A stretch of 64,000 nt of DNA, from positions 4,898,001 to 4,962,000 of the forward strand of contig NC_063017.1 of the NCBI RefSeq assembly GCF_020509005.1, read 5' to 3'. Shown here piece after piece: positions 1 through 64,000 of the stretch. The notes under the pieces are model-generated. The model did not search any database, was not told the origin of the DNA, and worked only from the letters and a program-made list of their open reading frames with translations. Position 1 is the first letter of the stretch. Every line of letters starts with the position of its first letter. The position numbers were made by a program, and so were the translations under genes. This DNA is from Fulvia fulva. Lineage: Eukaryota > Ascomycota > Dothideomycetes > Mycosphaerellales > Mycosphaerellaceae.

Positions 1-558
1 CGTAAGTTCGAACGAGGTGAAAGGGCCGTTGGAACCTTGTGGATGCTGGACCTCGCGGACTTCGCCGGCTTGGAGGAACTCGGTCGTGGAGATGAGGTGG
101 CCGTTGCTCAGGGTGACGAGGATGGAGTTGTCTTTCTCGGATGGTGGAGGGGGTGCGACGCTTTTGACGAAGTTGGGGTCGCAGGTGATTTTGCTGATTT
201 GAGAAGCGCCGTCGCGGAAAGTCCAGGTTCCTGCGTCGCCGTCGGCGATGGTGGTGTCGACGTTTGCGCCGCGCACGATGACGATGGGGTTGTGGTGGGT
301 GTCGAGGATTTGGCAGCGGAGGGTCTGGTTCTTGATGTCGTCGCCGAGGGTGAGGGTTACTTTGTCGAAGGGGCCGGAGGTGCCGATTGGGGGTTTGGAT
401 TGTGGGAGCTGGGCTTCTTCGAATGCGGTTTGGGTGGCGAGGCTGCTGGCTGCGAGGGTGACGCGGATGGAGGTGTCTTGGACGGCGGTGTTGAGTTGGG
501 GGAGGGCGAGGGCGCTGGTGGCGGCGAGCGCGGAGAGGAGGATGGTTGGGTATTGCAT
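1..558 (-). CDS. Secreted protein of unknown function (C-terminus cut by window edge)
   Basis: An open minus-strand frame starts at an ATG at 558 and stays open for 186 codons to base 1, so the C-terminus lies outside the window. Residues 1-19 (MQYPTILLSALAATSALA then LPQ) form a classic signal peptide with a small-residue cleavage site, so the product is probably secreted. The mature part has few cysteines and is rich in Ser, Thr and Pro. It contains the phrases GPFDKVTLTLGDD and GSNGPFTSFEL, which may be two related beta-strand units. I do not recognise the family. The plus-strand frames over this stretch are shadows created by its strongly GC-biased third positions. The protein could equally be a wall-associated protein or an effector; nothing seen here decides. 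Confidence 0.7.
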   Translation of the reverse strand, partial: MQYPTILLSALAATSALALPQLNTAVQDTSIRVTLAASSLATQTAFEEAQLPQSKPPIGTSGPFDKVTLTLGDDIKNQTLRCQILDTHHNPIVIVRGANVDTTIADGDAGTWTFRDGASQISKITCDPNFVKSVAPPPPSEKDNSILVTLSNGHLISTTEFLQAGEVREVQHPQGSNGPFTSFELT

Positions 559-1785
559 TTTTGTTGGGTTTGAGGTGGTTGTACGGCTTGTTGGTGAGCT
601 TTGGAATGAAGGACTGGATACAAAGGAAATACAAAGGAGATAAGGAAATAGAGGTTGGTTTGGTTGGTGGTTTGGGTGGTAAGTTGTTGTTGCTTGGTGG
701 TGAGAGGTTGAGCTTGAGGTGCAACAGTGGCTCTTATATCGATCTGAGGTAGTACAATTCTCAACCAGAGCACGTACCTTGCTGCTGCATATTCCACACC
801 TACTTGCCCCGCCATCACACTCTTCGTGTGGGCACTGTTGTGCCAATCCTAAGATAGGATCATCGCAAAGACGGCCTGCGGTACGAAGCTCGCGTTACCT
901 CGCCACCAACATGTTGCCAAGCTCGCTGTCTGGGCATCTTATGTCTTGGTATGCATAGGAAGCTGCTGGAGCCAATCGTTCGAGAGAATGAATGCGAAGG
1001 ATCGAATCCGGAGCCAGCTGAGCCTACGGAGGGCTATGTTTCGAAGCGCGCCACGTGCATGCACGTTATATGTGTCAGCATCAAGAATAGTCGTTGGAGA
1101 TTTACAATCTTCTCCACGTTGCTGTGTGTAACTCGAGGAAGATCACTAACCATAATGCCAAATTTCCGCTGATGGTACATCATGGTCCAGACTGGGCTGC
1201 CGGAACGACCAGAGCCCTGTATTCCCGCGAGCGAATAAGACTTATGGATGCCTTTCGTATGGAACTCACCGACGAACTGAGATGTCTTCACATCGAAGGT
1301 GTGAGACAGCCAAGAGTATCGCGGACGTGCCTTATCCTGCCTCCAGTAATCGTCGCATGCCAGACACTGCAGTAGCATGTTTTGCATAGCCTGGCTTATA
1401 TTATCGTCGCTTCAGCCACATGATTTTGAGGCTAGAGCTCGTCGCTGGTCATTGATGCCTAGACCGCCACGTCGCACAACATCTTGCACGTCAGATCCCG
1501 CCGTGTAGATGTATGTTCCGACTTGGAATCTGACAGGAGCATCTCCATGTGGTCCGGAGTGTTGAGCACCGGATCCGGTAGGAGACTGGTGAAAGTTGGC
1601 TTAGCAAGCCACTGGTAGTCCCTGTCCAGCTGTAAGTATTCCAATGAACGGTCTGTTAGACGCAGATGAGCGTCGCGACATGAAACGCAATTTGATAAAG
1701 TCGCTAATACGCTTGTAATGACATCTATTCGTGGTCGCAAATGCAAACGCCAGTGGGTATCTCGTCAAACTTTTGGCTCGAGGCC
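559..1785. other. Intergenic region without a supportable gene
   Basis: This 1.2 kb stretch separates the 5' end of the secreted-protein gene from the 3' end of the zinc-finger gene. Short frames occur on both strands but none has a recognisable domain, plausible introns or a good start context. The part next to 558 should hold the promoter of the secreted-protein gene. Confidence 0.5.
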
Positions 1786-2074
1786 TTACTTGGCCACACC
1801 GTCGTCGCCGTTGAAACAGTCGGTAAAGGCCTTGTTGTGCTTGTTTGAAGCGTGCTCGCCCAGCATCTTCTGGCTGGTGGTGCTCTGGAAGTCCTGGAAG
1901 CAGGTCTTGCATTTGATGGACTTGGCGGCGAGGTTCTACACCCGTCAGTCTTCTTCACTCCACAGTCTGTCGTCGTGATGAGTTGAAAGTGCGTACAGAT
2001 TTCAGCTGGCTCTTGGCCTCCTTGGGTCCCTTTTCCTTCGCGCGATCGCGCTTTTGCTGTGCTCTGTTGGCCAT
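1786..2074 (-). CDS. Small zf-met2/4F5-type zinc-finger protein
   Basis: Two exons on the minus strand, 2074-1997 and 1935-1786, encode 75 residues. The N-terminus (MANRAQQKRDRAKEKGP) is a lysine- and arginine-rich segment like that of SERF/4F5 proteins. Exon 2 carries a C2H2-like finger (C35, C38, H54, H59) followed by a short acidic tail ending GVAK. This layout is that of the At2g23090-like zinc-binding family found across eukaryotes; its function is poorly defined and may involve nucleic acid binding. The 61-nt intron has donor GTACGC and acceptor TGTAG and is phase 0, joining SQLKS to NLAAKSIKC exactly where the family consensus continues. The frame would stop soon after the donor without splicing. 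It is divergent to the Rad9-like gene, about 400 bp away. Confidence 0.85.
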
Positions 2075-2472
2075 GTCAGTGCTGACACTTTGATGGAGGA
2101 CCCACAATTGCCTACTTGGCTCCGTTGCCCATCTCGTCTGTCGCTGTTTGTGCGTCTGTCGCTGTTTCTGCGTCTGTCGGTGTATGATGAAGATGGCGGT
2201 TCTATGCGCAGCTCCAGGAAGAGATGTCGGCGTGTGTGAGAAACTGTTCGCACGCTTATGTTGAGAAAGTCTAGACAATGTGTCGCTAGCAAGATCCTTG
2301 CCGACATGTCACGGACCTGCTCTCACACGTGACTGCGCCTCGATCCGCGACATACCTCCGGAGGTATACGCGAAAGTCCAATCAACGCGCGCCCCGCGTC
2401 TCCGTCTCCAACTTCTCGACTTTCGCCAAATGCGACACATGACATTCGACATTGCGGAGCTGCAGGGGAGTC
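2075..2472. promoter_or_regulatory. Divergent promoter region between zf-met2 and Rad9-like genes
   Basis: The 398 bp lie between two opposed start codons (2074 minus, 2473 plus), so both promoters must be here. Around 2135-2185 the plus strand has a pyrimidine-rich repeat of CGTCTGTCGCTGTTT-like units (CTGTC/CTGTT). No TATA box is evident. No further element can be supported. Confidence 0.4.
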
Positions 2473-5400
2473 ATGGCGTCGGTGGAGACGGACAGCAGCA
2501 TGGGCAGCGTGCCGCAGTCGGTGCTGCTGCAGGCCAAGAAGGATCTGGACGAGGTGAGTGGCAGTCTTCATATACCATGATTTCCATCCCTTGTCTGTGC
2601 AACATTGAACGCGGCGGGAGTTGACGCAATGCCATCCTAGGACGCCGAACCTTACAACGCGCCGCAGTTCCAGCACCTCGAGTCTGGGGAGACACACGAG
2701 CGGTATATCACCGAGCAGGCGGCGTCAAACCTCAATGCGATCGACGACGTGCCTGAGAGCGGCGCGCCTGCGACAGTACAAGAGTCGGCAGATGTGGATG
2801 GCGAGTCCAACGTCCCCGAGTCTGGCGAGCCATCATTGCAGACCCCAGAGTCTATGAAGAAGAGGCGCATACCGCGATTGTCACCCTCAAAGAGTGCACC
2901 CACAGCCGAGATGGAGGCTATGATACAATCGAGTCCGTCGCAGGACGCCTTCGTGCAGCTGACCAAAGCCAAGTCCTTCCATGGAGGTATGGCACCAGAG
3001 GATACACAGCCATTCGACTCCCAGCTGTACACGGAGTCAATGGTCGCGCGATCGAACATATCACATCACGCCACGCCGCAGAAGCCTCCAGTGCCTATCG
3101 CCGCGACGCCGAAGACCCACGAGACACTGCTGGACACGTCGCCAAATACCTACAACACTATTGGCTCCGTCATCAGTAAGACGCAACACACGCTACAAGA
3201 GGGTCAGACAGGCTATGTCGATCTGCAGTGGAACACCCAGCAGCAGTCGCCTGTCACGTCCACCCAGGATTTCGAGGAACTGTTGGAATCACAAAACCCC
3301 GAGACACAAATCGAGGCACCGGCAAGACCGACAATGCCTGAAACGCCCGCGCTTGCGGGGCAGAAGCGCAAGGCTGAGGACGAGATACCTACATCAGCCA
3401 TCACACTGAAGAAGACACCGCACTATTCGCAGGCTTTTGGGTTCAGTGCCTCGAAGCCGCCGATGATGACAAACACTCAGCTGTTCCAGGATCAATCGTC
3501 GCCATTACCAGATGGTCCACGTTCAGATCCGATAGCCTCGCGACCGTCGCCCACATCGAACGAGCTTAACCTAACCTCCTCGCCCGCTCGACAATTTGTT
3601 TCATCACCCGCTCTACTCAAAGAGACTAGGCCGCGATCAGCTCCAGGTGAGCCGAGAGATACTTACACAAGCATGAAAGAGTCTCAAGAGCGGCGGAGAT
3701 TGAAGATGGAAGCTCGTAGACAAGCGCAGCGGGAGGCACGAGGAGAAACCCTCTCAGACGATGACGAGTTTGAAGACTCTGAAGATCGTAGGCTGCACAT
3801 TAGGAATATGCGCCGAGCCTTCAGTGAGCAAGCCAAGCAAGATGCAGCGCGGCTGGGAACGTCATATCCAGCGCGATCACGACCCTCTCCCAGCAAGAAG
3901 CCCAATGCAATGATCGATCTGGTGACACCAGGAACAATTCAGCGAGGCAAGCGAATTAGCTTCGAGGATATATCAGATGACGAGCTCGCAGCTGAGGAGG
4001 ATGCGCCTGAGCCTGAGCCTGAGCCTGAGCCTGAAGAAGAGCAGCACGATGAGGGTCTGCCCGAGAGCCCTCGACACGATGAGGAGTTCGAGGAACACGC
4101 TGACGATGCCACCGAGAACGACGAGTACGATGAGCTTGGTCAAGCTGTGCTTAAGAGTCAGGGCAATGACCACGATGAGGAAGACGACCACCAGTCAATC
4201 GCAGAAAGTGAGGGCCTGAACCAGTCAGAACTGGAAGCCGAGCAAGCCATTACAGTGAACGATGGCAATGGTACCCAGCTTGGGAACAATGTGACAGAGG
4301 GCACTCAGCAGTCTACGATTGCAGATTCTCAACCTGCAGTCGAAGACAGACACAGTCAGGGCATCCGACAGATTGTCCAGTCCTCCACGTCATCATTCGT
4401 TCCTGGGTCCCATTACCATCAGGGCAAGACTAGCGAGGAGCAAGCGACAGCATCGTCACAACGCATGGCGCCACCAACAATACCCGCGTCCCAGGCTAAT
4501 GCTGAGCGACCATTTGATATTGTTCGAGTGCCTAGTAGTCCACCTAGGTTTACTGCTGATAGCACACTGTCCAACGGCACTGGCGAGGCGTCTGTACAGT
4601 ATCAGGAGTTGCGTGAGAAGTTTCAGAACGGATGCGAGTCGACAAACGAAGAGTCAACTGAGCAAGAAATCCCCGAAAGTGATCTGCCTGACGCTGAGCA
4701 AGAGAGACCTCGGACGGCCCTCGAGGAATCAGAAGACGAGGAGACTCAAGAGACTGGCAACGGTGCTCCTTATTCTACCGCCCGAACTCACGTCTCAGCT
4801 TCTGCACGCTCGCCTGCTGCGAAGAGCTCGGCCGCGCCATCCCCTGCGAAAGTGTTCGCAAGTCAACAGAGCAGGCGTACAGATGATTCACCTCGAAAGC
4901 GTGCTGGAGTACGCCGCTTTAGCTCAATGGCCACAGATGCTACCAGCGCAGTTGGCAGCTTCGACGCGATGGCTGATGTCGATGATGTCTTTGAGAAGGT
5001 CATGACCGACGAAGACCGCGCGGTCCTCAATGTGACTTCGGACCCACTGGAAGAACCGGCGAGGCAGTATAAGCGCCGTAAGATCGCACGAGAGCAACCT
5101 TTCGACCTTGTCTCTTCTGAGGCCGCTCCTCCGGTGCCCGTGGTCCCTGACACTGTGGAAGAGGAAGGTTCTCACCAGTCTGTCCCTCCTGATGTCACCG
5201 CTGAGGATGCCGAAGACGAGGATGAGCTCTCGCGTCCTGAGCCGACTCCGAAAGCCCTTCGAAACAGCCCCAGCAAAGCAAACGAGGCACCGGCTGTGCC
5301 GATAGTGACTGAGCTTAAAGCACAATCGTACAGCTCAGAGAGTATGCTCGCTCGTGAGAAAGCCGGCTCCGATGCTGTATCGCAACTTGTAAAGACCAGA

Positions 5401-7284
5401 CCAGTCATCGATTCGACTAAGAAGAAGACCTACGGTCGGGCGTCCAGACGGAAGTCGAGTAGGTCAGAGGTGGTCGCACCAAGCAGAACTTCTACCAGCA
5501 GCAAGCGAGCACCAGTCAAGAATTATGCCGAAGAAGACGACTCTGAACATGACGAGCTGGAACACGAACAGGTCCAAGAGGAAGAGACGAATGATGACGA
5601 GCAGGCAGTGCAAGCCGACATCACAACCATCGCCGAGAATGAAGGCGACGATTTCCACGACGCAGATCACTTTTCAGACGATCCGCTGCATAGCGAACAG
5701 CACGGCCAAGCAGAAGCTGGCGACAAGACTATAGTGGCGCCCAAGCGGATCTTTGCGTGGTTTAAAGGCAGCTACAACGGCTTCTATCCTGCGACGTGGC
5801 TTGGCGTGTCTCCAGATGGGACCACTTACAGCCTGAAATTTGACGACGAAACAGTGACGAGCATCGAGACTCAGCACGTCCGCAGTCTTGACATTCAGAT
5901 TGGCGAGACCGTCAGAGTAGACAAAGCTGGCCTTCGGAACAAGCAGTGGATCGTCACTGGATTCGGACCTGCACCTGCATCACGAGAGGAGCGTGCTTTG
6001 GTCACAGACATTTATGGAAACATCAGGGTCCAGGTGCAGGCCAAGGCAAGTCGCAACAGCATGTCAAAGGACGCTCCTGCGCCGTCTGATGATGCCGTCG
6101 AGACACATACGGTACTGATTAGTGAGCTGTACTTCAATATGTCGATGTGGGCGAACTTTAAGGGTCGAAACTTCGATCCGACCTTGGTCAAGACGAAAAA
6201 TAAGGCTGAGCAGCCGCAGGCACGCGCTAATACGCCTTCAACACGAGCGGGTACACCAAGTACGGACACCCCAGCTTCGAGGTCGCGGCGCCCTGTAGCA
6301 TCAGCCAAGGTCAGGACATCAACAAGCAGAACATCGCATCTACGTGAAGGCTCGGTGGCATCGTCGACCAGCGACATGCCCACTGCCATCTTCAGCAACA
6401 TGGCGTTCGCTGTCTCATACGTCTCGAACGATACCGAAAAGGGTAGCATCACACGTACGATCCGGCGCAATGGCGGTCTCGTGCTCGACGATGGCTTTGA
6501 GCAGTTATTTGAGCTTCCCACTATTGGTGAGGCAGCTTCGATTTCGCCTAAGAAGAAAACCCCGAAGAAAGGCATAGACCAAGACCAATCTGGGCTGCGT
6601 CTCAAGGATGAATACAAGGACATTGGCTTCGTGGCTGTCATTGCCGACAAGCACAGCAGACGAGCCAAGTACATGCAAGCTCTCGCACTGGGCTTGCCGA
6701 CTATATCTGGTCGCTGGATTGCACACTCGATGGATGCCTCGAAGAATGCAACTCTTGCCGAGGGCCAGCCTAATCCAGTTCCTTGGGATAGATACCTGCT
6801 TCCTGCAGGTGAAAGCAGCTATCTGGGTGGTGCGGTGCGATCACGCCCACTCGACACCTACGATGCCACCGAAGCTCGGGCGGGCAACATCATCCCAGCG
6901 CGATCGCTGTTGCTTAACGGAGACACTGTGCTTATTGTAGCACCGAAGAAAGGCAAGTCTGGCTGGGAGAAGCGCAAGACGTATGCCTTCCTGACTCTCG
7001 CCCTCGGCGCGGGTAAGGTCCAGCGTGTCAATGACCTGCAGGAGGCGAAGGCTGCCGTACAAGCCGATCCCGAAAGCACCATCTGGGTGTATGTGGACGG
7101 TGCCATTGCTGAAGCTGAGAGAGCGCTTTTTGGCGGTAAAGCAGCTTCCGGCAAGAAACGCAAGAGAGGCAGCGATGCTGCTGGGGGCGGGGAAAAGAAG
7201 CACTCCGTCACAAGCGGAAATGTGCGAATTGTGGATGACGAGTTCGTTGTCCAGAGTTTGATTCTGGGTGCTCTGATCGACTGA
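2473..7284 (+). CDS. DNA-damage checkpoint mediator, Rad9/Crb2/53BP1 type
   Basis: Two exons, 2473-2553 and 2641-7284, encode about 1574 residues. The intron has donor GTGAGT and acceptor CCTAG and is phase 0; the ATG context is TCATGG. The N-terminal two thirds is low-complexity, acidic and rich in SQ and TQ dipeptides, as expected for ATM/ATR-type kinase sites, and includes a GAGCCT-repeat PE tract (about 4003-4034). From about residue 1063 a Tudor domain begins (RIFAWFKGSYNGFYPATWLG), followed from about residue 1274 by tandem BRCT repeats (FSNMAFAVSYVS; W-containing GRWIAHSMD) to the C-terminus. Tudor plus tandem BRCT is the architecture of fungal Rad9/Crb2 and animal 53BP1, which read nucleosome marks at breaks and activate the effector kinase. 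The product should be nuclear. The unusual length is within the range known for filamentous fungi. Confidence 0.9.
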
Positions 7285-7496
7285 GCATACCCATTGCATT
7301 ACTACCACCTGCGCCCGAACGAGAAAGACTGAAGAGATTTGACGATGGCTTACGACGATTGATGAAATGCTCGATACCCACGCGCTGTGAGTTGATCGCT
7401 GCCGCGCTGCATCGCTTCACAGCATGCGCCTGTACTCTAGCTGTACAATGTAATGTATACAATAATCCCTGTACAACCGACCATCACTCCCGCTTC

Positions 7497-8321
7497 TCAT
7501 CTCAATCCCAATGGCTGCAAGACTCTTTCTCTTGCGACCTTGGCTGCCACCTCGCCGCCTCTCTGCATGGCCAATGCCCCTATCACGCTGTATATCGTAT
7601 GCGCGAGAACCGTCTCCACACCCGAACCTTCCAGATTATCGCTCTTCTTCGGCTTCCAGCGCACGACGCGATCGATGCCGTATTGATTTGCTAGTGATGC
7701 TAGCCGTGATGGATCGAGGACTTGCTGCTTCGCGAAGGGTGTTATGTTCTCTGGCTAAAGATCAGTCCATGCTTCCTCTCACAGCTCTTTTTGAAACGTG
7801 GACTTGTACTTACCGAGTCCCTCCAACGCCCGGTGTTTAAACACATCCTTCCCATTGACTTCCCTCATCCCCTCCGGCTGCGGCATACTCAGCAGGCCCA
7901 GGGAACACTGCAGATCTAGAATCCTCTTCCCCAAGAATGACAGCCGATCGTTGAAGCCTCTCCGCCCGTGATCGAAGGATTTGTGTGTGATGGCCAGCCA
8001 CTTCGTCTCCTCATCTAGCAGTTCAGAGCCTCGCTTCCTGGGCACCGCGGACCCGATGAAGGTATCGTAGGCGCTGTTGAGGTTCTCGAGCGAGTCGTTG
8101 ACGGTCCAGACGGGTTGGTTGGGTTCGGGGCGCAGGCGGATGGGCATGCGCATGGCGGGGGGCGTTTGTTGCCATCGGGGTGGGGTTTCGGAGGGTTCGT
8201 TGCGTGGTGCTGGAGTGGATGAGGTGGTGGTGAAGGTCCGAAACGCGGGTGGTTTGGAGGATTGGGTTCGGAGAGCGCGGGCACAGGTTGCGCAGATGTA
8301 GGAGGGTGTTGAGGGTTTCAT
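7497..8321 (-). CDS. MRPL15: Mitochondrial large-subunit ribosomal protein mL57 (RNase III fold)
   Basis: Two minus-strand exons, 8321-7814 and 7750-7497, give 253 residues. The intron has donor GTAAGT and acceptor GCCAG, phase 1. The N-terminus has an arginine/serine-rich presequence containing CATCARAL and FRTFTTTSS, typical of mitochondrial import. The body is an RNase III-like fold (DEETKWLAITHKSFDHGRRG; NDRLSFLGKRIL) in which the acidic catalytic set of true RNase III is not evident, as in yeast MrpL15/mL57, a structural protein of the mitoribosome. The C-terminal exon (VVRWKPKKSDN; GSGVETVLAHTIYSVIGALAMQRGG) continues the same fold. The gene is convergent with the Rad9-like gene (212 bp between stops) and divergent from RTT109. 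Confidence 0.85.
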
Positions 8322-8624
8322 GGTGGTGTGAGGGAGGTGTGAGGGAAGTGTTGTGGTATGGCATTGAGGTCGTTGGCGTGTCTGGGAGACTTTGCGGCGA
8401 AGCGGGCATGAGAGTCATGCCTGATTTCGTGCCTCACCGGAGTCATCTCCTTCGCTTGCATTTTAATTTATAGCGCGTCTTTCACCCGTCTTCCTTCCTT
8501 CACTTCCAACATATCTCTGCTATTCCATCTTGATCTCTTGCTCATTAGCTCTACCACAGTCGGACAACGCGTTGGATAGCGGCCCATTATCTTACAGCAT
8601 ATCATATACTTTCGAGCAGGCAGC
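8322..8624. promoter_or_regulatory. Divergent promoter between mL57 and RTT109 genes
   Basis: These 303 bp separate the start codons of two opposed genes. A pyrimidine-rich run (TCTTCCTTCCTTCACTTCC, about 8490-8508 on the plus strand) precedes the RTT109 start. Such CT tracts are common in fungal promoters. No specific operator is recognisable. Confidence 0.4.
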
Positions 8625-10274
8625 ATGACTCTCAAGGACGACCTCAAAGCTGCACTACCGACGGGATTCAATGCAAATGTTCGATATGTGAGGTCAAGAC
8701 CGAAAGCTTGCGAGCCTCTGTTCTCGGCCTTGCCAGGTCAACAAGCAGAGAAAACGCGCGTGGCTGGTCACTTTCTAGCTGTGAGCATAAGTCCGGACTC
8801 AGAGGCGACATCGACGACGAACGCCACAAGTCAGCAGCCACGAGATGTGATCAGCTTCGCCATCGAGGTATCGGTATACACTACCAAGCAGCTCACGACC
8901 ATATTCATCAGCAAGGTGGACTCTACAGCACACACTTCAAAGGTCAAGCCATCACCTGTCAAGACTACAGTCACAACTTTGCTGCAATATCTTGCCAACA
9001 AAGAACTGCGAAGACATCCCCGACGAAAGGTCGTGATCTCGCTGTTCGCTCGGGCGCAAGCGCAGTATCTATTTCCCGGGTCGGCTGATAGCAAGACAAA
9101 GCATGTCCTAGATGACAGGCAACTTATCAAGTGGTGGGCTCGTGTGTTGGACCCGATCATACCTCGTTCGGGAACGTCGACCGATGTCACTAACATTTGT
9201 ACCATCGCGAATGGTGTGACGAACGAAAATTCGTCAAACCAACCCGTAGAACCCGACGTTCGATACCAGGGCTATCTTACGGTGCCTGGGTTTGCGAAGA
9301 ACGAGCTCCGATCTTTCATGCCAACTCCAGCTACGACTTCGCCGGACACGACGCCACGATGGAAACCAGAGCACCCATTGATGGACCTTGCTCGCACCAG
9401 GGGCTTGCCCGAGCACGCACCACCAAGGTGTCTGCTACCACGATTCGAAGACGATCCGAAGGCAAGATACATGACCGATCTGGACGAGGAGATTGGCATC
9501 GCCCACGACGCAGAGGTTACGATCAGTCCTTCCAAGCGTAAGAGCGGCAGATGGAATTCTGTTCGTAGCCTCGATCAGTTCTGGGAAATGATGGCGTTTA
9601 GGCAGGAATGCTCGTCTGGTAGGGCAGTTGGCTTTCTATGGCTGGTCATCTCGCCCGAAGGAAGTGATGCGCATGGCTTGGGTGAAAGCCAAGGTGGTTC
9701 TCAGATGACCGATTTCAACAGCCAGGAGACAGTTTTCAGTCAAGAGTCTTTGCCACCCACGAATGATCTTCAGCCGACGTCAGATCCTTCAGTTCCGTTG
9801 TGCAGCAGTCCCAAGAAGAAGCGGCGCAAGCCACTGACGGGTCCCGTCATCCCAAGACAGCCACGATTGAAGAAGGCAGACTCGTCGACTTTGTCCCACG
9901 CCTCGGTCCAGGATGGTGAGGGTCTAGCCGTCTCGAAGGATGGCTACGACAAAGTGATCCACACTCTCCTTCAGCTGGACTTTGCTAACCTCGACATATC
10001 TGTGCAATCAACATCGAAGTGGGTAAAAGAGGTCATCGGCATTTCAGGGAGTGGCGATTTCTCGTTCCGTGTAGAAGGCACTGCGAATGCGACCACACTC
10101 GTGGGCGCCGGCCAGGGGAATGGGAATACCGTCAACGATCTTGGCGGCATGATCCGGAAGAAGAGGAAAGCCAACGATGTTGCACCAGCGGAGGCACAGC
10201 AGGAAGCGGTTCCTGCAGTCAATGTTCTGAGCACTAATATGGTGAGGAAGAAGCCAAAGGCTGCGGTGCCTTAG
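8625..10274 (+). CDS. RTT109: Histone H3-K56 acetyltransferase Rtt109
   Basis: A single uninterrupted frame of 549 residues starts at an ATG in a good context (GGCAGCATGACT). Diagnostic fungal Rtt109 blocks appear in order: FARAQAQYLFPGS and DDRQLIKWWARVLDP (about residues 142-190), GYLTVPGF and KNELRSFMP, CLLPRFEDDPKARY (about 270), SLDQFWEMMAFRQECSSGRAVGF (about 315), and a basic tail VRKKPKAAVP resembling the yeast C-terminus. Rtt109 acetylates newly made H3 at K56 with the chaperones Vps75 and Asf1, acting in nucleosome assembly behind the fork and in genome stability. The loop after the catalytic core (about residues 355-435) is low-complexity and unlike yeast. There is no intron. It lies 1.3 kb from the Rad9-like checkpoint gene. 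Confidence 0.93.
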   Translation: MTLKDDLKAALPTGFNANVRYVRSRPKACEPLFSALPGQQAEKTRVAGHFLAVSISPDSEATSTTNATSQQPRDVISFAIEVSVYTTKQLTTIFISKVDSTAHTSKVKPSPVKTTVTTLLQYLANKELRRHPRRKVVISLFARAQAQYLFPGSADSKTKHVLDDRQLIKWWARVLDPIIPRSGTSTDVTNICTIANGVTNENSSNQPVEPDVRYQGYLTVPGFAKNELRSFMPTPATTSPDTTPRWKPEHPLMDLARTRGLPEHAPPRCLLPRFEDDPKARYMTDLDEEIGIAHDAEVTISPSKRKSGRWNSVRSLDQFWEMMAFRQECSSGRAVGFLWLVISPEGSDAHGLGESQGGSQMTDFNSQETVFSQESLPPTNDLQPTSDPSVPLCSSPKKKRRKPLTGPVIPRQPRLKKADSSTLSHASVQDGEGLAVSKDGYDKVIHTLLQLDFANLDISVQSTSKWVKEVIGISGSGDFSFRVEGTANATTLVGAGQGNGNTVNDLGGMIRKKRKANDVAPAEAQQEAVPAVNVLSTNMVRKKPKAAVP

Positions 10275-10569
10275 GTATTCGGATCGCGTGTTGGTGCAGT
10301 CGGATCCAGTCTCGTGGGTACTGCAGACTCACCAAGCTCGAGCATGACATGCTGGCACGTGTCTGTATCCGCGCTTCCAGATCAATCGGCTTACGCAGCG
10401 CCACTGCCAGATGTGTCCCTGCACTCGAGGGTTCCAGAAGCTGCAGCGAACAAAGATGGGGCCGACAGAGTGCAGTCGCAACAATCATTATGGCAAAGAT
10501 AAAACAGACTTCCAGGATGTACGAATTGCAGTGGCATCCACAACGCTCAACCACACACACACAGACAGC

Positions 10570-11148
10570 ATGGCGGATCCTTTTGCTCACGTTCAGCTCC
10601 GAGAGACACCGACAGAAAGGCAGATGAATCTCGCTTGCACTTTTCGTCTCCTCACACAAGTAGTCGTCGGAAGCTGCTCGGCCTTCGCCGCGAACAGCAT
10701 CACCACTCTCGTCAATCAACGCCGAATCTTGCCAGCCGATCAACAGTCTCATGACACTATAAGGCCCGCTCCTATCGATATGCCCTTGGATGTGGCTATG
10801 GTCATCAGCGGCTTGACCTGCGTGATCTATACGCTGTTCAAGACATGGCCAACAGAATGCAAGACCATTCGACAGTGTTACACCAGGAACCTTCGCGCTC
10901 TTGCAGCTGCTGTCATCACTGAATACAATCTGGACTTGACGACGCAACTGGTCAAGGCACAGCACCTAGAGCTGGAACTGCCGATCTCGTCAGACTCACT
11001 CTCCTTGCTGAAATGTTGCCTCGTCATACTCTTGACTCAGGGGATATGCTTTTTGCTACTGATCATAAGGTTGATCAAGACTCATCGACTGTTGCTCGCT
11101 CACGCAGTGATCGATTTTCGTGGTCGGAAGATCGGAGGCGGGCTTTAG
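10570..11148 (+). CDS. Putative small membrane protein, function unknown
   Basis: The frame is open further upstream, but the ATG at 10570 (context CAGCATGG, start MADPFAHVQLRET) is the likeliest start and gives 192 residues. Hydrophobic stretches at about residues 24-45 (moderate), 73-95 (MPLDVAMVISGLTCVIYTLF) and 155-175 (SLLKCCLVILLTQGICFLLL) suggest two or three membrane segments, ending in a basic tail. I do not recognise the family. A minus-strand frame of 243 codons overlaps it, so which strand is coding is not certain; the hydrophobic periodicity favours the plus strand. Confidence 0.45.
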   Translation: MADPFAHVQLRETPTERQMNLACTFRLLTQVVVGSCSAFAANSITTLVNQRRILPADQQSHDTIRPAPIDMPLDVAMVISGLTCVIYTLFKTWPTECKTIRQCYTRNLRALAAAVITEYNLDLTTQLVKAQHLELELPISSDSLSLLKCCLVILLTQGICFLLLIIRLIKTHRLLLAHAVIDFRGRKIGGGL

Positions 11149-11598
11149 CTAGGAAGTGAGAGTGGACGTGATAGCTGTAGAGCTAGTGAAGAATATTGAA
11201 GTGAGGTCGCGGTCAAGGATATGGTAGCAAATGAAGTCATTTCGCTAAGTCGACCAGGATCATTCTCCCGCATTTCCAAACTTCATCCTTGCCAAGGACT
11301 TTGTGTCACATGCACGACCCTTTTTCATGGTGAGTGAATGCTGCATCCTGCAGAGCTCACATAAGCTTCCCCAATTCTCACCGCCACTTTCAAAGCTTCT
11401 ACAAGTCTCGCACAAAAGAGACCGCTCGCACACACCAATTCCGACCTTGCAGAGCTAAAACTTCGGTAACAAGGTGTCAGCCCACTAAAATCATGCAAGG
11501 GTCATATACTAACCCTGCAAACATAGCAACCAAACATCAACATCGAGCATACCGTATACAACACACATATAACCACGACCCCCGACACGCCACCTGCA
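11149..11598. other. Intergenic, no gene seen
   Basis: 450 bp between two small membrane-protein frames. The 3' part is C/A-rich leading into the ATG at 11599, as fungal 5' untranslated regions often are. Nothing else is supportable. Confidence 0.45.
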
Positions 11599-12129
11599 AT
11601 GCCACGCACCGTCACAGAGACCATCACAGTCACCCGCTTCGGCATCGAAGGACCCCCCACCCCAACGCCCGCCACCAATCCCTCATCAGCCCCCTTCACA
11701 CCCTTCGAAGGCTTCGGCCATGCCCTCACCCACGTCGGCCTTCCGGCAATCGGATCGACAATAATGTTCCTAACCACCACCATCGCCGTCTTCCTCGCCA
11801 CGGCCGCCGTCACATTCCTGATCCTTCAGATCCGACCACCTTTGACGAAACTTTACTCGGGAAGATCCCCGACCGTCTCCGCGGCGGAGGATAAGAAGAC
11901 GGCGCTTTCGGCGGCGAGGAGTGTGACGTTTTGTCATGTTGTTACGGTTTTGGCGCTGGTGTTGAGGATGAGGGAGGCGTTGGCGATGTTGGCGCCGATG
12001 GCGTATGAGGTTTGTGCGTTGATTTTGGCGATTGAGGTGGGGTGTGTTGTGGTGCTTGGGGGCGTTTGGGGGATTGTTAAGGTGGTGGAGTTGGGGGGGA
12101 CGGCGGCGAAGGGAGAGAAGGCGACGTGA
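11599..12129 (+). CDS. Putative membrane protein, function unknown
   Basis: An intronless frame of 176 residues begins MPRTVTETITVTRFG. Three or four hydrophobic segments are visible: about residues 55-78 (IMFLTTTIAVFLATAAVTFLIL), 110-125 (VTFCHVVTVLALVL) and 132-160 (MLAPMAYEVCALILAIEVGC, continuing VVVLGGVWGIV), with a short basic end. It follows another small membrane-protein frame in the same direction, but the two share no obvious sequence. No family is recognised. The first half uses C-ending codons and the second half G/T-ending codons, an abrupt change of codon style within the gene. Confidence 0.5.
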   Translation: MPRTVTETITVTRFGIEGPPTPTPATNPSSAPFTPFEGFGHALTHVGLPAIGSTIMFLTTTIAVFLATAAVTFLILQIRPPLTKLYSGRSPTVSAAEDKKTALSAARSVTFCHVVTVLALVLRMREALAMLAPMAYEVCALILAIEVGCVVVLGGVWGIVKVVELGGTAAKGEKAT

Positions 12130-12457
12130 GGGTGCTCTGGATTGGAAGGGGGTGGTACGAGTGTGAGATGGAGGTGTGGATGGAAGTGAGGGGTTAGAAG
12201 AAGGATGCTGTTCTGTGAGGTTTGCTCGGGCTACGGCGCTGTACAGAGAGACGTTGGTTCAAGTTCAATGCTTGGAGGACATACTTCGCATCTGGCTCTT
12301 GCCAGTTTACTGGAGAGCCCGCTCCGCCATGCTTTTTGAGCCTCAATCGTCTCTTTATGGCTTCCATTCAGCAGTGTTTGAACCCAGGCGAGATCACCAT
12401 CCGAATGATCCAGGCCTTGAGGGGATCTCGGAATCACTCCACGTCACTCCTATCTTC
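12130..12457. other. Convergent intergenic region
   Basis: These 328 bp lie between the stops of two convergent genes and should hold both 3' untranslated regions. No repeat or RNA gene is visible. Confidence 0.4.
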
Positions 12458-13454
12458 TCACAGCTTGTTCTTGTGGCAGTCCCACATCTGGCCCAAAGTA
12501 CGCATATGCTCCTCGACCCAGATCGGGTCAGATTCGTGTCGGTCTGTGAAGTAGATCTTGAAGTGTGCTGCGATTCTCAGCTCACGCCAGGACGAGTCAC
12601 TCTCGATAGCCTTCTCAAACGCCCTCTTGTACAGGATGGCGTCCTGGTATCCCGGCGAGCGCTTGATCTGTAGATAGTTCTTGTTATTGCACTTGTGCCT
12701 CCACCCACTCGATGCGCTGGGGTAGATGCAGCCGTGTGCTTCGCAGTCGGCGATCTTGAAGTAGGTGTGACCCAGCTCCCGCAATAGCCAAGTGACTGCG
12801 ACGTACTCTGTGGGAGTCCGATCCAGGCTGAGGAGACTTCTCGAGTCGAGAAGCTTCCTGGAACCAGTGATCGTGGCATGGAAGGCAATGTCGACGCGCT
12901 CGAGACGGCAGAGCTCCTTTGCTCCCGCAGCGGAGCTGAGTCTGAAAGGTCCGGTCGTGTGGCAGTTGAGGCTCAACAGAATCTGCTCTAGGAGTTCCGG
13001 GATAGCAAACACTCGGCGAGTTGCTATAGTCGGTCTGCTGGCAGCCTCTGTTGCGATGTCAGTAGCGCTCCAACACACGCAAGCGACACTCACGATCGGT
13101 CTGGTCCTGCAGATCCTCCTTCTCGAGCTTGACAGTCGCGAGTTCCGACTCGAGTGCTCTGGTCCGAGACTTCAGCGGTAATGTGATATGCATGTGTGTT
13201 GTCAGAGCGTCGCGCGCCACGGTCGGATCATCTAAGCCCAACTCGCGCACGGCGTCGGCAACTACAGCAGACTCAACGCCAGATTGGTTTATCGACTGTG
13301 GTGTGTGGTCCTGCGCATAGGCAGCCATCGCGACACTCTCGTCACGCTCGATCCGCAGACACTCGTTCTCCACCTTCAACACCTCAACTTCTTCTTGCAG
13401 CTGCAGATGCTGGCGTGCTAGAAGCTGTTGAGCTATGTCCTTAGGCGAAGCCAT
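12458..13454 (-). CDS. Coiled-coil plus F-box-like protein
   Basis: Two minus-strand exons, 13454-13094 and 13047-12458, give 316 residues. The 46-nt intron has donor GTGAGT, branch TACTGAC and acceptor AACAG, phase 1. Splicing fuses a Leu/Glu-rich coiled coil (about residues 15-45 and 85-120) to an F-box-like motif, FAIPELLEQILLSL, and a region with LCRLERVDIAFHATI, TWLLRELGH and DSSWRELRI. The second part is clearly related to the next gene upstream (13690-14460): both have PELLE, GPF, LCRLE, WLLRELGH, KAxxxDSSW and a final LG.(M/L)W. F-box proteins are substrate receptors of SCF ubiquitin ligases, but this group is lineage-expanded and its targets are unknown. Without splicing, the F-box frame lacks a good start. 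Confidence 0.7.
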
Positions 13455-13689
13455 GTTGGCGCGAGTGAAGTGCTGTGGTCGGTTTGATGATGTATGACAA
13501 TGTGAAGTGGACGGAACAAACTTGAGCTCGATAAGTATGGAAGTTACAGCGCGGCGACATCCTTGTGAAGCACAGACCCGCGATCTTGCACATGCTTGCC
13601 GGTTACATGCTGCTTACACTGCACGCTCGCCTCGTCAATTCTTACTTACATCGCTTTAACCTTCATATCTCATATCCGTCACGACTCCT

Positions 13690-14460
13690 TTAGAGCTCGT
13701 CAGCGTGTGCCCTCCACAGCTCTCCCAGCGTAGATTGCGCCGAGTAGATCCGGCAGTATCTCTGGCTCCTGTCCTTGAAGTAGATGAGCAGCGGCCTGGT
13801 TATTCTGATCGACTTCCACGACGAGTCTTCCTTCACAGCCTTCTTGAACCGTCGTTTGCGATCAGCAGATGTGTAATAGCTGGGTGAGTGCTCGAGCTGG
13901 ATGTCGCTGCCATTGCACTTATGTCTGGGCTGGCGAAGGCCCGGGCGGCAGCCGGCGTTCTCCTGTTCGCACGTCGCCTGGCTGAAGCCGCTATGTCCGA
14001 GCTCGCGAAGCAGCCACACCATCGCAGCGTGTGCGCTCGGATATGCTGAGAGTTGGACATCCTGTTTCGACAACTTCAGCTTAGGACTGTTTCGTAGAGT
14101 ATCGCGGAAGGCACAATTGACTTTCTCGAGACGACACAGCTGCATAGTACCAGCGATGTTGCTGGTGATGAAGGGTCCCTTGGTGTGAGAGTCGACGTTG
14201 AGGATGATCATTTCTAGCAACTCTGGTACGGCGAGGACACGAGCAGCTGCGGAAGGCGTGTCTGTGGAAGGCGTGTCCGCGGAAGGGATATCAGCGGAAG
14301 GCGTCTCTGCGTCAAGTATCTTTCGACGCTTACGGCTTGCAATTCGCGTCCGGGTGGAGACTCGCATGTTCGCGGAAGGGGTATCAGCGGAAGGGGTGTC
14401 TGCGCCAAGGATCTTTTGGAGATAACGTCTTGCACTTTGTGCCCGTGTGGAGACAGACAT
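13690..14460 (-). CDS. F-box-like protein, paralogue of the neighbouring gene
   Basis: An intronless minus-strand frame of 256 residues from the ATG at 14460 (MSVSTRAQSARR). The frame extends further upstream but without an ATG. The N-terminus is an internal duplication: MSVSTRAQSARRYLQKILGA and MRVSTRTRIASRKRRKILDA are each followed by runs of ADTPS/TDTPS repeats. Then comes VLAVPELLEMIILNV (F-box-like) and the blocks shared with the gene at 12458-13454, including MVWLLRELGH, DSSWKSIRI and a final LGELWRAH. It lacks the coiled coil of its neighbour. Both genes point the same way, about 240 bp apart, and probably arose by tandem duplication. Nuclear or cytoplasmic SCF adaptor is the likely role, by family only. 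Confidence 0.7.
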   Translation of the reverse strand: MSVSTRAQSARRYLQKILGADTPSADTPSANMRVSTRTRIASRKRRKILDAETPSADIPSADTPSTDTPSAAARVLAVPELLEMIILNVDSHTKGPFITSNIAGTMQLCRLEKVNCAFRDTLRNSPKLKLSKQDVQLSAYPSAHAAMVWLLRELGHSGFSQATCEQENAGCRPGLRQPRHKCNGSDIQLEHSPSYYTSADRKRRFKKAVKEDSSWKSIRITRPLLIYFKDRSQRYCRIYSAQSTLGELWRAHADEL

Positions 14461-14784
14461 GTTCGCGTTGGTGGTGACGTCGATCGTGTCGGTGGCAGAG
14501 CAGATGATCGTGCGGTGGAATGGAGAAAAGGAAGGCTGGTCTAGGCGTTGAGGACTGGATGAGGTTTGAGCACAGGATCTCAGCAACCAGTTGTGGTCCT
14601 CTGGTTACCACACCATCACACTACCCATTTGCCAAACAGGCTGTCAATTTATCCAGACTGCATTCATAATCAACGATGTATGCCACCGGGCAAGCTTGAT
14701 GTTTGAGAAGATTCACTCGCTGGTGAAACAAAATGTCGATGCTTACAAGAGTATGTGTAGGATATACGAAATGCATAGCTCATC
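14461..14784. other. Intergenic, upstream of F-box-like gene
   Basis: 324 bp holding the promoter of the F-box-like gene on the minus strand and the 3' side of the sugar-transporter gene. Nothing further is seen. Confidence 0.4.
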
Positions 14785-16972
14785 TCATGCCACGCTCACC
14801 TTACGAGACTCTCGCTCACCAATCGTCTCATCAAAGCTGTAGAGCGGTGCGAGCTTTGCAGACTTCTTGAACAAGACCCATCGCTTGAACCTGTATGCAT
14901 CATCAGCACGCCACTCTCACATCATCCGGAACGTACTCACCACCAAGGAAACGCTTCCGTCGTCTGGTACTGCATGAATCGGCCAGTAGGTACGCCAAAG
15001 ATGTAGTCGAGCTCTTCAAGTGTGCGTTGCTTCGTTTCTGGAACGAAGAAGAAGATCATGATGAGAGCAACGACGTTGAGGCCGGCGTAGAAGCCGAATG
15101 CACCAGTCGGCGTCATGGCGGTCAGGATGGCTGGGAAGGATATGGACAGCACGGCAGCCCAGAAGAGACATGTCGCGACTGCCCATCCCATGCCGACTTC
15201 TCTGTGCGAGAGCGGGAAGACTTCGGCGGAGTAGGTGAAGGGTACTGCGATGGTGATTAGCTCCGAATTGATTGAAAATACAGCAATGCACCATACCGGG
15301 TCCTTCTCCTGGACTGTAGAAGGCAGCGAAGAGATAGATGAAGAGTGCAATCGCTCCAAGGCGCCCCGATCCTTCGCCGGGAATCAGGAAGCAAAGACCT
15401 GCTGCAAGCAAAGTCCAAGCCATGTTCGGGAAGGTGAAGAGTAACAAAGCCCAGCGACCAAAGGTGTCGATTGTCCAGATGGCGGGCCATGCGAACACAA
15501 AATTGACGAGACCGAATCCGAAAGAGGCGATGAGTGCAGTCCTCTCGGATACGCCCGCCTCCTTGAAGACAGTAGAGCTGTAAAACGCAATGATGTTGAT
15601 ACCACCTACGTCTCTGTTAGTGATGAACAAAGGTTTGGGACGCATAGTGACTTACACATCTGCTGCGCAATCATGACTACGAAACTGGCCAAAGTGGCTC
15701 GCCTGACACGGGGAATCGTGAAAAGCTGGGCGAAGCGGCTGAAATAGTTGCTATCGCCGACGATGCTCTTCTCAATCTGAAGCTGGCAGTGGATGTAGTA
15801 TAAATCCCGAGCTGCCTGGAGTGGCTGAAAGCGTAATCTCAGCAGTGACTTGTAGGCTTTGGGATACCGGTCTTTCTTCATATACCATCTTGGAGATCTG
15901 GGTCAAGTTAGCACATGTATCTCAGAAGGGCACTCCATCGCACTCACTCGGGGCAGAAGTAGATGCCGAGCGTGAGAGGGACGGCTGGAATGAAGGCCGA
16001 CCCAATCTGCAGTCTCCAGGCAATATCTCCGACTGAGTATACAGCAAGATTGGCACAGAATCCGAGGAAGATGCCGAAGGCTGTCCACATCTGCCAGGAC
16101 ATGACCAGAGCGCCACGGATCTTAGCAGGGCTGTTCTCAGCGGCAAAGATGGGAACAGAAGCGCCTTTCAGACCCATGCCAATGCCCATCAAGATGCGGG
16201 TGATGAAGAGCTGTTCCCAGGTCTGTGTCAAAGCACCGCCGATAGGCGTAATGAGACAGAAGATAGCAGAGACGAAGATGGTACCGCGGCGGCCCTGTGG
16301 TGGGCATTGAGATTAGCTACATCTAGAGCTGATCGTAGAGTGAACTTACGAGGTAGAAGTTGCAAGGATCAGATAGCCAGCACCCGATAAAAGCACTTCC
16401 AATGTATGGGCCAGCGTTGACAAGACCAACGAGCCAGCTGTCGCGGATTTGAGTGGGACATGTAGGATCTTCTCCGCAGCCAATGCCAAACTCCAGTGGA
16501 AAGGACAAGTTGGCGCCGTTCGATCCAGTCTGATCCCAACCCTGTACAGCAGCGCCGATGGAGCATACAATAATGGTGAAGTACAGGGCGACCGGGTGCC
16601 TCCACTTGTGTGCCGCCTCAAATCGAAGCGCTTCCTTGTCGGCGTCGTCCAGAATGTTGAGGTTCTCGAAGTTGGCAGGGTCTTGGGCGATGAGTGCGCC
16701 TTTCTTCAGTAGTTCGGTATGCTCTTGGAGGCCTTTCTCCGAAGCAAAGACCTCAACATCGCGCATGAGTTCATCGTATGGTATGTCGGCCAATGGATTG
16801 CTGACTCTGTTCATTGTCAGTGAGTATACTTATGACCGACAAGCCATCCCTCGTACTTCGCATCGAGGTTCTTGTTCAGGTTGATCGAGGCAACAGCCGA
16901 CCTGTTCTTCATTGGCAACTCTTCATGGCTGACATCAGAGTCCACGCCATGCTGCGGGCTCTTCTCATCCAT
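14785..16972 (-). CDS. MFS sugar transporter (SP family)
   Basis: Seven minus-strand exons: 16972-16857, 16806-16350, 16294-15948, 15897-15656, 15605-15297, 15244-14941 and 14890-14785. All six introns are 49-54 nt with GT donors and AG acceptors and keep phase, giving 626 residues. Recognised sugar-porter motifs include [70 protein letters not shown] (loop 6-7), [14 protein letters not shown] (helix 7), [22 protein letters not shown] and [19 protein letters not shown] (after helix 12). About twelve helices are expected in the plasma membrane. The long N-terminal tail with [18 protein letters not shown] is typical of a fungal subgroup often annotated as hexose, polyol or quinate carriers; the substrate cannot be told. 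The last exon's end was placed at the first in-frame stop. Confidence 0.88.
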
Positions 16973-18447
16973 CCCGGCAACTACCTCTTGATGGACTGAT
17001 CCAGGTCACGCAAGCGGTACGAAAGTGTAGCGATACCAAGATGCGCACAAGCAGAAGACAAAAGCAGGCAAGAAAGCTACTCCAGCACGGGCGAGGAGCA
17101 AGGGCTCCGCATAGTCTTAAGAAAGCATCCGAAGGAGTGATGTTGCTGCATGCCAACGATATCTCCGCACTCAGGCAAAACTAAATCCTGGAATGCTCAT
17201 GGGTCCCCAATGAGAGTTTCATGCAAGCTGTCGGACTCGCCGTTCGCCCAGCAACGGCGTGGTACAGCATTGCCAGATCTGGAGATCCGCGGACGAGACT
17301 GTCGGTATCCAAGACTGCCAACACTGAGGCAGATTCTGGGCGTTGCATGATAAGCCTGGCGGAAAGCGTCAGCGATCTTACATTGAACTCTATCACAACT
17401 CTTGTGAAAGTTTGGATGTCACTCGCGAGTGGTATGGAGACACAAATGCATTAGTCGATGACGGGTTCCAAAGGTGAAGTCAGATGCGGCGGTGAATCGG
17501 AATTTGGCTCTTGATAGAGTCCTTCGACAAACTCTGCCGCAAACATGGACGTGCATGGCGAACAGAAGCTCTCGAGGGTTCGCCCAGCATTCCTTGATCT
17601 GACTGGACAGCCGCTTGCATCTGTCTTCTCCATCTCGTCGCCGTGACACTCAAGACTCCCGCCAGTGTGACAGTCGTAGACTTCATCGTTGCAAAGCGTG
17701 CTGCATGGCGCTGTCACACGACTTGTTGCTTGAGATGAGGTGGGAAGCCGGCCGTTGCAGACAGCCAAAGGGCCAAGAAAAGGTGGCTGAAAGACGCCGC
17801 TGTGAAGCCGAAGATGAGACGGCGGCATCTGGGTGCAATGCATCGCGCAACCTTGTTTTCCATCAAGAGCTGACAGCAGGGCACTGTGATGCATGTTGCG
17901 ATGGGGATGTCATGAACACAGTGTTGCAGATAGCGAGGTGTGTAGTCGATGTCGACGAGAGGAAGCAGCAAGAGACAAAACAGAAGGTGCGAAGGAGGAA
18001 TCGCGGCATGACCCGCTGCGCTGGCCTCTCACATCTTCGCGTTTCCTGCTGACACTCCCATACTAACAACATCAAAACCTCAATACCCGATTGATCAAGC
18101 CTATGGCATTAACGATATCGCCGCGCATCACACACCCGTTCCACTGACCCTCCCTGACAGCCAACACGGCCTGCACAATCTGCTCGAGGTCGAGGTCAAT
18201 GCTCCAAGCACACCAAGAGCGCCACACCACGAGCTATTGGAGAGGGACGTTTGCCTGAACTCTTGCCGCTGTCAGAAGCTTGAAACCCGCCACGAGGCTG
18301 CGAATGTAACACCGTGAGCGCCATCGATACCACCCCACTAGGCAGAGTCTCCGCCGCGGCCACACAGCCTACAGGACGTGGTGCTGCGCGAGCTTCCGCA
18401 GAAAATCACATACCCGGACTAAATCGGTCGTGTGATTCCGTCACAGT
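16973..18447. other. Long intergenic region, possible small Cys-rich ORF
   Basis: These 1.5 kb separate the sugar-transporter and P450 start codons, so promoters of both lie here. The only frame worth mention is minus 17894-17451 (147 codons), with cysteines in CHTGGSLEC, SGC and CSPCTS spacing. It lacks a convincing signal peptide and overlapping frames are open too, so it is not called a gene. Confidence 0.35.
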
Positions 18448-20169
18448 ATGGGTGTCCCTCATCAGGACGACTTGACTCTTGCACAAGGCGAGACTGGCAA
18501 TGTGAGCTTCCTGCTTGAGCATCGATGGACAATCGCCAGCTTCATGCTGTGTGTCATGATCCTCCTCACACGCATATCAAGCAGTCTCAACTCCAGATCC
18601 AAAACAGCAGGCGAACATGGCGCCGCAACAGTGCCAGCAGTGCCCTACTGGCTGCCAATCCTCGGCCACATCCCCAACATGGCCTGGGACGCAGATGGCT
18701 TCGTCAAGGGCCTCAGAGCTATCTACGACTGCGGAATTTTTTCCCTCAATTTTGGTGGCACAAGGCACAATATCATCTGCCACCCTGGTCTTGCTACGGC
18801 GGTCCTCAATACGAAAGCGAGTAATGCCAACAATGAGTCTGTCAGCAAGCGCCTTATGGACCTCGTCTTTGGATTCCCATCAAATGAATTGGAGAAGTAC
18901 GATGTTGCTTTTGAGGAACTTCATGGACTGTATAGAATCATTCAAGTTGAGCCTGGGCTTGGTAAGATGGTTGAGCAGACAGCGCGGAAGACGAAAGAGA
19001 ACATCAACAATCTTGTAACCTTCATGGAAAGTCCTGTCGATCAAATGCCGTGGGAGAAGGTCAGTAATATCAACGTTGTCGAATCACCAAACGGCGAGCG
19101 AGTCGTTGAAGCAAGTCTGCTGCCTCTGATTCGAGATTTCTGCGCCTTCACTGCCAACCCTTCAATCATGGGATCAGACTTCTTGGAGAACAATCCTCAA
19201 TTCTTTGACGACATCTGGATTCTAGATCGAGGGTTCTTATTACTCGCCACCGGCCTACCGCGCTGGGCACCGATACCGACCTTGACGAGGGCACACATTG
19301 CCCGCAGGAACAATCTACGCCGTTTGGAGACGTTCCACGCGATGATGGATAAGCAGTGGGATGGCAATAACGATGACCCCAAATGGTCCAGCCTGGACGA
19401 TGTCGGTGATTTGATTAAAGCTCGCATGGATATATACTGCAAGTACAAGCTCAGCATTCGAGCGCGCGCTTCAATCGAGCATGCCCTGATGTGGGCGGCC
19501 AATGCCAATTCGAATTCCTTGGTCTTCTGGTTGGTCAATCGGATTTATGAGGACAAGGCGCTGCTTGCGATGATCCGAGAGGAGATCGCGCCGTATGTCA
19601 AGGTGGAGCAAGTCGAAACCGGTCTACCGATTAAGGAGCCGCCGCGTATAACATCGCTTGATGTCGAAGGACTGTGCGACAAGTGTCCATTACTGAAGAG
19701 CTGCTATGTTGAGTGCCTCCGTCTTGATACTGGTTCCTGGTCGTTCAAGTCGGTTAAAAGCGACTTTGTACTTCAAAGCCGGGAGAAAGAAGCACAGCCG
19801 TGGCTCCTGCGCAAGGGCGAATACGTCCACGTTGCGCATGACCTCCACAACACCGATCCCAATCACTTCGAGAACCCGGCAGTCTGGAAGGCTGATAGGC
19901 ACATCAAGTATGACGACAAGCGTGTTGGCACTGCGGACATGGGTAGTATTCGGCCGTATGGAGGTGGCACGAGTATGTGTAAAGGTCGTGCTTTCGCTCT
20001 GAAGGAGGTCATGATGTTCACGGCGGCCATTGTCTCCATGTGGGATATCGAAGCTGCTGGTGGTGGAACGTGGAAAATGCCCAAGCATGCCAAGGCCACT
20101 GGCGTCTACAGTACCCGCGATGACACTCGTGTTTGGATCAAAGCCAGGAAGATGCCGGCGAGGGGATGA
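18448..20169 (+). CDS. Cytochrome P450, CYP7/CYP8-like group
   Basis: One intronless frame of 573 residues. Residues about 26-45 (WTIASFMLCVMILLTRI) form an N-terminal membrane anchor, followed by a proline-containing hinge (VPAVPYWLPILGHIP), so the enzyme should sit on the ER. The I-helix region reads ALMWAANANSNSLVFW, without the usual AGxxT. The ExxR motif is ECLR with Glu422. The haem loop is PYGGGTSMCKGRAFA with the thiolate Cys511. The loop has Y for F and S for R compared with FxxGxRxCxG. This pattern resembles the CYP7/CYP8 (cholesterol 7-hydroxylase/prostacyclin synthase) type seen in many fungi. Substrate is unknown. It stands alone, with no polyketide or peptide synthase nearby, and is convergent with the gene at 20199-20823, only 29 bp away. 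Confidence 0.88.
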   Translation: MGVPHQDDLTLAQGETGNVSFLLEHRWTIASFMLCVMILLTRISSSLNSRSKTAGEHGAATVPAVPYWLPILGHIPNMAWDADGFVKGLRAIYDCGIFSLNFGGTRHNIICHPGLATAVLNTKASNANNESVSKRLMDLVFGFPSNELEKYDVAFEELHGLYRIIQVEPGLGKMVEQTARKTKENINNLVTFMESPVDQMPWEKVSNINVVESPNGERVVEASLLPLIRDFCAFTANPSIMGSDFLENNPQFFDDIWILDRGFLLLATGLPRWAPIPTLTRAHIARRNNLRRLETFHAMMDKQWDGNNDDPKWSSLDDVGDLIKARMDIYCKYKLSIRARASIEHALMWAANANSNSLVFWLVNRIYEDKALLAMIREEIAPYVKVEQVETGLPIKEPPRITSLDVEGLCDKCPLLKSCYVECLRLDTGSWSFKSVKSDFVLQSREKEAQPWLLRKGEYVHVAHDLHNTDPNHFENPAVWKADRHIKYDDKRVGTADMGSIRPYGGGTSMCKGRAFALKEVMMFTAAIVSMWDIEAAGGGTWKMPKHAKATGVYSTRDDTRVWIKARKMPARG

Positions 20170-20198
20170 AAGATTGTCAAGATGAAGTGACATCTTTC

Positions 20199-20823
20199 TC
20201 AGAAGTCGGAGTCTTCTTCCTCGAGGATGGTGTGTGCCAGCAAACCGCGGGTCCCGCCAGCTCTGCGAGTGCCGTCCGACATGCTCATGTATCCGGGAGA
20301 AAGCGCGCCAGGTGAGAGGTGACGGGGAGATAGCAGAGGCATTTCGGCCTTGACCCTCTGTTGCTGCTTCTCCTCACGATACTGCTTCGCCGATCGCAGC
20401 GGTACCTCTGGCGGCTTCGATTCGAGGCTCAATACTTTGTAGAGGAATCTGTAGGTTCCAAATACCGCCAGTCCTCCACCCACGCCTACGATAGCGGCGA
20501 AACCCAGATAGATGTACAGATCCTATATGATAGCATTAGTACTAGAGTCCACTATTCTGCCACGTTTTTAGATTTACCTGAAATCTAACCAGCAGCCTGA
20601 AAGGTGTTGCGAGCACGTTCAGAACGACGCGTCCAAACACAAACACGGGCTGCAGCAAGAACGCGACAGGCCAGTACAGTATCTTGACGACGAAGAATAC
20701 AGCCAATGCCAAGTACCACAACACGCTCACGACTGGCCAGCATATCCAGTACGAGATGGTCAGCGCCCAGCCTAGGTAGATGTTGAGGTGTCGCGTGCCG
20801 TCGGCGATCGTGGCTTTCGGCAT
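20199..20823 (-). CDS. Conserved-looking fungal membrane protein
   Basis: Two minus-strand exons, 20823-20578 and 20522-20199, encode 189 residues. The 55-nt intron has donor GTAAAT and acceptor TATAG, phase 0, and joins LLVRFQ to DLYIYLGF. Three hydrophobic segments are evident: residues about 15-38 (YLGWALTISYWICWPVVSVLW), 40-62 (LALAVFFVVKILYWPVAFLL) and 83-103 (LYIYLGFAAIVGVGGGLAVF). They are followed by a charged C-terminal tail with QYREEKQQQR and a Ser/Pro-rich end. No known domain is recognised; it may be an organelle or ER membrane protein. Start context is good (ACCATGCC). The gene is divergent from the SNF1 beta-subunit gene. Confidence 0.65.
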
Positions 20824-21327
20824 GGTGGTGTCACAACCCTGTCGTTTCGTCGAGTCACTTCGACCTCATCGTGGTGTAGCGAGACCTCTTTCTGTCATCA
20901 AGATGGGCTGTGGCTGGTGTTGGGGAGGATCATCACGCGGCGTAAACAACGTTCGTGCTGGCGTGTGTGATGCGGCGATGACATGCAGGAGTGTGAAAGG
21001 CTAAAGGATGTACGAGGCTGCTTTGGGCCATGTTTGGCGGGGCTTTCCTCACTTGTCCGTTGTCAGCGCCCACAGTCATTGAACTGGTTGGGGTGGTGCT
21101 GCACCGTGCTCTGTCTGCGGTCTTGTGCTTGGACTCTCTTTCACATGAACAGCAGCTCTTACTCTGTCTCCTTCGATCTTCCTCGCCCGTACTGTACATG
21201 TCGTAACACTCGTTCCACCCCATTAAGCTTCTCGTTATCTCTGACTGTGCTACCTTACGTCATGCTGTACTCGTAGCCACTTTGCGGAGCATTTTGTCGT
21301 GGGCCATTGGCGGCGTGAGTGTGAGAG
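20824..21327. promoter_or_regulatory. Divergent promoter region, membrane protein and SNF1 beta subunit
   Basis: 504 bp between two opposed starts. It holds CT-rich stretches (about 21165-21190) and nothing resembling a gene. Both promoters must lie here. Confidence 0.35.
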
Positions 21328-23103
21328 ATGGGGAACAGCGAGAGTAAAGACGCGGCGGCGCCCAAGTCGCCGGCGACGACCGGCGCGGAACGAGAGAAGA
21401 GGTCAGGCACGATCCGCGTGGGTGAAGGGCGACACGGGCAGTACTCGCTCTCCCACCAGCGGAAAGGTTACGGCGACCAACCCACGGCCACACAAGTCGG
21501 CAGCACTTCCGCCTCCATCTCGACAGACAAAACATACGCCCATGCCACCGTCTCGGCATCGCCCAGCCACAAGTTCCACTCCCGCGCGCGATCGATCACG
21601 ACGGGCACGCCCAGGCTCGCCGCGCAAGAGTTATCGCTCAGTCACAAGTCCGAGAGCTCGGCCATGGGCAGCAGCGACAGCAAGCCGCAGCATCGGCCGC
21701 CCTCGCGCTCCAACACCCTACCAACGCATGCGACCCCACCTGCGAGGCGCACTGCGACGCCCGATCTGCAAGAGCAGCCAGCACCGCAACATGCAGAGCC
21801 GGTAGACGTGCCCCCACCGGCGCAGGATGGGGCGACCGAGTCAAAAGATGATGACTACATACCCACTGGATACGCAGAGTCGCCCTACAGTCTCGCACCG
21901 GCCAACTTTAGTCGACCGCCTAGGTTGCCGTTGCCTATTGAGGAGGAGATACATTCGCCAGGCTCACCCATCATCTCGCCGCAAGATCTAGAGGATGTCT
22001 CGAAGCTCGAAAGTGCCGATGTAGACGACGGACGCATCCCCCGCAAGACAAGTGTGCTGAGCTCCACCACCATTGACGACGACGACGACGACGTGGGCGA
22101 TAACGATGCCTTCGCTACAGAATCGACGCAATATGGCGATGTGCGCGTTCCGACTGTGTTGGAGTGGGACGGCAAGGGCGAGAAGGTCTTCGTCACGGGC
22201 ACCTTCTGCAAGTGGGAGAAGAAGATCAAGCTGCATAAGAATAAAGATGGCAAGCAAGGATTCTCGGCGGTTGTGCAGCTGCCTCCTGGCACCCATCACG
22301 TCAAGTTCCTGGTCGATAACGAGATGTTGACTTCGAATCAGTTGCCGACCACCGTGGATTGGACGAACATTTTGGTCAACTACATCGAGATAGTGGCGCC
22401 CGTGGCGCCCGTCAAGGAAGATGAGAAGCAGCGGCCACCCGCGCCGGCTGTGCCCATGGCGATACCAGGAGCCGCTTTGACAGCGGGACAAGCGGCGGGA
22501 AGCGGCGAGGCTGCCGCAAGCCCCGATCCACAAGTACCCGGAACAGAGGCGGACATCCCGTCCACGCTGCAAGAAGCCGAAGGGAAGGGCGTACAAGTCG
22601 GATCCGTGCCCAAGCCCATACCAGGAGCCACTGCTGTTTCTGCCACACCTCGTGAAGAGTCCGCACATACAACGCACGATCCACAAGCCACGCCTGCGCC
22701 TCCTAAGCAGAAGCAGCCACGGCCGAGGTATACTAACCAGATCCCAGAGTTCCTGATAGATCTTGACAACTACAACACCCCTGAAGACGAACGCTTCCAG
22801 CGCGCTCAGAAAGTTGCCAACACATTGCCGCAGCCCCCGAGCTTGCCAATGTTCCTGAATAAGAGCATTCTCAACGGTGCGACGCCGCACAAGGACGATG
22901 CTAGTGTTCTGATCATGCCGAATCATACTGTGCTCAACCACTTGGCTACTAGCAGTATTAAGAGTGGAGTACTGGCGACAAGTGGCACGACGCGGTATAA
23001 GCGGAAGGTATGCCATCATCATTACCGCGAGACGGCGATACTCTGCTGACATCCACAGTTCCTGACGACCATCATGTACAAACCAACCTCAGACGATGGC
23101 TGA
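21328..23103 (+). CDS. SNF1/AMPK kinase complex beta subunit
   Basis: Two exons, 21328-23007 and 23059-23103, give 574 residues; the 51-nt intron has donor GTATGC and acceptor CACAG, phase 0. The protein starts MGNSESKD, a consensus N-myristoylation signal. A glycogen-binding-like AMPK1 CBM domain lies at about residues 275-360 (VLEWDGKGEKVFVTGTFCKW; LPPGTHHVKFLVDNE). The C-terminal ASC domain (RYTNQIPEFLIDLDN; PPSLPMFLNKSILN; MPNHTVLNHLATSSIK; TRYKRKFLTTIMYKP) is completed only by the short last exon. Beta subunits scaffold the Snf1 catalytic and gamma subunits and direct their location; Snf1 is needed for growth on alternative carbon sources. It corresponds to yeast Sip1/Sip2/Gal83; filamentous fungi usually have one gene. 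The linker between domains is Pro/Ala-rich and poorly conserved. Confidence 0.92.
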
Positions 23104-23871
23104 GCGAACGCAACCAAATGAAACCCAACACGACCACATGAATGACGCCGATGCAGCTACGGCTCGCAACGGCCTTGACGACACGATAGAAGACGACCAA
23201 AAGCATGACTGACTGACAAAAGACTCACGACCGACAACTCTTCTCTTGTCCTGACCTTTACCTTTCTACCTTCACACACGTTCTGCATGGAGGGGTCATA
23301 TTCGAGCGCTGGGATTGCCTCATTGGAAGGGCGAGACTGCATACGCCGAGGAGGAGGAGGAGGAGAAAGAGGATGATATGATGGAGAGATGCGGGCGCTG
23401 GATTAGAGTGATGGACCACAGGGGGAGTCTTTATAGAGGGATGAAATATGCATGCATGCCGGGGCGCGAGCCGATGGGGATGATTGTGTTTTTCAGTGAT
23501 TGAGAGATGATAGTATAGAGGGATTGAATGAGATGGCTTGAATGAGGTGCAGTGATGATGTCTCGATGAAGGCGATTCTTGTTCTTTGCAGCCTTTTTGA
23601 CTGGCACTGGTGAAGTGTGACCAATATGTATGATGCCTCTCTCCTTTGACGGGACGGGAGATTGATAAGTTGGCTGATCCTTATCAGCTGTTGTGACGGC
23701 GGCTTTTGATGTGCAATCGCGGTTGTGGCTGTGGTTTTCTTAGCAGAGTTTGTGAGGATCTTTGCTGGGGTTCATGGGCTTTTGGCTGTGAGTCTGTGAG
23801 AGGTTGGCATGGATAGGATGCGTTGCGTTGCATTTTGCAAGCGTTTGTTGTCGCGGCGCGCAGAGGGCGCG

Positions 23872-23934
23872 TGGAGGAGGAGGAGGAGGAGGAGGAGGAG
23901 GAGGAGGAGGAGGAGGTGGTGGTGGTGGTGGTGG
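23872..23934. repeat. (GGA)n-(GGT)n microsatellite
   Basis: A nearly perfect GGA trinucleotide run of about 43 nt passes directly into about 19 nt of GGT repeats. The plus strand is therefore wholly purine, then G/T, and is capable of triplex or quadruplex-type folding. It lies in an intergenic region between the SNF1 beta gene and the tRNA-His gene. Confidence 0.9.
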
Positions 23935-24300
23935 GTGCCTGTTTTGAGAGGATGGGTAGCAATGGGAGGGTGGTTGATGTTCTGGCAAGTGGGATAATGT
24001 GGGAGTGAGGATGCGGAAGGTATGGGGGTGTTGGGCTGCTGGGGATGGAGGAATGTCGCAAGAAGGGGGAGGATGGGGTGATGTATGTCTGTTCGACTTG
24101 GGGGAAATCATGAGATCATGCTCGTCGTTGTGGTGTTGAAGTCGTTCGTCAAGACGTGACATATCGCAACATAGTCGCCTGGTCTACACAAAAAAGGTCA
24201 CTGTCACTGCTCACGCAAGCAAATGAAATACTGGACATGGGCAGAGAGGTTCCAATAGGTTCGAAGGCATACAGCTTGTCAAGACAAGGACGAAAAGTGC

Positions 24301-24313
24301 AAAAGAAAAGAAG
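24301..24313 (-). terminator. Probable Pol III terminator for tRNA-His
   Basis: On the minus strand this reads CTTCTTTTCTTTT, two runs of four T starting about 25 nt after the tRNA 3' end. RNA polymerase III stops at such T runs. No longer T run lies closer to the gene. Confidence 0.55.
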
Positions 24314-24336
24314 TAGTCCATTGAAGGCAACTTGAA

Positions 24337-24491
24337 TGACCACACCCTGGATCGAACAGGGGACCTCCTCGGAGGCTGTAACAACGGATGTATGTTCCGT
24401 TCCACAACGAGACGTCTGTACACACGTTAGGGCGGATTGTTTGTGAGGTTTTGATCAGATGCACTCACGATAACCACTACACTACGTGATC
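24337..24491 (-). tRNA. tRNA-His (anticodon GUG) with two introns
   Basis: Minus-strand segments 24491-24469, 24415-24402 and 24372-24337 join to a 73-nt tRNA. Acceptor stem GATCACG/TGTGGTC (five Watson-Crick and two G.U pairs), D stem GTG/CAC, anticodon stem TCTCG/CGAGG, loop TTGTGGC with GUG at 34-36, T arm CCCTG-TTCGATC-CAGGG and discriminator A all fit. The loop TTGTGGC matches yeast and human tRNA-His as I recall them. Internal promoter boxes are intact: A box TAGTGTAGTGG and B box GTTCGATCC. Intron 2 (24373-24401, 29 nt) sits at the canonical 37/38 site. Intron 1 (24416-24468, 53 nt) lies between positions 23 and 24 in the D stem and looks spliceosomal. If intron 1 is kept, the D stem is weak (one Watson-Crick pair and two G.U pairs) and the D and anticodon arms are pushed apart. 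Whether the gene is functional or a pseudogene is not decided by sequence. Confidence 0.85.
24416..24468 (-). other. Spliceosomal-type intron inside the tRNA-His D arm
   Basis: On the minus strand the 53 nt begin GTGAGT, contain CCCTAACG 14 nt before the branch-to-acceptor end, and finish GTACAG. Length, donor, branch motif and spacing equal those of protein-gene introns in this window (for example 49-54 nt in the sugar transporter). Its removal restores the D stem CAC opposite GTG and the usual GGTTATCACG sequence. An internal GTGAG/CTCAC pairing is also possible. No bulge-helix-bulge recognised by tRNA endonuclease could be drawn at its borders. Confidence 0.75.
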
Positions 24492-25367
24492 GTTTTGTAT
24501 GAAGTCCATGGAGCTTAGTTAAACATATAGTCTAAATAGCGAGGCCCAGCCGGGTTACAATCGAAGTAGCGAGATGGAACAGCCGGTGAGGTGTGAAAGG
24601 CGGGCGGGGAGCTTGACGATGACACAGAATTCAGCTTTAGTGGGGTGCAGAGCTTTTTCGGGCTGAAGAGATCGGTCCGAAGATCGGCTTTTGAGGTTCT
24701 TCTATACCGGAAATTGGTCTGGGTTGGGACATATTGTATGGCGTGGCTATGAAGCTGTGTACAGTGGCTTTCACGGCTTTGAGGCGGCCAAAGCGCGTTG
24801 GTTATCGAACGTAGAAGAAGTCTTCAGTCTCAGCGAGGCGGCCTGACCACTGGGCGGAAGGTCCGAAGTTCAGGGATATATTCGCGGATGCATGCTATGG
24901 CCAATGTCGCACGCCGCAATGGATACGTTGATGTCGCTGGTGGGTGACCGGAGATCCGTCCACGACGACGACGACAACGGCGATGTATGAGCATTCATTC
25001 TATTTGCTGTAATGCGGCGTTCCGCCTTCCAACCAGCTGTCCCGTCTGTCGTCCAAATGACCAGCAGTCTGCATAATCTGACCAGTACCGCAACGAGGGT
25101 ATCAAGATGGCCGGCGACCCAGTGATCACAGTCGCGGCAATCGTATGCTTAGCAACGAAGCTTTGCGGAACGCTGTATTGATCGGTACAACGCGCTGATC
25201 GCGCATGATGTCCGGCTGCTATGTGTGGTGTGCAGCGATAACGTTACATCCGGCTCCAAGCTCTGTACGAGATGGCTCATATCTTTGATATGATTCTAGG
25301 CAGCGACGCAAGACCAGAAATCGGTCAGATGCCATCGATGTTGCGGATTTTGGCTTCCGACCGCTGT
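24492..25367. other. Intergenic, no gene seen
   Basis: 876 bp upstream of tRNA-His and downstream of the mitochondrial-protein gene. Only short frames occur. A small GAC repeat (about 24963-24976) is present. No TATA-like element obviously positioned for the tRNA is seen. Confidence 0.45.
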
Positions 25368-26540
25368 CTAGTCTCTGATGCATCGTCTCCAAGCCTCCAA
25401 TGCTTGATGTTCATAAGTACCTTCCGCTGGATTGCGGGCTTCGAGCTCAGCCGCAAGACCTCGAAGAGCGACCTCATATTCCGCGACGGCCTTGCTCGCG
25501 GCTTGACGCTGCGGCATATCCTTCCCGAGGATCTTCTCAGCAAGGCTAAGACCATGCCAGATGGGTATTGCTTGCAGCATCGGCCACTGCTTACTTCGTT
25601 CCAGTAGTTTCAAGGCGCGTGGCTGTAACATGTTAGCTGAACGCACATCACATGCACGATCGATCTCGCGTACCTTGATCTGCCTCTTGCTCAAATTGCT
25701 AAGCAGTCTCTCAGCATACGCCTTCACCAAGCCCTCCGTATCCCTTTTCCCGTCGTATTTCCACGCGTACACACTCGCCAGCTCAAGAAATACACCCAAC
25801 ACCTCGGGTCTTATCCTAGGATCATCTTTCCTGACCGTCCCTTCTGTTCCGTGCTTCTTCGACTCTAACAGCTGCGAGATTACCTTTGCATCCCGCAGCG
25901 CTCTCTCCAAAGCACCCTTATTCCACCCCGACTCCTGCGCCAGATCGTGCAGACCAGCTAGGAATGCCCTGAGAACAGGGTCACTCTTCAAGGTCATGCC
26001 CGTCTGCTCTGCTTGGTGTAGACATCCAATGACCACTCCGAGCTGCTTTGCTTGGAAAGCTTTCCGCACGATCTTCTCCATCAATGAGTCCGACGCGGCC
26101 TTCTTGACGCCTTCATTCAGTCCTTGGAGAAGCATTGGGAGGTTCAGCCAGTCTTTCGTTTCGCCGTTGATGATACCATTGATCGCCTTCGCAACGATTG
26201 ATCGTCTATGTGGCCATCCTTCCCGCGGGTTGATGGGCTGTAGGGTGATCTCCTCGCCGCCGACTATGGCTGTTTGGGGGTTGTCGATGAGTTGCTGCCG
26301 GAATTTCTGCTTGGTCACGAGCTTGTGTTCTTGCTTGTGCATGTAGGCGGGGATGAAGTACTTTTCGCGCACTGAGGAGAGGACATTCTGGAGCTCTTCG
26401 TGGGACGACTCGTGGAATGAGGGTAGATTTCCGCGTTGTCGGCTCGTGGTGCTGGAGAATGATCGTTTCGAGAGGTGCTGGGATTCGGTCTGGGCGGCTC
26501 TACGCAGGCGAAGAGAGCATCTGGTACATATCGAGGCCAT
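25368..26540 (-). CDS. Probable mitochondrial protein, unrecognised family
   Basis: Minus-strand exons 26540-25674 and 25622-25368 encode 373 residues. The ATG at 26540 begins MASICTRCSLRLRRAAQ, with SKRSFSSTTSRQRGN soon after: an arginine/serine-rich presequence with a likely processing site, so import into mitochondria is expected. The rest is helical with no domain I recognise (MLLQGLNEGVKKAASDSL; GVVIGCLHQAEQTG; HQALEAWRRCIRD). The helical repeats hint at a TPR- or PPR-like scaffold, which is a guess. The 51-nt intron (donor GTACGC, branch GCTAAC, acceptor TACAG) is a multiple of three with no stop, so retention would add 17 residues. It shares a 173-bp divergent promoter with the bL19m gene, consistent with a role in mitochondrial translation or assembly. 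Confidence 0.75.
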   Translation of the reverse strand: MASICTRCSLRLRRAAQTESQHLSKRSFSSTTSRQRGNLPSFHESSHEELQNVLSSVREKYFIPAYMHKQEHKLVTKQKFRQQLIDNPQTAIVGGEEITLQPINPREGWPHRRSIVAKAINGIINGETKDWLNLPMLLQGLNEGVKKAASDSLMEKIVRKAFQAKQLGVVIGCLHQAEQTGMTLKSDPVLRAFLAGLHDLAQESGWNKGALERALRDAKVISQLLESKKHGTEGTVRKDDPRIRPEVLGVFLELASVYAWKYDGKRDTEGLVKAYAERLLSNLSKRQIKVREIDRACDVRSANMLQPRALKLLERSKQWPMLQAIPIWHGLSLAEKILGKDMPQRQAASKAVAEYEVALRGLAAELEARNPAEGTYEHQALEAWRRCIRD

Positions 26541-26713
26541 GGCGACTGTACTGTAGCTGTATGAGCACGTGTATGTCGGTGTTGTCGCGATGCAATGCTC
26601 CTTGACATCGGCTCCATCGACCTCGCGCCAAGGCAAGCAAGACGTCCGAGACTCGCCGCATCGCAGCCATCGCTCTCCTGCCACACCACTTCTACCAACT
26701 GCACGCCACAACC
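26541..26713. promoter_or_regulatory. Short bidirectional promoter of two mitochondrial-protein genes
   Basis: Only 173 bp separate the start codons at 26540 (minus) and 26714 (plus). Both products carry mitochondrial presequences, so co-regulation through this shared region is plausible. No defined factor site can be assigned. Confidence 0.5.
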
Positions 26714-27516
26714 ATGTCGACATCGATACCGCCAGTGCGGCCTCTGGCTGGCTTGAAGCAGGCTCTGCGACAATGTCGAGCAGAACGAGAACGATGCCGA
26801 ACATACGCGACAGCACCGATGGCACAGAAGACCTCAATGCCCAACTACCCTTCACTGGAACCCAAGTACAATGCTCCCAAGGCAGGCTTCAGGCCCTCGC
26901 AGGCGATCAAGCAAAATCGTAAGATCAGGTGATGACAGGAGGATGATACACGCAATCTGACAATTTCATAGGCTTCGAAGAAGGACTCCGCAAGATCCCC
27001 AACATACCACCTCCACGATCAACAGCGAAACTATGCCGGGACCCCATAAACAAAGTGTACGAAGACCAGCTGAAGGTGCTGGACCCAACCGGTGCACGAA
27101 CACGACTCTTCAGTGATGACAACCCGGAGCGAGTTCAACCTGGCGATATTCTCCTTGTACGCATGAAGTCCGGCGATCCATTCTCTGGCGTAGTGCTCAA
27201 CATTCGGAAACGAAACTCGCCCATCGATACATCGATACTACTACGGAATCAATTGACGAGAGTTGGCGTGGAAATGTGGTGCAAAGTCTACTCGCCAAAC
27301 GTGGATGGAATTGAAATCGTGCAGAGGAAGGAGAAGAGGGCGAGAAGAGCTAAGCTATACTACATGAGACTGCCGAAGCACGATGTTGGTAGCGTGGAGA
27401 ACATTGTCCGCCAATACCAAAGGCAGAGGATGGGAGGTCCGATGGGAAGCAGAGACACGAAGGGTAGGGATGCCAATGCGAATAGGAAGAGGAAAAACAA
27501 GAAGGGGAGGAACTGA
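26714..27516 (+). CDS. IMG1: Mitochondrial ribosomal protein bL19m
   Basis: Two exons, 26714-26918 and 26972-27516, give 249 residues; the 53-nt intron has donor GTAAGA and acceptor CATAG, phase 1. Residues 1-35 are arginine-rich with RTYATAPMA, a mitochondrial presequence. The bL19 core follows in exon 2: VQPGDILLVRMKSGDPFSGVV, LLRNQLTRVGVEMWCKVYSP and the signature KRARRAKLYYMRLPKHDV. A long basic C-terminal extension (RKRKNKKGRN) is common in fungal mitoribosomal proteins. bL19 lies at the subunit interface of the large subunit; the yeast counterpart is Img1. The gene is divergent from the mitochondrial protein gene at 25368-26540. Confidence 0.92.
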
Positions 27517-28041
27517 GGCACTCGCGCGCGAGCATCAGGAAGTCATGATCAAATCATTCGGCATGGAGGCCGAAAAACTGCGCCTGCACTGAGTCTCTGT
27601 GTGGGACGAGCCGGGTCACCGACTATCCTCGCGACGTATCTCAGCTAGGGTGCGCAATTACTTACCGGCTACTCAACGCATAGGGAGCTTGCATACCCGA
27701 GTCTGAAGGTCGCCGATCTCCTCGTTCACCTACGCGACACGCAGAAATTGATTCGCGCTGTTCGACCGACTTTTCAGTCGGCATATGTGCGGCCACGCTT
27801 TCACTACAAGTCTGGTAGGAGCAAAGAGCATGGCAATCCCTGTGGGTACCAACATTAATGCTTATCGATCAGCGGGATGCCATTGGCTGGGTTGGGCAAT
27901 ACGATCAGATAGACCATCAAAGTCCTGTTCATTCAGGTCTATCAGATCAAACTCACGCAACCGCACAACCAATTTAAGGGCAGCAGGACGGCCATTGATC
28001 CCGGGAGGACGGTATTTGTACAGAATTTCACAGCAGCAACA
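27517..28041. other. Intergenic, promoter of the CobW-type gene
   Basis: 525 bp between bL19m and the CobW-type gene. No gene or structured RNA is recognisable. An A/C-rich leader (TTCACAGCAGCAACA) precedes the ATG at 28042. Confidence 0.45.
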
Positions 28042-30056
28042 ATGGCAAAAGCAAAGTCTGCAGCAGCAAAGTCGAACGGCGTTTCCAAAGTCACACGATC
28101 AAACGCTCAAAAGCCACTGGAGCCTGTTAAGGCTTTGCCGGTAACTCTCCTGTCAGGTTTCCTCGGCAGTGGCAAGACTACTCTACTGCAGGTATGCAAT
28201 ATCGCGGGCATGAGATTTGGCTCATACTAATATCGCAATGCTGTAGCACATCCTCCGAAGCGAACATGGCCTCCGCATCGCAGTCATCGTCAACGATATT
28301 GGAGCGTATGTAAACTCATCAATACAATCCCGACCCTGTACTAACACACTACAGCGTCAACGTCGACGCAAACCTCATCCGCAACACGCACAGAGTAACC
28401 AAAACCGAAGAAAAAGTCATCGCCCTCCAAAACGGCTGCATCTGCTGCACCCTCCGTGGTGATCTCCTCGAAGAACTCGTCCGTCTCGCTGAAATTGCCG
28501 AATTCGACTACATCATCGTTGAAAGCAGCGGCATCAGTGAACCTGAGCAAGTTGCGGAGACCTTTGACTCTCGTCTCGCTGAGCAAATCAGTGAGATGGG
28601 GAATGTCGTTGAAGGGCTTGATGAGAGCACGTTGGCTACCCTTCAGAGACTGAAGGAGGCCGGTGGTCTGGAGAAGTTCGCTCGTCTTGATACGACGTGC
28701 ACGGTTATTGATGCGTTTACCATGTTCCACGACTTCGAGACTACTGACCTCCTCTCCTCACGTCGTGACGACGTTACGCCTGAGGATGAGCGTACAGTAT
28801 CCGACCTCATGGTCGATCAGATTGAATTCGCGGATGTCATCGTCCTCAACAAGATTGATCGTGTCGACAAGGAGATGCGGGAAAGAGTAAGGACTATGAT
28901 CAAGAAGCTCAACCATCGTGCCAAGATTATCGAGAGTAGCTATGGCAAGATTGACGTGAAGGAGATTGTTAACACGGGCATGTTTAACCTTGAAGTCGCG
29001 CAGACGGGGTATGGATGGTTGCAGGATTTGCATGCGATGACGATTCGGGAGGTTAATGGGAGGAAGATGGTGACGCCGAAGCCTGAGACGGAGGAGTGAG
29101 TACCTTTAATGTGAGGGATGGGAGGTGGTGATGCTGACTATGATGACAGGTACAACGTCCGTAACTTCGTCTACGTCCGCCGACGTCCCTTCAGCCCACG
29201 CCGCCTCTTCGAACTTCTCCATGACAAGTTCATCCTACAACACCCCATCGCCGAACTCGATGAAGAAGAAGGCGAAGAAGAGGAAGAGGAGGAAGAAGAC
29301 GAAAGCATGGAAGATGCCTCCGACTCAGACAACTCCGACGAGGATGAAGAAGACGAAGACGAAGACGCCACCATGACCGAAGCCCCCGAACTCCCCTCCG
29401 ACGCCACCATCCTCGCCAACAAGCGCGCCCACCCCCTCTTCGCCAAACTCTTCCGCTCAAAGGGCGAATTTTGGCTCGCTACCCGCCCCCACCGCGCTGG
29501 CGAATGGTCCCAAGCTGGTGCTATGCTCACCCTCGCCGGCGGTCGACCGTGGTTCTGTACCATCGACCGCTCCGAGTGGGAAACTGGTACCGCTGAGATC
29601 GACAAGATGGTCGAACATGATATCAAGCAAGGCGGGAAATGGGGAGATCGCCGGCAGGAACTCGTCTTCATCGGCGAGAAATTAGACGTCGAGGCGATTG
29701 AAAAGGTTCTAGACGAGTGTCTTCTAAACGACAAAGAATGGAAGCAGTGGTGTAAAGTCATGGAGAAGGGAAGCGGGCCTAACAGCAATAGTCCAGAGGA
29801 ATTGGAGAAGAAGATGGAGAGGTTGGCGGGGATTTTCGATGATGGGTTTCCGGACTGGGATGATGAGGAGGACCATGACCATGGGGCTGGACATGGACAT
29901 GGTGGCGATGCTGTGATGAAGGATGAGGAGGTGGATTTGGAGAGGAAGGACTCGCATTCGCCGAAGAGGAATGGTGCTGCTGGTGCTGCTGGCGCTGCTG
30001 CTGCTGGCGGGAAGAAGGCGAAGCATGGGGTTAGGAAGGATGGGACTGTGTATTGA
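28042..30056 (+). CDS. CobW/ZNG1-type GTP-binding metallochaperone
   Basis: Four exons, 28042-28191, 28247-28305, 28355-29095 and 29150-30056, encode 618 residues with phases preserved. The G domain holds the P-loop SGFLGSGKTTLL (about residue 38), the metal-binding GCICC (Cys-x-Cys-Cys) in QNGCICCTLRGDLLEE, the switch VESSGISEP and the guanine motif VLNKIDRVD. The last exon carries the CobW C-terminal domain (FVYVRRRPFSPRRLFELLHD; LFRSKGEFWLATRPH; RQELVFIGEKLD). The two halves are separated by a strongly acidic insert (EEEEEEEEDE; about 29264-29380), and a His-rich patch DHDHGAGHGHGG lies near the end; both are plausible metal-binding additions. Eukaryotic members such as ZNG1 deliver zinc to methionine aminopeptidase. 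The fungal target here is inferred, not seen. It could also handle another divalent metal. Confidence 0.88.
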
Positions 30057-30930
30057 GGATTGTGAGGATGATGTGGTGTTCAGAGTAACAAAAGCTGTAT
30101 AGAGGACTTTCTTGACATCCCCCTTCCCTTTCTCTGATTTGAGCGCTAATGAGTGACTCCACTACAGCCTCAGTAGGAAGAGTTGTGCCCGACTGCGCTT
30201 CAATCATACAAGGGAAGCGCACATGCGTCTTAACGACAACGGACTACAAAAGTGTGCATTCTGCGCTACGTATATTGAACACATGTGAAGCTACTGCGCA
30301 GCACGTGCTACCGTGGTCCTCTACTTTGCTTTACTACATGACAGAAGCGCAAATACGACTTCGCACACGTACATTCCCGCACCCAGAGCCGCTGAACAGC
30401 ACGTGCTCATGTGTATTTCAACACGCGGCGTCAACCACACAAAGTTCAAATCGTCATCAACAGACTGGCGATTGAGTCCATGACTCAGCTCTAGCCACTG
30501 GACAGAAGCATTCCATGTACTTCGCGGCGAGCAGAAATGGAAGCGCTTGCAATGCTGCTAGCATCTGCAAGTTTCTGAGCCGCTGCGCTGCACTTTGCAC
30601 GCTCGTGGCTCTCATACAAGCATGGCACTGCTTCACGCGCAAAATCGCCAATTGCTCCTGTCTAATCAAGAAATCTACCAAGCACGCCTTATCTCTCGCT
30701 CACAGGCCTTGACAGCTCTGCCAAGCTCATTGTTGTAGCACGGCGTAGCTTGCGCTGCAGGATCCTGGCCACTCGATGTCGTGATGGACGATCTTAGCCC
30801 GAAGTGTTGGCCGCTTCCTGCGAGGGTGCTTCTGGTGGTACATGGATATGTCACCTCGTGGAAAGAGATAAGTATTACTGCCGGCAAGTCATCACAATGT
30901 ATGCAACAAGCTACTTGCGACACCGGCACA
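30057..30930. other. Intergenic, no gene seen
   Basis: 874 bp between the CobW-type gene and the transporter pseudogene. Short frames on both strands have no recognisable content. The part before 30931 would have held the transporter promoter. Confidence 0.45.
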
Positions 30931-32278
30931 ATGGCGAAGGACGTCGAAAGCGACATCGAAGTCGTCCGCCATGATGGCAACAAAGATGTCGCTTCATCAG
31001 CCAGCTCAAACGATCTGGATGATACATACAATCTCTACAAGCAGCAAAATATGGACAATGTCGACCCTCAAGAAGCAAGTCGAGTTCTTCGCAGAATCGA
31101 CTACCACATCCTCCCAATCCTAATGATGACATACATGCTCCAATACCTCGACAAATCCTCCATCAACTTCGCCTCCGTCCACGGTCTACGTCAAGGCACT
31201 AACCTCAAAGGTCAGGACTACAGCTGGCTTGGTTCGATCTTTTACTTTGGATACCTCGTCGCGCAGTACCCTGCTGGCTATGCCCTGCAAAGGTTACCAT
31301 TGGGGAAGTTCATCGGTGCTATGATTCTGGCTTGGGGGATTCTGATTATTACGACGCCGGCTTGTACGAGTTTTGCGGTTATTGCGACGAATAGATTTCT
31401 TCTGGGTGTGTTTGAGGCGGTGGTGAATCCGGGATTTGTGTTGGTAATGGCGATGTGGGATTAGAAGAATGAGCAGGCAAGCTTGAATGGCCACTAGCTC
31501 GAGTGGATCCCCTTCGCTGACTATATTGTAGCCACTCCGCTTAGTAATAATACTACTGCATGAACTGTGTTGCAGGTCTTTTCGGCGGCACCCTTGGCTA
31601 TGCCATCGGGCACATCACGTCTGGACTTCCTCAGTGGATGTACATCTTCCTGATCTTTGGCTCGATAAGCATTGTCTGGGGAGTGGTGTTCTTGATCTCC
31701 ATGCCCGACATCCCATCATCAGCTCGTTTCTTGAGCCGTGAGGAGAGGATCGTGGCAGTCGAACGAGTTGCTACGAATCGACAGGGAGTCAAGAATCACC
31801 ACTTCAAGAAGTATCAGCTGTGGCAGTTCTTGCGTGATCCCAAGACGTGAATTCTGTTTGTTATGAGTACGGCTGCGCAGATTCCGAATGCGCCGCAGGG
31901 AACGGTATGTACTCGGTGCACTATGCTGCGAAGATGGATGCTGACCAGTCTCAGTTCATGTCCATCATCCTCGAGACCTTCGGCTACACCGCGCTGAAGA
32001 CCCAGTACATGCAGATGCCCGGCAATGGCGTGCACATTGTGTCGCTGCTCCTCGGCGGCTGGATCGCATCTCGATGGCCAGGTATGCGATGCGTCGTCAT
32101 GATTGTGGGCAACCTGATTTGTGTCGCTTGCGGAGGTGTGCTTGTTGGACTGTCAGCAGACCATACTTGGGTAGGTTGGTAGCACTCTGGTTGGCGTCTT
32201 GTCAGTCAGTTGGCTTTGCGATCAGCTTGACTATGGTCAGCTCGAATGTTGCTGGGTACACGAAGAAACAGCTTACTG

Positions 32279-32286
32279 GTGCTGCT
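32279..32286 (+). repeat. Left copy of 8-bp target-site duplication
   Basis: GTGCTGCT immediately precedes the left end of the hAT element and is repeated exactly after its right end at 35619-35626. Eight base pairs is the duplication length made by hAT transposases. Confidence 0.95.
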
Positions 32287-35200
32287 CAGTGTCCGCATCA
32301 ACCAACGCCTGTTGATTGAGGGTTGCAACTTTGGTTGGCATTGAGGGCCTCAACCAATCAACCAACCATTGCGGATCAATCAATCCTCAACTGGCTATCA
32401 TAGGCAACTTAGTTGAGCAGTTGACAGGCATTATATAGTCGTGTTGTTGGTGAATCTTTGATATTGCATGTGATTCTCAGGGCTTATTTTAGCAAAAGAC
32501 CCAAACACTAAGCGTCATTTCCCCGCAAAACCGTTGTCAATCAGATATCGCAGATTAGATCGCAGGCATCTGTTGGCTAGAGCTGACTCCGACCCGCGCG
32601 GCCCTTCCTCGGAAGCTGCACCTCCAAACCTTGCGGCACTCCGGAGAAGAGCCTTCAGGAGACTCAGGATTTACAACCATATTGTCGACCTTATTATGCC
32701 ACAACCAACACACCAATATGGCTTCACAGACTCGCAAAAGCAAGCGCTAACATAGTCAAATCGAACCTGAAACTCCTGGGCCTAGACCTACGACATAGGC
32801 TACGCGATCGAAGCGACTACGAAAATCCTAATCTATGCTGCCCTTCGCGAACAAAACACCAGAAACACCACCTCCTACGCAGCCGACACTATCGCAATCG
32901 AGCGCTAACGAGACACCAAACATATAGACCGAAGACAGCGAGCAATCGGAGGCTAGCGACGATGCTAGCGACACCGAGCCGGCTACGGTCATAGCCTTAG
33001 AGCGATGCCACTTCGACATTGATTATACGCGTCTGAAGGGCGATAAGATCGTGCTACGCTTCCGTAACAAAAGAAACACCTTCGGTAACAAGATATCGTT
33101 TATCTTTAAGTATAGACTCGAGGTATAGAAGCTCGAGCACGGTAAGGCGAAGGGTAGATACTAGCTCTACCGGTACTGCTACGAGGACAATACGACGCGA
33201 CAGTTATAGGCTTGTCGCTCGACTACTAGCTGTATAGATCACCTCCTTTCGAAACACGGCATCTCACCGTCGCGTACGACGGCGACGACGAAGCGACCGA
33301 CAGTAGACGAGACCGCGATCGCCGCCTACCTCGAGAAACTCGACCCTTTCGCCGCCGAGCAGTTTTTGACCGACTTTATCAACTAGATCGTCCGCGACGA
33401 CATTACCTTCGAACAGGCGGCAAGCGACAACCTCCGAAAGGTTATACTCGGCGGTAGCCTAGCGGTAAAATATCTACTACCGGCGGCTCGAACAGTGTCA
33501 ATATAGCTCAAGTAGGCCTATCGCGAACGACGGCCGGACCTCGTGAAACAGTTCGAGCGCGTCGCCAAAGTCCACCTTAGTATAGATATCTAGGTAACAA
33601 GTAACGATCTATCGCTACTCGCCGTCGTAGCGTACTTTATCGACGCGAATAGGCAGTTCAAGACAGCGTTGCTCGGATTGCGACCGGTCGGCGGACATCA
33701 CAATAGAGTCAATATTGCGACCGTAGCGCGGTAGGTAATAAACGACTTCAATCTAGACGGTAAGATAGGCGCCTTCGTTATAGACAATACGGATAACAAC
33801 GACACGGCGATTCGAGCGCTCGCTACCTCGCTCTAGCAGCCTATCGACGAACACGAGTAGCGACTACGATGCCTCGGACACATAATCAACCTCGTCGTCC
33901 GCGCTCTATTGTTCGGCGACGGACTTAAGCGACTCGAAGACGAGTTACGTAAAGTAGGTAAGCAGAAACACTCAGATTGCGCCCGTGAAGCTAGCGTTGC
34001 GATACCCCTTACAAAACCCCTAATACACTCCTTAATCGTTCAAAACTGCCCTTAGATCTATCGGCTAATAAGAGGCCTAAGAACTGCTTCAACTCACGAG
34101 GCTAACACGAAGATTCGCGCTCAAAACGCGTCTACAACCTGATCAAAACAACACTCCTCGGTCGCAATCTAACTGTTTCTCGTAGGTAACGACGAGTCCT
34201 TCACCTCATAGCGTAAGGCCGGCGCGATTGGCAAACTTTATAACCTCGTCACCTATATCTATCGCTCCGAGGCACGAATCGAGACGTTCAACGAAGTATA
34301 GCGCGACGAATAGACCTCTCTCTATCACAATTACCTTCGCTTGATCCGCGACGGCGGAGTGAGGTAGAACAGCACGCTAGCTATAATAAGACGCGCTCTT
34401 AAGCTTTAAGGAGCGATCGACCGATACTATAGGAGGTAGACGCGTAGCGACGGCCGAGACGAACAGAACTACTCTATTAAAGACGACACGCTTAATGCGG
34501 ACGATTGGGAAGAATTGAGACACTTTGAAGAGCTATTACTACCGTTCGAGTAGGCTACGAAGCGTGTCGAAGGCAACGTAACGTCCGGTACGTACGGCGT
34601 AGTATAGGAAGTCCTACCTATTATAGACTTCTTGTTCCTTACGCTTAAGCGTCGTTCGAAGGAAGTCGAGTCTTATAGCGACTTATTCACCGACAGATAT
34701 CGCCACTGTCTCAACTATAGGTTCGTAAAGCTGAAGGACTACTATAATCTGAGCGATAGGTCACGAATCTACCGCGCCGCAATCGCCCTACATCCGTACT
34801 ATCGACACACCTACTTCGAATAAGTATAGACTGATATTGGCGCCGCTGAAATCAGTAGGGCTAAGCAGACAGTCTATGACCTCTACGCCGAGCTACTCGA
34901 AGAACTATCTTACGAGCTAACGATAGAACCATTACGTCCACCTCTATCGCTACGCGAACAACAAGACTTCGACGAAGACTAGACTACTATGTTCAAGGAC
35001 TTCACTTCACGTGTCGTTCAGTAGCCGGCCGTCCAGCATCGCCGCAAGCGACAACGGCAAGAGACTGAGCTAGAGCGATATCTCAAGGACGACATCAATA
35101 TAGTCAAGTATAGCGACGACAACAAGGTGTTGAAGGACTATTATCTCAAGCGGCCGCTCGACTGGTGGCGAGATCGAGGTGAAGCACTATATCCAACAGT

Positions 35201-35618
35201 CGCTCAGCTGGCTTATCGTCTATTCGCAGTACCTGGCATGTCGACTCAATGTGAGCGTGTTTTCTCTCACGGCAAGAAGGTGGTGACAGACGAGCGATAT
35301 AATATCAAGGCGGACACGATAGAGGCTTCATTGACCCTCAAAGATTGGCTAATGAACGACTTAGTAGACGGCAAAGCCATGTGGACGACACTAGCTGAGG
35401 TGAATGAGAAACAGGCTCAGAAAGAGGCTGAAGAAAGAGCTATATCAGAGGCAGCAGAGATATCACATGAATAACAACAACATTCACCTTAATCAACCCT
35501 GCAACCAGTCAACTAGTTGGCTCTGAGGCCTCAACCAATCAACCAACGCGCCAGTGAGCTCAATCGATCAACTGGCCTATAGGCAACTTCAAGGGTTGGT
35601 TGGTTGATGCGGACACTG
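32287..35618 (+). mobile_element. hAT-superfamily DNA transposon, non-autonomous by decay
   Basis: The 3332-bp element has perfect 20-bp terminal inverted repeats: left CAGTGTCCGCATCAACCAAC, right its exact reverse complement, flanked by the 8-bp duplication GTGCTGCT. Both subterminal regions carry many CAACCAATCAACCAAC-like units in both orientations, possible transposase-binding sites; a GGCCTCAACCAATCAACCAA-like block occurs near both ends. The interior is one transposase-like frame riddled with TAG codons (see the pseudogene entry). Perfect ends and duplication imply a fairly recent insertion or one whose ends escaped mutation, although the coding part is dead. It inserted into the MFS transporter gene, leaving the host reading frame traceable on both sides. 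Confidence 0.95.
32835..35474 (+). pseudogene. hAT transposase remnant, TAG-rich
   Basis: From the ATG at 32835 (MLPFANKTPETPPP) the frame shows a BED-type finger-like region (GRY-stop-LYRYCYEDNTT; STTSCIDHLLSKHGI), the catalytic-core phrases VTSNDLSLLAVVAYFID and IGAFVIDNTDNNDTAIRAL, LRCLGHIINLVV, and, in the last part, the hAT C-terminal dimerisation segment (YPTVAQLAYRLFAVPGMSTQCERVFSHGKK, written here in family order; positions about 35180-35280). Twelve TAG stops and no TAA or TGA interrupt the first 1.25 kb; several fall where relatives have Trp. After about 34000 the reading frame has probably shifted or contained an intron. The last 350 nt (35127-35474) are uninterrupted. Confidence 0.85.
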
Positions 35619-35626
35619 GTGCTGCT
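35619..35626 (+). repeat. Right copy of 8-bp target-site duplication
   Basis: GTGCTGCT directly follows the right end of the hAT element and matches 32279-32286 exactly. It belongs to the interrupted transporter gene. Confidence 0.95.
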
Positions 35627-36089
35627 ATCTTCGTGGGATATTGCGTCGGTGAGTCCCAAGTACATCAGAAAGTACTTGCTGATAGCATGCTGACCAACTG
35701 CAGGCAACATCATCGGCCCTCAGACCTTCATCGAAAGCGAAGCCCCTGGATACTCATCAGCATATATCGCCATCAACCGACCCAGTGATGAGAGCTCAAT
35801 AAGAGAAAGAAGCCATCGAGATGGGAATGCAAGATGTCACCGAACTGGACAATCCGGGTTTCAGATATAGTCTTTAGGCCCCAGGACGACATTGACTTAT
35901 TAGCCCACGCAGCCCTACTCACGCTTTCTGCTCACTGCATGGCCTGGATTGTGGCTACGGCCGAGCCGATCGCTGCATCTCATGACTCACATTCAAAGAT
36001 TGAGAAGACTACAAATGTCCAGGCCACCAAGGAAAGCGGCGTCGGTCATGCTTCCTCTTGATACCATCTCGAAACTCGGATCATAGAAC

Positions 36090-36643
36090 ATGGCACCGGA
36101 CAACAGCGCTGCTCTTGGGACAGATGTCGATCATGGCGTCGACAGCATGACCGGCTCCTGCCTATGTGGCGGCATAACTGTGACTGTCCGACAACAAGGA
36201 CTTTTCGAAAAGCCAGCAGGCCATACATGCCACTGTGCGGTACGCTCAACAGACGAGAGAATGTGGTCATTGTCTGACACCTGCAGAACTGTCGAAAGAT
36301 GTCCAGCTCCGCCTTCATGAGCCTACTCATGATCCGCACATCTGACCTTGACATGTCTGATCCCAAGTCACTGCTGAGAATCTACGGCGACAACAACTCC
36401 ACAAGTGGACGTACGGTCCTACGGCCATTCTGTTCGGAATGTGGCAGTCCAACAGCCGCTACAAGTGAGAGCGAACCACGATTGTCGTTTGTTGCTCTGG
36501 GCCTGTTTCCGAAGACGCCAAAGCCAGAATTCGAGCTGTTTACTGCTCACCGACAGGACTGGGCGAAGCCATTGACGACAGCAGAAACACAATACTTGTT
36601 TGCTGATGAAGTGTTGCAGTATAAAGATCGGATGTTGCAATGA
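36090..36643 (+). CDS. GFA/CENP-V-type zinc protein
   Basis: Exons 36090-36239 and 36287-36643 give 168 residues; the 47-nt intron has donor GTACGC, branch CTGAC and acceptor TGCAG, phase 0. Splicing joins HTCHCA to NCRKMSSSAFM and so rebuilds the canonical GFA metal site. Zinc ligands appear as CLCGG (C24, C26), CHC-A-NC (C47, C49, C52) and CSECG, followed by the family phrase SLLRIYGDNNSTSGRTVLRPFC. GFA-domain proteins are Mss4-like folds; the founding member promotes the reaction of glutathione with formaldehyde, but many fungal members have unknown roles. Upstream in-frame residues MAPDNSAALGTD are not conserved; a start at the Met of MTGSCLCGG is possible. Confidence 0.85.
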
Positions 36644-37582
36644 TGGAAGAGGCGCTCGAATGGCTGAATGGCTGCTCGGACAAACATGGTCGGGAGGCGA
36701 TGTGTGTCCGATGGGAACAGGTACGGCAGCGATGAGTCGAACAGCGTCAGTCCGTGTGGTTGCAAACATCGTCAATGGCATTCGGTGCTCTGGTGTACTG
36801 GGACTTGTGCCCAGAGTGCGCGACCTTATACCACCTAGCTTCGAGTACATGGCTTGGTCGTTCATCTTCGCCAACGAGCTTGTGTGTTCCGTCTACACAC
36901 TCTGACTTACACGTCAATCTTGAAAATGGCTCAACGGAAAGCAGGAAGGCAACATTGTTTGCCATGGCAACAATGTGGCAGTGAACCTCATCCGAATCTG
37001 TCGCCGTTGCATCGAACCCGTCGCCCGGCCCGGTCGATTCGGCAGCCATCCACCCAGCCTTACACAAAACGGGCAACCAACGCATGAAAAACGCAATCTC
37101 CCGTCCACAACGACGTCGTGAACGTTGTGGCAGAAACAAATCCTCACCTGAAGAATGGCAGGTGCGACCCTCTTGAGACAAATCTTCGCCGCACCGGCCG
37201 ACGTGACATCCGCGGTACAAAGCATTTGTACAACCTCCACCCTGTTGCATTCTGTACCATCCACCTGGTTTGTGTCCTTCCAGCATGTTTGGCAATCGGG
37301 CGGGCTTCTGTGCGAGGTGGGGCGCGTCTGTGGCTAGTGAGGAATGTGAGCGTGTCTTGCCTTTGATATTCTAGCCAAAAGGCCCAGGCATGTGGACTTT
37401 TGAACTGAACGGCTGGTCTGTTGGACGGTTCTAGCCTGACCTACTTTCTCCAGCCCTTGCGTGTCTTGCAAGCCAAGCTTTTTTCTGTTCTTGGGAGCGA
37501 TATCAAAAGGTAGTGCTTCGACACCTCGAGAGAAAGTCTTCTGCTGAGTCCAGTAGCAGAAAGAAGAGTCAGTGGTTTCGTG
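36644..37582. other. Intergenic, no gene seen
   Basis: 939 bp between the GFA gene and the chitinase gene, both on the plus strand. Frames on both strands are open for up to 180 codons, but they overlap each other, lack ATG context and show no domains. The chitinase promoter lies in the 3' part. Confidence 0.45.
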
Positions 37583-39115
<1,533 letters not shown>

Positions 39116-39269
39116 TTGGGGATCCTCGTTTGGAGAGGGCTTGTGGGCAATTGTATGGTTTGAGCGTTAGCATGTATTATGAGATATACTTAATGGTAAT
39201 GACGATGTTATGATATGGCACACCGAATGACCGCTGCGTCGGTAGCGCTTGTCACGATCATGACTGTCG

Positions 39270-40033
39270 TTACGGCCGCGCCATGCCGTAATAGATGAAC
39301 CCGATTGGCCATGCAATGCCCACGAAGAGCAATGCGCGAAATATGCTATTAGAGCCCCGGCTGAGGGAAAAAGTCAGCAGGCCGAAATCGAAGGCGATGA
39401 CTGCCGTGATCGGATCCTTGTATGTAGGCACCGATGGTATAAGAAAGGCTCCGGCGACCCAGAGGTTGTGGAAGATGCCGACAACGATCTCGGCAGGCGT
39501 CTGATGGATGTCATGCTTCATGACATTCTCAACGCCCAGAGAGATGCCCACCGCGAAGATTCCCCCTCCAACGACCGCCCGCCGATCGACTTCATCGCCG
39601 GCATGATCATGATCATGGTACAAGCCAGGAGATGTACCACGCCAGCGTGCGTCAGGGTTGATATGCACTTGACGGAAGCGTGCCTGTCGACGGGTATGGC
39701 AGCTTTTATATTGGTCATGCATGGAAGTACCAGCAGCGACACCGAGCGGAGGACATAGACCCAGCAGAAAAGGACAGTCCGGGGTACATACAGTTCGGAC
39801 AGCGAGAAGTATATGGCGAGGACGGATGATAGGAGGAGTCGAACAGCCCGAGCTGCTGCCAGTGCACTGATTCGAAGTCCTCCAGTGTGAGCTTGAGCCT
39901 GGAGCGGGAAGGAAAAGCCATTGGACAGTACGTATGCGGCGTAGGTGCAGTGTTCGGCCAATTCGTATATGCAGGTCACCGGACTGAGACGTAATATGGC
40001 ATGCCCGTCGTCGGAGCTAGGACCAGATATCAT
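39270..40033 (-). CDS. Putative polytopic membrane protein, unrecognised
   Basis: A two-exon model on the minus strand, 40033-39731 and 39683-39270, gives 238 residues; the 47-nt intron has donor GTACTT and acceptor GACAG, phase 0. About six hydrophobic segments appear: AVRLLLSSVLAIYFSLSEL, TVLFCWVYVLRSVSLL, VVGGGIFAVGISLGVENVM, IVVGIFHNLWVAGAFLIP, TAVIAFDFGLLTFSL and IFRALLFVGIAWPIGFIYYG. A charged loop with YHDHDHAGDEVDRR lies between the second and third. No family is recognised. The frame over exon 2 is convincing; exon 1 and the splice are less certain. The gene is convergent with the chitinase gene. Confidence 0.55.
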
Positions 40034-40460
40034 GGCTGTCAACGCTAAGACATGGAGCGCAGCGAAGCGTTGGATCGCTCCAGTGATTCGATCTGTAGGA
40101 TATGAGCATGTGAGTATTCCGAATCTTGCCCGTTGACCGTTTCCTTCTACTCACAATTGAGAGACCCGTCCATGAGTCTGGTGTCACTGCATGGAATGGG
40201 ATGAAAAGGATACTTAAGATGAACCAAAGCTCTGATGTTGCTGGCTCATCATTAGCTATCCCAGCACCAGATCGTCGACACGCCGTTTCGCACAAGGTGT
40301 GGGTATACTGACCAAAACTGTGCGACTGCACGGATCAATATTCCAGAGCCTCGTGGCTACGTGCGTTCTGTTTGAGCAGAACAACTACAAGCACAACAAT
40401 GGAGGTTTGCCCTTACTTCGACATTGTTGCTATATTCGCTGCATGCTGATCACTTTCCTC
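40034..40460. other. Intergenic, no gene seen
   Basis: 427 bp between two minus-strand genes. It should hold the promoter of the membrane-protein gene. No repeat or RNA gene is visible. Confidence 0.4.
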
Positions 40461-41684
40461 TCAATTACGCGTTCCTCCAGCCCGAAGCAATCTGGTCAGT
40501 GGGCCAATGACATAGGTGTTGAAGAAGTAACTGACCATTTCCGCTGCATGCTGCATAACGGAACGAGGGACACCATCCTGGAGCTGGTCGATCTCAGTTG
40601 CATCGCCAGCAGCATTTCCGTCAGGACTCTTCGGAGTTTCTTCATCGGTTGCATCATTGGCGTCATCTCGAGCATCGGACTCCTCCCGGTTGCCTGCGTT
40701 TTCGTCAGCGTCGTCACCCACAGGTGCTTCGCCATCTAGTAGAACATTGTCGTCGGCGATGTTTTTAGCCTTGGCTCGATTAGCAGCGAGTCGTTTTCTT
40801 GTCTTCACTTTGCGACGCTGCCGGGGATTGAGTGTTGGACCAGAACCAGACCCAGCTGTCACTTGCATTCCTGCAGCTGGTGCCAGTACATTGGCGACAG
40901 CCTGGCCATCGCTAGCTAGATGATCTTGGCTGAGCGCTATCTCTACGTTCTGGGTCGCTGCGACTGAAGCTGAAGACTGTGTAGGCATTACTTGACCCCG
41001 ACCGTGCGGCTTGCTTCCTCCCAGCTGATTGCGAGCAGCACGCACTGGTAGAACGACGGCGGTGCTATGTATGAGATGTGAAGTCCACGGGGCCAATGCA
41101 GGTGCCAAACCCATGGCGTTGCGGCTGAGTGCCGCATTGCTCAGCCCGTATCGACCACTACCGACGCGAGAGCCGGTCAATGTTATTGCAATCAAGACCC
41201 TGATTGCTCGACGCCATTGAGGACATCGCAGTTCATGAGCATCAAGTCTGGGATACCACCTCCTTTATGTCGCGTCTCGCAGCCGTCTGACATGCTGCAG
41301 ATGGCATATTAGGTACACGTACCTTCCGCCATGCAGCAAGTCCATAAAGAAATTTTGGCGCCTGAATCTCTCACTGCCCACAAACGTTTCCATGATTCTT
41401 AGCTCATGAAGGACCTCCTGCTCCTGGCGGTAGTAGTTGAGGATGTTGGTCAGGTCTGGACTAGAACGGCACGTCTCCATAGTCGCCGCGAATGGCTCAC
41501 GGAATGCAACAACCGGAGCACTGTGTTGCAAGTTGGGGGCGTGCAGGTCGTAGTCACGCAGCTGTTGGATCGTATACTCTGGCGAGGTCGCAAGAAATGT
41601 CGGCAAAGCATTGTGTCGGAGCAGATTGCCATCGTTCTCATCCTCACTTGTGCTTTTAGTGTCTGGGTTGCGATGACTGTTCAT
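40461..41684 (-). CDS. Orphan protein with lysine/arginine-rich and acidic middle
   Basis: Model: minus-strand exons 41684-41323 and 41247-40461, 382 residues, joined by a 75-nt intron with donor GTACGT and acceptor CCCAG, keeping phase 2. Exon 1 starts MNSHRNPDTKSTSEDEND. Exon 2 has a basic patch PRQRRKVKTRKRLAANRAKAK resembling a nuclear localisation signal (20 residues, about 40790-40850), an acidic Asp/Glu-rich stretch, and a final hydrophobic segment MVSYFFNTYVIGPLTRLL. No domain is recognised. The long open frames on the same strand are the main support; whether the two exons belong to one gene is inferred. Confidence 0.4.
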
Positions 41685-42354
41685 GCCTTAAAGTTCTGGA
41701 TCTGGAGAGTCTCATGTCAAGTTCCATTACGGCCCTTTTAAATACCTAGCACGATGCAATGTTGACAAACATCGCAGTCGAGAAACAGCCATACTGTTTG
41801 CCGCGACCTGGAAGTTGTCTGTGACTTCCTCAGTTTTCTGGCACGTGCCATCGGGCTTGATCCAGATGCGATGTTGTAGACTTGCTGACACGGCAGTTGA
41901 CCTTGACACATAAGTTCCCATGATACCACACCATCCATCGCAATATATTACCCTTCTCGACCCCGTCGAGCGAGTTGTCGATGTCGCCAATGATTCACCC
42001 GGAAGAACAGGCTAAAGCCGCTACCCCAGCCCTTGGCGGAGTCCAGCGCCCCGTCTCCAGATGAGATAGGTCACATGCCAAGCTGCCATTGTTTGGAGAC
42101 CGCAGGACCAACGTGCATGTACCTCCATCTATTCTGTACAGGCACTATAGGGTCGAGTTCTTGGGTTGTATACCAAGCACTGGAATTCCGGGCCTGCATT
42201 CCTTGCTTCTTCGCGTGTGGGCGACAAGGATCGACCCCATGGTCAGACAATGCGGAGAGCATGCAGGGCATGGCAGCTGGGGATCTCGCTGTATATATTC
42301 ATAGCTTCTGACCAGAGCGCGTAGTGTTTCAGTTCTTGTCTCCACTCAGTCGAC
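41685..42354. other. Intergenic, no convincing gene
   Basis: 670 bp between divergent genes. A minus-strand frame of 87 codons (41990-41727) is open but has no signal peptide, domain or good context. A TATATATTC sequence about 65 bp before the ATG at 42355 is a possible TATA-like element for the sugar-transporter gene. Confidence 0.4.
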
Positions 42355-43509
42355 ATGAAGTTCTCCCAAGCAGAAGGAGCGGACCCGGTCCTGACCCGTG
42401 CCATTGCCGAAGACAAGGTGCGATGGTGGAAGAAACCCAACCTGCGATACCTGTACCTCTTCCTCTTTCCGACATGTATGGGCATTGAGATCACCAGCGG
42501 CTTCGACAGCCAGATCATCAATGCTGTCCAGATTGTCGATCCATGGCAGGAATACTTCGGCGAGCCAGAGGGAGCACTTCTTGGAATCATCGGTGCCATG
42601 TATAGCTTAGGCGCTATCTGTTCGTTGCCGTTCATTCCCGTCATCAATCAGCATCTCGGACGGCGATGGTCGATCTTTCTGGGTAGCTGGGTTATGGTTG
42701 TTGGTGCAGTCATCCAGTGTACTGCGCAACATGTCGGCATGTATCTGGCCGCTCGATGGTTGCTGGGCTTCGGGATCCCGACGTGTATCATCTCTGGTGC
42801 GGCGATGTTGGGAGAGCTGGGGTATCCGAAAGAGCGACCTATCCTTACGTCGCTGTTCAATGCGAGCTATTTCATAGGCGCGATCACTGCGGCTGGTATC
42901 ACTTTCGGTACTCAATCTCTGGCACCATCGGACTGGTCGTGGAGAGTGCCGTCGCTTTTGCAGGCTGTGCCGTCCTTGATCCAGATATCGTTGATCTTGT
43001 AAGCTGATTCAGATTTTGTTGGATCGTCAAGCTGACTTCGTCCCAGCTTCGTGCCCGAATCTCCTCGCTGGCTGATCAGTAAAGACCGACGAGAGGAGGC
43101 CTTCGATATACTCGTCACGTTCCTCGTCGAGCTCTTCCCCTTCGCAGTCCGTACCCGAGGTATGGCGATCTTCCAGTTCTTCGGTCGTGGTGCGGGCTTC
43201 TTCAGCACTTTCGTCAATCCGATCGGCCTGAAGAATGCCACTTGGAAGTACCTCATCATGTATTGCGTTTGGCTGGCTTTCGAGATTGTGTGCATCTATT
43301 TCCTCTGGCCTGAGACCTATGGCAGAACCTTAGAAGAGCTGACCTTCCGTGAGTGTGCTTCTTTAGCCCAGACAAGCCTGCATTACTGACTTCTGTGAAC
43401 AGTGTTCGAAGATAAGTCTCTTCAAGAGCAGCAGGAGAAGATCACAATGCAGGAATTGCAAAAGGACATTCCGGATGAGAGAATCGAGGTGGTCGAGACG
43501 AAAGCATAA
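42355..43509 (+). CDS. Hexose/lactose-type MFS transporter with an internal deletion
   Basis: Exons 42355-42998, 43047-43348 and 43403-43509 give 350 residues with phases kept. The N-terminal half is a normal fungal sugar porter (LYLFLFPTCMGIEITSGFDSQ split as helix 1, YSLGAICSLPFIPVINQHLGRR, WLLGFGIPTCIISGAAMLGEL) through PESPRWLISKDRREEAFDILV. It then continues directly with TFLVELFPFAVRTRGMAIFQFFGRGAGFF, LFLWPETYGRTLEEL-type C-terminal sequence (seen as FLWPETYGRTLEELTF) and LFEDKS. Family members have about 190-200 residues between these points (the central loop and helices 7-10), which are missing here without a frame break. The product would have about eight instead of twelve helices and is unlikely to transport normally; it could be a regulatory remnant or a recent pseudogene. 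The introns remain intact. Confidence 0.8.
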
Positions 43510-43636
43510 TATTGATGAAGACGGATGTCAGGAATGTAGCATGTTGGTGTGATGCTCGGCATAGTGGTGTCGCTCAGCGCGTCGTTTCAATCGGAAAGGC
43601 AGTCCACAGATGATGCATCGCCGTCACTCGTGTTTC

Positions 43637-44320
43637 TCACCAAGGCTTGATGACTCGCAAAGGCTGTCGCTCTTGATCGACAGCGATATCGAGGCATCTT
43701 TTGATGACGACGTTCTGGATTGTTTGCTGCACATGCTCAACAGTGCCGCCAGCATCGATCACGATCATGTCTTCGTTCTCGTCAGGGTGAGTCTGCATCT
43801 CTGCAAACAAGCCTCGAACCCGGTCTTGTAGCTCCTGCTTCTCATACCGCTCGGTACCAAATCCGCCACGCTTCGCAGCATCCTCAGCAGAAATATCCAG
43901 GAACAGGCAAAGATCAGGCCTTGGCAGACCGACTTCCATATTCCTGCACCAGGCCAGGTCCATAGTAGGATTCTGCTTTGCAGCGGAGTAGACACATCCT
44001 GAGTAGTAGTAGCGATCAATGACCACATCGATGCCGGAGGAAATGAGCTGTTTGATGCGGTCGGCGGCTTCCCATCTATTGGCGGAGAAGAGGAGGTGTA
44101 TGGCGTGGTCTTCTTGCTGTGAGGCGCCTTGCAGATAGCCATTGATCATTTGGCCTATGACTGTGGTCCTATCGGGGAATCGCATGTGCCACGAGCCCCG
44201 GTCTTGCTTCTCGCGCAGCCAAGTGACGAGTCTCTCGCATTGGGTGCTTTTGCCTGATCTGTCGAGGCCTTCGAAGACGATGAGACGGCCTCTTCTTGGG
44301 GATGGTTGTTCGTGTGACAT
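43637..44320 (-). CDS. CDC8: Thymidylate kinase
   Basis: One intronless minus-strand frame of 227 residues. The P-loop is FEGLDRSGKSTQ (about residues 16-27), the substrate motif is FPDRTTVIGQMINGYLQG, the DRY-type motif is DRYYYSGCVYSAAKQNP, and the lid follows in GGFGTERYEKQELQDRV. It phosphorylates dTMP to dTDP in the cytosol and nucleus, an essential step for DNA synthesis. Length is close to that of yeast Cdc8 (about 216 residues). It is divergent to the tRNA-guanine transglycosylase subunit gene with 125 bp between starts. Confidence 0.95.
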   Translation of the reverse strand: MSHEQPSPRRGRLIVFEGLDRSGKSTQCERLVTWLREKQDRGSWHMRFPDRTTVIGQMINGYLQGASQQEDHAIHLLFSANRWEAADRIKQLISSGIDVVIDRYYYSGCVYSAAKQNPTMDLAWCRNMEVGLPRPDLCLFLDISAEDAAKRGGFGTERYEKQELQDRVRGLFAEMQTHPDENEDMIVIDAGGTVEHVQQTIQNVVIKRCLDIAVDQERQPLRVIKPW

Positions 44321-44445
44321 GTCGGACTTCGGCCGATGATGTCTGATGTGTTGTGAATTTATGAAGGTCTCAGAAGAAAGACGCGATCCGTCGCGTCGTC
44401 TGGTTGGATGGCTTGGCGGACAAGGATCTGCGTCCCGCCAAAGAC
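44321..44445. promoter_or_regulatory. Short bidirectional promoter, thymidylate kinase and TGT accessory subunit
   Basis: 125 bp between the start codons of opposed genes must serve both. It contains ACGCGATCCGTCGCGTCGTC (44381-44400), close to but not a perfect match of the ACGCGT element that drives S-phase genes in yeast; the match is suggestive only. Confidence 0.35.
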
Positions 44446-46073
44446 ATGTGCAGTAACATGGACAACGACATTTCCACCAAACAGTCAGAGGTCGGGATCA
44501 AGAGCAACCTCCGCCTCCATGCCTCACCGCCGACGATGAACGGCCACGTCAACGGGACGCCCTCCCAGCTCCCAGACGAGATGTTCGGCATCATCGAGGC
44601 CACCGGACAAGGCCTTGCACCTCGTCTAGGCCGACTCGCATTACCCGGTAGACGAGTGATTGACACGCCTCACTATCTCGGCAACACCTCACGTGGTGTC
44701 GTACCACACATCACCCAAGACACCTTCGTTCGAGATACCCACATCAACGCCGTCTACGTAGCCCTCGAAGACTGTACGTGATATGCCAGTGCGAGTGCCA
44801 CGCCTGCTGACAAGCATGCTCACGGTTGGCACATAGTCATTGAGAAGGCACCGCGCGATACGCCGCCATTGTATAACTTTCGATCGCCAGATGGAGCATC
44901 ATCGCTGAGACGATTCATTGCTCTGCCGGAGGATACATTGCTGGTGCTGGGGACAAGAAGGACTCCGCCAGTGCTGGCCCCAGCTGCGAATTCGAACACC
45001 GACAAGACCATTGCGATAGGCACATCTGTGGGCTTTAGGACGCTCGCAGCTGCGGACTATGCGGATGGCGTGGAAGGGTTGGGTGCAGACATCGTGGTGG
45101 GCTTGGGCGACATACCATATGGACGAACACCGGGCAATAAGAGGATCGAGAAGGCTACGGACCGAAGCATAGCATGGCTGCAGGATCATGTCCTCCTTCG
45201 CAAGGAGAAAGAGGCGAAACACCAGGCCAAGCTCTTTGCTTCTCTGCTACCGGTATCTTGCGCCGAGCAGCAGTATTACATCGACAAGATCGAGGAACTG
45301 GTCGACGATGTGTCTGGACTTGCAATACACGACACGAGCTCGCTTGAAGGCCTCCCGGAAGACCTCTGGCATCTCCCACGACTAGGGTACACAGAACCTG
45401 CCAGTCCACATGATATTTTGCGGCAAGTAGGACTCGGTATCGACATATTCGCCGTGCCCTTCATCACCGCTGCCACAGATGCAGGTATTGCACTGGACTT
45501 CAGCTTCCCGAGCAAGCAAGAAGCTACCTCCAATGGCAGAGAGCCATCAGCACTCGGTATCGACATGTGGTTACCCACGCATGCAGTTGATGTGTCCCCG
45601 CTATCGGCCGAATGCGAATGCTACGCATGCACCAACCACCACAGAGCATACCTTCAGCATCTCCTTGCCGCGAAGGAAATGCTCGGATGGGTGCTGCTGC
45701 AAATCCACAATCATCACGTCATCGAGCTAGTTTTCGAAGGTATACGAAGCAGCATCGCCGCCGGCACTTTTGAAGATGATGTGACCGGTTTCAGCAACGT
45801 CTACGAGAGCAGTCTGCCGGAGAAAACCGGTCAGGGGCCTAGGTATGTTACAATACATTGTGAGGTCGCTTTCGATACTGATAGATCAACAGAATACGAG
45901 GCTACCAATTCAAAGCGGAAGGGCCAGGAGAACCAAAGAAGAACAAAGCTCCGTACAGCTCACTCAATGATGCGAAAGAGAAGCTCGCTGAGGCCACACC
46001 ACCGAGCCGAGATGAAGCAGTGGCTGGCGCCGATGGGCTCGAAGCTCAAGGCTTTGCTACGAAGCAAGAATGA
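44446..46073 (+). CDS. Queuine tRNA-ribosyltransferase accessory subunit (QTRT2 type)
   Basis: Exons 44446-44773, 44837-45842 and 45893-46073 encode 504 residues with phases 1 and 2. Starts at 44446 and 44458 are both possible; neither changes the domain. TGT-fold blocks are FGIIEATGQGLAPRLGRLALPG, TPHYLGNTSRGVVPHIT, RDTHINAVYVALEDF, ADIVVGLGDIPYGR and the zinc site CECYACTNHH with His in IHNHH. The end GPRIRGYQFKAEGPGEPKKNKAPYSS matches the accessory-subunit family; the catalytic aspartates of QTRT1 are not evident. With QTRT1 it swaps guanine-34 for queuine in tRNA-Asp, -Asn, -His and -Tyr, the tRNAs with GUN anticodons, on the mitochondrial outer face or in the cytosol. Some long family members add a Lys-rich tail as here. 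Confidence 0.88.
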
Positions 46074-48308
46074 CATGAATCCGTACGATAGTCACTGCTA
46101 CCTAGGCTAGCGAAAAAGTAGAGTGCACTCCAAGAGATCGTTGAACAGGCTGCAAAGAAGGATCATCTGTACTGGCAAGCCACTTCAAGGAGCTTGGAGC
46201 TAGAGCGCAAGCTGAATATTGTCGCCTACTCAGCTACTCCCAAGCGCGCAAGTTACAGATCCAGCATCAGTGTTAGGCGAGCTAGTCGCTAAAGAGGCGG
46301 CGTTTCAGCCTGCAGTACAGCCAGAAGAGCATCAAGGAGCCCCCGGCTTCCATTCCAGTCAATGCGCGCACAATCAAGGCGCTCGTGGCTACGCATTTGG
46401 CGCTTCCGACCAACAATCTACATCCAACGAGACGAGTCGCGGACGCGGACGACCACACAAAGTGTCGCATAGCGCCGTATCGCTCTACGTAGTCTTCCTC
46501 CGCACCCTGATGATGCATCGCGCTTCGCAGCACGAGTGGTCGAGAGTTCTACTAAAAAGGGCCCGTAGCACCAACGCAGGCAATGGAACGTTAACCTCGT
46601 CATCTAAACTCGTGTTCGCCAATATCCTCATAAGCCCACACGAAAAAAGCCAATTGCAGATCGGGAACCACACGACCTAGCCTCGAATCGGAGGGGGGGG
46701 GAGCAGTAGATGTGCTATACGTCCATATCTTCTACTACATCCTCGCCACCGGTGCGGTTCTACAGTAGCACACACCCGGACCCTCCCGCGCGTGACGTGT
46801 CCCAGCCACCTATATAGCGCCGCAGATGTTTCTTCCGGCGCCTTGTTTGTACTGTGTACTGTATGCCCCTTTTTGAGGTCCATGCCGGCCTCGCACCCCT
46901 TCTGACGCTCGATCTTTCCGCCTCAGTCTTGCCGACTTTGCCCTGTGCTCCTGCTCGGGCCGCTGCGCTCGTCCTTCTGCAAGATCTTATTGAGCGAAGG
47001 CACCCGAAACGAAGTCGCCGTCGTCCCGGAGCTTGCGTAGGGCCACGACAGGCGGCTAAGTGTAGGGGCTGCCGAGCGATAATTACATACATTCGGATAC
47101 TAATGGCGTAGTATCTTAAACGAAAGGGGGACTGCGCCCGTGGCTGTGGCTGTGGCTGTGGCTGTGGCTGTTGGTCTCTCCGCCTTAGCGATGCAGACAG
47201 CGACACTTTTGATTGGTTCAAACTAATTTGGCATAGCATCTGTAAGTGGCTAGATTTCGGCGCTACTGGAATTTGGTTTCTCCGGCCCGTACGGCGAACC
47301 GACTGCGAGGCCACGGAGGCCTCGCTCGCTCTCTTGCTCGCACACTACTAGCAGCAGGTACTGTCTATATACGAATAGCGCTCGGCGGTGCCTTCGCTCA
47401 CCTTTGAGGCAGGCCTCTGCCTCTCCTCAACATTTTCTTGATAGCCCATCACTTTCGCGCTTTCCAAGCACTGTCGACCTAGTCGAGCGTCGGGCTTTGC
47501 TCTCGTCGGTGCTCTTGAGCAGGAATCTGATGTGGTTTTTGTTCTGGAGGGCGCTTCTCAGGTTGGCTAAAGACGTTTGCGGGGCTTTGCTGAGCTTGTG
47601 TAGGTGTCTTTCTGGGTTTGGGTTTTTTTTCTGCATTAGCGAGTGCATGTGTTGATGGGATCTTGGAGCGAGGTCAAGGCGCTTGAGGAGCAGGAGGTGA
47701 GGGGTCAAGACATAGTGTGGGAGACTCCCACTACAGTAGCTGCTTCAGATTTCTCGGCACATGCCGAGACGGCTGCGAGGATTTTTTCGAGCCCTTGAGC
47801 ACATGCGAGCAGACACATATACGTCAAGCTGGAGGCGCGCAATAGCGCGACGACGTGATGCTAGCGTAGGTAGAGTCGTATGTCAGGCCGAGAGCAGAGT
47901 TGCAGCAAGCTGCGCGACTTGATGGGATGAGCATGTGATTAGGGGTAATTGCTGTAATGTTGTCTTGTGGGGGTTTTCATGTTAGCTGCACCCAGATGCT
48001 GGGGTCACACATTGTGTCGTCAGGTTCATTGATTGCATTGGTCGAGAACGAGGAAGAAAGTGAAGGGAAGAAGAAAGTTCAGAATCCAAGATTGTTTGCA
48101 TAGTGTCCTATGTACACCCCAAAAACCCCAAATCCCAAAACCCAAAACGCCAAAACGCCAAGACGCCAAAACCGCCGATTCAAACGCAAAATGGTATCAA
48201 TCAATCTATGCAAGAACGCCAGGTCTACAGGTACGCTTGCGAGAGCCCTCATCTATCCATGCCCCATCACTCATCACAAGCCATCAGCCAAACCCACCAT
48301 CAAAACCC
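46074..48308. other. Gene-free region of odd composition
   Basis: 2.2 kb between convergent genes. 46100-46680 has a half-open frame with RGRGRPHK and several stops, possibly an old mobile-element remnant that cannot be classified. A run of nine G occurs at about 46692-46700. 46700-47350 is rich in CTACTA, TCGCTCG and similar words. There is a GTGGCT repeat, and a CCCAAAACCCAAAACGCC low-complexity tract (about 48115-48170). No gene is supportable. Confidence 0.45.
47138..47172 (+). repeat. (GTGGCT)n hexanucleotide repeat
   Basis: About five tandem copies of GTGGCT in a gene-free region. On the minus strand it reads as (PQ)n in an open but unconvincing frame. Confidence 0.85.
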
Positions 48309-49481
48309 CTAGTAATGATAATGACCATGCTTGCGTCTATGCGATGCAACCTCCCTCTTGACGACATGACGCTTCGCAATCTTGCCGCCCTGGCACGTCG
48401 TGCCGGGAGCGACGGCTTGGCTGACGGCGCAGCCGTCAATGTCGCAGATGCCGAAGTGGGTTGAGTCGATGCAGATGATCTCGCCGGGGGTTGAGCAAGA
48501 TTGCTCGCCAGAGGGGCAGGTGCCGGAGGAGGTGGAGGTGGAGGGTGCGGATGGTGTAGTCGTTGGTGCTGGTGCTGGTGCGGTGTCTAATGTTGGTGCT
48601 GGGGCGGGGGCGGAAGTTGGAGCGGCCTCGGAGGAGGGTGCTGGAGCTGCGGCGGAAGTTGGTGCGGCGGGTGCTGGGGAGCTGATTGCGCCGTTACCGC
48701 CGTAGCCACTGATAGCTGGAGCGCTGCCGCTGCCAGTGCCGGAACCACTACCGCTGCCACCATTGCCTGAGCAGCCTGCGCCGGTTGGGAGGGCGAGTTT
48801 GTAAGGGCTGCCCTCGGTCTTGGTGGTGACGTATTTGCCCGGGTCAGGGAACTGGACATTGGTCTGCTCAGTGGTTGGGCAGGTGTCGATGCTTGCGAGG
48901 TTAGCGACGAACATTGCCGGGAATGAGTCGACTTCGGAGCCGTCGCCGCCGGTGAATTCGACGTTGGCGCAGTTCATGTACATCTCGCGGTTGCCGATGG
49001 TATTAAACCAGGTCCATGCAAGAATAGCGTTGCCGTCCTTGACGCCCTTGGGGATCTTGAAGGGGAATTGATTGACGCACGCAGTGTTGCCGGCTTGAGT
49101 GCAAGCGATAGCTTGGTCGAGATTCCCCTTCGCGTCAGTAGGACATCCGCCAAGAATCGAGTAAATGACCTTCCAATTCTTCGGGTCCTTGACCTTCGCG
49201 GCGTCAGTCTCGTATGTGATTGCAAGCTGACAAGATCCACCACCGTGGACGGCAGTGTTGGCACCGCCACCGAGGTCAAAAGCAAGAAGCTGTTCGGAGC
49301 CTGCTGCCATCTTTTGGCCGCCGGTGGCGGGAAGCTGGACGCCGTGGCAGGGGAAGTCGGAGCCGGAGGGGTCGAGAGGTGGTTTGACTGCGTTGCCTTC
49401 GATGGGGACGGGGGAGGACATGAACATGTGTGCTTGTGCGCCGAGCGCGAGGCTGGCTGCGAGGAGGAAGCGGAATGGCAT
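48309..49481 (-). CDS. AA11 lytic polysaccharide monooxygenase with X278-like C-terminal module
   Basis: One intronless minus-strand frame of 390 residues. The signal peptide MPFRFLLAASLALGAQA is followed by His18 (HMFMSSPVPIE), the N-terminal copper-brace histidine; the second brace histidine is in AVHGGGSCQLAIT, and the axial tyrosine region is NREMYMNCANVEF. GGCPTDAKGNL and ILAWTWFNTIGNREMYMNC are AA11 signatures; AA11 enzymes cleave chitin oxidatively. A Ser/Gly/Ala/Pro linker (about residues 240-330) leads to CPSGEQSCSTPGEIICIDS and GICDIDGC, the cysteine-rich module called X278 that often accompanies AA11 and may bind chitin. The end is His/Arg-rich (RRKHGHYHY), an unusual basic tail. 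Secreted. It could act with the GH18 chitinase coded 9 kb away. Confidence 0.92.
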   Translation of the reverse strand: MPFRFLLAASLALGAQAHMFMSSPVPIEGNAVKPPLDPSGSDFPCHGVQLPATGGQKMAAGSEQLLAFDLGGGANTAVHGGGSCQLAITYETDAAKVKDPKNWKVIYSILGGCPTDAKGNLDQAIACTQAGNTACVNQFPFKIPKGVKDGNAILAWTWFNTIGNREMYMNCANVEFTGGDGSEVDSFPAMFVANLASIDTCPTTEQTNVQFPDPGKYVTTKTEGSPYKLALPTGAGCSGNGGSGSGSGTGSGSAPAISGYGGNGAISSPAPAAPTSAAAPAPSSEAAPTSAPAPAPTLDTAPAPAPTTTPSAPSTSTSSGTCPSGEQSCSTPGEIICIDSTHFGICDIDGCAVSQAVAPGTTCQGGKIAKRHVVKREVASHRRKHGHYHY

Positions 49482-50496
49482 GTTTGTGGTGCAAGTCGTC
49501 GTCGCCGGGAGTCGGATTGCTGGGAGAATGTTGAGGGTGAGGTTGTTGTTGTGGTTGTGGTTGTGGTTTGAGAACTCGGAGTTGTGGTCGTAGGGACTCG
49601 AAGAAGTGGTTTTAGCTGCTGAAGGCTTCGAGTGTGTTCTGGTTCGTGAAGAGTGTCAGTTGTCTGAGTTCTGGTCTTCTCGGTAGGGCGCGGGTTCTGT
49701 CGACTTTTATGTGGAAATTGCAGCATTGTCTGCATTGTGTCGTGTGTCAAAGACAACAACACAATGGGGCTCATTGTACTTTTGATCGTGAATAAGGGTT
49801 GTCCGGTCCCCGCTAAAGTCCTTGTGAAGGCCATAGTGAATGTGGAGACAATGTGATGTCGGCGGCTATTGGGCGTCTCGAGTCAATGTGCTTCGCGCGC
49901 GTATGGATAGCGCGGATCTCTGAGACAGTTTGGACTCGAGACATGGGTGATGTTCAAGATACAATCGACTCACCTCGAGAAGTCCTGTTTTCTTCTCTTC
50001 CGTTCGAGCCGTGACACGCATACCTGCGTTCCGCGCCAGTCGTCACCACTACCACGGCAGAAATGCACAATGCACTACTGTCGACCGCCCGGACTGCTGT
50101 CGCACTGCTGTTCAGCATTAATATCGTGCGCACGAATGTATACTAACCTGTGACCTCAGTCAAGCCATCAACTAAGAAGTGTGAGGCGGCTGCCGAGATT
50201 GTCGCATGTGACTGGCATTGTTCGAACTCGTTTCGCCAGATGATATATGACTGCGAAGACTGTCTTGCCATGAAGCATGGCTTATATACTTGAGTTTGAT
50301 CAAGGCCTGTCGTGTGTCAGTTCAAATACTTCCAAATCATATACCATAGCAACGGCCTCGTCTTTGCGTTTGACAAGCTTGATCGTCCTTGCGTTATCTT
50401 CGCGCAAAGACAAAGAGCAAAGGCGGTGACGGTGATTCTTTTGCGCATCTCAGAGTTGAACGGATCGTCCTGTTGTACCTTGGAGACTATCTCGTA
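49482..50496. other. Intergenic, promoter of the AA11 gene
   Basis: 1.0 kb between the AA11 start and the TFIIIC gene stop. A TTGTGG/TTGTTG repeat at about 49541-49570 lies 60-90 bp before the AA11 start. Nothing else is recognised. Confidence 0.45.
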
Positions 50497-50672
50497 TCAG
50501 TCGATGTCGTCAAGCTCGGTGGCTAGCCCGATTTCAGTGTTGCCCTCGTCCAACGGATCTTCATCATCATCCGCCTCATCGTCGTCACCGTCAACGTCCT
50601 CGTCCTCGTTATCCTCATCCATATCTTGAAAGTCGCCCTCGCCGTCGGGAATCTCCTCCTCCTCCTGGCCAG

Positions 50673-50706
<34 letters not shown>

Positions 50707-52484
50707 GGGAGCATCGCCCTCTTTGCCAGCATCAACCTCCTTCGCATCATTATCGGCAGCATTTCCGTTTGTGTCACCATCTCCACCGGAAACACTCGCG
50801 TTCGTCGCAGCAGCCTTCGAAGATGCGCTAACGGCGGCCTGTCCTCGCTTTGGTCGATGATACCTGTTCTTCGTTCCGATGCCGCCCTCGCCACCCTTGA
50901 TGATGTTCCTCACCTCCGTGGCCAGGTGATTCGCTCGCGCACCGTGTTGCCTCGTTGTCAACACCGCTAGGTCCTGCACCTTTTCTTTGACCAAGTAATC
51001 GGGTATGTGTTCGACGACCTTCATGTAGACATCTTCTGGCTGTTCCACTCCAGCGAACAGGCATCGCATCTTGTCCTTCATGATCGCACGAGCCTTGGAC
51101 ATGGTGCCATTGTGGTACCAACCCCAGCAATACACATCACACACGGTGGGAATATCTTCAGTGTCGAAGATGGCCTTGACGAGAGGGTCTTCCACATCGC
51201 AGACCTGCCAAGTCTTACCGTTTGCTGTGATATTCTTGCCGTCGAAGATGTGGGTGCGTGGGTCGTCTCTTGTGTGTCGCAGCGGCCTGGACCACATCGA
51301 CTGGTCTGGCGTAGTTGTAGAGGTCTGCTCTGCCAAGGGACCCGCGTTGAAAGCTTCCTTGTCGACCTGGAACATGAGTGTCTGGTACTTGCGCATTGCA
51401 GGATCCTTCCGTGGATCGACACCGTACCTAATAAGTAAGTCGCGCCAAGGTCCAGCTTTGAAACTGTAGCCAACGTATTGTGTGGCTTCCTTGAAGATTG
51501 TGTCACTGAGGGGTGGCATGTTGTTCATGGCAACACGCTTCGTGACCAAAGGACGGTCCTGAAGCATTTTCTCGAGCATCTTCACAGCCTTTGGCAACAT
51601 CTCACCATTTGGACTCCTCCTGGGCAGGCTCAGTGGCGGCTTCATGGGTACCTCGTCGCAGTCCGGATTGAGTCCCCAAGTCAAGCGACGATGCGGTGCA
51701 GCCAGGTTCTTGGAGATGACCTGACCAGACTCGTCCTGCATGTAGTAGACGCCGGAAGCTTGTTGGTACTCGTACTTGTGTGGCATGTCAAGATGGGTGA
51801 AGGCTGGCGGTCCGGGATAGGCATCAACGCGGGCAGGCCCCTTCGACGTGTCGACTCGGAAGTTCTTGAGTCTATCGTAGTCGGCTGCCATAGTGTGGTC
51901 GCGGAGCTCCTTCATGATGGGTATGTCGCGGTTGAGGATCTGAAAGTCGGGCAAGGTTCGGAATCGATGTGTTTCTCGCAGCAGACCGACCGCCTTGACA
52001 GTGTAGTTGGCCTCATTATCGCGAAGTCGTTGCACCAGATCCGGCGCTGTGATGCTGGTGGTGTTCGGCTTTACTGTGTCTTCAGTATACGGGTCGTTGG
52101 ACCCTCGTTTGCGTTTGCGCCCGGTGCGCTTTGGCACAGTGACCTTCACCAGCACATTTCGTGACTCGATGCCGACGGATGGGATTCTCTTTGCCAGTGG
52201 GTCATGTGGACGCAGCGACACGCCAGCGACCGGTTCAGGAAGTGCGTTCTGCTTGCTGGAGAGCTTCGAGTCACCGACATGGTGCTCGAGGACCTACCGT
52301 GGTGTGAGAGTGCGAAGAGTTACATGTTGTGCATAGCGCCACTCACGTGCTTGAGTTGAGCCTCGCCACCTAGCGACTTGAAGCCTGTGTCGAAGTTGCG
52401 CACCAGACCTGGGTGCTCGATGCTGACGACCCTGGTAGCGGGGATGCTGTGGACTGGCGTGGGCTGGTCGCGAGGTCGAGCCAT
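50497..52484 (-). CDS. TFIIIC subunit tau95 (Sfc1/Tfc1, TFIIIC subunit 5)
   Basis: Two minus-strand exons, 52484-52347 and 52293-50497, give 644 residues; the 53-nt intron has donor GTGAGT and acceptor GGTAG, phase 0. An ATG eight codons upstream is also possible. The N-terminus (VVSIEHPGLVRNFDTGFKSLGG) and SLRPHDPLAKRIPS, NVLVKVTVPKRTGRKRK, PPLSDTIFKEATQYVGYSFKAGPWRDLLIRYGVDPRKDP and YCWGWYHNGTMSKARAIMKDKMRC are the conserved blocks of the tau95 family. The subunit is part of the tauA lobe that contacts the A box of tRNA genes and assembles TFIIIB for RNA polymerase III. The C-terminal 120 residues are acidic, with a run of eleven Asp from a GAT repeat (plus 50674-50706), as in other fungi. 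Nuclear. Confidence 0.88.
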
Positions 52485-53320
52485 GTTGGTAGTGGTAGCT
52501 ATAGCCATGCAGACATGAATCGCAGTGTGGTGAGAAGAGCTGTATTGATGTCACGTGGGAGCTGCACAATGCAGTGGTGGTGGTGGTGGGTGGTGGTGGT
52601 GTGTGCAAGAGCAAGTGCGATGGTGAGAGGAGAGATGTTGTTTCAGAAAGTTGAAAGTTCCCCCCCACCCGTCACAGCGTGCTCGACATGTACTTCTACT
52701 GTCGAAGCATTGCACCGCCGCCAGAAGCTGCAGACTCTTTTGCAACCATGCTGTCCCCAGCGGCTATCCAGATCGACACCGTCTCCCCGTGACCGTCATT
52801 GGATGTGCTAGACACTCCGACATCCACTCTGCGTCGCCCTCATCGCCGCCCCTCCCCGAGCACACCCAACACAGCACAGCACAGCACAGCACAGCGAGTC
52901 AGGATCAGGGTCAGGGACTCCAGCCAAGCCTGCTATCACAGCGGTCATCGGTCATCGTCAACAACGCCAGATCCTCCCGCGCCCACCATCAGGCTTCAGC
53001 TCCCCATCGCCCCTGCACAACACCCTGCGCCGCTCCCTACCCTCGCCGCTTACAACGATTCACGCAACCTCGAGTCACGTGGCCGCTCCCTCGAATCGCT
53101 TGCGCCTCGACACGCCCGCCTGTCGCTCGTCGAAGCTCGCATCTCGCTAGCGCTGGCACGGCAAGAGCTCGCTCGCATCACGCGCTCCACAGGGCCGGGC
53201 CCTTTCCACGCAGCATCGCAGCATTGGCTGGCACACGAACGCTGGACGATACGCAAGAGAGAGCGCGGACTTGCTCCCGCTGGGCGCAGACACACATAAA
53301 CACCCTCACACACACACATC
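52485..53320. promoter_or_regulatory. Divergent promoter region, TFIIIC and PP2A B56 genes
   Basis: 836 bp between opposed starts. Contents: a GTGGTGGTGG tract (about 52571-52603), five tandem ACAGC copies (52871-52895) and a CACA run just before the B56 start. Long open frames here are repeat-driven and overlap on both strands. The B56 transcript probably has a long leader. Confidence 0.45.
52871..52895 (+). repeat. (ACAGC)5 pentanucleotide repeat
   Basis: Five exact tandem copies of ACAGC in the presumed 5' leader or promoter of the PP2A B56 gene. Confidence 0.9.
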
Positions 53321-55924
53321 ATGAAGGGCTTCAGACAGCGCGTGGTAAGCACTCTCCCTGACGTACAACGTATACTTTGCGAGCGCGGAGGTCGTGTATT
53401 GATGGCCGACGTTAATAGCATGACCAGCTCTCGCGTGCAAAGGACCGAGATGGCAACAAGCTCGCCAAGAAGAAGGACTCCTCCTCAGGAACGGCCTCAC
53501 CAGCTGGCCAGTCGCCCGCCGGCTCGCAACACGCTACACCGACTTCCTCCACCAGCAACCTCGTCGATCAGCGGAACAAGCCCCTCCCCACCGATGGACC
53601 CACGCAGTCGCATCCTGGCGCTCCAATGCCCGGCACAGCTAACAACATGAACGCCAGCAACAACACCGCCGGTCCGCAGTCAGGGAGCTTCGCACAACAC
53701 GGCGCCAGCTTCAATGGGCAGCAGTCACCCGGCGGACTCAACTCACAGGGACCGTCGACACCCGGTAGACTCGGGGCCCTCCCTCCCAGTGTGGTAATCT
53801 CGCCGAGCGCTCCGGTCTGTCGACCAGTGCAACCCTTTCATGAAGAGACATACCCAATACTGATCTGAGACAGCACGTGCCACCTCCCGGCGCCGCCGAG
53901 ACAATGCCGCAAGACCTCGCGCCCCCCAAGGCTGGCCAGAAGAGCTTGCTCTTCGATCGCCTGCAGGCCACGCCCAAAGCCGACACAGTACCAGAAGGAG
54001 TTAGAACCCCTAAGCGACAGCATTCGTCACGCTTCGACATCTCAGATCAGCGACAACGCGAGCTCGAAAAGCTGCCCGGTTTCCACGAGGTGCCGCCTAA
54101 CAGACGGGCTGAGCTGTTCATGCAAAAGCTGGATCAGTGCAACATCATATTCGACTTCAACGACGCGTCGGGTGACATGAAGTCGAAAGAGATCAAGCGT
54201 CTGGCGCTACACGAGCTGCTGGACTACGTCGCGCAGAACCGACAAGTCATCTCAGAACCCATGTACCCTCGTGTGGTCGAGATGTTTGCAAAGAACTTGT
54301 TCAGACCGATTCCACCACCGATGAACCCACAAGGCGAAGCTTTCGATCCCGAGGAAGACGAGCCGGTGTTGGAAGTCGCCTGGCCACACATCCAAGTCGT
54401 CTACGAGTTCTTCCTACGCTTCATCGAGAGCCAGGACTTCAACACCAACTATGCGAAGCAGTACATCGATCATCAGTTCGTGTTGCAGCTACTTGAGCTG
54501 TTCGACTCGGAAGATCCGCGAGAACGGGACTTCCTCAAGACCACCCTACACAGGATTTACGGAAAGTTCCTGAACTTGCGATCTTACATCAGAAGGAGCA
54601 TCAACAACGTCTTCTTCCAATTCATCTACGAAACAGAGCGTTTCAACGGCATCGCTGAACTGCTAGAGATATTGGGTTCTATCATCAACGGCTTTGCACT
54701 ACCGCTCAAAGAGGAGCACAAGTTGTTCCTCACCAGAGTGCTGATACCCTTGCACAAAGTCAAGAGTCTCAGCATGTACCATCCCCAGCTGGCGTATTGT
54801 ATTGTTCAATTCTTGGAGAAAGATGCGGCGCTTACGGAAGAGGTTGTTCTGGGACTGTTGCGATACTGGCCAAAGGTCAACAGCACGAAGGAGGTCATGT
54901 TCTTGAACGAGGTCGAGGACATCTTCGAGGTCATGGATCCGGCAGAGTTTGCCAAGGTGCAGGAACCTTTGTTCAACCAGCTGGCGAAGAGTGTCGCAAG
55001 TCCGCACTTCCAGGTATGTCGCAATGATCGCCGAACACACCACCATATGCTGATTAGATGCAGGTTGCCGAGCGAGCGTTGTACTTTTGGAACAACGAGT
55101 ACTTCTGTAACCTTGTCAGTGACAACGTCGACGTGATCTTGCCGATTATGTTTGCGCCGCTGTACGAGAATTCGAAGGGACACTGGAACAGGTATGCCAT
55201 CGCAGCAAAGAGGAATTCAGGTCACAGGCTAACGGCATCCACAGAACTATCCACGGCATGGTGTACAATGCGATGAAGCTTTTCATGGAAGTAAACCCAC
55301 AGCTGTTTGACGAATGCTCGCACGAATACACAGAGCAGCAGAACAACCTCGAGGCAGTCAAGGCCAACCGACAAGCCAAGTGGGACCGACTCAGTCAATT
55401 GGCTGAGCAGATGAAGCAAAACGGCCACGCACCCGCCGTGAGGCCACCACAAGGAAACTTTGGCAACTCAAGCAAAAGTCCAACGCGCACAGACGACGGA
55501 GATCCGATTTCGATGAACCGGCTACGAATAGACGACGAGCGAAGGGCGGAAACACAGAGGCATGCCAATTCGGTACGTGGATGAGCGATACCTGAGCACG
55601 ACCTCAACCCGCCTCATCCCTAAGCATACATTATCCACCACCCGCGAACCACATATCTTCTCCCTCTTTCTTTTGTACATCTGTGCTGCCAGTCGACGCA
55701 TCACCTGTCTGCATAGCCACACTTCACTTCTTCCTGCATTTGAGATGGTGTGTCATTCTGATTGGATTGGGCGCGTGTTTTAGAAGCGTTCGCACGGCAG
55801 CAAAAGCAAAAGCGAAACAAATTCGACAAGCTCGGGCAATGGCGGAACGAATACTGGCAGTGGGAACGGGAATGGAGGTGGCAGATCCAGGAGCAATAGT
55901 CGGAAGGGCAGTGCCTCCAGCTGA
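53321..55924 (+). CDS. RTS1: PP2A regulatory subunit B56 (Rts1/Par1)
   Basis: Six exons: 53321-53344, 53428-53814, 53874-55013, 55064-55191, 55245-55572 and 55784-55924, 715 residues, all phases kept. Exon 1 codes only MKGFRQRV. Exon 2 is a Ser/Pro/Gly-rich N-terminus. Exons 3-5 carry the B56 HEAT-like solenoid: [87 protein letters not shown] and [17 protein letters not shown]56 selects substrates for PP2A and acts in mitosis and stress responses. The second intron has an unusual donor, GTCTGT; the fifth is 211 nt, longer than its neighbours. The last exon ([11 protein letters not shown], then Gly/Asn/Ser repeats) is inferred from splice signals and continued frame; without it the protein would end 46 residues earlier with VRG. 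Confidence 0.9.
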
Positions 55925-56336
55925 GAGAGGAGCTCGACAGAGGGGACTACTACTGCATGAGTGCGCGAAAGGACTTGCTGGTTGTACGAACAGCGTGGAT
56001 TTTGTTTTCCTAGCGAAGACCTATCTATGTTCTCAGCGGGGGATTTGAGCAAGGCAGAAGCGTGAGCATGGCGTTTGAATACCTAGATGGATAGGAGTTT
56101 TACGCGTATGGTATCCTATCAAAGTTCACATGCCTGCCATTACACATCCTCACACGGTCCTTCAGTTTCAGCGAAATTTCCCAGTCACGTGTCATCGGCA
56201 TCAACTACCGACGCTAGCGGCTCCAGTCAAAATTGCTTGCTAGCTTCACGCCACGATCTGCTTGACTTTCCAAATGTAACAACCCACACACCCACCTCAC
56301 TGCCTCTCAGGCGTGAGCCCCGTCAAAAAATCAACC
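55925..56336. other. Intergenic, promoter of FGAM synthase gene
   Basis: 412 bp between the B56 stop and the FGAM synthase start, both on the plus strand. CCAGTCACGTGTCATC (about 56191-56206) contains a CACGTG E-box. Nothing else is seen. Confidence 0.45.
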
Positions 56337-59300
56337 ATGTCCCAACAAAGAGCCTACAAAGCCTTCCCGGGCTCCTCCGCCTTCTCCGACTTCCGCCTCG
56401 CCCGCCTCGCCAAAGCCATCGGCGCCAAGGACCTCCACGCGATATGGGTCCACTACGTCGCCTCGCAAGACGAACTCTCGGCGGAACAGACTGAGACTCT
56501 GGAGCAGTTGCTGGAGTATGGGAGGTATCCGGATTCGACGGATGAGTTGTATGGTGTTTTGAGGAATGCGGTGGTGCGTGGGAGCCGGCCGGAGAGGGGC
56601 GCGGTGGAGGTTTTTTATGTGGTGCCGAGGGCCGGGAGTATTTCGCCGTGGAGTTCGAGGGCGACGGGGATTGCGGAAGTGTGTGGGTTGGGGGGTGTGG
56701 TGGGGAGGGTGGAGAGGGGGGTGGTTTTTGCGGTGAGGTTTGAGGGGAAGGGTGGAGAGGGGGATGTGGGTGGGGTGTTGAGGAATGCGGATGCGTTGCA
56801 TGATCGTATGACGGAGAGTATTGGCATGGATCCACCGGATTTGGGGAAGATGTTTGCCCAGGCGCCTCCCGCGCCGTTGCAGAAGGTGCAGTTGCTGCAG
56901 AATCCTGCCGGCCCGCGCGCGGCGCTGGAGGAGGCGAATAGGACTCTGGGCCTGGCGCTTGATGGAAGTGAGATGGAGTATCTCATTGATGCGTATACGA
57001 ACAAGTTGCAGAGGAACCCGACGGATGTGGAGCTGTTTATGTTCGCGCAGGTCAACTCGGAGCATTGCAGGCATAAGCAGTTCAATGCCAAGTGGACGAT
57101 TGATGGGGTGGAGAAGGAGAATAGCCTTTTTGGCATGATTCGGAATACGCATAAGAGACATCCGCAGCATGTCATTTCTGCTTACTCGGATAACGCTGCG
57201 GTGCTGCAGGGTTACAATGGAAGTCTCTGGGCGCCGGATCAGTTTGCTGGGGAGTGGAAGCAGACGAAGGAGATGGTGCATTACCTGGCCAAGGTGGAGA
57301 CTCATAACCACCCAACAGCTGTATCGCCGTATCCTGGAGCCGCTACGGGATCTGGAGGTGAGATTCGGGATGAAGGTGCTGTGGGAAGGGGTTCCAAGCC
57401 GAAAGCAGGTCTGGCTGGTTTTACGGTGTCGGATCTTCTCATTCCGGATCATAGGCAGCCGTGGGAACTTGACATTGGACGACCGGCTCACCTGGCGAGT
57501 AGTCTGGATATTATGCTGGAGGCGCCGATCGGAAGTGCTGCGTTTAACAATGAGTTTGGCAGGCCGTGCACTACTGGGTATTTCAGGACACTGTCTATGG
57601 AAGTCCCAGTCGGTGATGGAAAGACTGAAGTGAGAGGATACCACAAGCCTATCATGATCGCAGGCGGTGTCGGTACTGTCCGACCAGACAATGCGCTGAA
57701 GACAGATGGATCTGTCGATGTTGGGGCTCACATGGTCGTCATTGGTGGTCCTGCTATGCTCATCGGTCTTGGTGGAGGTGCAGCTTCAAGTGTCCAGTCC
57801 GGCGAAGGCAGCGTCGATCTCGATTTCGCTAGTGTGCAGCGTGGCAATGCCGAAGTGCAGCGACGCGCGCAAGAAGTCATCAACACTTGTACTTCGCGAG
57901 GCGCTGAGAGTCCGATCCAGTTCATCCACGATGTCGGAGCTGGCGGACTATCGAACGCGCTACCCGAGCTCGCACACGACTCTGGACACGGTGCTACATT
58001 CGAGTTAAGGGAAATCGACAACGCTGACCCAAGCCTCAGTCCGCTGCAAATTTGGTGCTGTGAGGCGCAGGAGCGCTACGTTCTGGCCGTCGCGCCGGAT
58101 AAGCTGGATGCGTTTAAGAGGATCTGTAAGCGTGAGCGCTGTGGTTACTCTATCGTTGGCAAGGCACAGACGGAGAAGAGACTCGTGCTTATGGACAGGG
58201 ATGCAAAGGATGGCTCTGATGCTAGGCCGATCGACTTGCCTATGGACGTGCTATTTGGCAAGCCGCCGAAAATGCACAGGACTGTGGAGTCGAGGAAGCT
58301 GGTATTGCCGTCTTTTGACAGTAGTCTGGCGACTTACCTTCCGAAAGAGCCTGCTACTTCGACAGCGGTGCTCAACAATGCTGTGGAGAGGGTGCTGTCA
58401 TTGCCATCAGTCGGCTCGAAGTCTTTCCTCATCACGATCGCGGATCGCACAGTCGGTGGTCTGACAATTCGCGACCAGATGGTCGGCCCATGGCAGACAC
58501 CAGTGGCTGACGTCTCCGTCACTGCTACTTCGCTCACTCCCGGCATTGTCACCGGAGAGGCCATGGCAATGGGCGAGAAACCTCTGTTGGCTTTGATCTC
58601 GGCCGCTGCTTCAGCTCGTATGTCGGTTGCTGAGTCGTTGCTGAACCTCGCAGCAGCGGGTATCCAAGGCAGGCTGAAGAAGGTCAGTCTTTCTGCCAAC
58701 TGGATGGCTGCTAGCAGTCATCCTGGCGAGGGTGCTGCGCTTTACGAGGCTGTTGAGGCCATTGGCATGGATCTATGCCCAGAGCTTGGGGTCAGTATTC
58801 CCGTCGGCAAGGATTCGATGTCGATGAAGACGAAGTGGGAGGACAAGGAAGTGACTGCACCACTTTCGCTTGTCATCTCTGCGTTCGCGCCCGTCAATGA
58901 TCTTAGCAGTACTTGGACACCTGCTTTGCGCCGATCTGAGGATGTCGGCGAGACTCTCCTCATGTTCGTCGATCTTGCCGGCGGCAAGAAGGCGATGGGT
59001 GGCTCAGCTCTGGCTCAGACCTTTGGCCAGGTTGGTAACTCGGCGCCTGATGTCCATGATGTGGATTATATCAAGGACTTCTTCCATGCTGTTGAGCAGT
59101 TGCATGAGTCAGACATTGTTCTGGCCTACCACGACCGCTCTGATGGTGGCCTCTTCACCACTCTGATTGAGATGATGTTCGCCGGACGTTGTGGTATGGA
59201 TCTCATGCTGGATCGCATCGTCACTTCTGGCCGGCCAAAGGATGTCATCGAGACTCTGTTCAACGAAGAGCTTGGCGCAGTTTTCCAAATCCGCAAGAAG

Positions 59301-60422
59301 CACGAAAATGTCTTCCGCGGTGTCTTTGCCCCAATGTCACCAATTACAATCGCGACAGTACCGAAAGCCTCGAAGCAAGAACTCTCCATCCACTACGGCG
59401 CAGACTGCATTTACCGCGCCTCACGCAAAGAGCTTCAGCAGAAGTGGCATCACACATCCTGGGCGATGCAACGGCTGCGAGACAACCCAGAGTGCGCCGA
59501 TGTCGAGAAAGTAAATCTCGAAGATGACAAAGACCCGGGACTCCAATACAAGCTTTCCTTCAAGCCCGAAGAGAACATCATGCCCTGGGGCTCCACCCTC
59601 AACACAATCGGCATCCGCCAAAAGCCCCGCGTCGCCATCCTCCGCGAACAAGGTGTCAACGGCCAAGCAGAAATGGCCTTCGCCTTCTCCGTCGCCGGCT
59701 TCAGCCCCATCGACGTCCACATGACCGACATTCTCTCCGGCAGCTTCTCGCTCGCATCCTGCGTAGGTCTCGCAGCATGTGGTGGCTTCTCCTACGGTGA
59801 CGTGCTAGGTGCTGGCCAGGGCTGGTCGAAGAGTGTGCTCCTTCACGAGGCGACGCGGAACGAGTTCAAGAATTTCTTCGAGAGGAAGGATACCTTCGCC
59901 CTGGGAGTTTGCAATGGATGTCAGTTCTTGTCGCGGTTGACGGAGATTATACCTGGTGCGGAGAATTGGCCGACGTTCGAGAGGAATGTGTCAGAACAGT
60001 ATGAGGCGAGGGTGTGTATGGTTGAGGTGACAAACCCGCCGAACCAACCTCCCTCCGTCTTCCTACACGGAATGGAAGGATCGCATCTCCCTATCGTCAC
60101 CGCCCACGGAGAAGGACGAGCGCAATTCTCCACTGGCGCTTCCTCGCCCAAGGCTCTCATCGACCAGGGTCTTGTGTCGATGAGGTACGTGGACAACTAC
60201 CTCAAGCCCACAGAGCGGTACCCCTTCAACCCGAACGGTAGCCCAATGGGTATCACTGGTGTACGAACGCCAGATGGGAGAGTACTGGCATTGATGCCGC
60301 ATCCGGAGAGGACGATTTTGAAGGAGGTCGCGAGCTATTTGCCGGCTGAGCAGGCTCAGGAGTGGGGCGAGTATGGGCCTTGGACGAGGATCTTCAAGAG
60401 TGCTAGACGGTGGGTTGGGTAG
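56337..60422 (+). CDS. ADE6: Phosphoribosylformylglycinamidine (FGAM) synthase
   Basis: One intronless frame of 1361 residues from the ATG at 56337. The N-terminal FGAR-AT domain starts at [18 protein letters not shown]. The synthetase core has [40 protein letters not shown] (in two pieces about residues 320-350), [13 protein letters not shown] and a second AIRS half with [10 protein letters not shown]. The glutaminase domain at the C-terminus has the nucleophile Cys1192 in LGVCNGCQF and the His1322/Glu1324 pair in MPHPERT. It converts FGAR, glutamine and ATP to FGAM in the fourth step of purine synthesis. The length fits the single-chain eukaryotic enzyme. Codon style switches from C-ending to G/T-ending in the first 500 nt. 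The long minus-strand frame opposite is a shadow. Confidence 0.96.
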
Positions 60423-60682
60423 ATGCTACGATATAGTATTGGTCTCGGCATTGGTTGGGAGGGAACTCATATCGTGTCGTCGGTAGACCTTCCTCTCGCC
60501 GGCGGCAATTCGTCGTCACTGCGGGGCCTGGGACCTGCATTTCCTAACCTCGTCTCTGGAGCTCTCACGAACAATTACAAGGCAGGTTATTCCCGCCATT
60601 GGCACTTGCATTTCACGATGTCTAACACCCTCATCACTGTCAACCCTCTACCGATCCTGCTCACCAACGGGCCTCCCTAACG

Positions 60683-61756
60683 ATGTCCACCACATCAGTC
60701 CGCGCCTGGACCTACACAAATGGCTATCCCAACACCCTCAAGCTCTCCACTACAACCGTCCCTACATCGCAAGCCGTGCAGAAGAACCACATTCTCGTCA
60801 AAATCGCAACATGCGCCCTCAACCCCGTCGGCATCCAAATGATGAATCTGCCCAAGTGGAATCTCCCAGTCGGCAGCTACCGTGACGAGAAAGGCACAGT
60901 CATGGACTTCGCCAGCACCGTCGTATCCTCAGGCTCAGACCGCTTCAAAGCAGGTGATGAGGCCTTCGGCATGTCTTTGATGCCTTTCGCGCCCGGTGGT
61001 GGAGCGCTGGCGGAGATGGCGCATTTCAATCTTGCGGCCACGCCGGTTGTGAAGAAGCCCGAGGGCTGGAGCGTGGAGAAGGCGGCTGCGATTAGCTTGG
61101 TGTGGTTAACGGCCAAGGCGTGTATCGAGGCTGTTGCGCCGTTTGTGGAGGGGACGCAGAGTAAGAGAGTTGCGATTCTGGGTGGAAGCTCTTCGACCGG
61201 AATCTACAGCACTATTCTGGCGAAGAGGACGGGGTGGAAGGTTGTTGCGACGAGTTCGGCGAAGAATAAAGAGTTTATTTTGGATGATTTGAAAGTGGAT
61301 ACGCATGTGGATTATACCAAAGACGACGTGCGGCAAGCCGTTGGAGCTTTCAACCCGGACGCTGTAATCGGCTGCGTAGGCGGGACGGAATGCATTGCAC
61401 TCGCTTCGAGTAAGAGATACATCACTATCGTCGGGGACAAGACGGGCCGGACAATGATGGGTGGACCAGCCACTTACTATGATTACATGCACCCATACTA
61501 TGCGGCCGCGCAGTGGGTCAGGTGGGCGAGGGGCTAGTATGGGTTGGGAGAGAGTTATGATGTGATCATTCTGGCGCCGAAGAAAGAGTGGTTGGAGGAG
61601 GCCAAGGTGACGCTACAGCCGGGGGATGTTTATGTGGATAGTGTGCATGCGTTTGAGAATGCGAGGGGGGCCTTTGAGAGGTTGAATACGGGCAGGGCGA
61701 AGGGGAAGGTTGTGGTTAGGGCTGGGAGCGGGGGTGGGGAGAGGAGTAGGTTGTGA
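60683..61756 (+). pseudogene. Zinc-less MDR oxidoreductase with one in-frame stop
   Basis: A continuous reading frame of 358 codons is broken only by TAG at 61535-61537. Before it: VRAWTYTNGYPNTLKLS, CALNPVGIQMMN, FAGDEAFG-type GroES-like end (seen as FKAGDEAFGMSL), the nucleotide fold AILGGSSSTGIYSTILAK and DAVIGCVGG. After it: YGLGESYDVIILAPKKEW and ARGAFERLNTGRAKGKVVVR, the normal end of this medium-chain dehydrogenase/reductase group (ToxD- or quinone-oxidoreductase-like). No zinc ligands are seen. Relatives have WxRWARGRxG at the break, so the stop replaces one residue, with no frameshift. It may be a recent pseudogene, a sequencing error or a truncated but partly functional enzyme of 284 residues. 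NADPH-dependent reduction is the family role; substrate unknown. Confidence 0.75.
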
Positions 61757-62153
61757 GGAGAGGTCTTGAGATGATCGGATTTGGGCTGTAGAGTTGTCTG
61801 TATGCCATGTGTCGATATCAGGCCCCATTCGACGATATGGATGTGCTCGCCGGGACGATCATGGAAGCTCCATCAAGTATTGGTGGGCATTTGCTTGAGG
61901 TGCTCGCTCCTTCACACAACATCCTTCACCGGATCTTTATCCTGCATGAATGATGCATATCTCTCCATCCTGCTCGAGACCATCTGACACTGGCGACGTC
62001 TGCTCTTCGCACAGGTGCCGGCATCTTGGGGTTGCTCTTGCTTCACGACATCCGACTCTAAGACCTTTAATCGCTGACTGGCCACGGCTCGCCTTTGGTA
62101 CGGCGACAGCATCAGAAGACAGATTGTCAACCATCTTGAGTGCTATCTCGGCC
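61757..62153. other. Intergenic, upstream of F-box-like gene
   Basis: 397 bp before the ATG at 62154. The reading frame of the F-box-like gene is open back to about 61950, so a longer N-terminus cannot be excluded, but the ATG at 62154 (GGCCATGGTC) has the best context and precedes the F-box. Confidence 0.4.
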
Positions 62154-63431
62154 ATGGTCGTAGCTGGTCCGCCTGGAGCATGTCGAATTCTGGAGCATCC
62201 TGTCGAGCTCATCGAGCTCATCGAGCTCATCGAGCTCATGCTCACACGCGGTGACCGGACCGACATCTTGAACACTAGAGCAACATGCAGGGATCTCGAG
62301 GCCAAATCGAGAGCGATGCTGATCGACAATTTCTTTCGTGACCGAACCTTTATTTTGGCGGACAGAACAAGTATCAGCCGTCTGCTCGGGATCTCGAAGC
62401 ACCCTGTCTTCTCTAAGACCATGCAATCTATCATCTTCACTGTTGAACAGCTTCGACCTCTTGATAGACGATGGCATCAGTCTACAACCGCTGGAAGTGT
62501 TGATCTCAGCACAACGCCTAGAGAGAAGAGAATCATGCTGAGGGAGACAGCAAAGGTGATTGCATCTCCAAAGGACGAAGCGAAGCGTTGTCAGCACGAA
62601 GTTGAAACACAGCTCACTGCAATGTTTACCAACTTCCTCCACGCGGCATGTGTACTCGCTATCTTCGCAGTCCATGACTGTAATATGGAGTCAACAGGAC
62701 GTCGATGCGGAGTCTATGGGTTGAGTCGTCGAGGCGGGCTGTCTGAGTACCCCAAACCAGTGGCAGGGTCCACCTTATTGCACCCAGGCTACGCATGCAA
62801 CATCATCCTGGGAACTCTCATCCGGTCAGGCTACCCGCCAGAGGTTGTTGAGCTAGGCAGCATCTACATATCGAACCTCCGTTTCGACGACAACGTCTTT
62901 GTTGCGTCCAGACTGCGTCGACTAGTCCTCGACATCGATTGTACTGCCAGATTTGGATCTAGCAATGAAGACGAAACCAACACGATGCAGACGGATATGG
63001 CAACATTGTCTCGCCTCCTATTAACAGCAACAGAGCTACGGGATCTGGCGCTGGAGACCCACATTGATCCAGGAGCACAGCGCCGGGGAGCAATTCTAAA
63101 CAGCATTCTCGGCATTCCAAACACGGCGCTCATGAGACTCGAGTGCTTGATAATCGACCATCTGATCCTCAACCAACCGTCAGCATTGGAAGACTGTGCC
63201 AAGGTCCGGCGGCAGACTCTGCGGGTGGTGAAAGTTGGTTCGTGGGAACCTCGTCGTGATAGCCAGATGGAGGATATCAACTTGAGGGTCTTATTTGGAG
63301 TGCCGAGAAAGAGGATATGGAAGTTTGCATTCACACGAAACGAGGCAGAGCTAAGGGGAGGTATTGAAGAGAAGTGCAGTCTCGCTTTCGTTGAATTTGT
63401 GCTCGTGCGCCGTACTTGGGCTCGCCTATGA
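62154..63431 (+). CDS. F-box-like protein (expanded family)
   Basis: Intronless, 425 residues from the ATG at 62154. The F-box-like motif is at about residues 16-45: HPVELIELIELIELM, then DILNTRATCRDLEAKSR. The middle has DRTFILADRTSISRLLGISKHPVFSKTMQSI, and the later part has weak leucine-rich repeats (RLRRLVLDIDC; LRDLALETHI; MRLECLIIDHLIL). Such proteins are numerous in Dothideomycetes and presumed SCF adaptors; the SCF role is by family. The repeated LIE units come from four tandem GAGCTCATC/G copies. A related gene follows on the same strand at 63594. No signal peptide. Confidence 0.75.
   Translation: MVVAGPPGACRILEHPVELIELIELIELMLTRGDRTDILNTRATCRDLEAKSRAMLIDNFFRDRTFILADRTSISRLLGISKHPVFSKTMQSIIFTVEQLRPLDRRWHQSTTAGSVDLSTTPREKRIMLRETAKVIASPKDEAKRCQHEVETQLTAMFTNFLHAACVLAIFAVHDCNMESTGRRCGVYGLSRRGGLSEYPKPVAGSTLLHPGYACNIILGTLIRSGYPPEVVELGSIYISNLRFDDNVFVASRLRRLVLDIDCTARFGSSNEDETNTMQTDMATLSRLLLTATELRDLALETHIDPGAQRRGAILNSILGIPNTALMRLECLIIDHLILNQPSALEDCAKVRRQTLRVVKVGSWEPRRDSQMEDINLRVLFGVPRKRIWKFAFTRNEAELRGGIEEKCSLAFVEFVLVRRTWARL
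62205..62240 (+). repeat. Tandem 9-nt repeat inside the F-box motif
   Basis: Four copies of GAGCTCATC (the last GAGCTCATG) encode ELI-ELI-ELI-ELM within the first helix of the F-box-like domain. The unit keeps the reading frame. Confidence 0.95.
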
Positions 63432-63593
63432 ATGATGATTGCTCTTGCGTTGTTGAGTGAGCGGGTGGGTGCCACATTGGAGTCCTGTGTTCTACGTTCA
63501 GGTTGCCCAGGCTCTGGCATCTGAATCGCGTGCATACTGACTTCCAAACTTAGCCAGACTGAGCATTGGGTTTGACGGCGCGAACCTTGCTGT

Positions 63594-64000
63594 ATGACCT
63601 CAGCTTCTCGCCGTCCTGCTTTCCCCTTCACCGCTCACACATTGAAGACGCTTGCTATCAACATCGCGGTCGAGGACTGTACGGACCCCGACATGGACAG
63701 CCCGCTCATCGAATTAGCTGTGGAGCTGAAAGAGCTGATTGGATCTTTTTGCGACACACCAAGTCTCTTGAACCTCAGAGCGGCCTGCAACGACTTCGAG
63801 GGCGCGACACGATCGCTTCAGACCAAAAGATGTTTCCAGAGCGGCACATTCTCTCTGGGAGACAGGACGAGTATGAGCTATCTGCTTGCAATCTCTGAAC
63901 ATCCTGTCTTCTCCCTTACTATGCGCTCTGCTACGCTCGCTATCGGGGAGCTGAACGATGCTGATTTCACAAACACTATTCTTCATTGTCATCAGGGCAA
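63594..64000 (+). CDS. F-box-like protein, paralogue (cut by window end)
   Basis: An open frame from the ATG at 63594 (MTSASRRPAFPF) runs through the last full codon of the window, so the C-terminus is outside. It contains LAVELKELIGSFCDTPSLLNLRAACNDFE (F-box-like, about residues 45-75) and DRTSMSYLLAISEHPVFSLTMRSA, directly comparable to ADRTSISRLLGISKHPVFSKTMQSI in the gene 160 bp upstream. The two are therefore tandem paralogues. It lacks the ELI repeat expansion of its neighbour. Confidence 0.7.
   Translation, partial: MTSASRRPAFPFTAHTLKTLAINIAVEDCTDPDMDSPLIELAVELKELIGSFCDTPSLLNLRAACNDFEGATRSLQTKRCFQSGTFSLGDRTSMSYLLAISEHPVFSLTMRSATLAIGELNDADFTNTILHCHQG

Follow-up and report, generated by a model that had tools for sequence, protein, structure and literature searches.

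Analysis of a 64,000-nucleotide stretch of the Fulvia fulva genome (contig NC_063017.1, positions 4,898,001 to 4,962,000; hereafter the window), together with a survey of the genome (67,169,167 bases, 14 contigs), showed that a histidine tRNA gene in the window is one of at least 22 tRNA genes interrupted by introns of the spliceosomal type; each resolved gene carries between one and five of them, 42 in total, and since the survey was partial, both numbers are lower bounds. An earlier note on the window alone had described a single tRNA-His gene with a spliceosomal-looking intron in the D arm; that observation is real, and the finding is unexpected and broader than the note could see. The sequences make it very probable that these are working nuclear RNA polymerase III genes that were invaded by U2-type introns, which the spliceosome would remove while the tRNA endonuclease takes the canonical intron. 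With more reserve, we lean toward a wider view: that most tRNA genes of this fungus may depend on the spliceosome, that translation may draw directly on it via polymerase III precursors that contain as many as five mRNA-type introns and exons of which some measure only 4 to 10 nt, and that reverse splicing may place introns in tRNA by preference.

Histidine tRNA genes

The window tRNA-His(GUG) gene, read directly from the sequence, occupies 155 nt on the minus strand (24337 to 24491) and consists of three exons and two introns. Exon 1 (24469..24491) holds mature positions 1 to 23, exon 2 (24402..24415) positions 24 to 37, including the anticodon GTG (also called by ARAGORN), and exon 3 (24337..24372) positions 38 to 73. 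Exons 2 and 3 are separated by a canonical 29-nt tRNA intron at 37/38 (24373..24401; ARAGORN i(38,29)), and exons 1 and 2 by a spliceosomal-type intron of 53 nt in the D arm (23/24; 24416..24468), which reads GTGAGT...CCCTAAC...GTACAG and holds the branch-site motif CTAAC at 24426..24430, the A lying 12 nt from the intron end by inclusive count. When the sequence was reread, the earlier note's coordinates for the three pieces and the two introns proved exact. Removal of both introns leaves a 73-nt cloverleaf, as the note had claimed, with the loop TTGTGGC and the anticodon GTG; 20 of 21 stem positions pair, G-T included, and the unpaired one is a T-T at 13:22. ARAGORN called no tRNA when given the whole window, and none when given the genomic form of the gene with introns allowed; given the gene minus the 53 nt, it called tRNA-His(gtg) with a 29-nt intron.

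Both internal promoter boxes are unbroken in this gene (A box TAGTGTAGTGG, 24474..24484; B box GTTCGATCC, 24349..24357; minus strand, as are the flanking elements). A TATA-like stretch (TATTTA, TATAT; 24525..24538) lies 34 to 47 nt upstream, and downstream there is an oligo-T stretch (TTTTCTTTT, 24301..24309), a putative polymerase III terminator that contains no T5 and is weaker than those of most other resolved genes. Our solver, which cuts out GT..AG introns with a branch motif and then requires a cloverleaf, returned this gene as the sole match on both strands of the window, allowing up to two and then up to three introns. A chance origin was rejected, as the solver gave no match on one strand of random sequence (Markov-1, 68.1 Mb); an Rfam assignment of the locus was likewise rejected, the only match being a sub-threshold one to mir-75.

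A second tRNA-His gene (L002; C6:3535206) is interrupted by three GT-AG introns, which follow positions 4, 23, and 50, and by a 23-nt canonical intron, and its spliced product is identical to that of the window gene at 73 of 73 nt. The D-arm intron at position 23 is present in both tRNA-His genes found. The earlier note had asked whether other, intact tRNA-His genes exist; no contiguous one was found with the joined 73-nt query, an A-box pattern, a contiguous D arm plus GTG loop pattern, or the Rfam matches, a search bound to the known tRNA-His body and made one by one for His only. The joined query matched only the 36-nt exon of the window gene and missed L002, which means that short exons escape such a query. 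The A-box pattern TAGTNTAGTGGTTA occurred three times, twice in the two tRNA-His genes; the contiguous pattern, with one mismatch, gave one site, which is not a tRNA; and a His anticodon was in none of the readable Rfam tRNA matches (28 at E<=10). A candidate intact tRNA-His at C3:5432174 was rejected, as no tRNA was visible there by eye.

Interrupted tRNA genes across the genome

The survey entered the genome through the Rfam tRNA model, the A-box pattern, and B-box patterns. The Rfam model gave at least 22 matches at E<=0.001 and at least 28 at E<=10 among the 63 of 1234 candidates scored. The B-box patterns gave 27 sites and then 36, the 27 included; these comprised 15 interrupted tRNA genes, 7 tRNA genes free of spliceosomal introns, 6 repeat-borne tRNA-like copies, 3 sites that were not solved (L038, L050, L078), and 5 (L046, L047, L048, L077, L079) in which neither the solver nor inspection by eye found a tRNA. 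The resolved interrupted genes are those for His (two), Val-TAC (one), Thr-AGT (three), Thr-TGT (one), Asp-GTC (four), Lys-CTT (one), Leu-AAG (two), Leu-CAA (one), Leu-CAG (one), Gly-GCC (four), Pro-CGG (one), and Gln-TTG (one). Ten have a single spliceosomal-type intron, six have two, five have three, and one has five; a further insert of 8 to 65 nt lies at 37/38 in 19 of the 22.

The script solved 18 of the 22 genes. For Leu-CAA, its second solution, with a Leu anticodon and a long variable arm, was taken; Pro, Gln, and Leu-CAG were worked out by eye before the script or ARAGORN was used to check them. Lys-CTT has one anticodon-stem mismatch, and another pairing is possible. After splicing, the resolved genes show a cloverleaf with the conserved bases, and ARAGORN recognized a tRNA in all 22 spliced forms, with the right anticodon in 21. 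From the genomic forms, with introns allowed, it called a tRNA in 3 of 22 and the right anticodon in one (Asp-1); standard tRNA finders would miss part of the tRNA set. ARAGORN still called a tRNA in 496 of 1075 constructs with wrongly shifted cuts, and this tolerance means that it is no test of exact boundaries.

The survey also came across fifteen tRNA genes free of such introns: Cys, Tyr, Val-AAC, Ser, Arg, four Ala, Gly-GCC, Gly-TCC, Leu-TAA, Thr-CGT, Pro-TGG, and one read as Ile. The tRNA L021 (C10:3362228) has a 63-nt insert at 37/38, and its anticodon was read as GAT; as tRNA-Ile(GAT) would be unusual for a nuclear gene, the reading may be wrong. The counts leave out L024, L050, L078, L038 (a Gly-TCC-like piece), and L035 (C6:1252016), a probable further tRNA with an odd variable region and a probable T-loop intron (GTAAGC..AGTAAC..CACAG). 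The usual initiator-Met anticodon arm, GGGCYCATAACCC, has no occurrence in the whole genome; the initiator tRNA may be divergent or interrupted too. The common D arm GCTCAGTTGGTNGAGC was found with at most one mismatch at only three sites in the whole genome, none of them resolved as a tRNA. We also noted six near-identical tRNA-Trp-like stretches (L015 to L020, at C1:10675274, C2:4010719, C5:4745140, C9:2445509, C12:312588, and C4:5392158; ARAGORN: cca, 41-nt intron), which adjoin a reading frame that looks by eye like that of a Ty3/gypsy retrotransposon; five copies agree with L016 at 2750 to 2775 of 3115 positions.

Splice signals, transcription, and selection

All 42 introns are GT-AG introns of 49 to 63 nt (median, 53), with the qualification that 30 of them were found by search or reading aimed at GT-AG. 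Their length is in line with that of protein-intron candidates in the window (46 to 63 nt, branch distances of 12 to 36), a small sample in which 6 of 14 donors were kept for their branch motif and some are doubtful. Donor position 5 is G in 40 of 42, the acceptor is CAG in 27, TAG in 10, and AAG in 5, and a YTRAY branch motif is present in 41 (CTAAC in 22, CTGAC in 7, CTAAT in 5, CTGAT in 3, TTAAC in 2, TTAAT in 2) and absent from 1. These signals were partly selected by the solver, so the branch distance and the inserts defined by paralogues are the weightier tests. The branch A lies 11 to 13 nt from the intron end, a distance that the solver did not demand, in 40 of 42 tRNA introns compared with 48 of 287 window candidates (45 to 65 nt, same filter). 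For all 12 inserts that paralogue comparison defines, the boundaries can be drawn as an exact GT..AG, and for 7 of them no other choice exists; four are in the Gly genes compared with the 3' part of the intact L012, two in His-2 compared with His-1, one in Thr-1 compared with Thr-2, and five among Asp-2, -3, and -4. The structures of the genes and their splice signals stand on firm ground; the best reading of the sequences is that the introns are U2-type spliceosomal introns, for which removal as lariats is predicted.

The flanks of the genes carry signals of the polymerase III type. Runs of at least four T's occur within 65 nt downstream in all 22 genes, compared with 3 of 22 in the 65 nt upstream and 10 of 22 at 80 to 145 nt downstream; for runs of at least five, the corresponding figures are 19, 0, and 4, with both His genes and Thr-1 having only a T4 within the 65 nt. 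TATA-type words are present at -80 to -28 in 18 of 22 genes and in a control stretch in 1 of 22. Within the 42 introns, runs of five or more T's were absent (0 seen, 2.4 expected; fraction, 0.085) and runs of four or more were scarce (3 seen, 8.7 expected; 0.014); A runs of four or more were also scarce (2 versus 5.8; 0.048), and the depletion of T runs is weak. Introns break the A box in 10 genes and the B box in 3, leaving 12 of 22 with at least one broken box, a state that should impair a classical type 2 promoter. Fission yeast tRNA genes have an upstream TATA, and by analogy, the upstream TATA may make up for the interrupted boxes here. In Thr-1, the mini-exon GCTCAGAG, read by eye with the AG and GT on either side of it, comes close to restoring an A box. 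As for other polymerase III genes, 5S rRNA gave at least 18 matches at E<=0.001 (47 of 3102 candidates scored), all full length and contiguous, and the sole U6 match among those scored (47 of 3200) was contiguous; no invasion was therefore seen there, though interrupted copies are harder to find.

The earlier note had offered a polymerase II precursor as an alternative, and the same signals bear on it. The tRNAs could be cut from capped polymerase II transcripts, the introns being ordinary ones of noncoding host genes; spliceosomal introns do, as is established, normally occur in polymerase II transcripts, and the A or B box is broken in 12 of 22 genes. The T5 runs that follow 19 of 22 genes and precede none, the TATA-type words in 18, and the lack of any T5 in the 42 introns all speak against this, as does the first exon of seven genes, which consists of only 4 to 10 nt of tRNA. 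Given the TATA and oligo-T signals, we regard a polymerase II origin as improbable and prefer transcription by polymerase III.

The spliced products of paralogues are identical: the two His (73/73 nt), Thr-1 and -2 (72/72), Asp-2, -3, and -4 (72/72), and the four Gly (71/71), whose product is also that of the intact L012. Introns at homologous positions share an inner identity of 49 to 74%, compared with shuffled means of 46 to 51%, and the 60-nt flanks of identical-product pairs have mostly diverged (34 to 47 positions identical upstream and 34 to 43 downstream, counts without a shuffled control). The exception is the similar downstream flank of Gly-1 and Gly-3 (52 of 56 aligned), so exon identity says less for that pair. 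Gene conversion would have had to spare introns lying just a few nucleotides off, which is hard to imagine, so selection acting on the spliced tRNA would be the simplest account, and the interrupted genes are probably alive. That they are instead dead, intron-hit pseudogenes, with unseen intact genes making the tRNAs, appears very unlikely: one intact Gly(GCC) gene does stand alongside four interrupted ones, and the survey was partial, with intact copies sought for His only, but paralogous exons have stayed identical over 71 to 73 nt while their introns diverged, no intact tRNA-His was found, and the T-run and TATA flanks have been kept. As for cleavage of the ectopic introns by the tRNA endonuclease at bulge-helix-bulge structures, as in archaea and red algae, with an accidental GT-AG look, ectopic and multiple tRNA introns do exist in archaea and some eukaryotes (PMC4090602, in the part available) and the central 4-bp helix is complete slightly more often than expected by chance (3 of 42 versus 0.83, at the GT/AG cut only), but we rejected this scarcely credible reading because that helix is incomplete in 39 of 42 at the same cut, GT-AG also fits all 12 paralogue-defined inserts (though the solver demanded it elsewhere), and the branch spacing is 11 to 13 nt in 40 of 42.

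In the course of events that we infer for working genes, RNA polymerase III would transcribe from upstream TATA elements and internal boxes and end at oligo-T, yielding precursors with one to five U2-type spliceosomal introns plus, in 19 of 22, an anticodon-loop intron. The spliceosome would join the exons, internal ones as short as 5 and 8 nt, and this joining would let the cloverleaf form; RNase P and tRNase Z would then finish, with the tRNA endonuclease and a ligase handling the 37/38 intron. The introns would be old gains, for which reverse splicing or insertion of introns into abundant tRNA is the easiest explanation. Of the earlier note's readings, the best supported is the one in which the tRNA requires the spliceosome as well as the tRNA-splicing machinery, now with L002 (three introns, same product) and 20 further genes behind it.

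Intron gain and known systems

The 42 junctions are distributed over the A box (11), the D arm to position 28 (9), the 5' T stem (7), the variable region (5), the 3' T stem (5), the B box (3), and the acceptor (2). Not one falls at mature positions 29 to 44, the anticodon stem-loop, while the other parts of the tRNA are freely interrupted; a proto-splice AG|G bias at the insertion sites was looked for and not seen. In the Asp paralogues L037 and L062, the first introns lie in the A box 1 nt apart (after 11 versus after 10), which may be an instance of intron sliding. An all-against-all comparison of the 42 introns gave three pairs at E<=0.01, of which two lie at homologous sites and the third spans 15 nt, and no copies of tRNA introns were found elsewhere in the part of the genome examined. 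The introns thus form no family among themselves, and a recent introner burst was rejected for want of near-identical copies; of the introner idea in the earlier note, the invasion stands and the repeat family does not. Reverse splicing has been proposed for U6 introns (PMC10484740, available part), and by analogy, old gains by reverse splicing into tRNA would fit our data. With 42 introns per 1615 nt of mature tRNA (22 genes), the set is a dense record of intron gain that could be used to test reverse splicing, and its extreme mini-exons could serve for studying intron definition.

By the accepted view, distinct machineries process tRNA introns and mRNA introns. In F. fulva both kinds lie in the same genes, which would tie the tRNA supply to the spliceosome. 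The titles and abstract openings listed by our searches of the open-licence literature held no report of spliceosomal introns in tRNA genes, and our reading would place such introns in a polymerase III transcript class in which the literature searched describes none. In the available parts of the sources, a 2026 paper sets tRNA splicing by specialized protein enzymes against the spliceosome (PMC13149111), frequent interruption is described as known from just two small structured RNAs, U3 and U6 (PMC5832005), and the word tRNA is absent from the main text of the introner paper (PMC4457414) and of two C. fulvum genome papers.

Several known systems resemble the one described here in part, as far as the available portions of the cited papers go. 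Canonical nuclear introns at 37/38 are cut by endonuclease and ligase (PMC13149111); 19 of our 22 genes also carry such an insert, of 8 to 65 nt, whereas the 42 introns lie elsewhere and resemble mRNA introns. Introns outside 37/38, several per tRNA gene, are likewise found in archaea, Cyanidioschyzon, and nucleomorphs (PMC4090602); those of archaea and Cyanidioschyzon form bulge-helix-bulge structures for the tRNA endonuclease, whereas those of F. fulva have mRNA-type splice sites and branch motifs, with an incomplete central helix in 39 of 42. The introner-like elements of F. fulva (PMC4457414) are a case of spliceosomal intron gain in the same organism, but near-identical copies were not seen among the 42 tRNA introns. 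U2-type introns also occur in other small structured RNAs, the U6 snRNA of fission yeast and other fungi, itself a polymerase III transcript, and the U3 snoRNA (PMC10484740, PMC5832005); here the host is tRNA, in at least 22 genes with up to five introns each, and the U6 match is contiguous.
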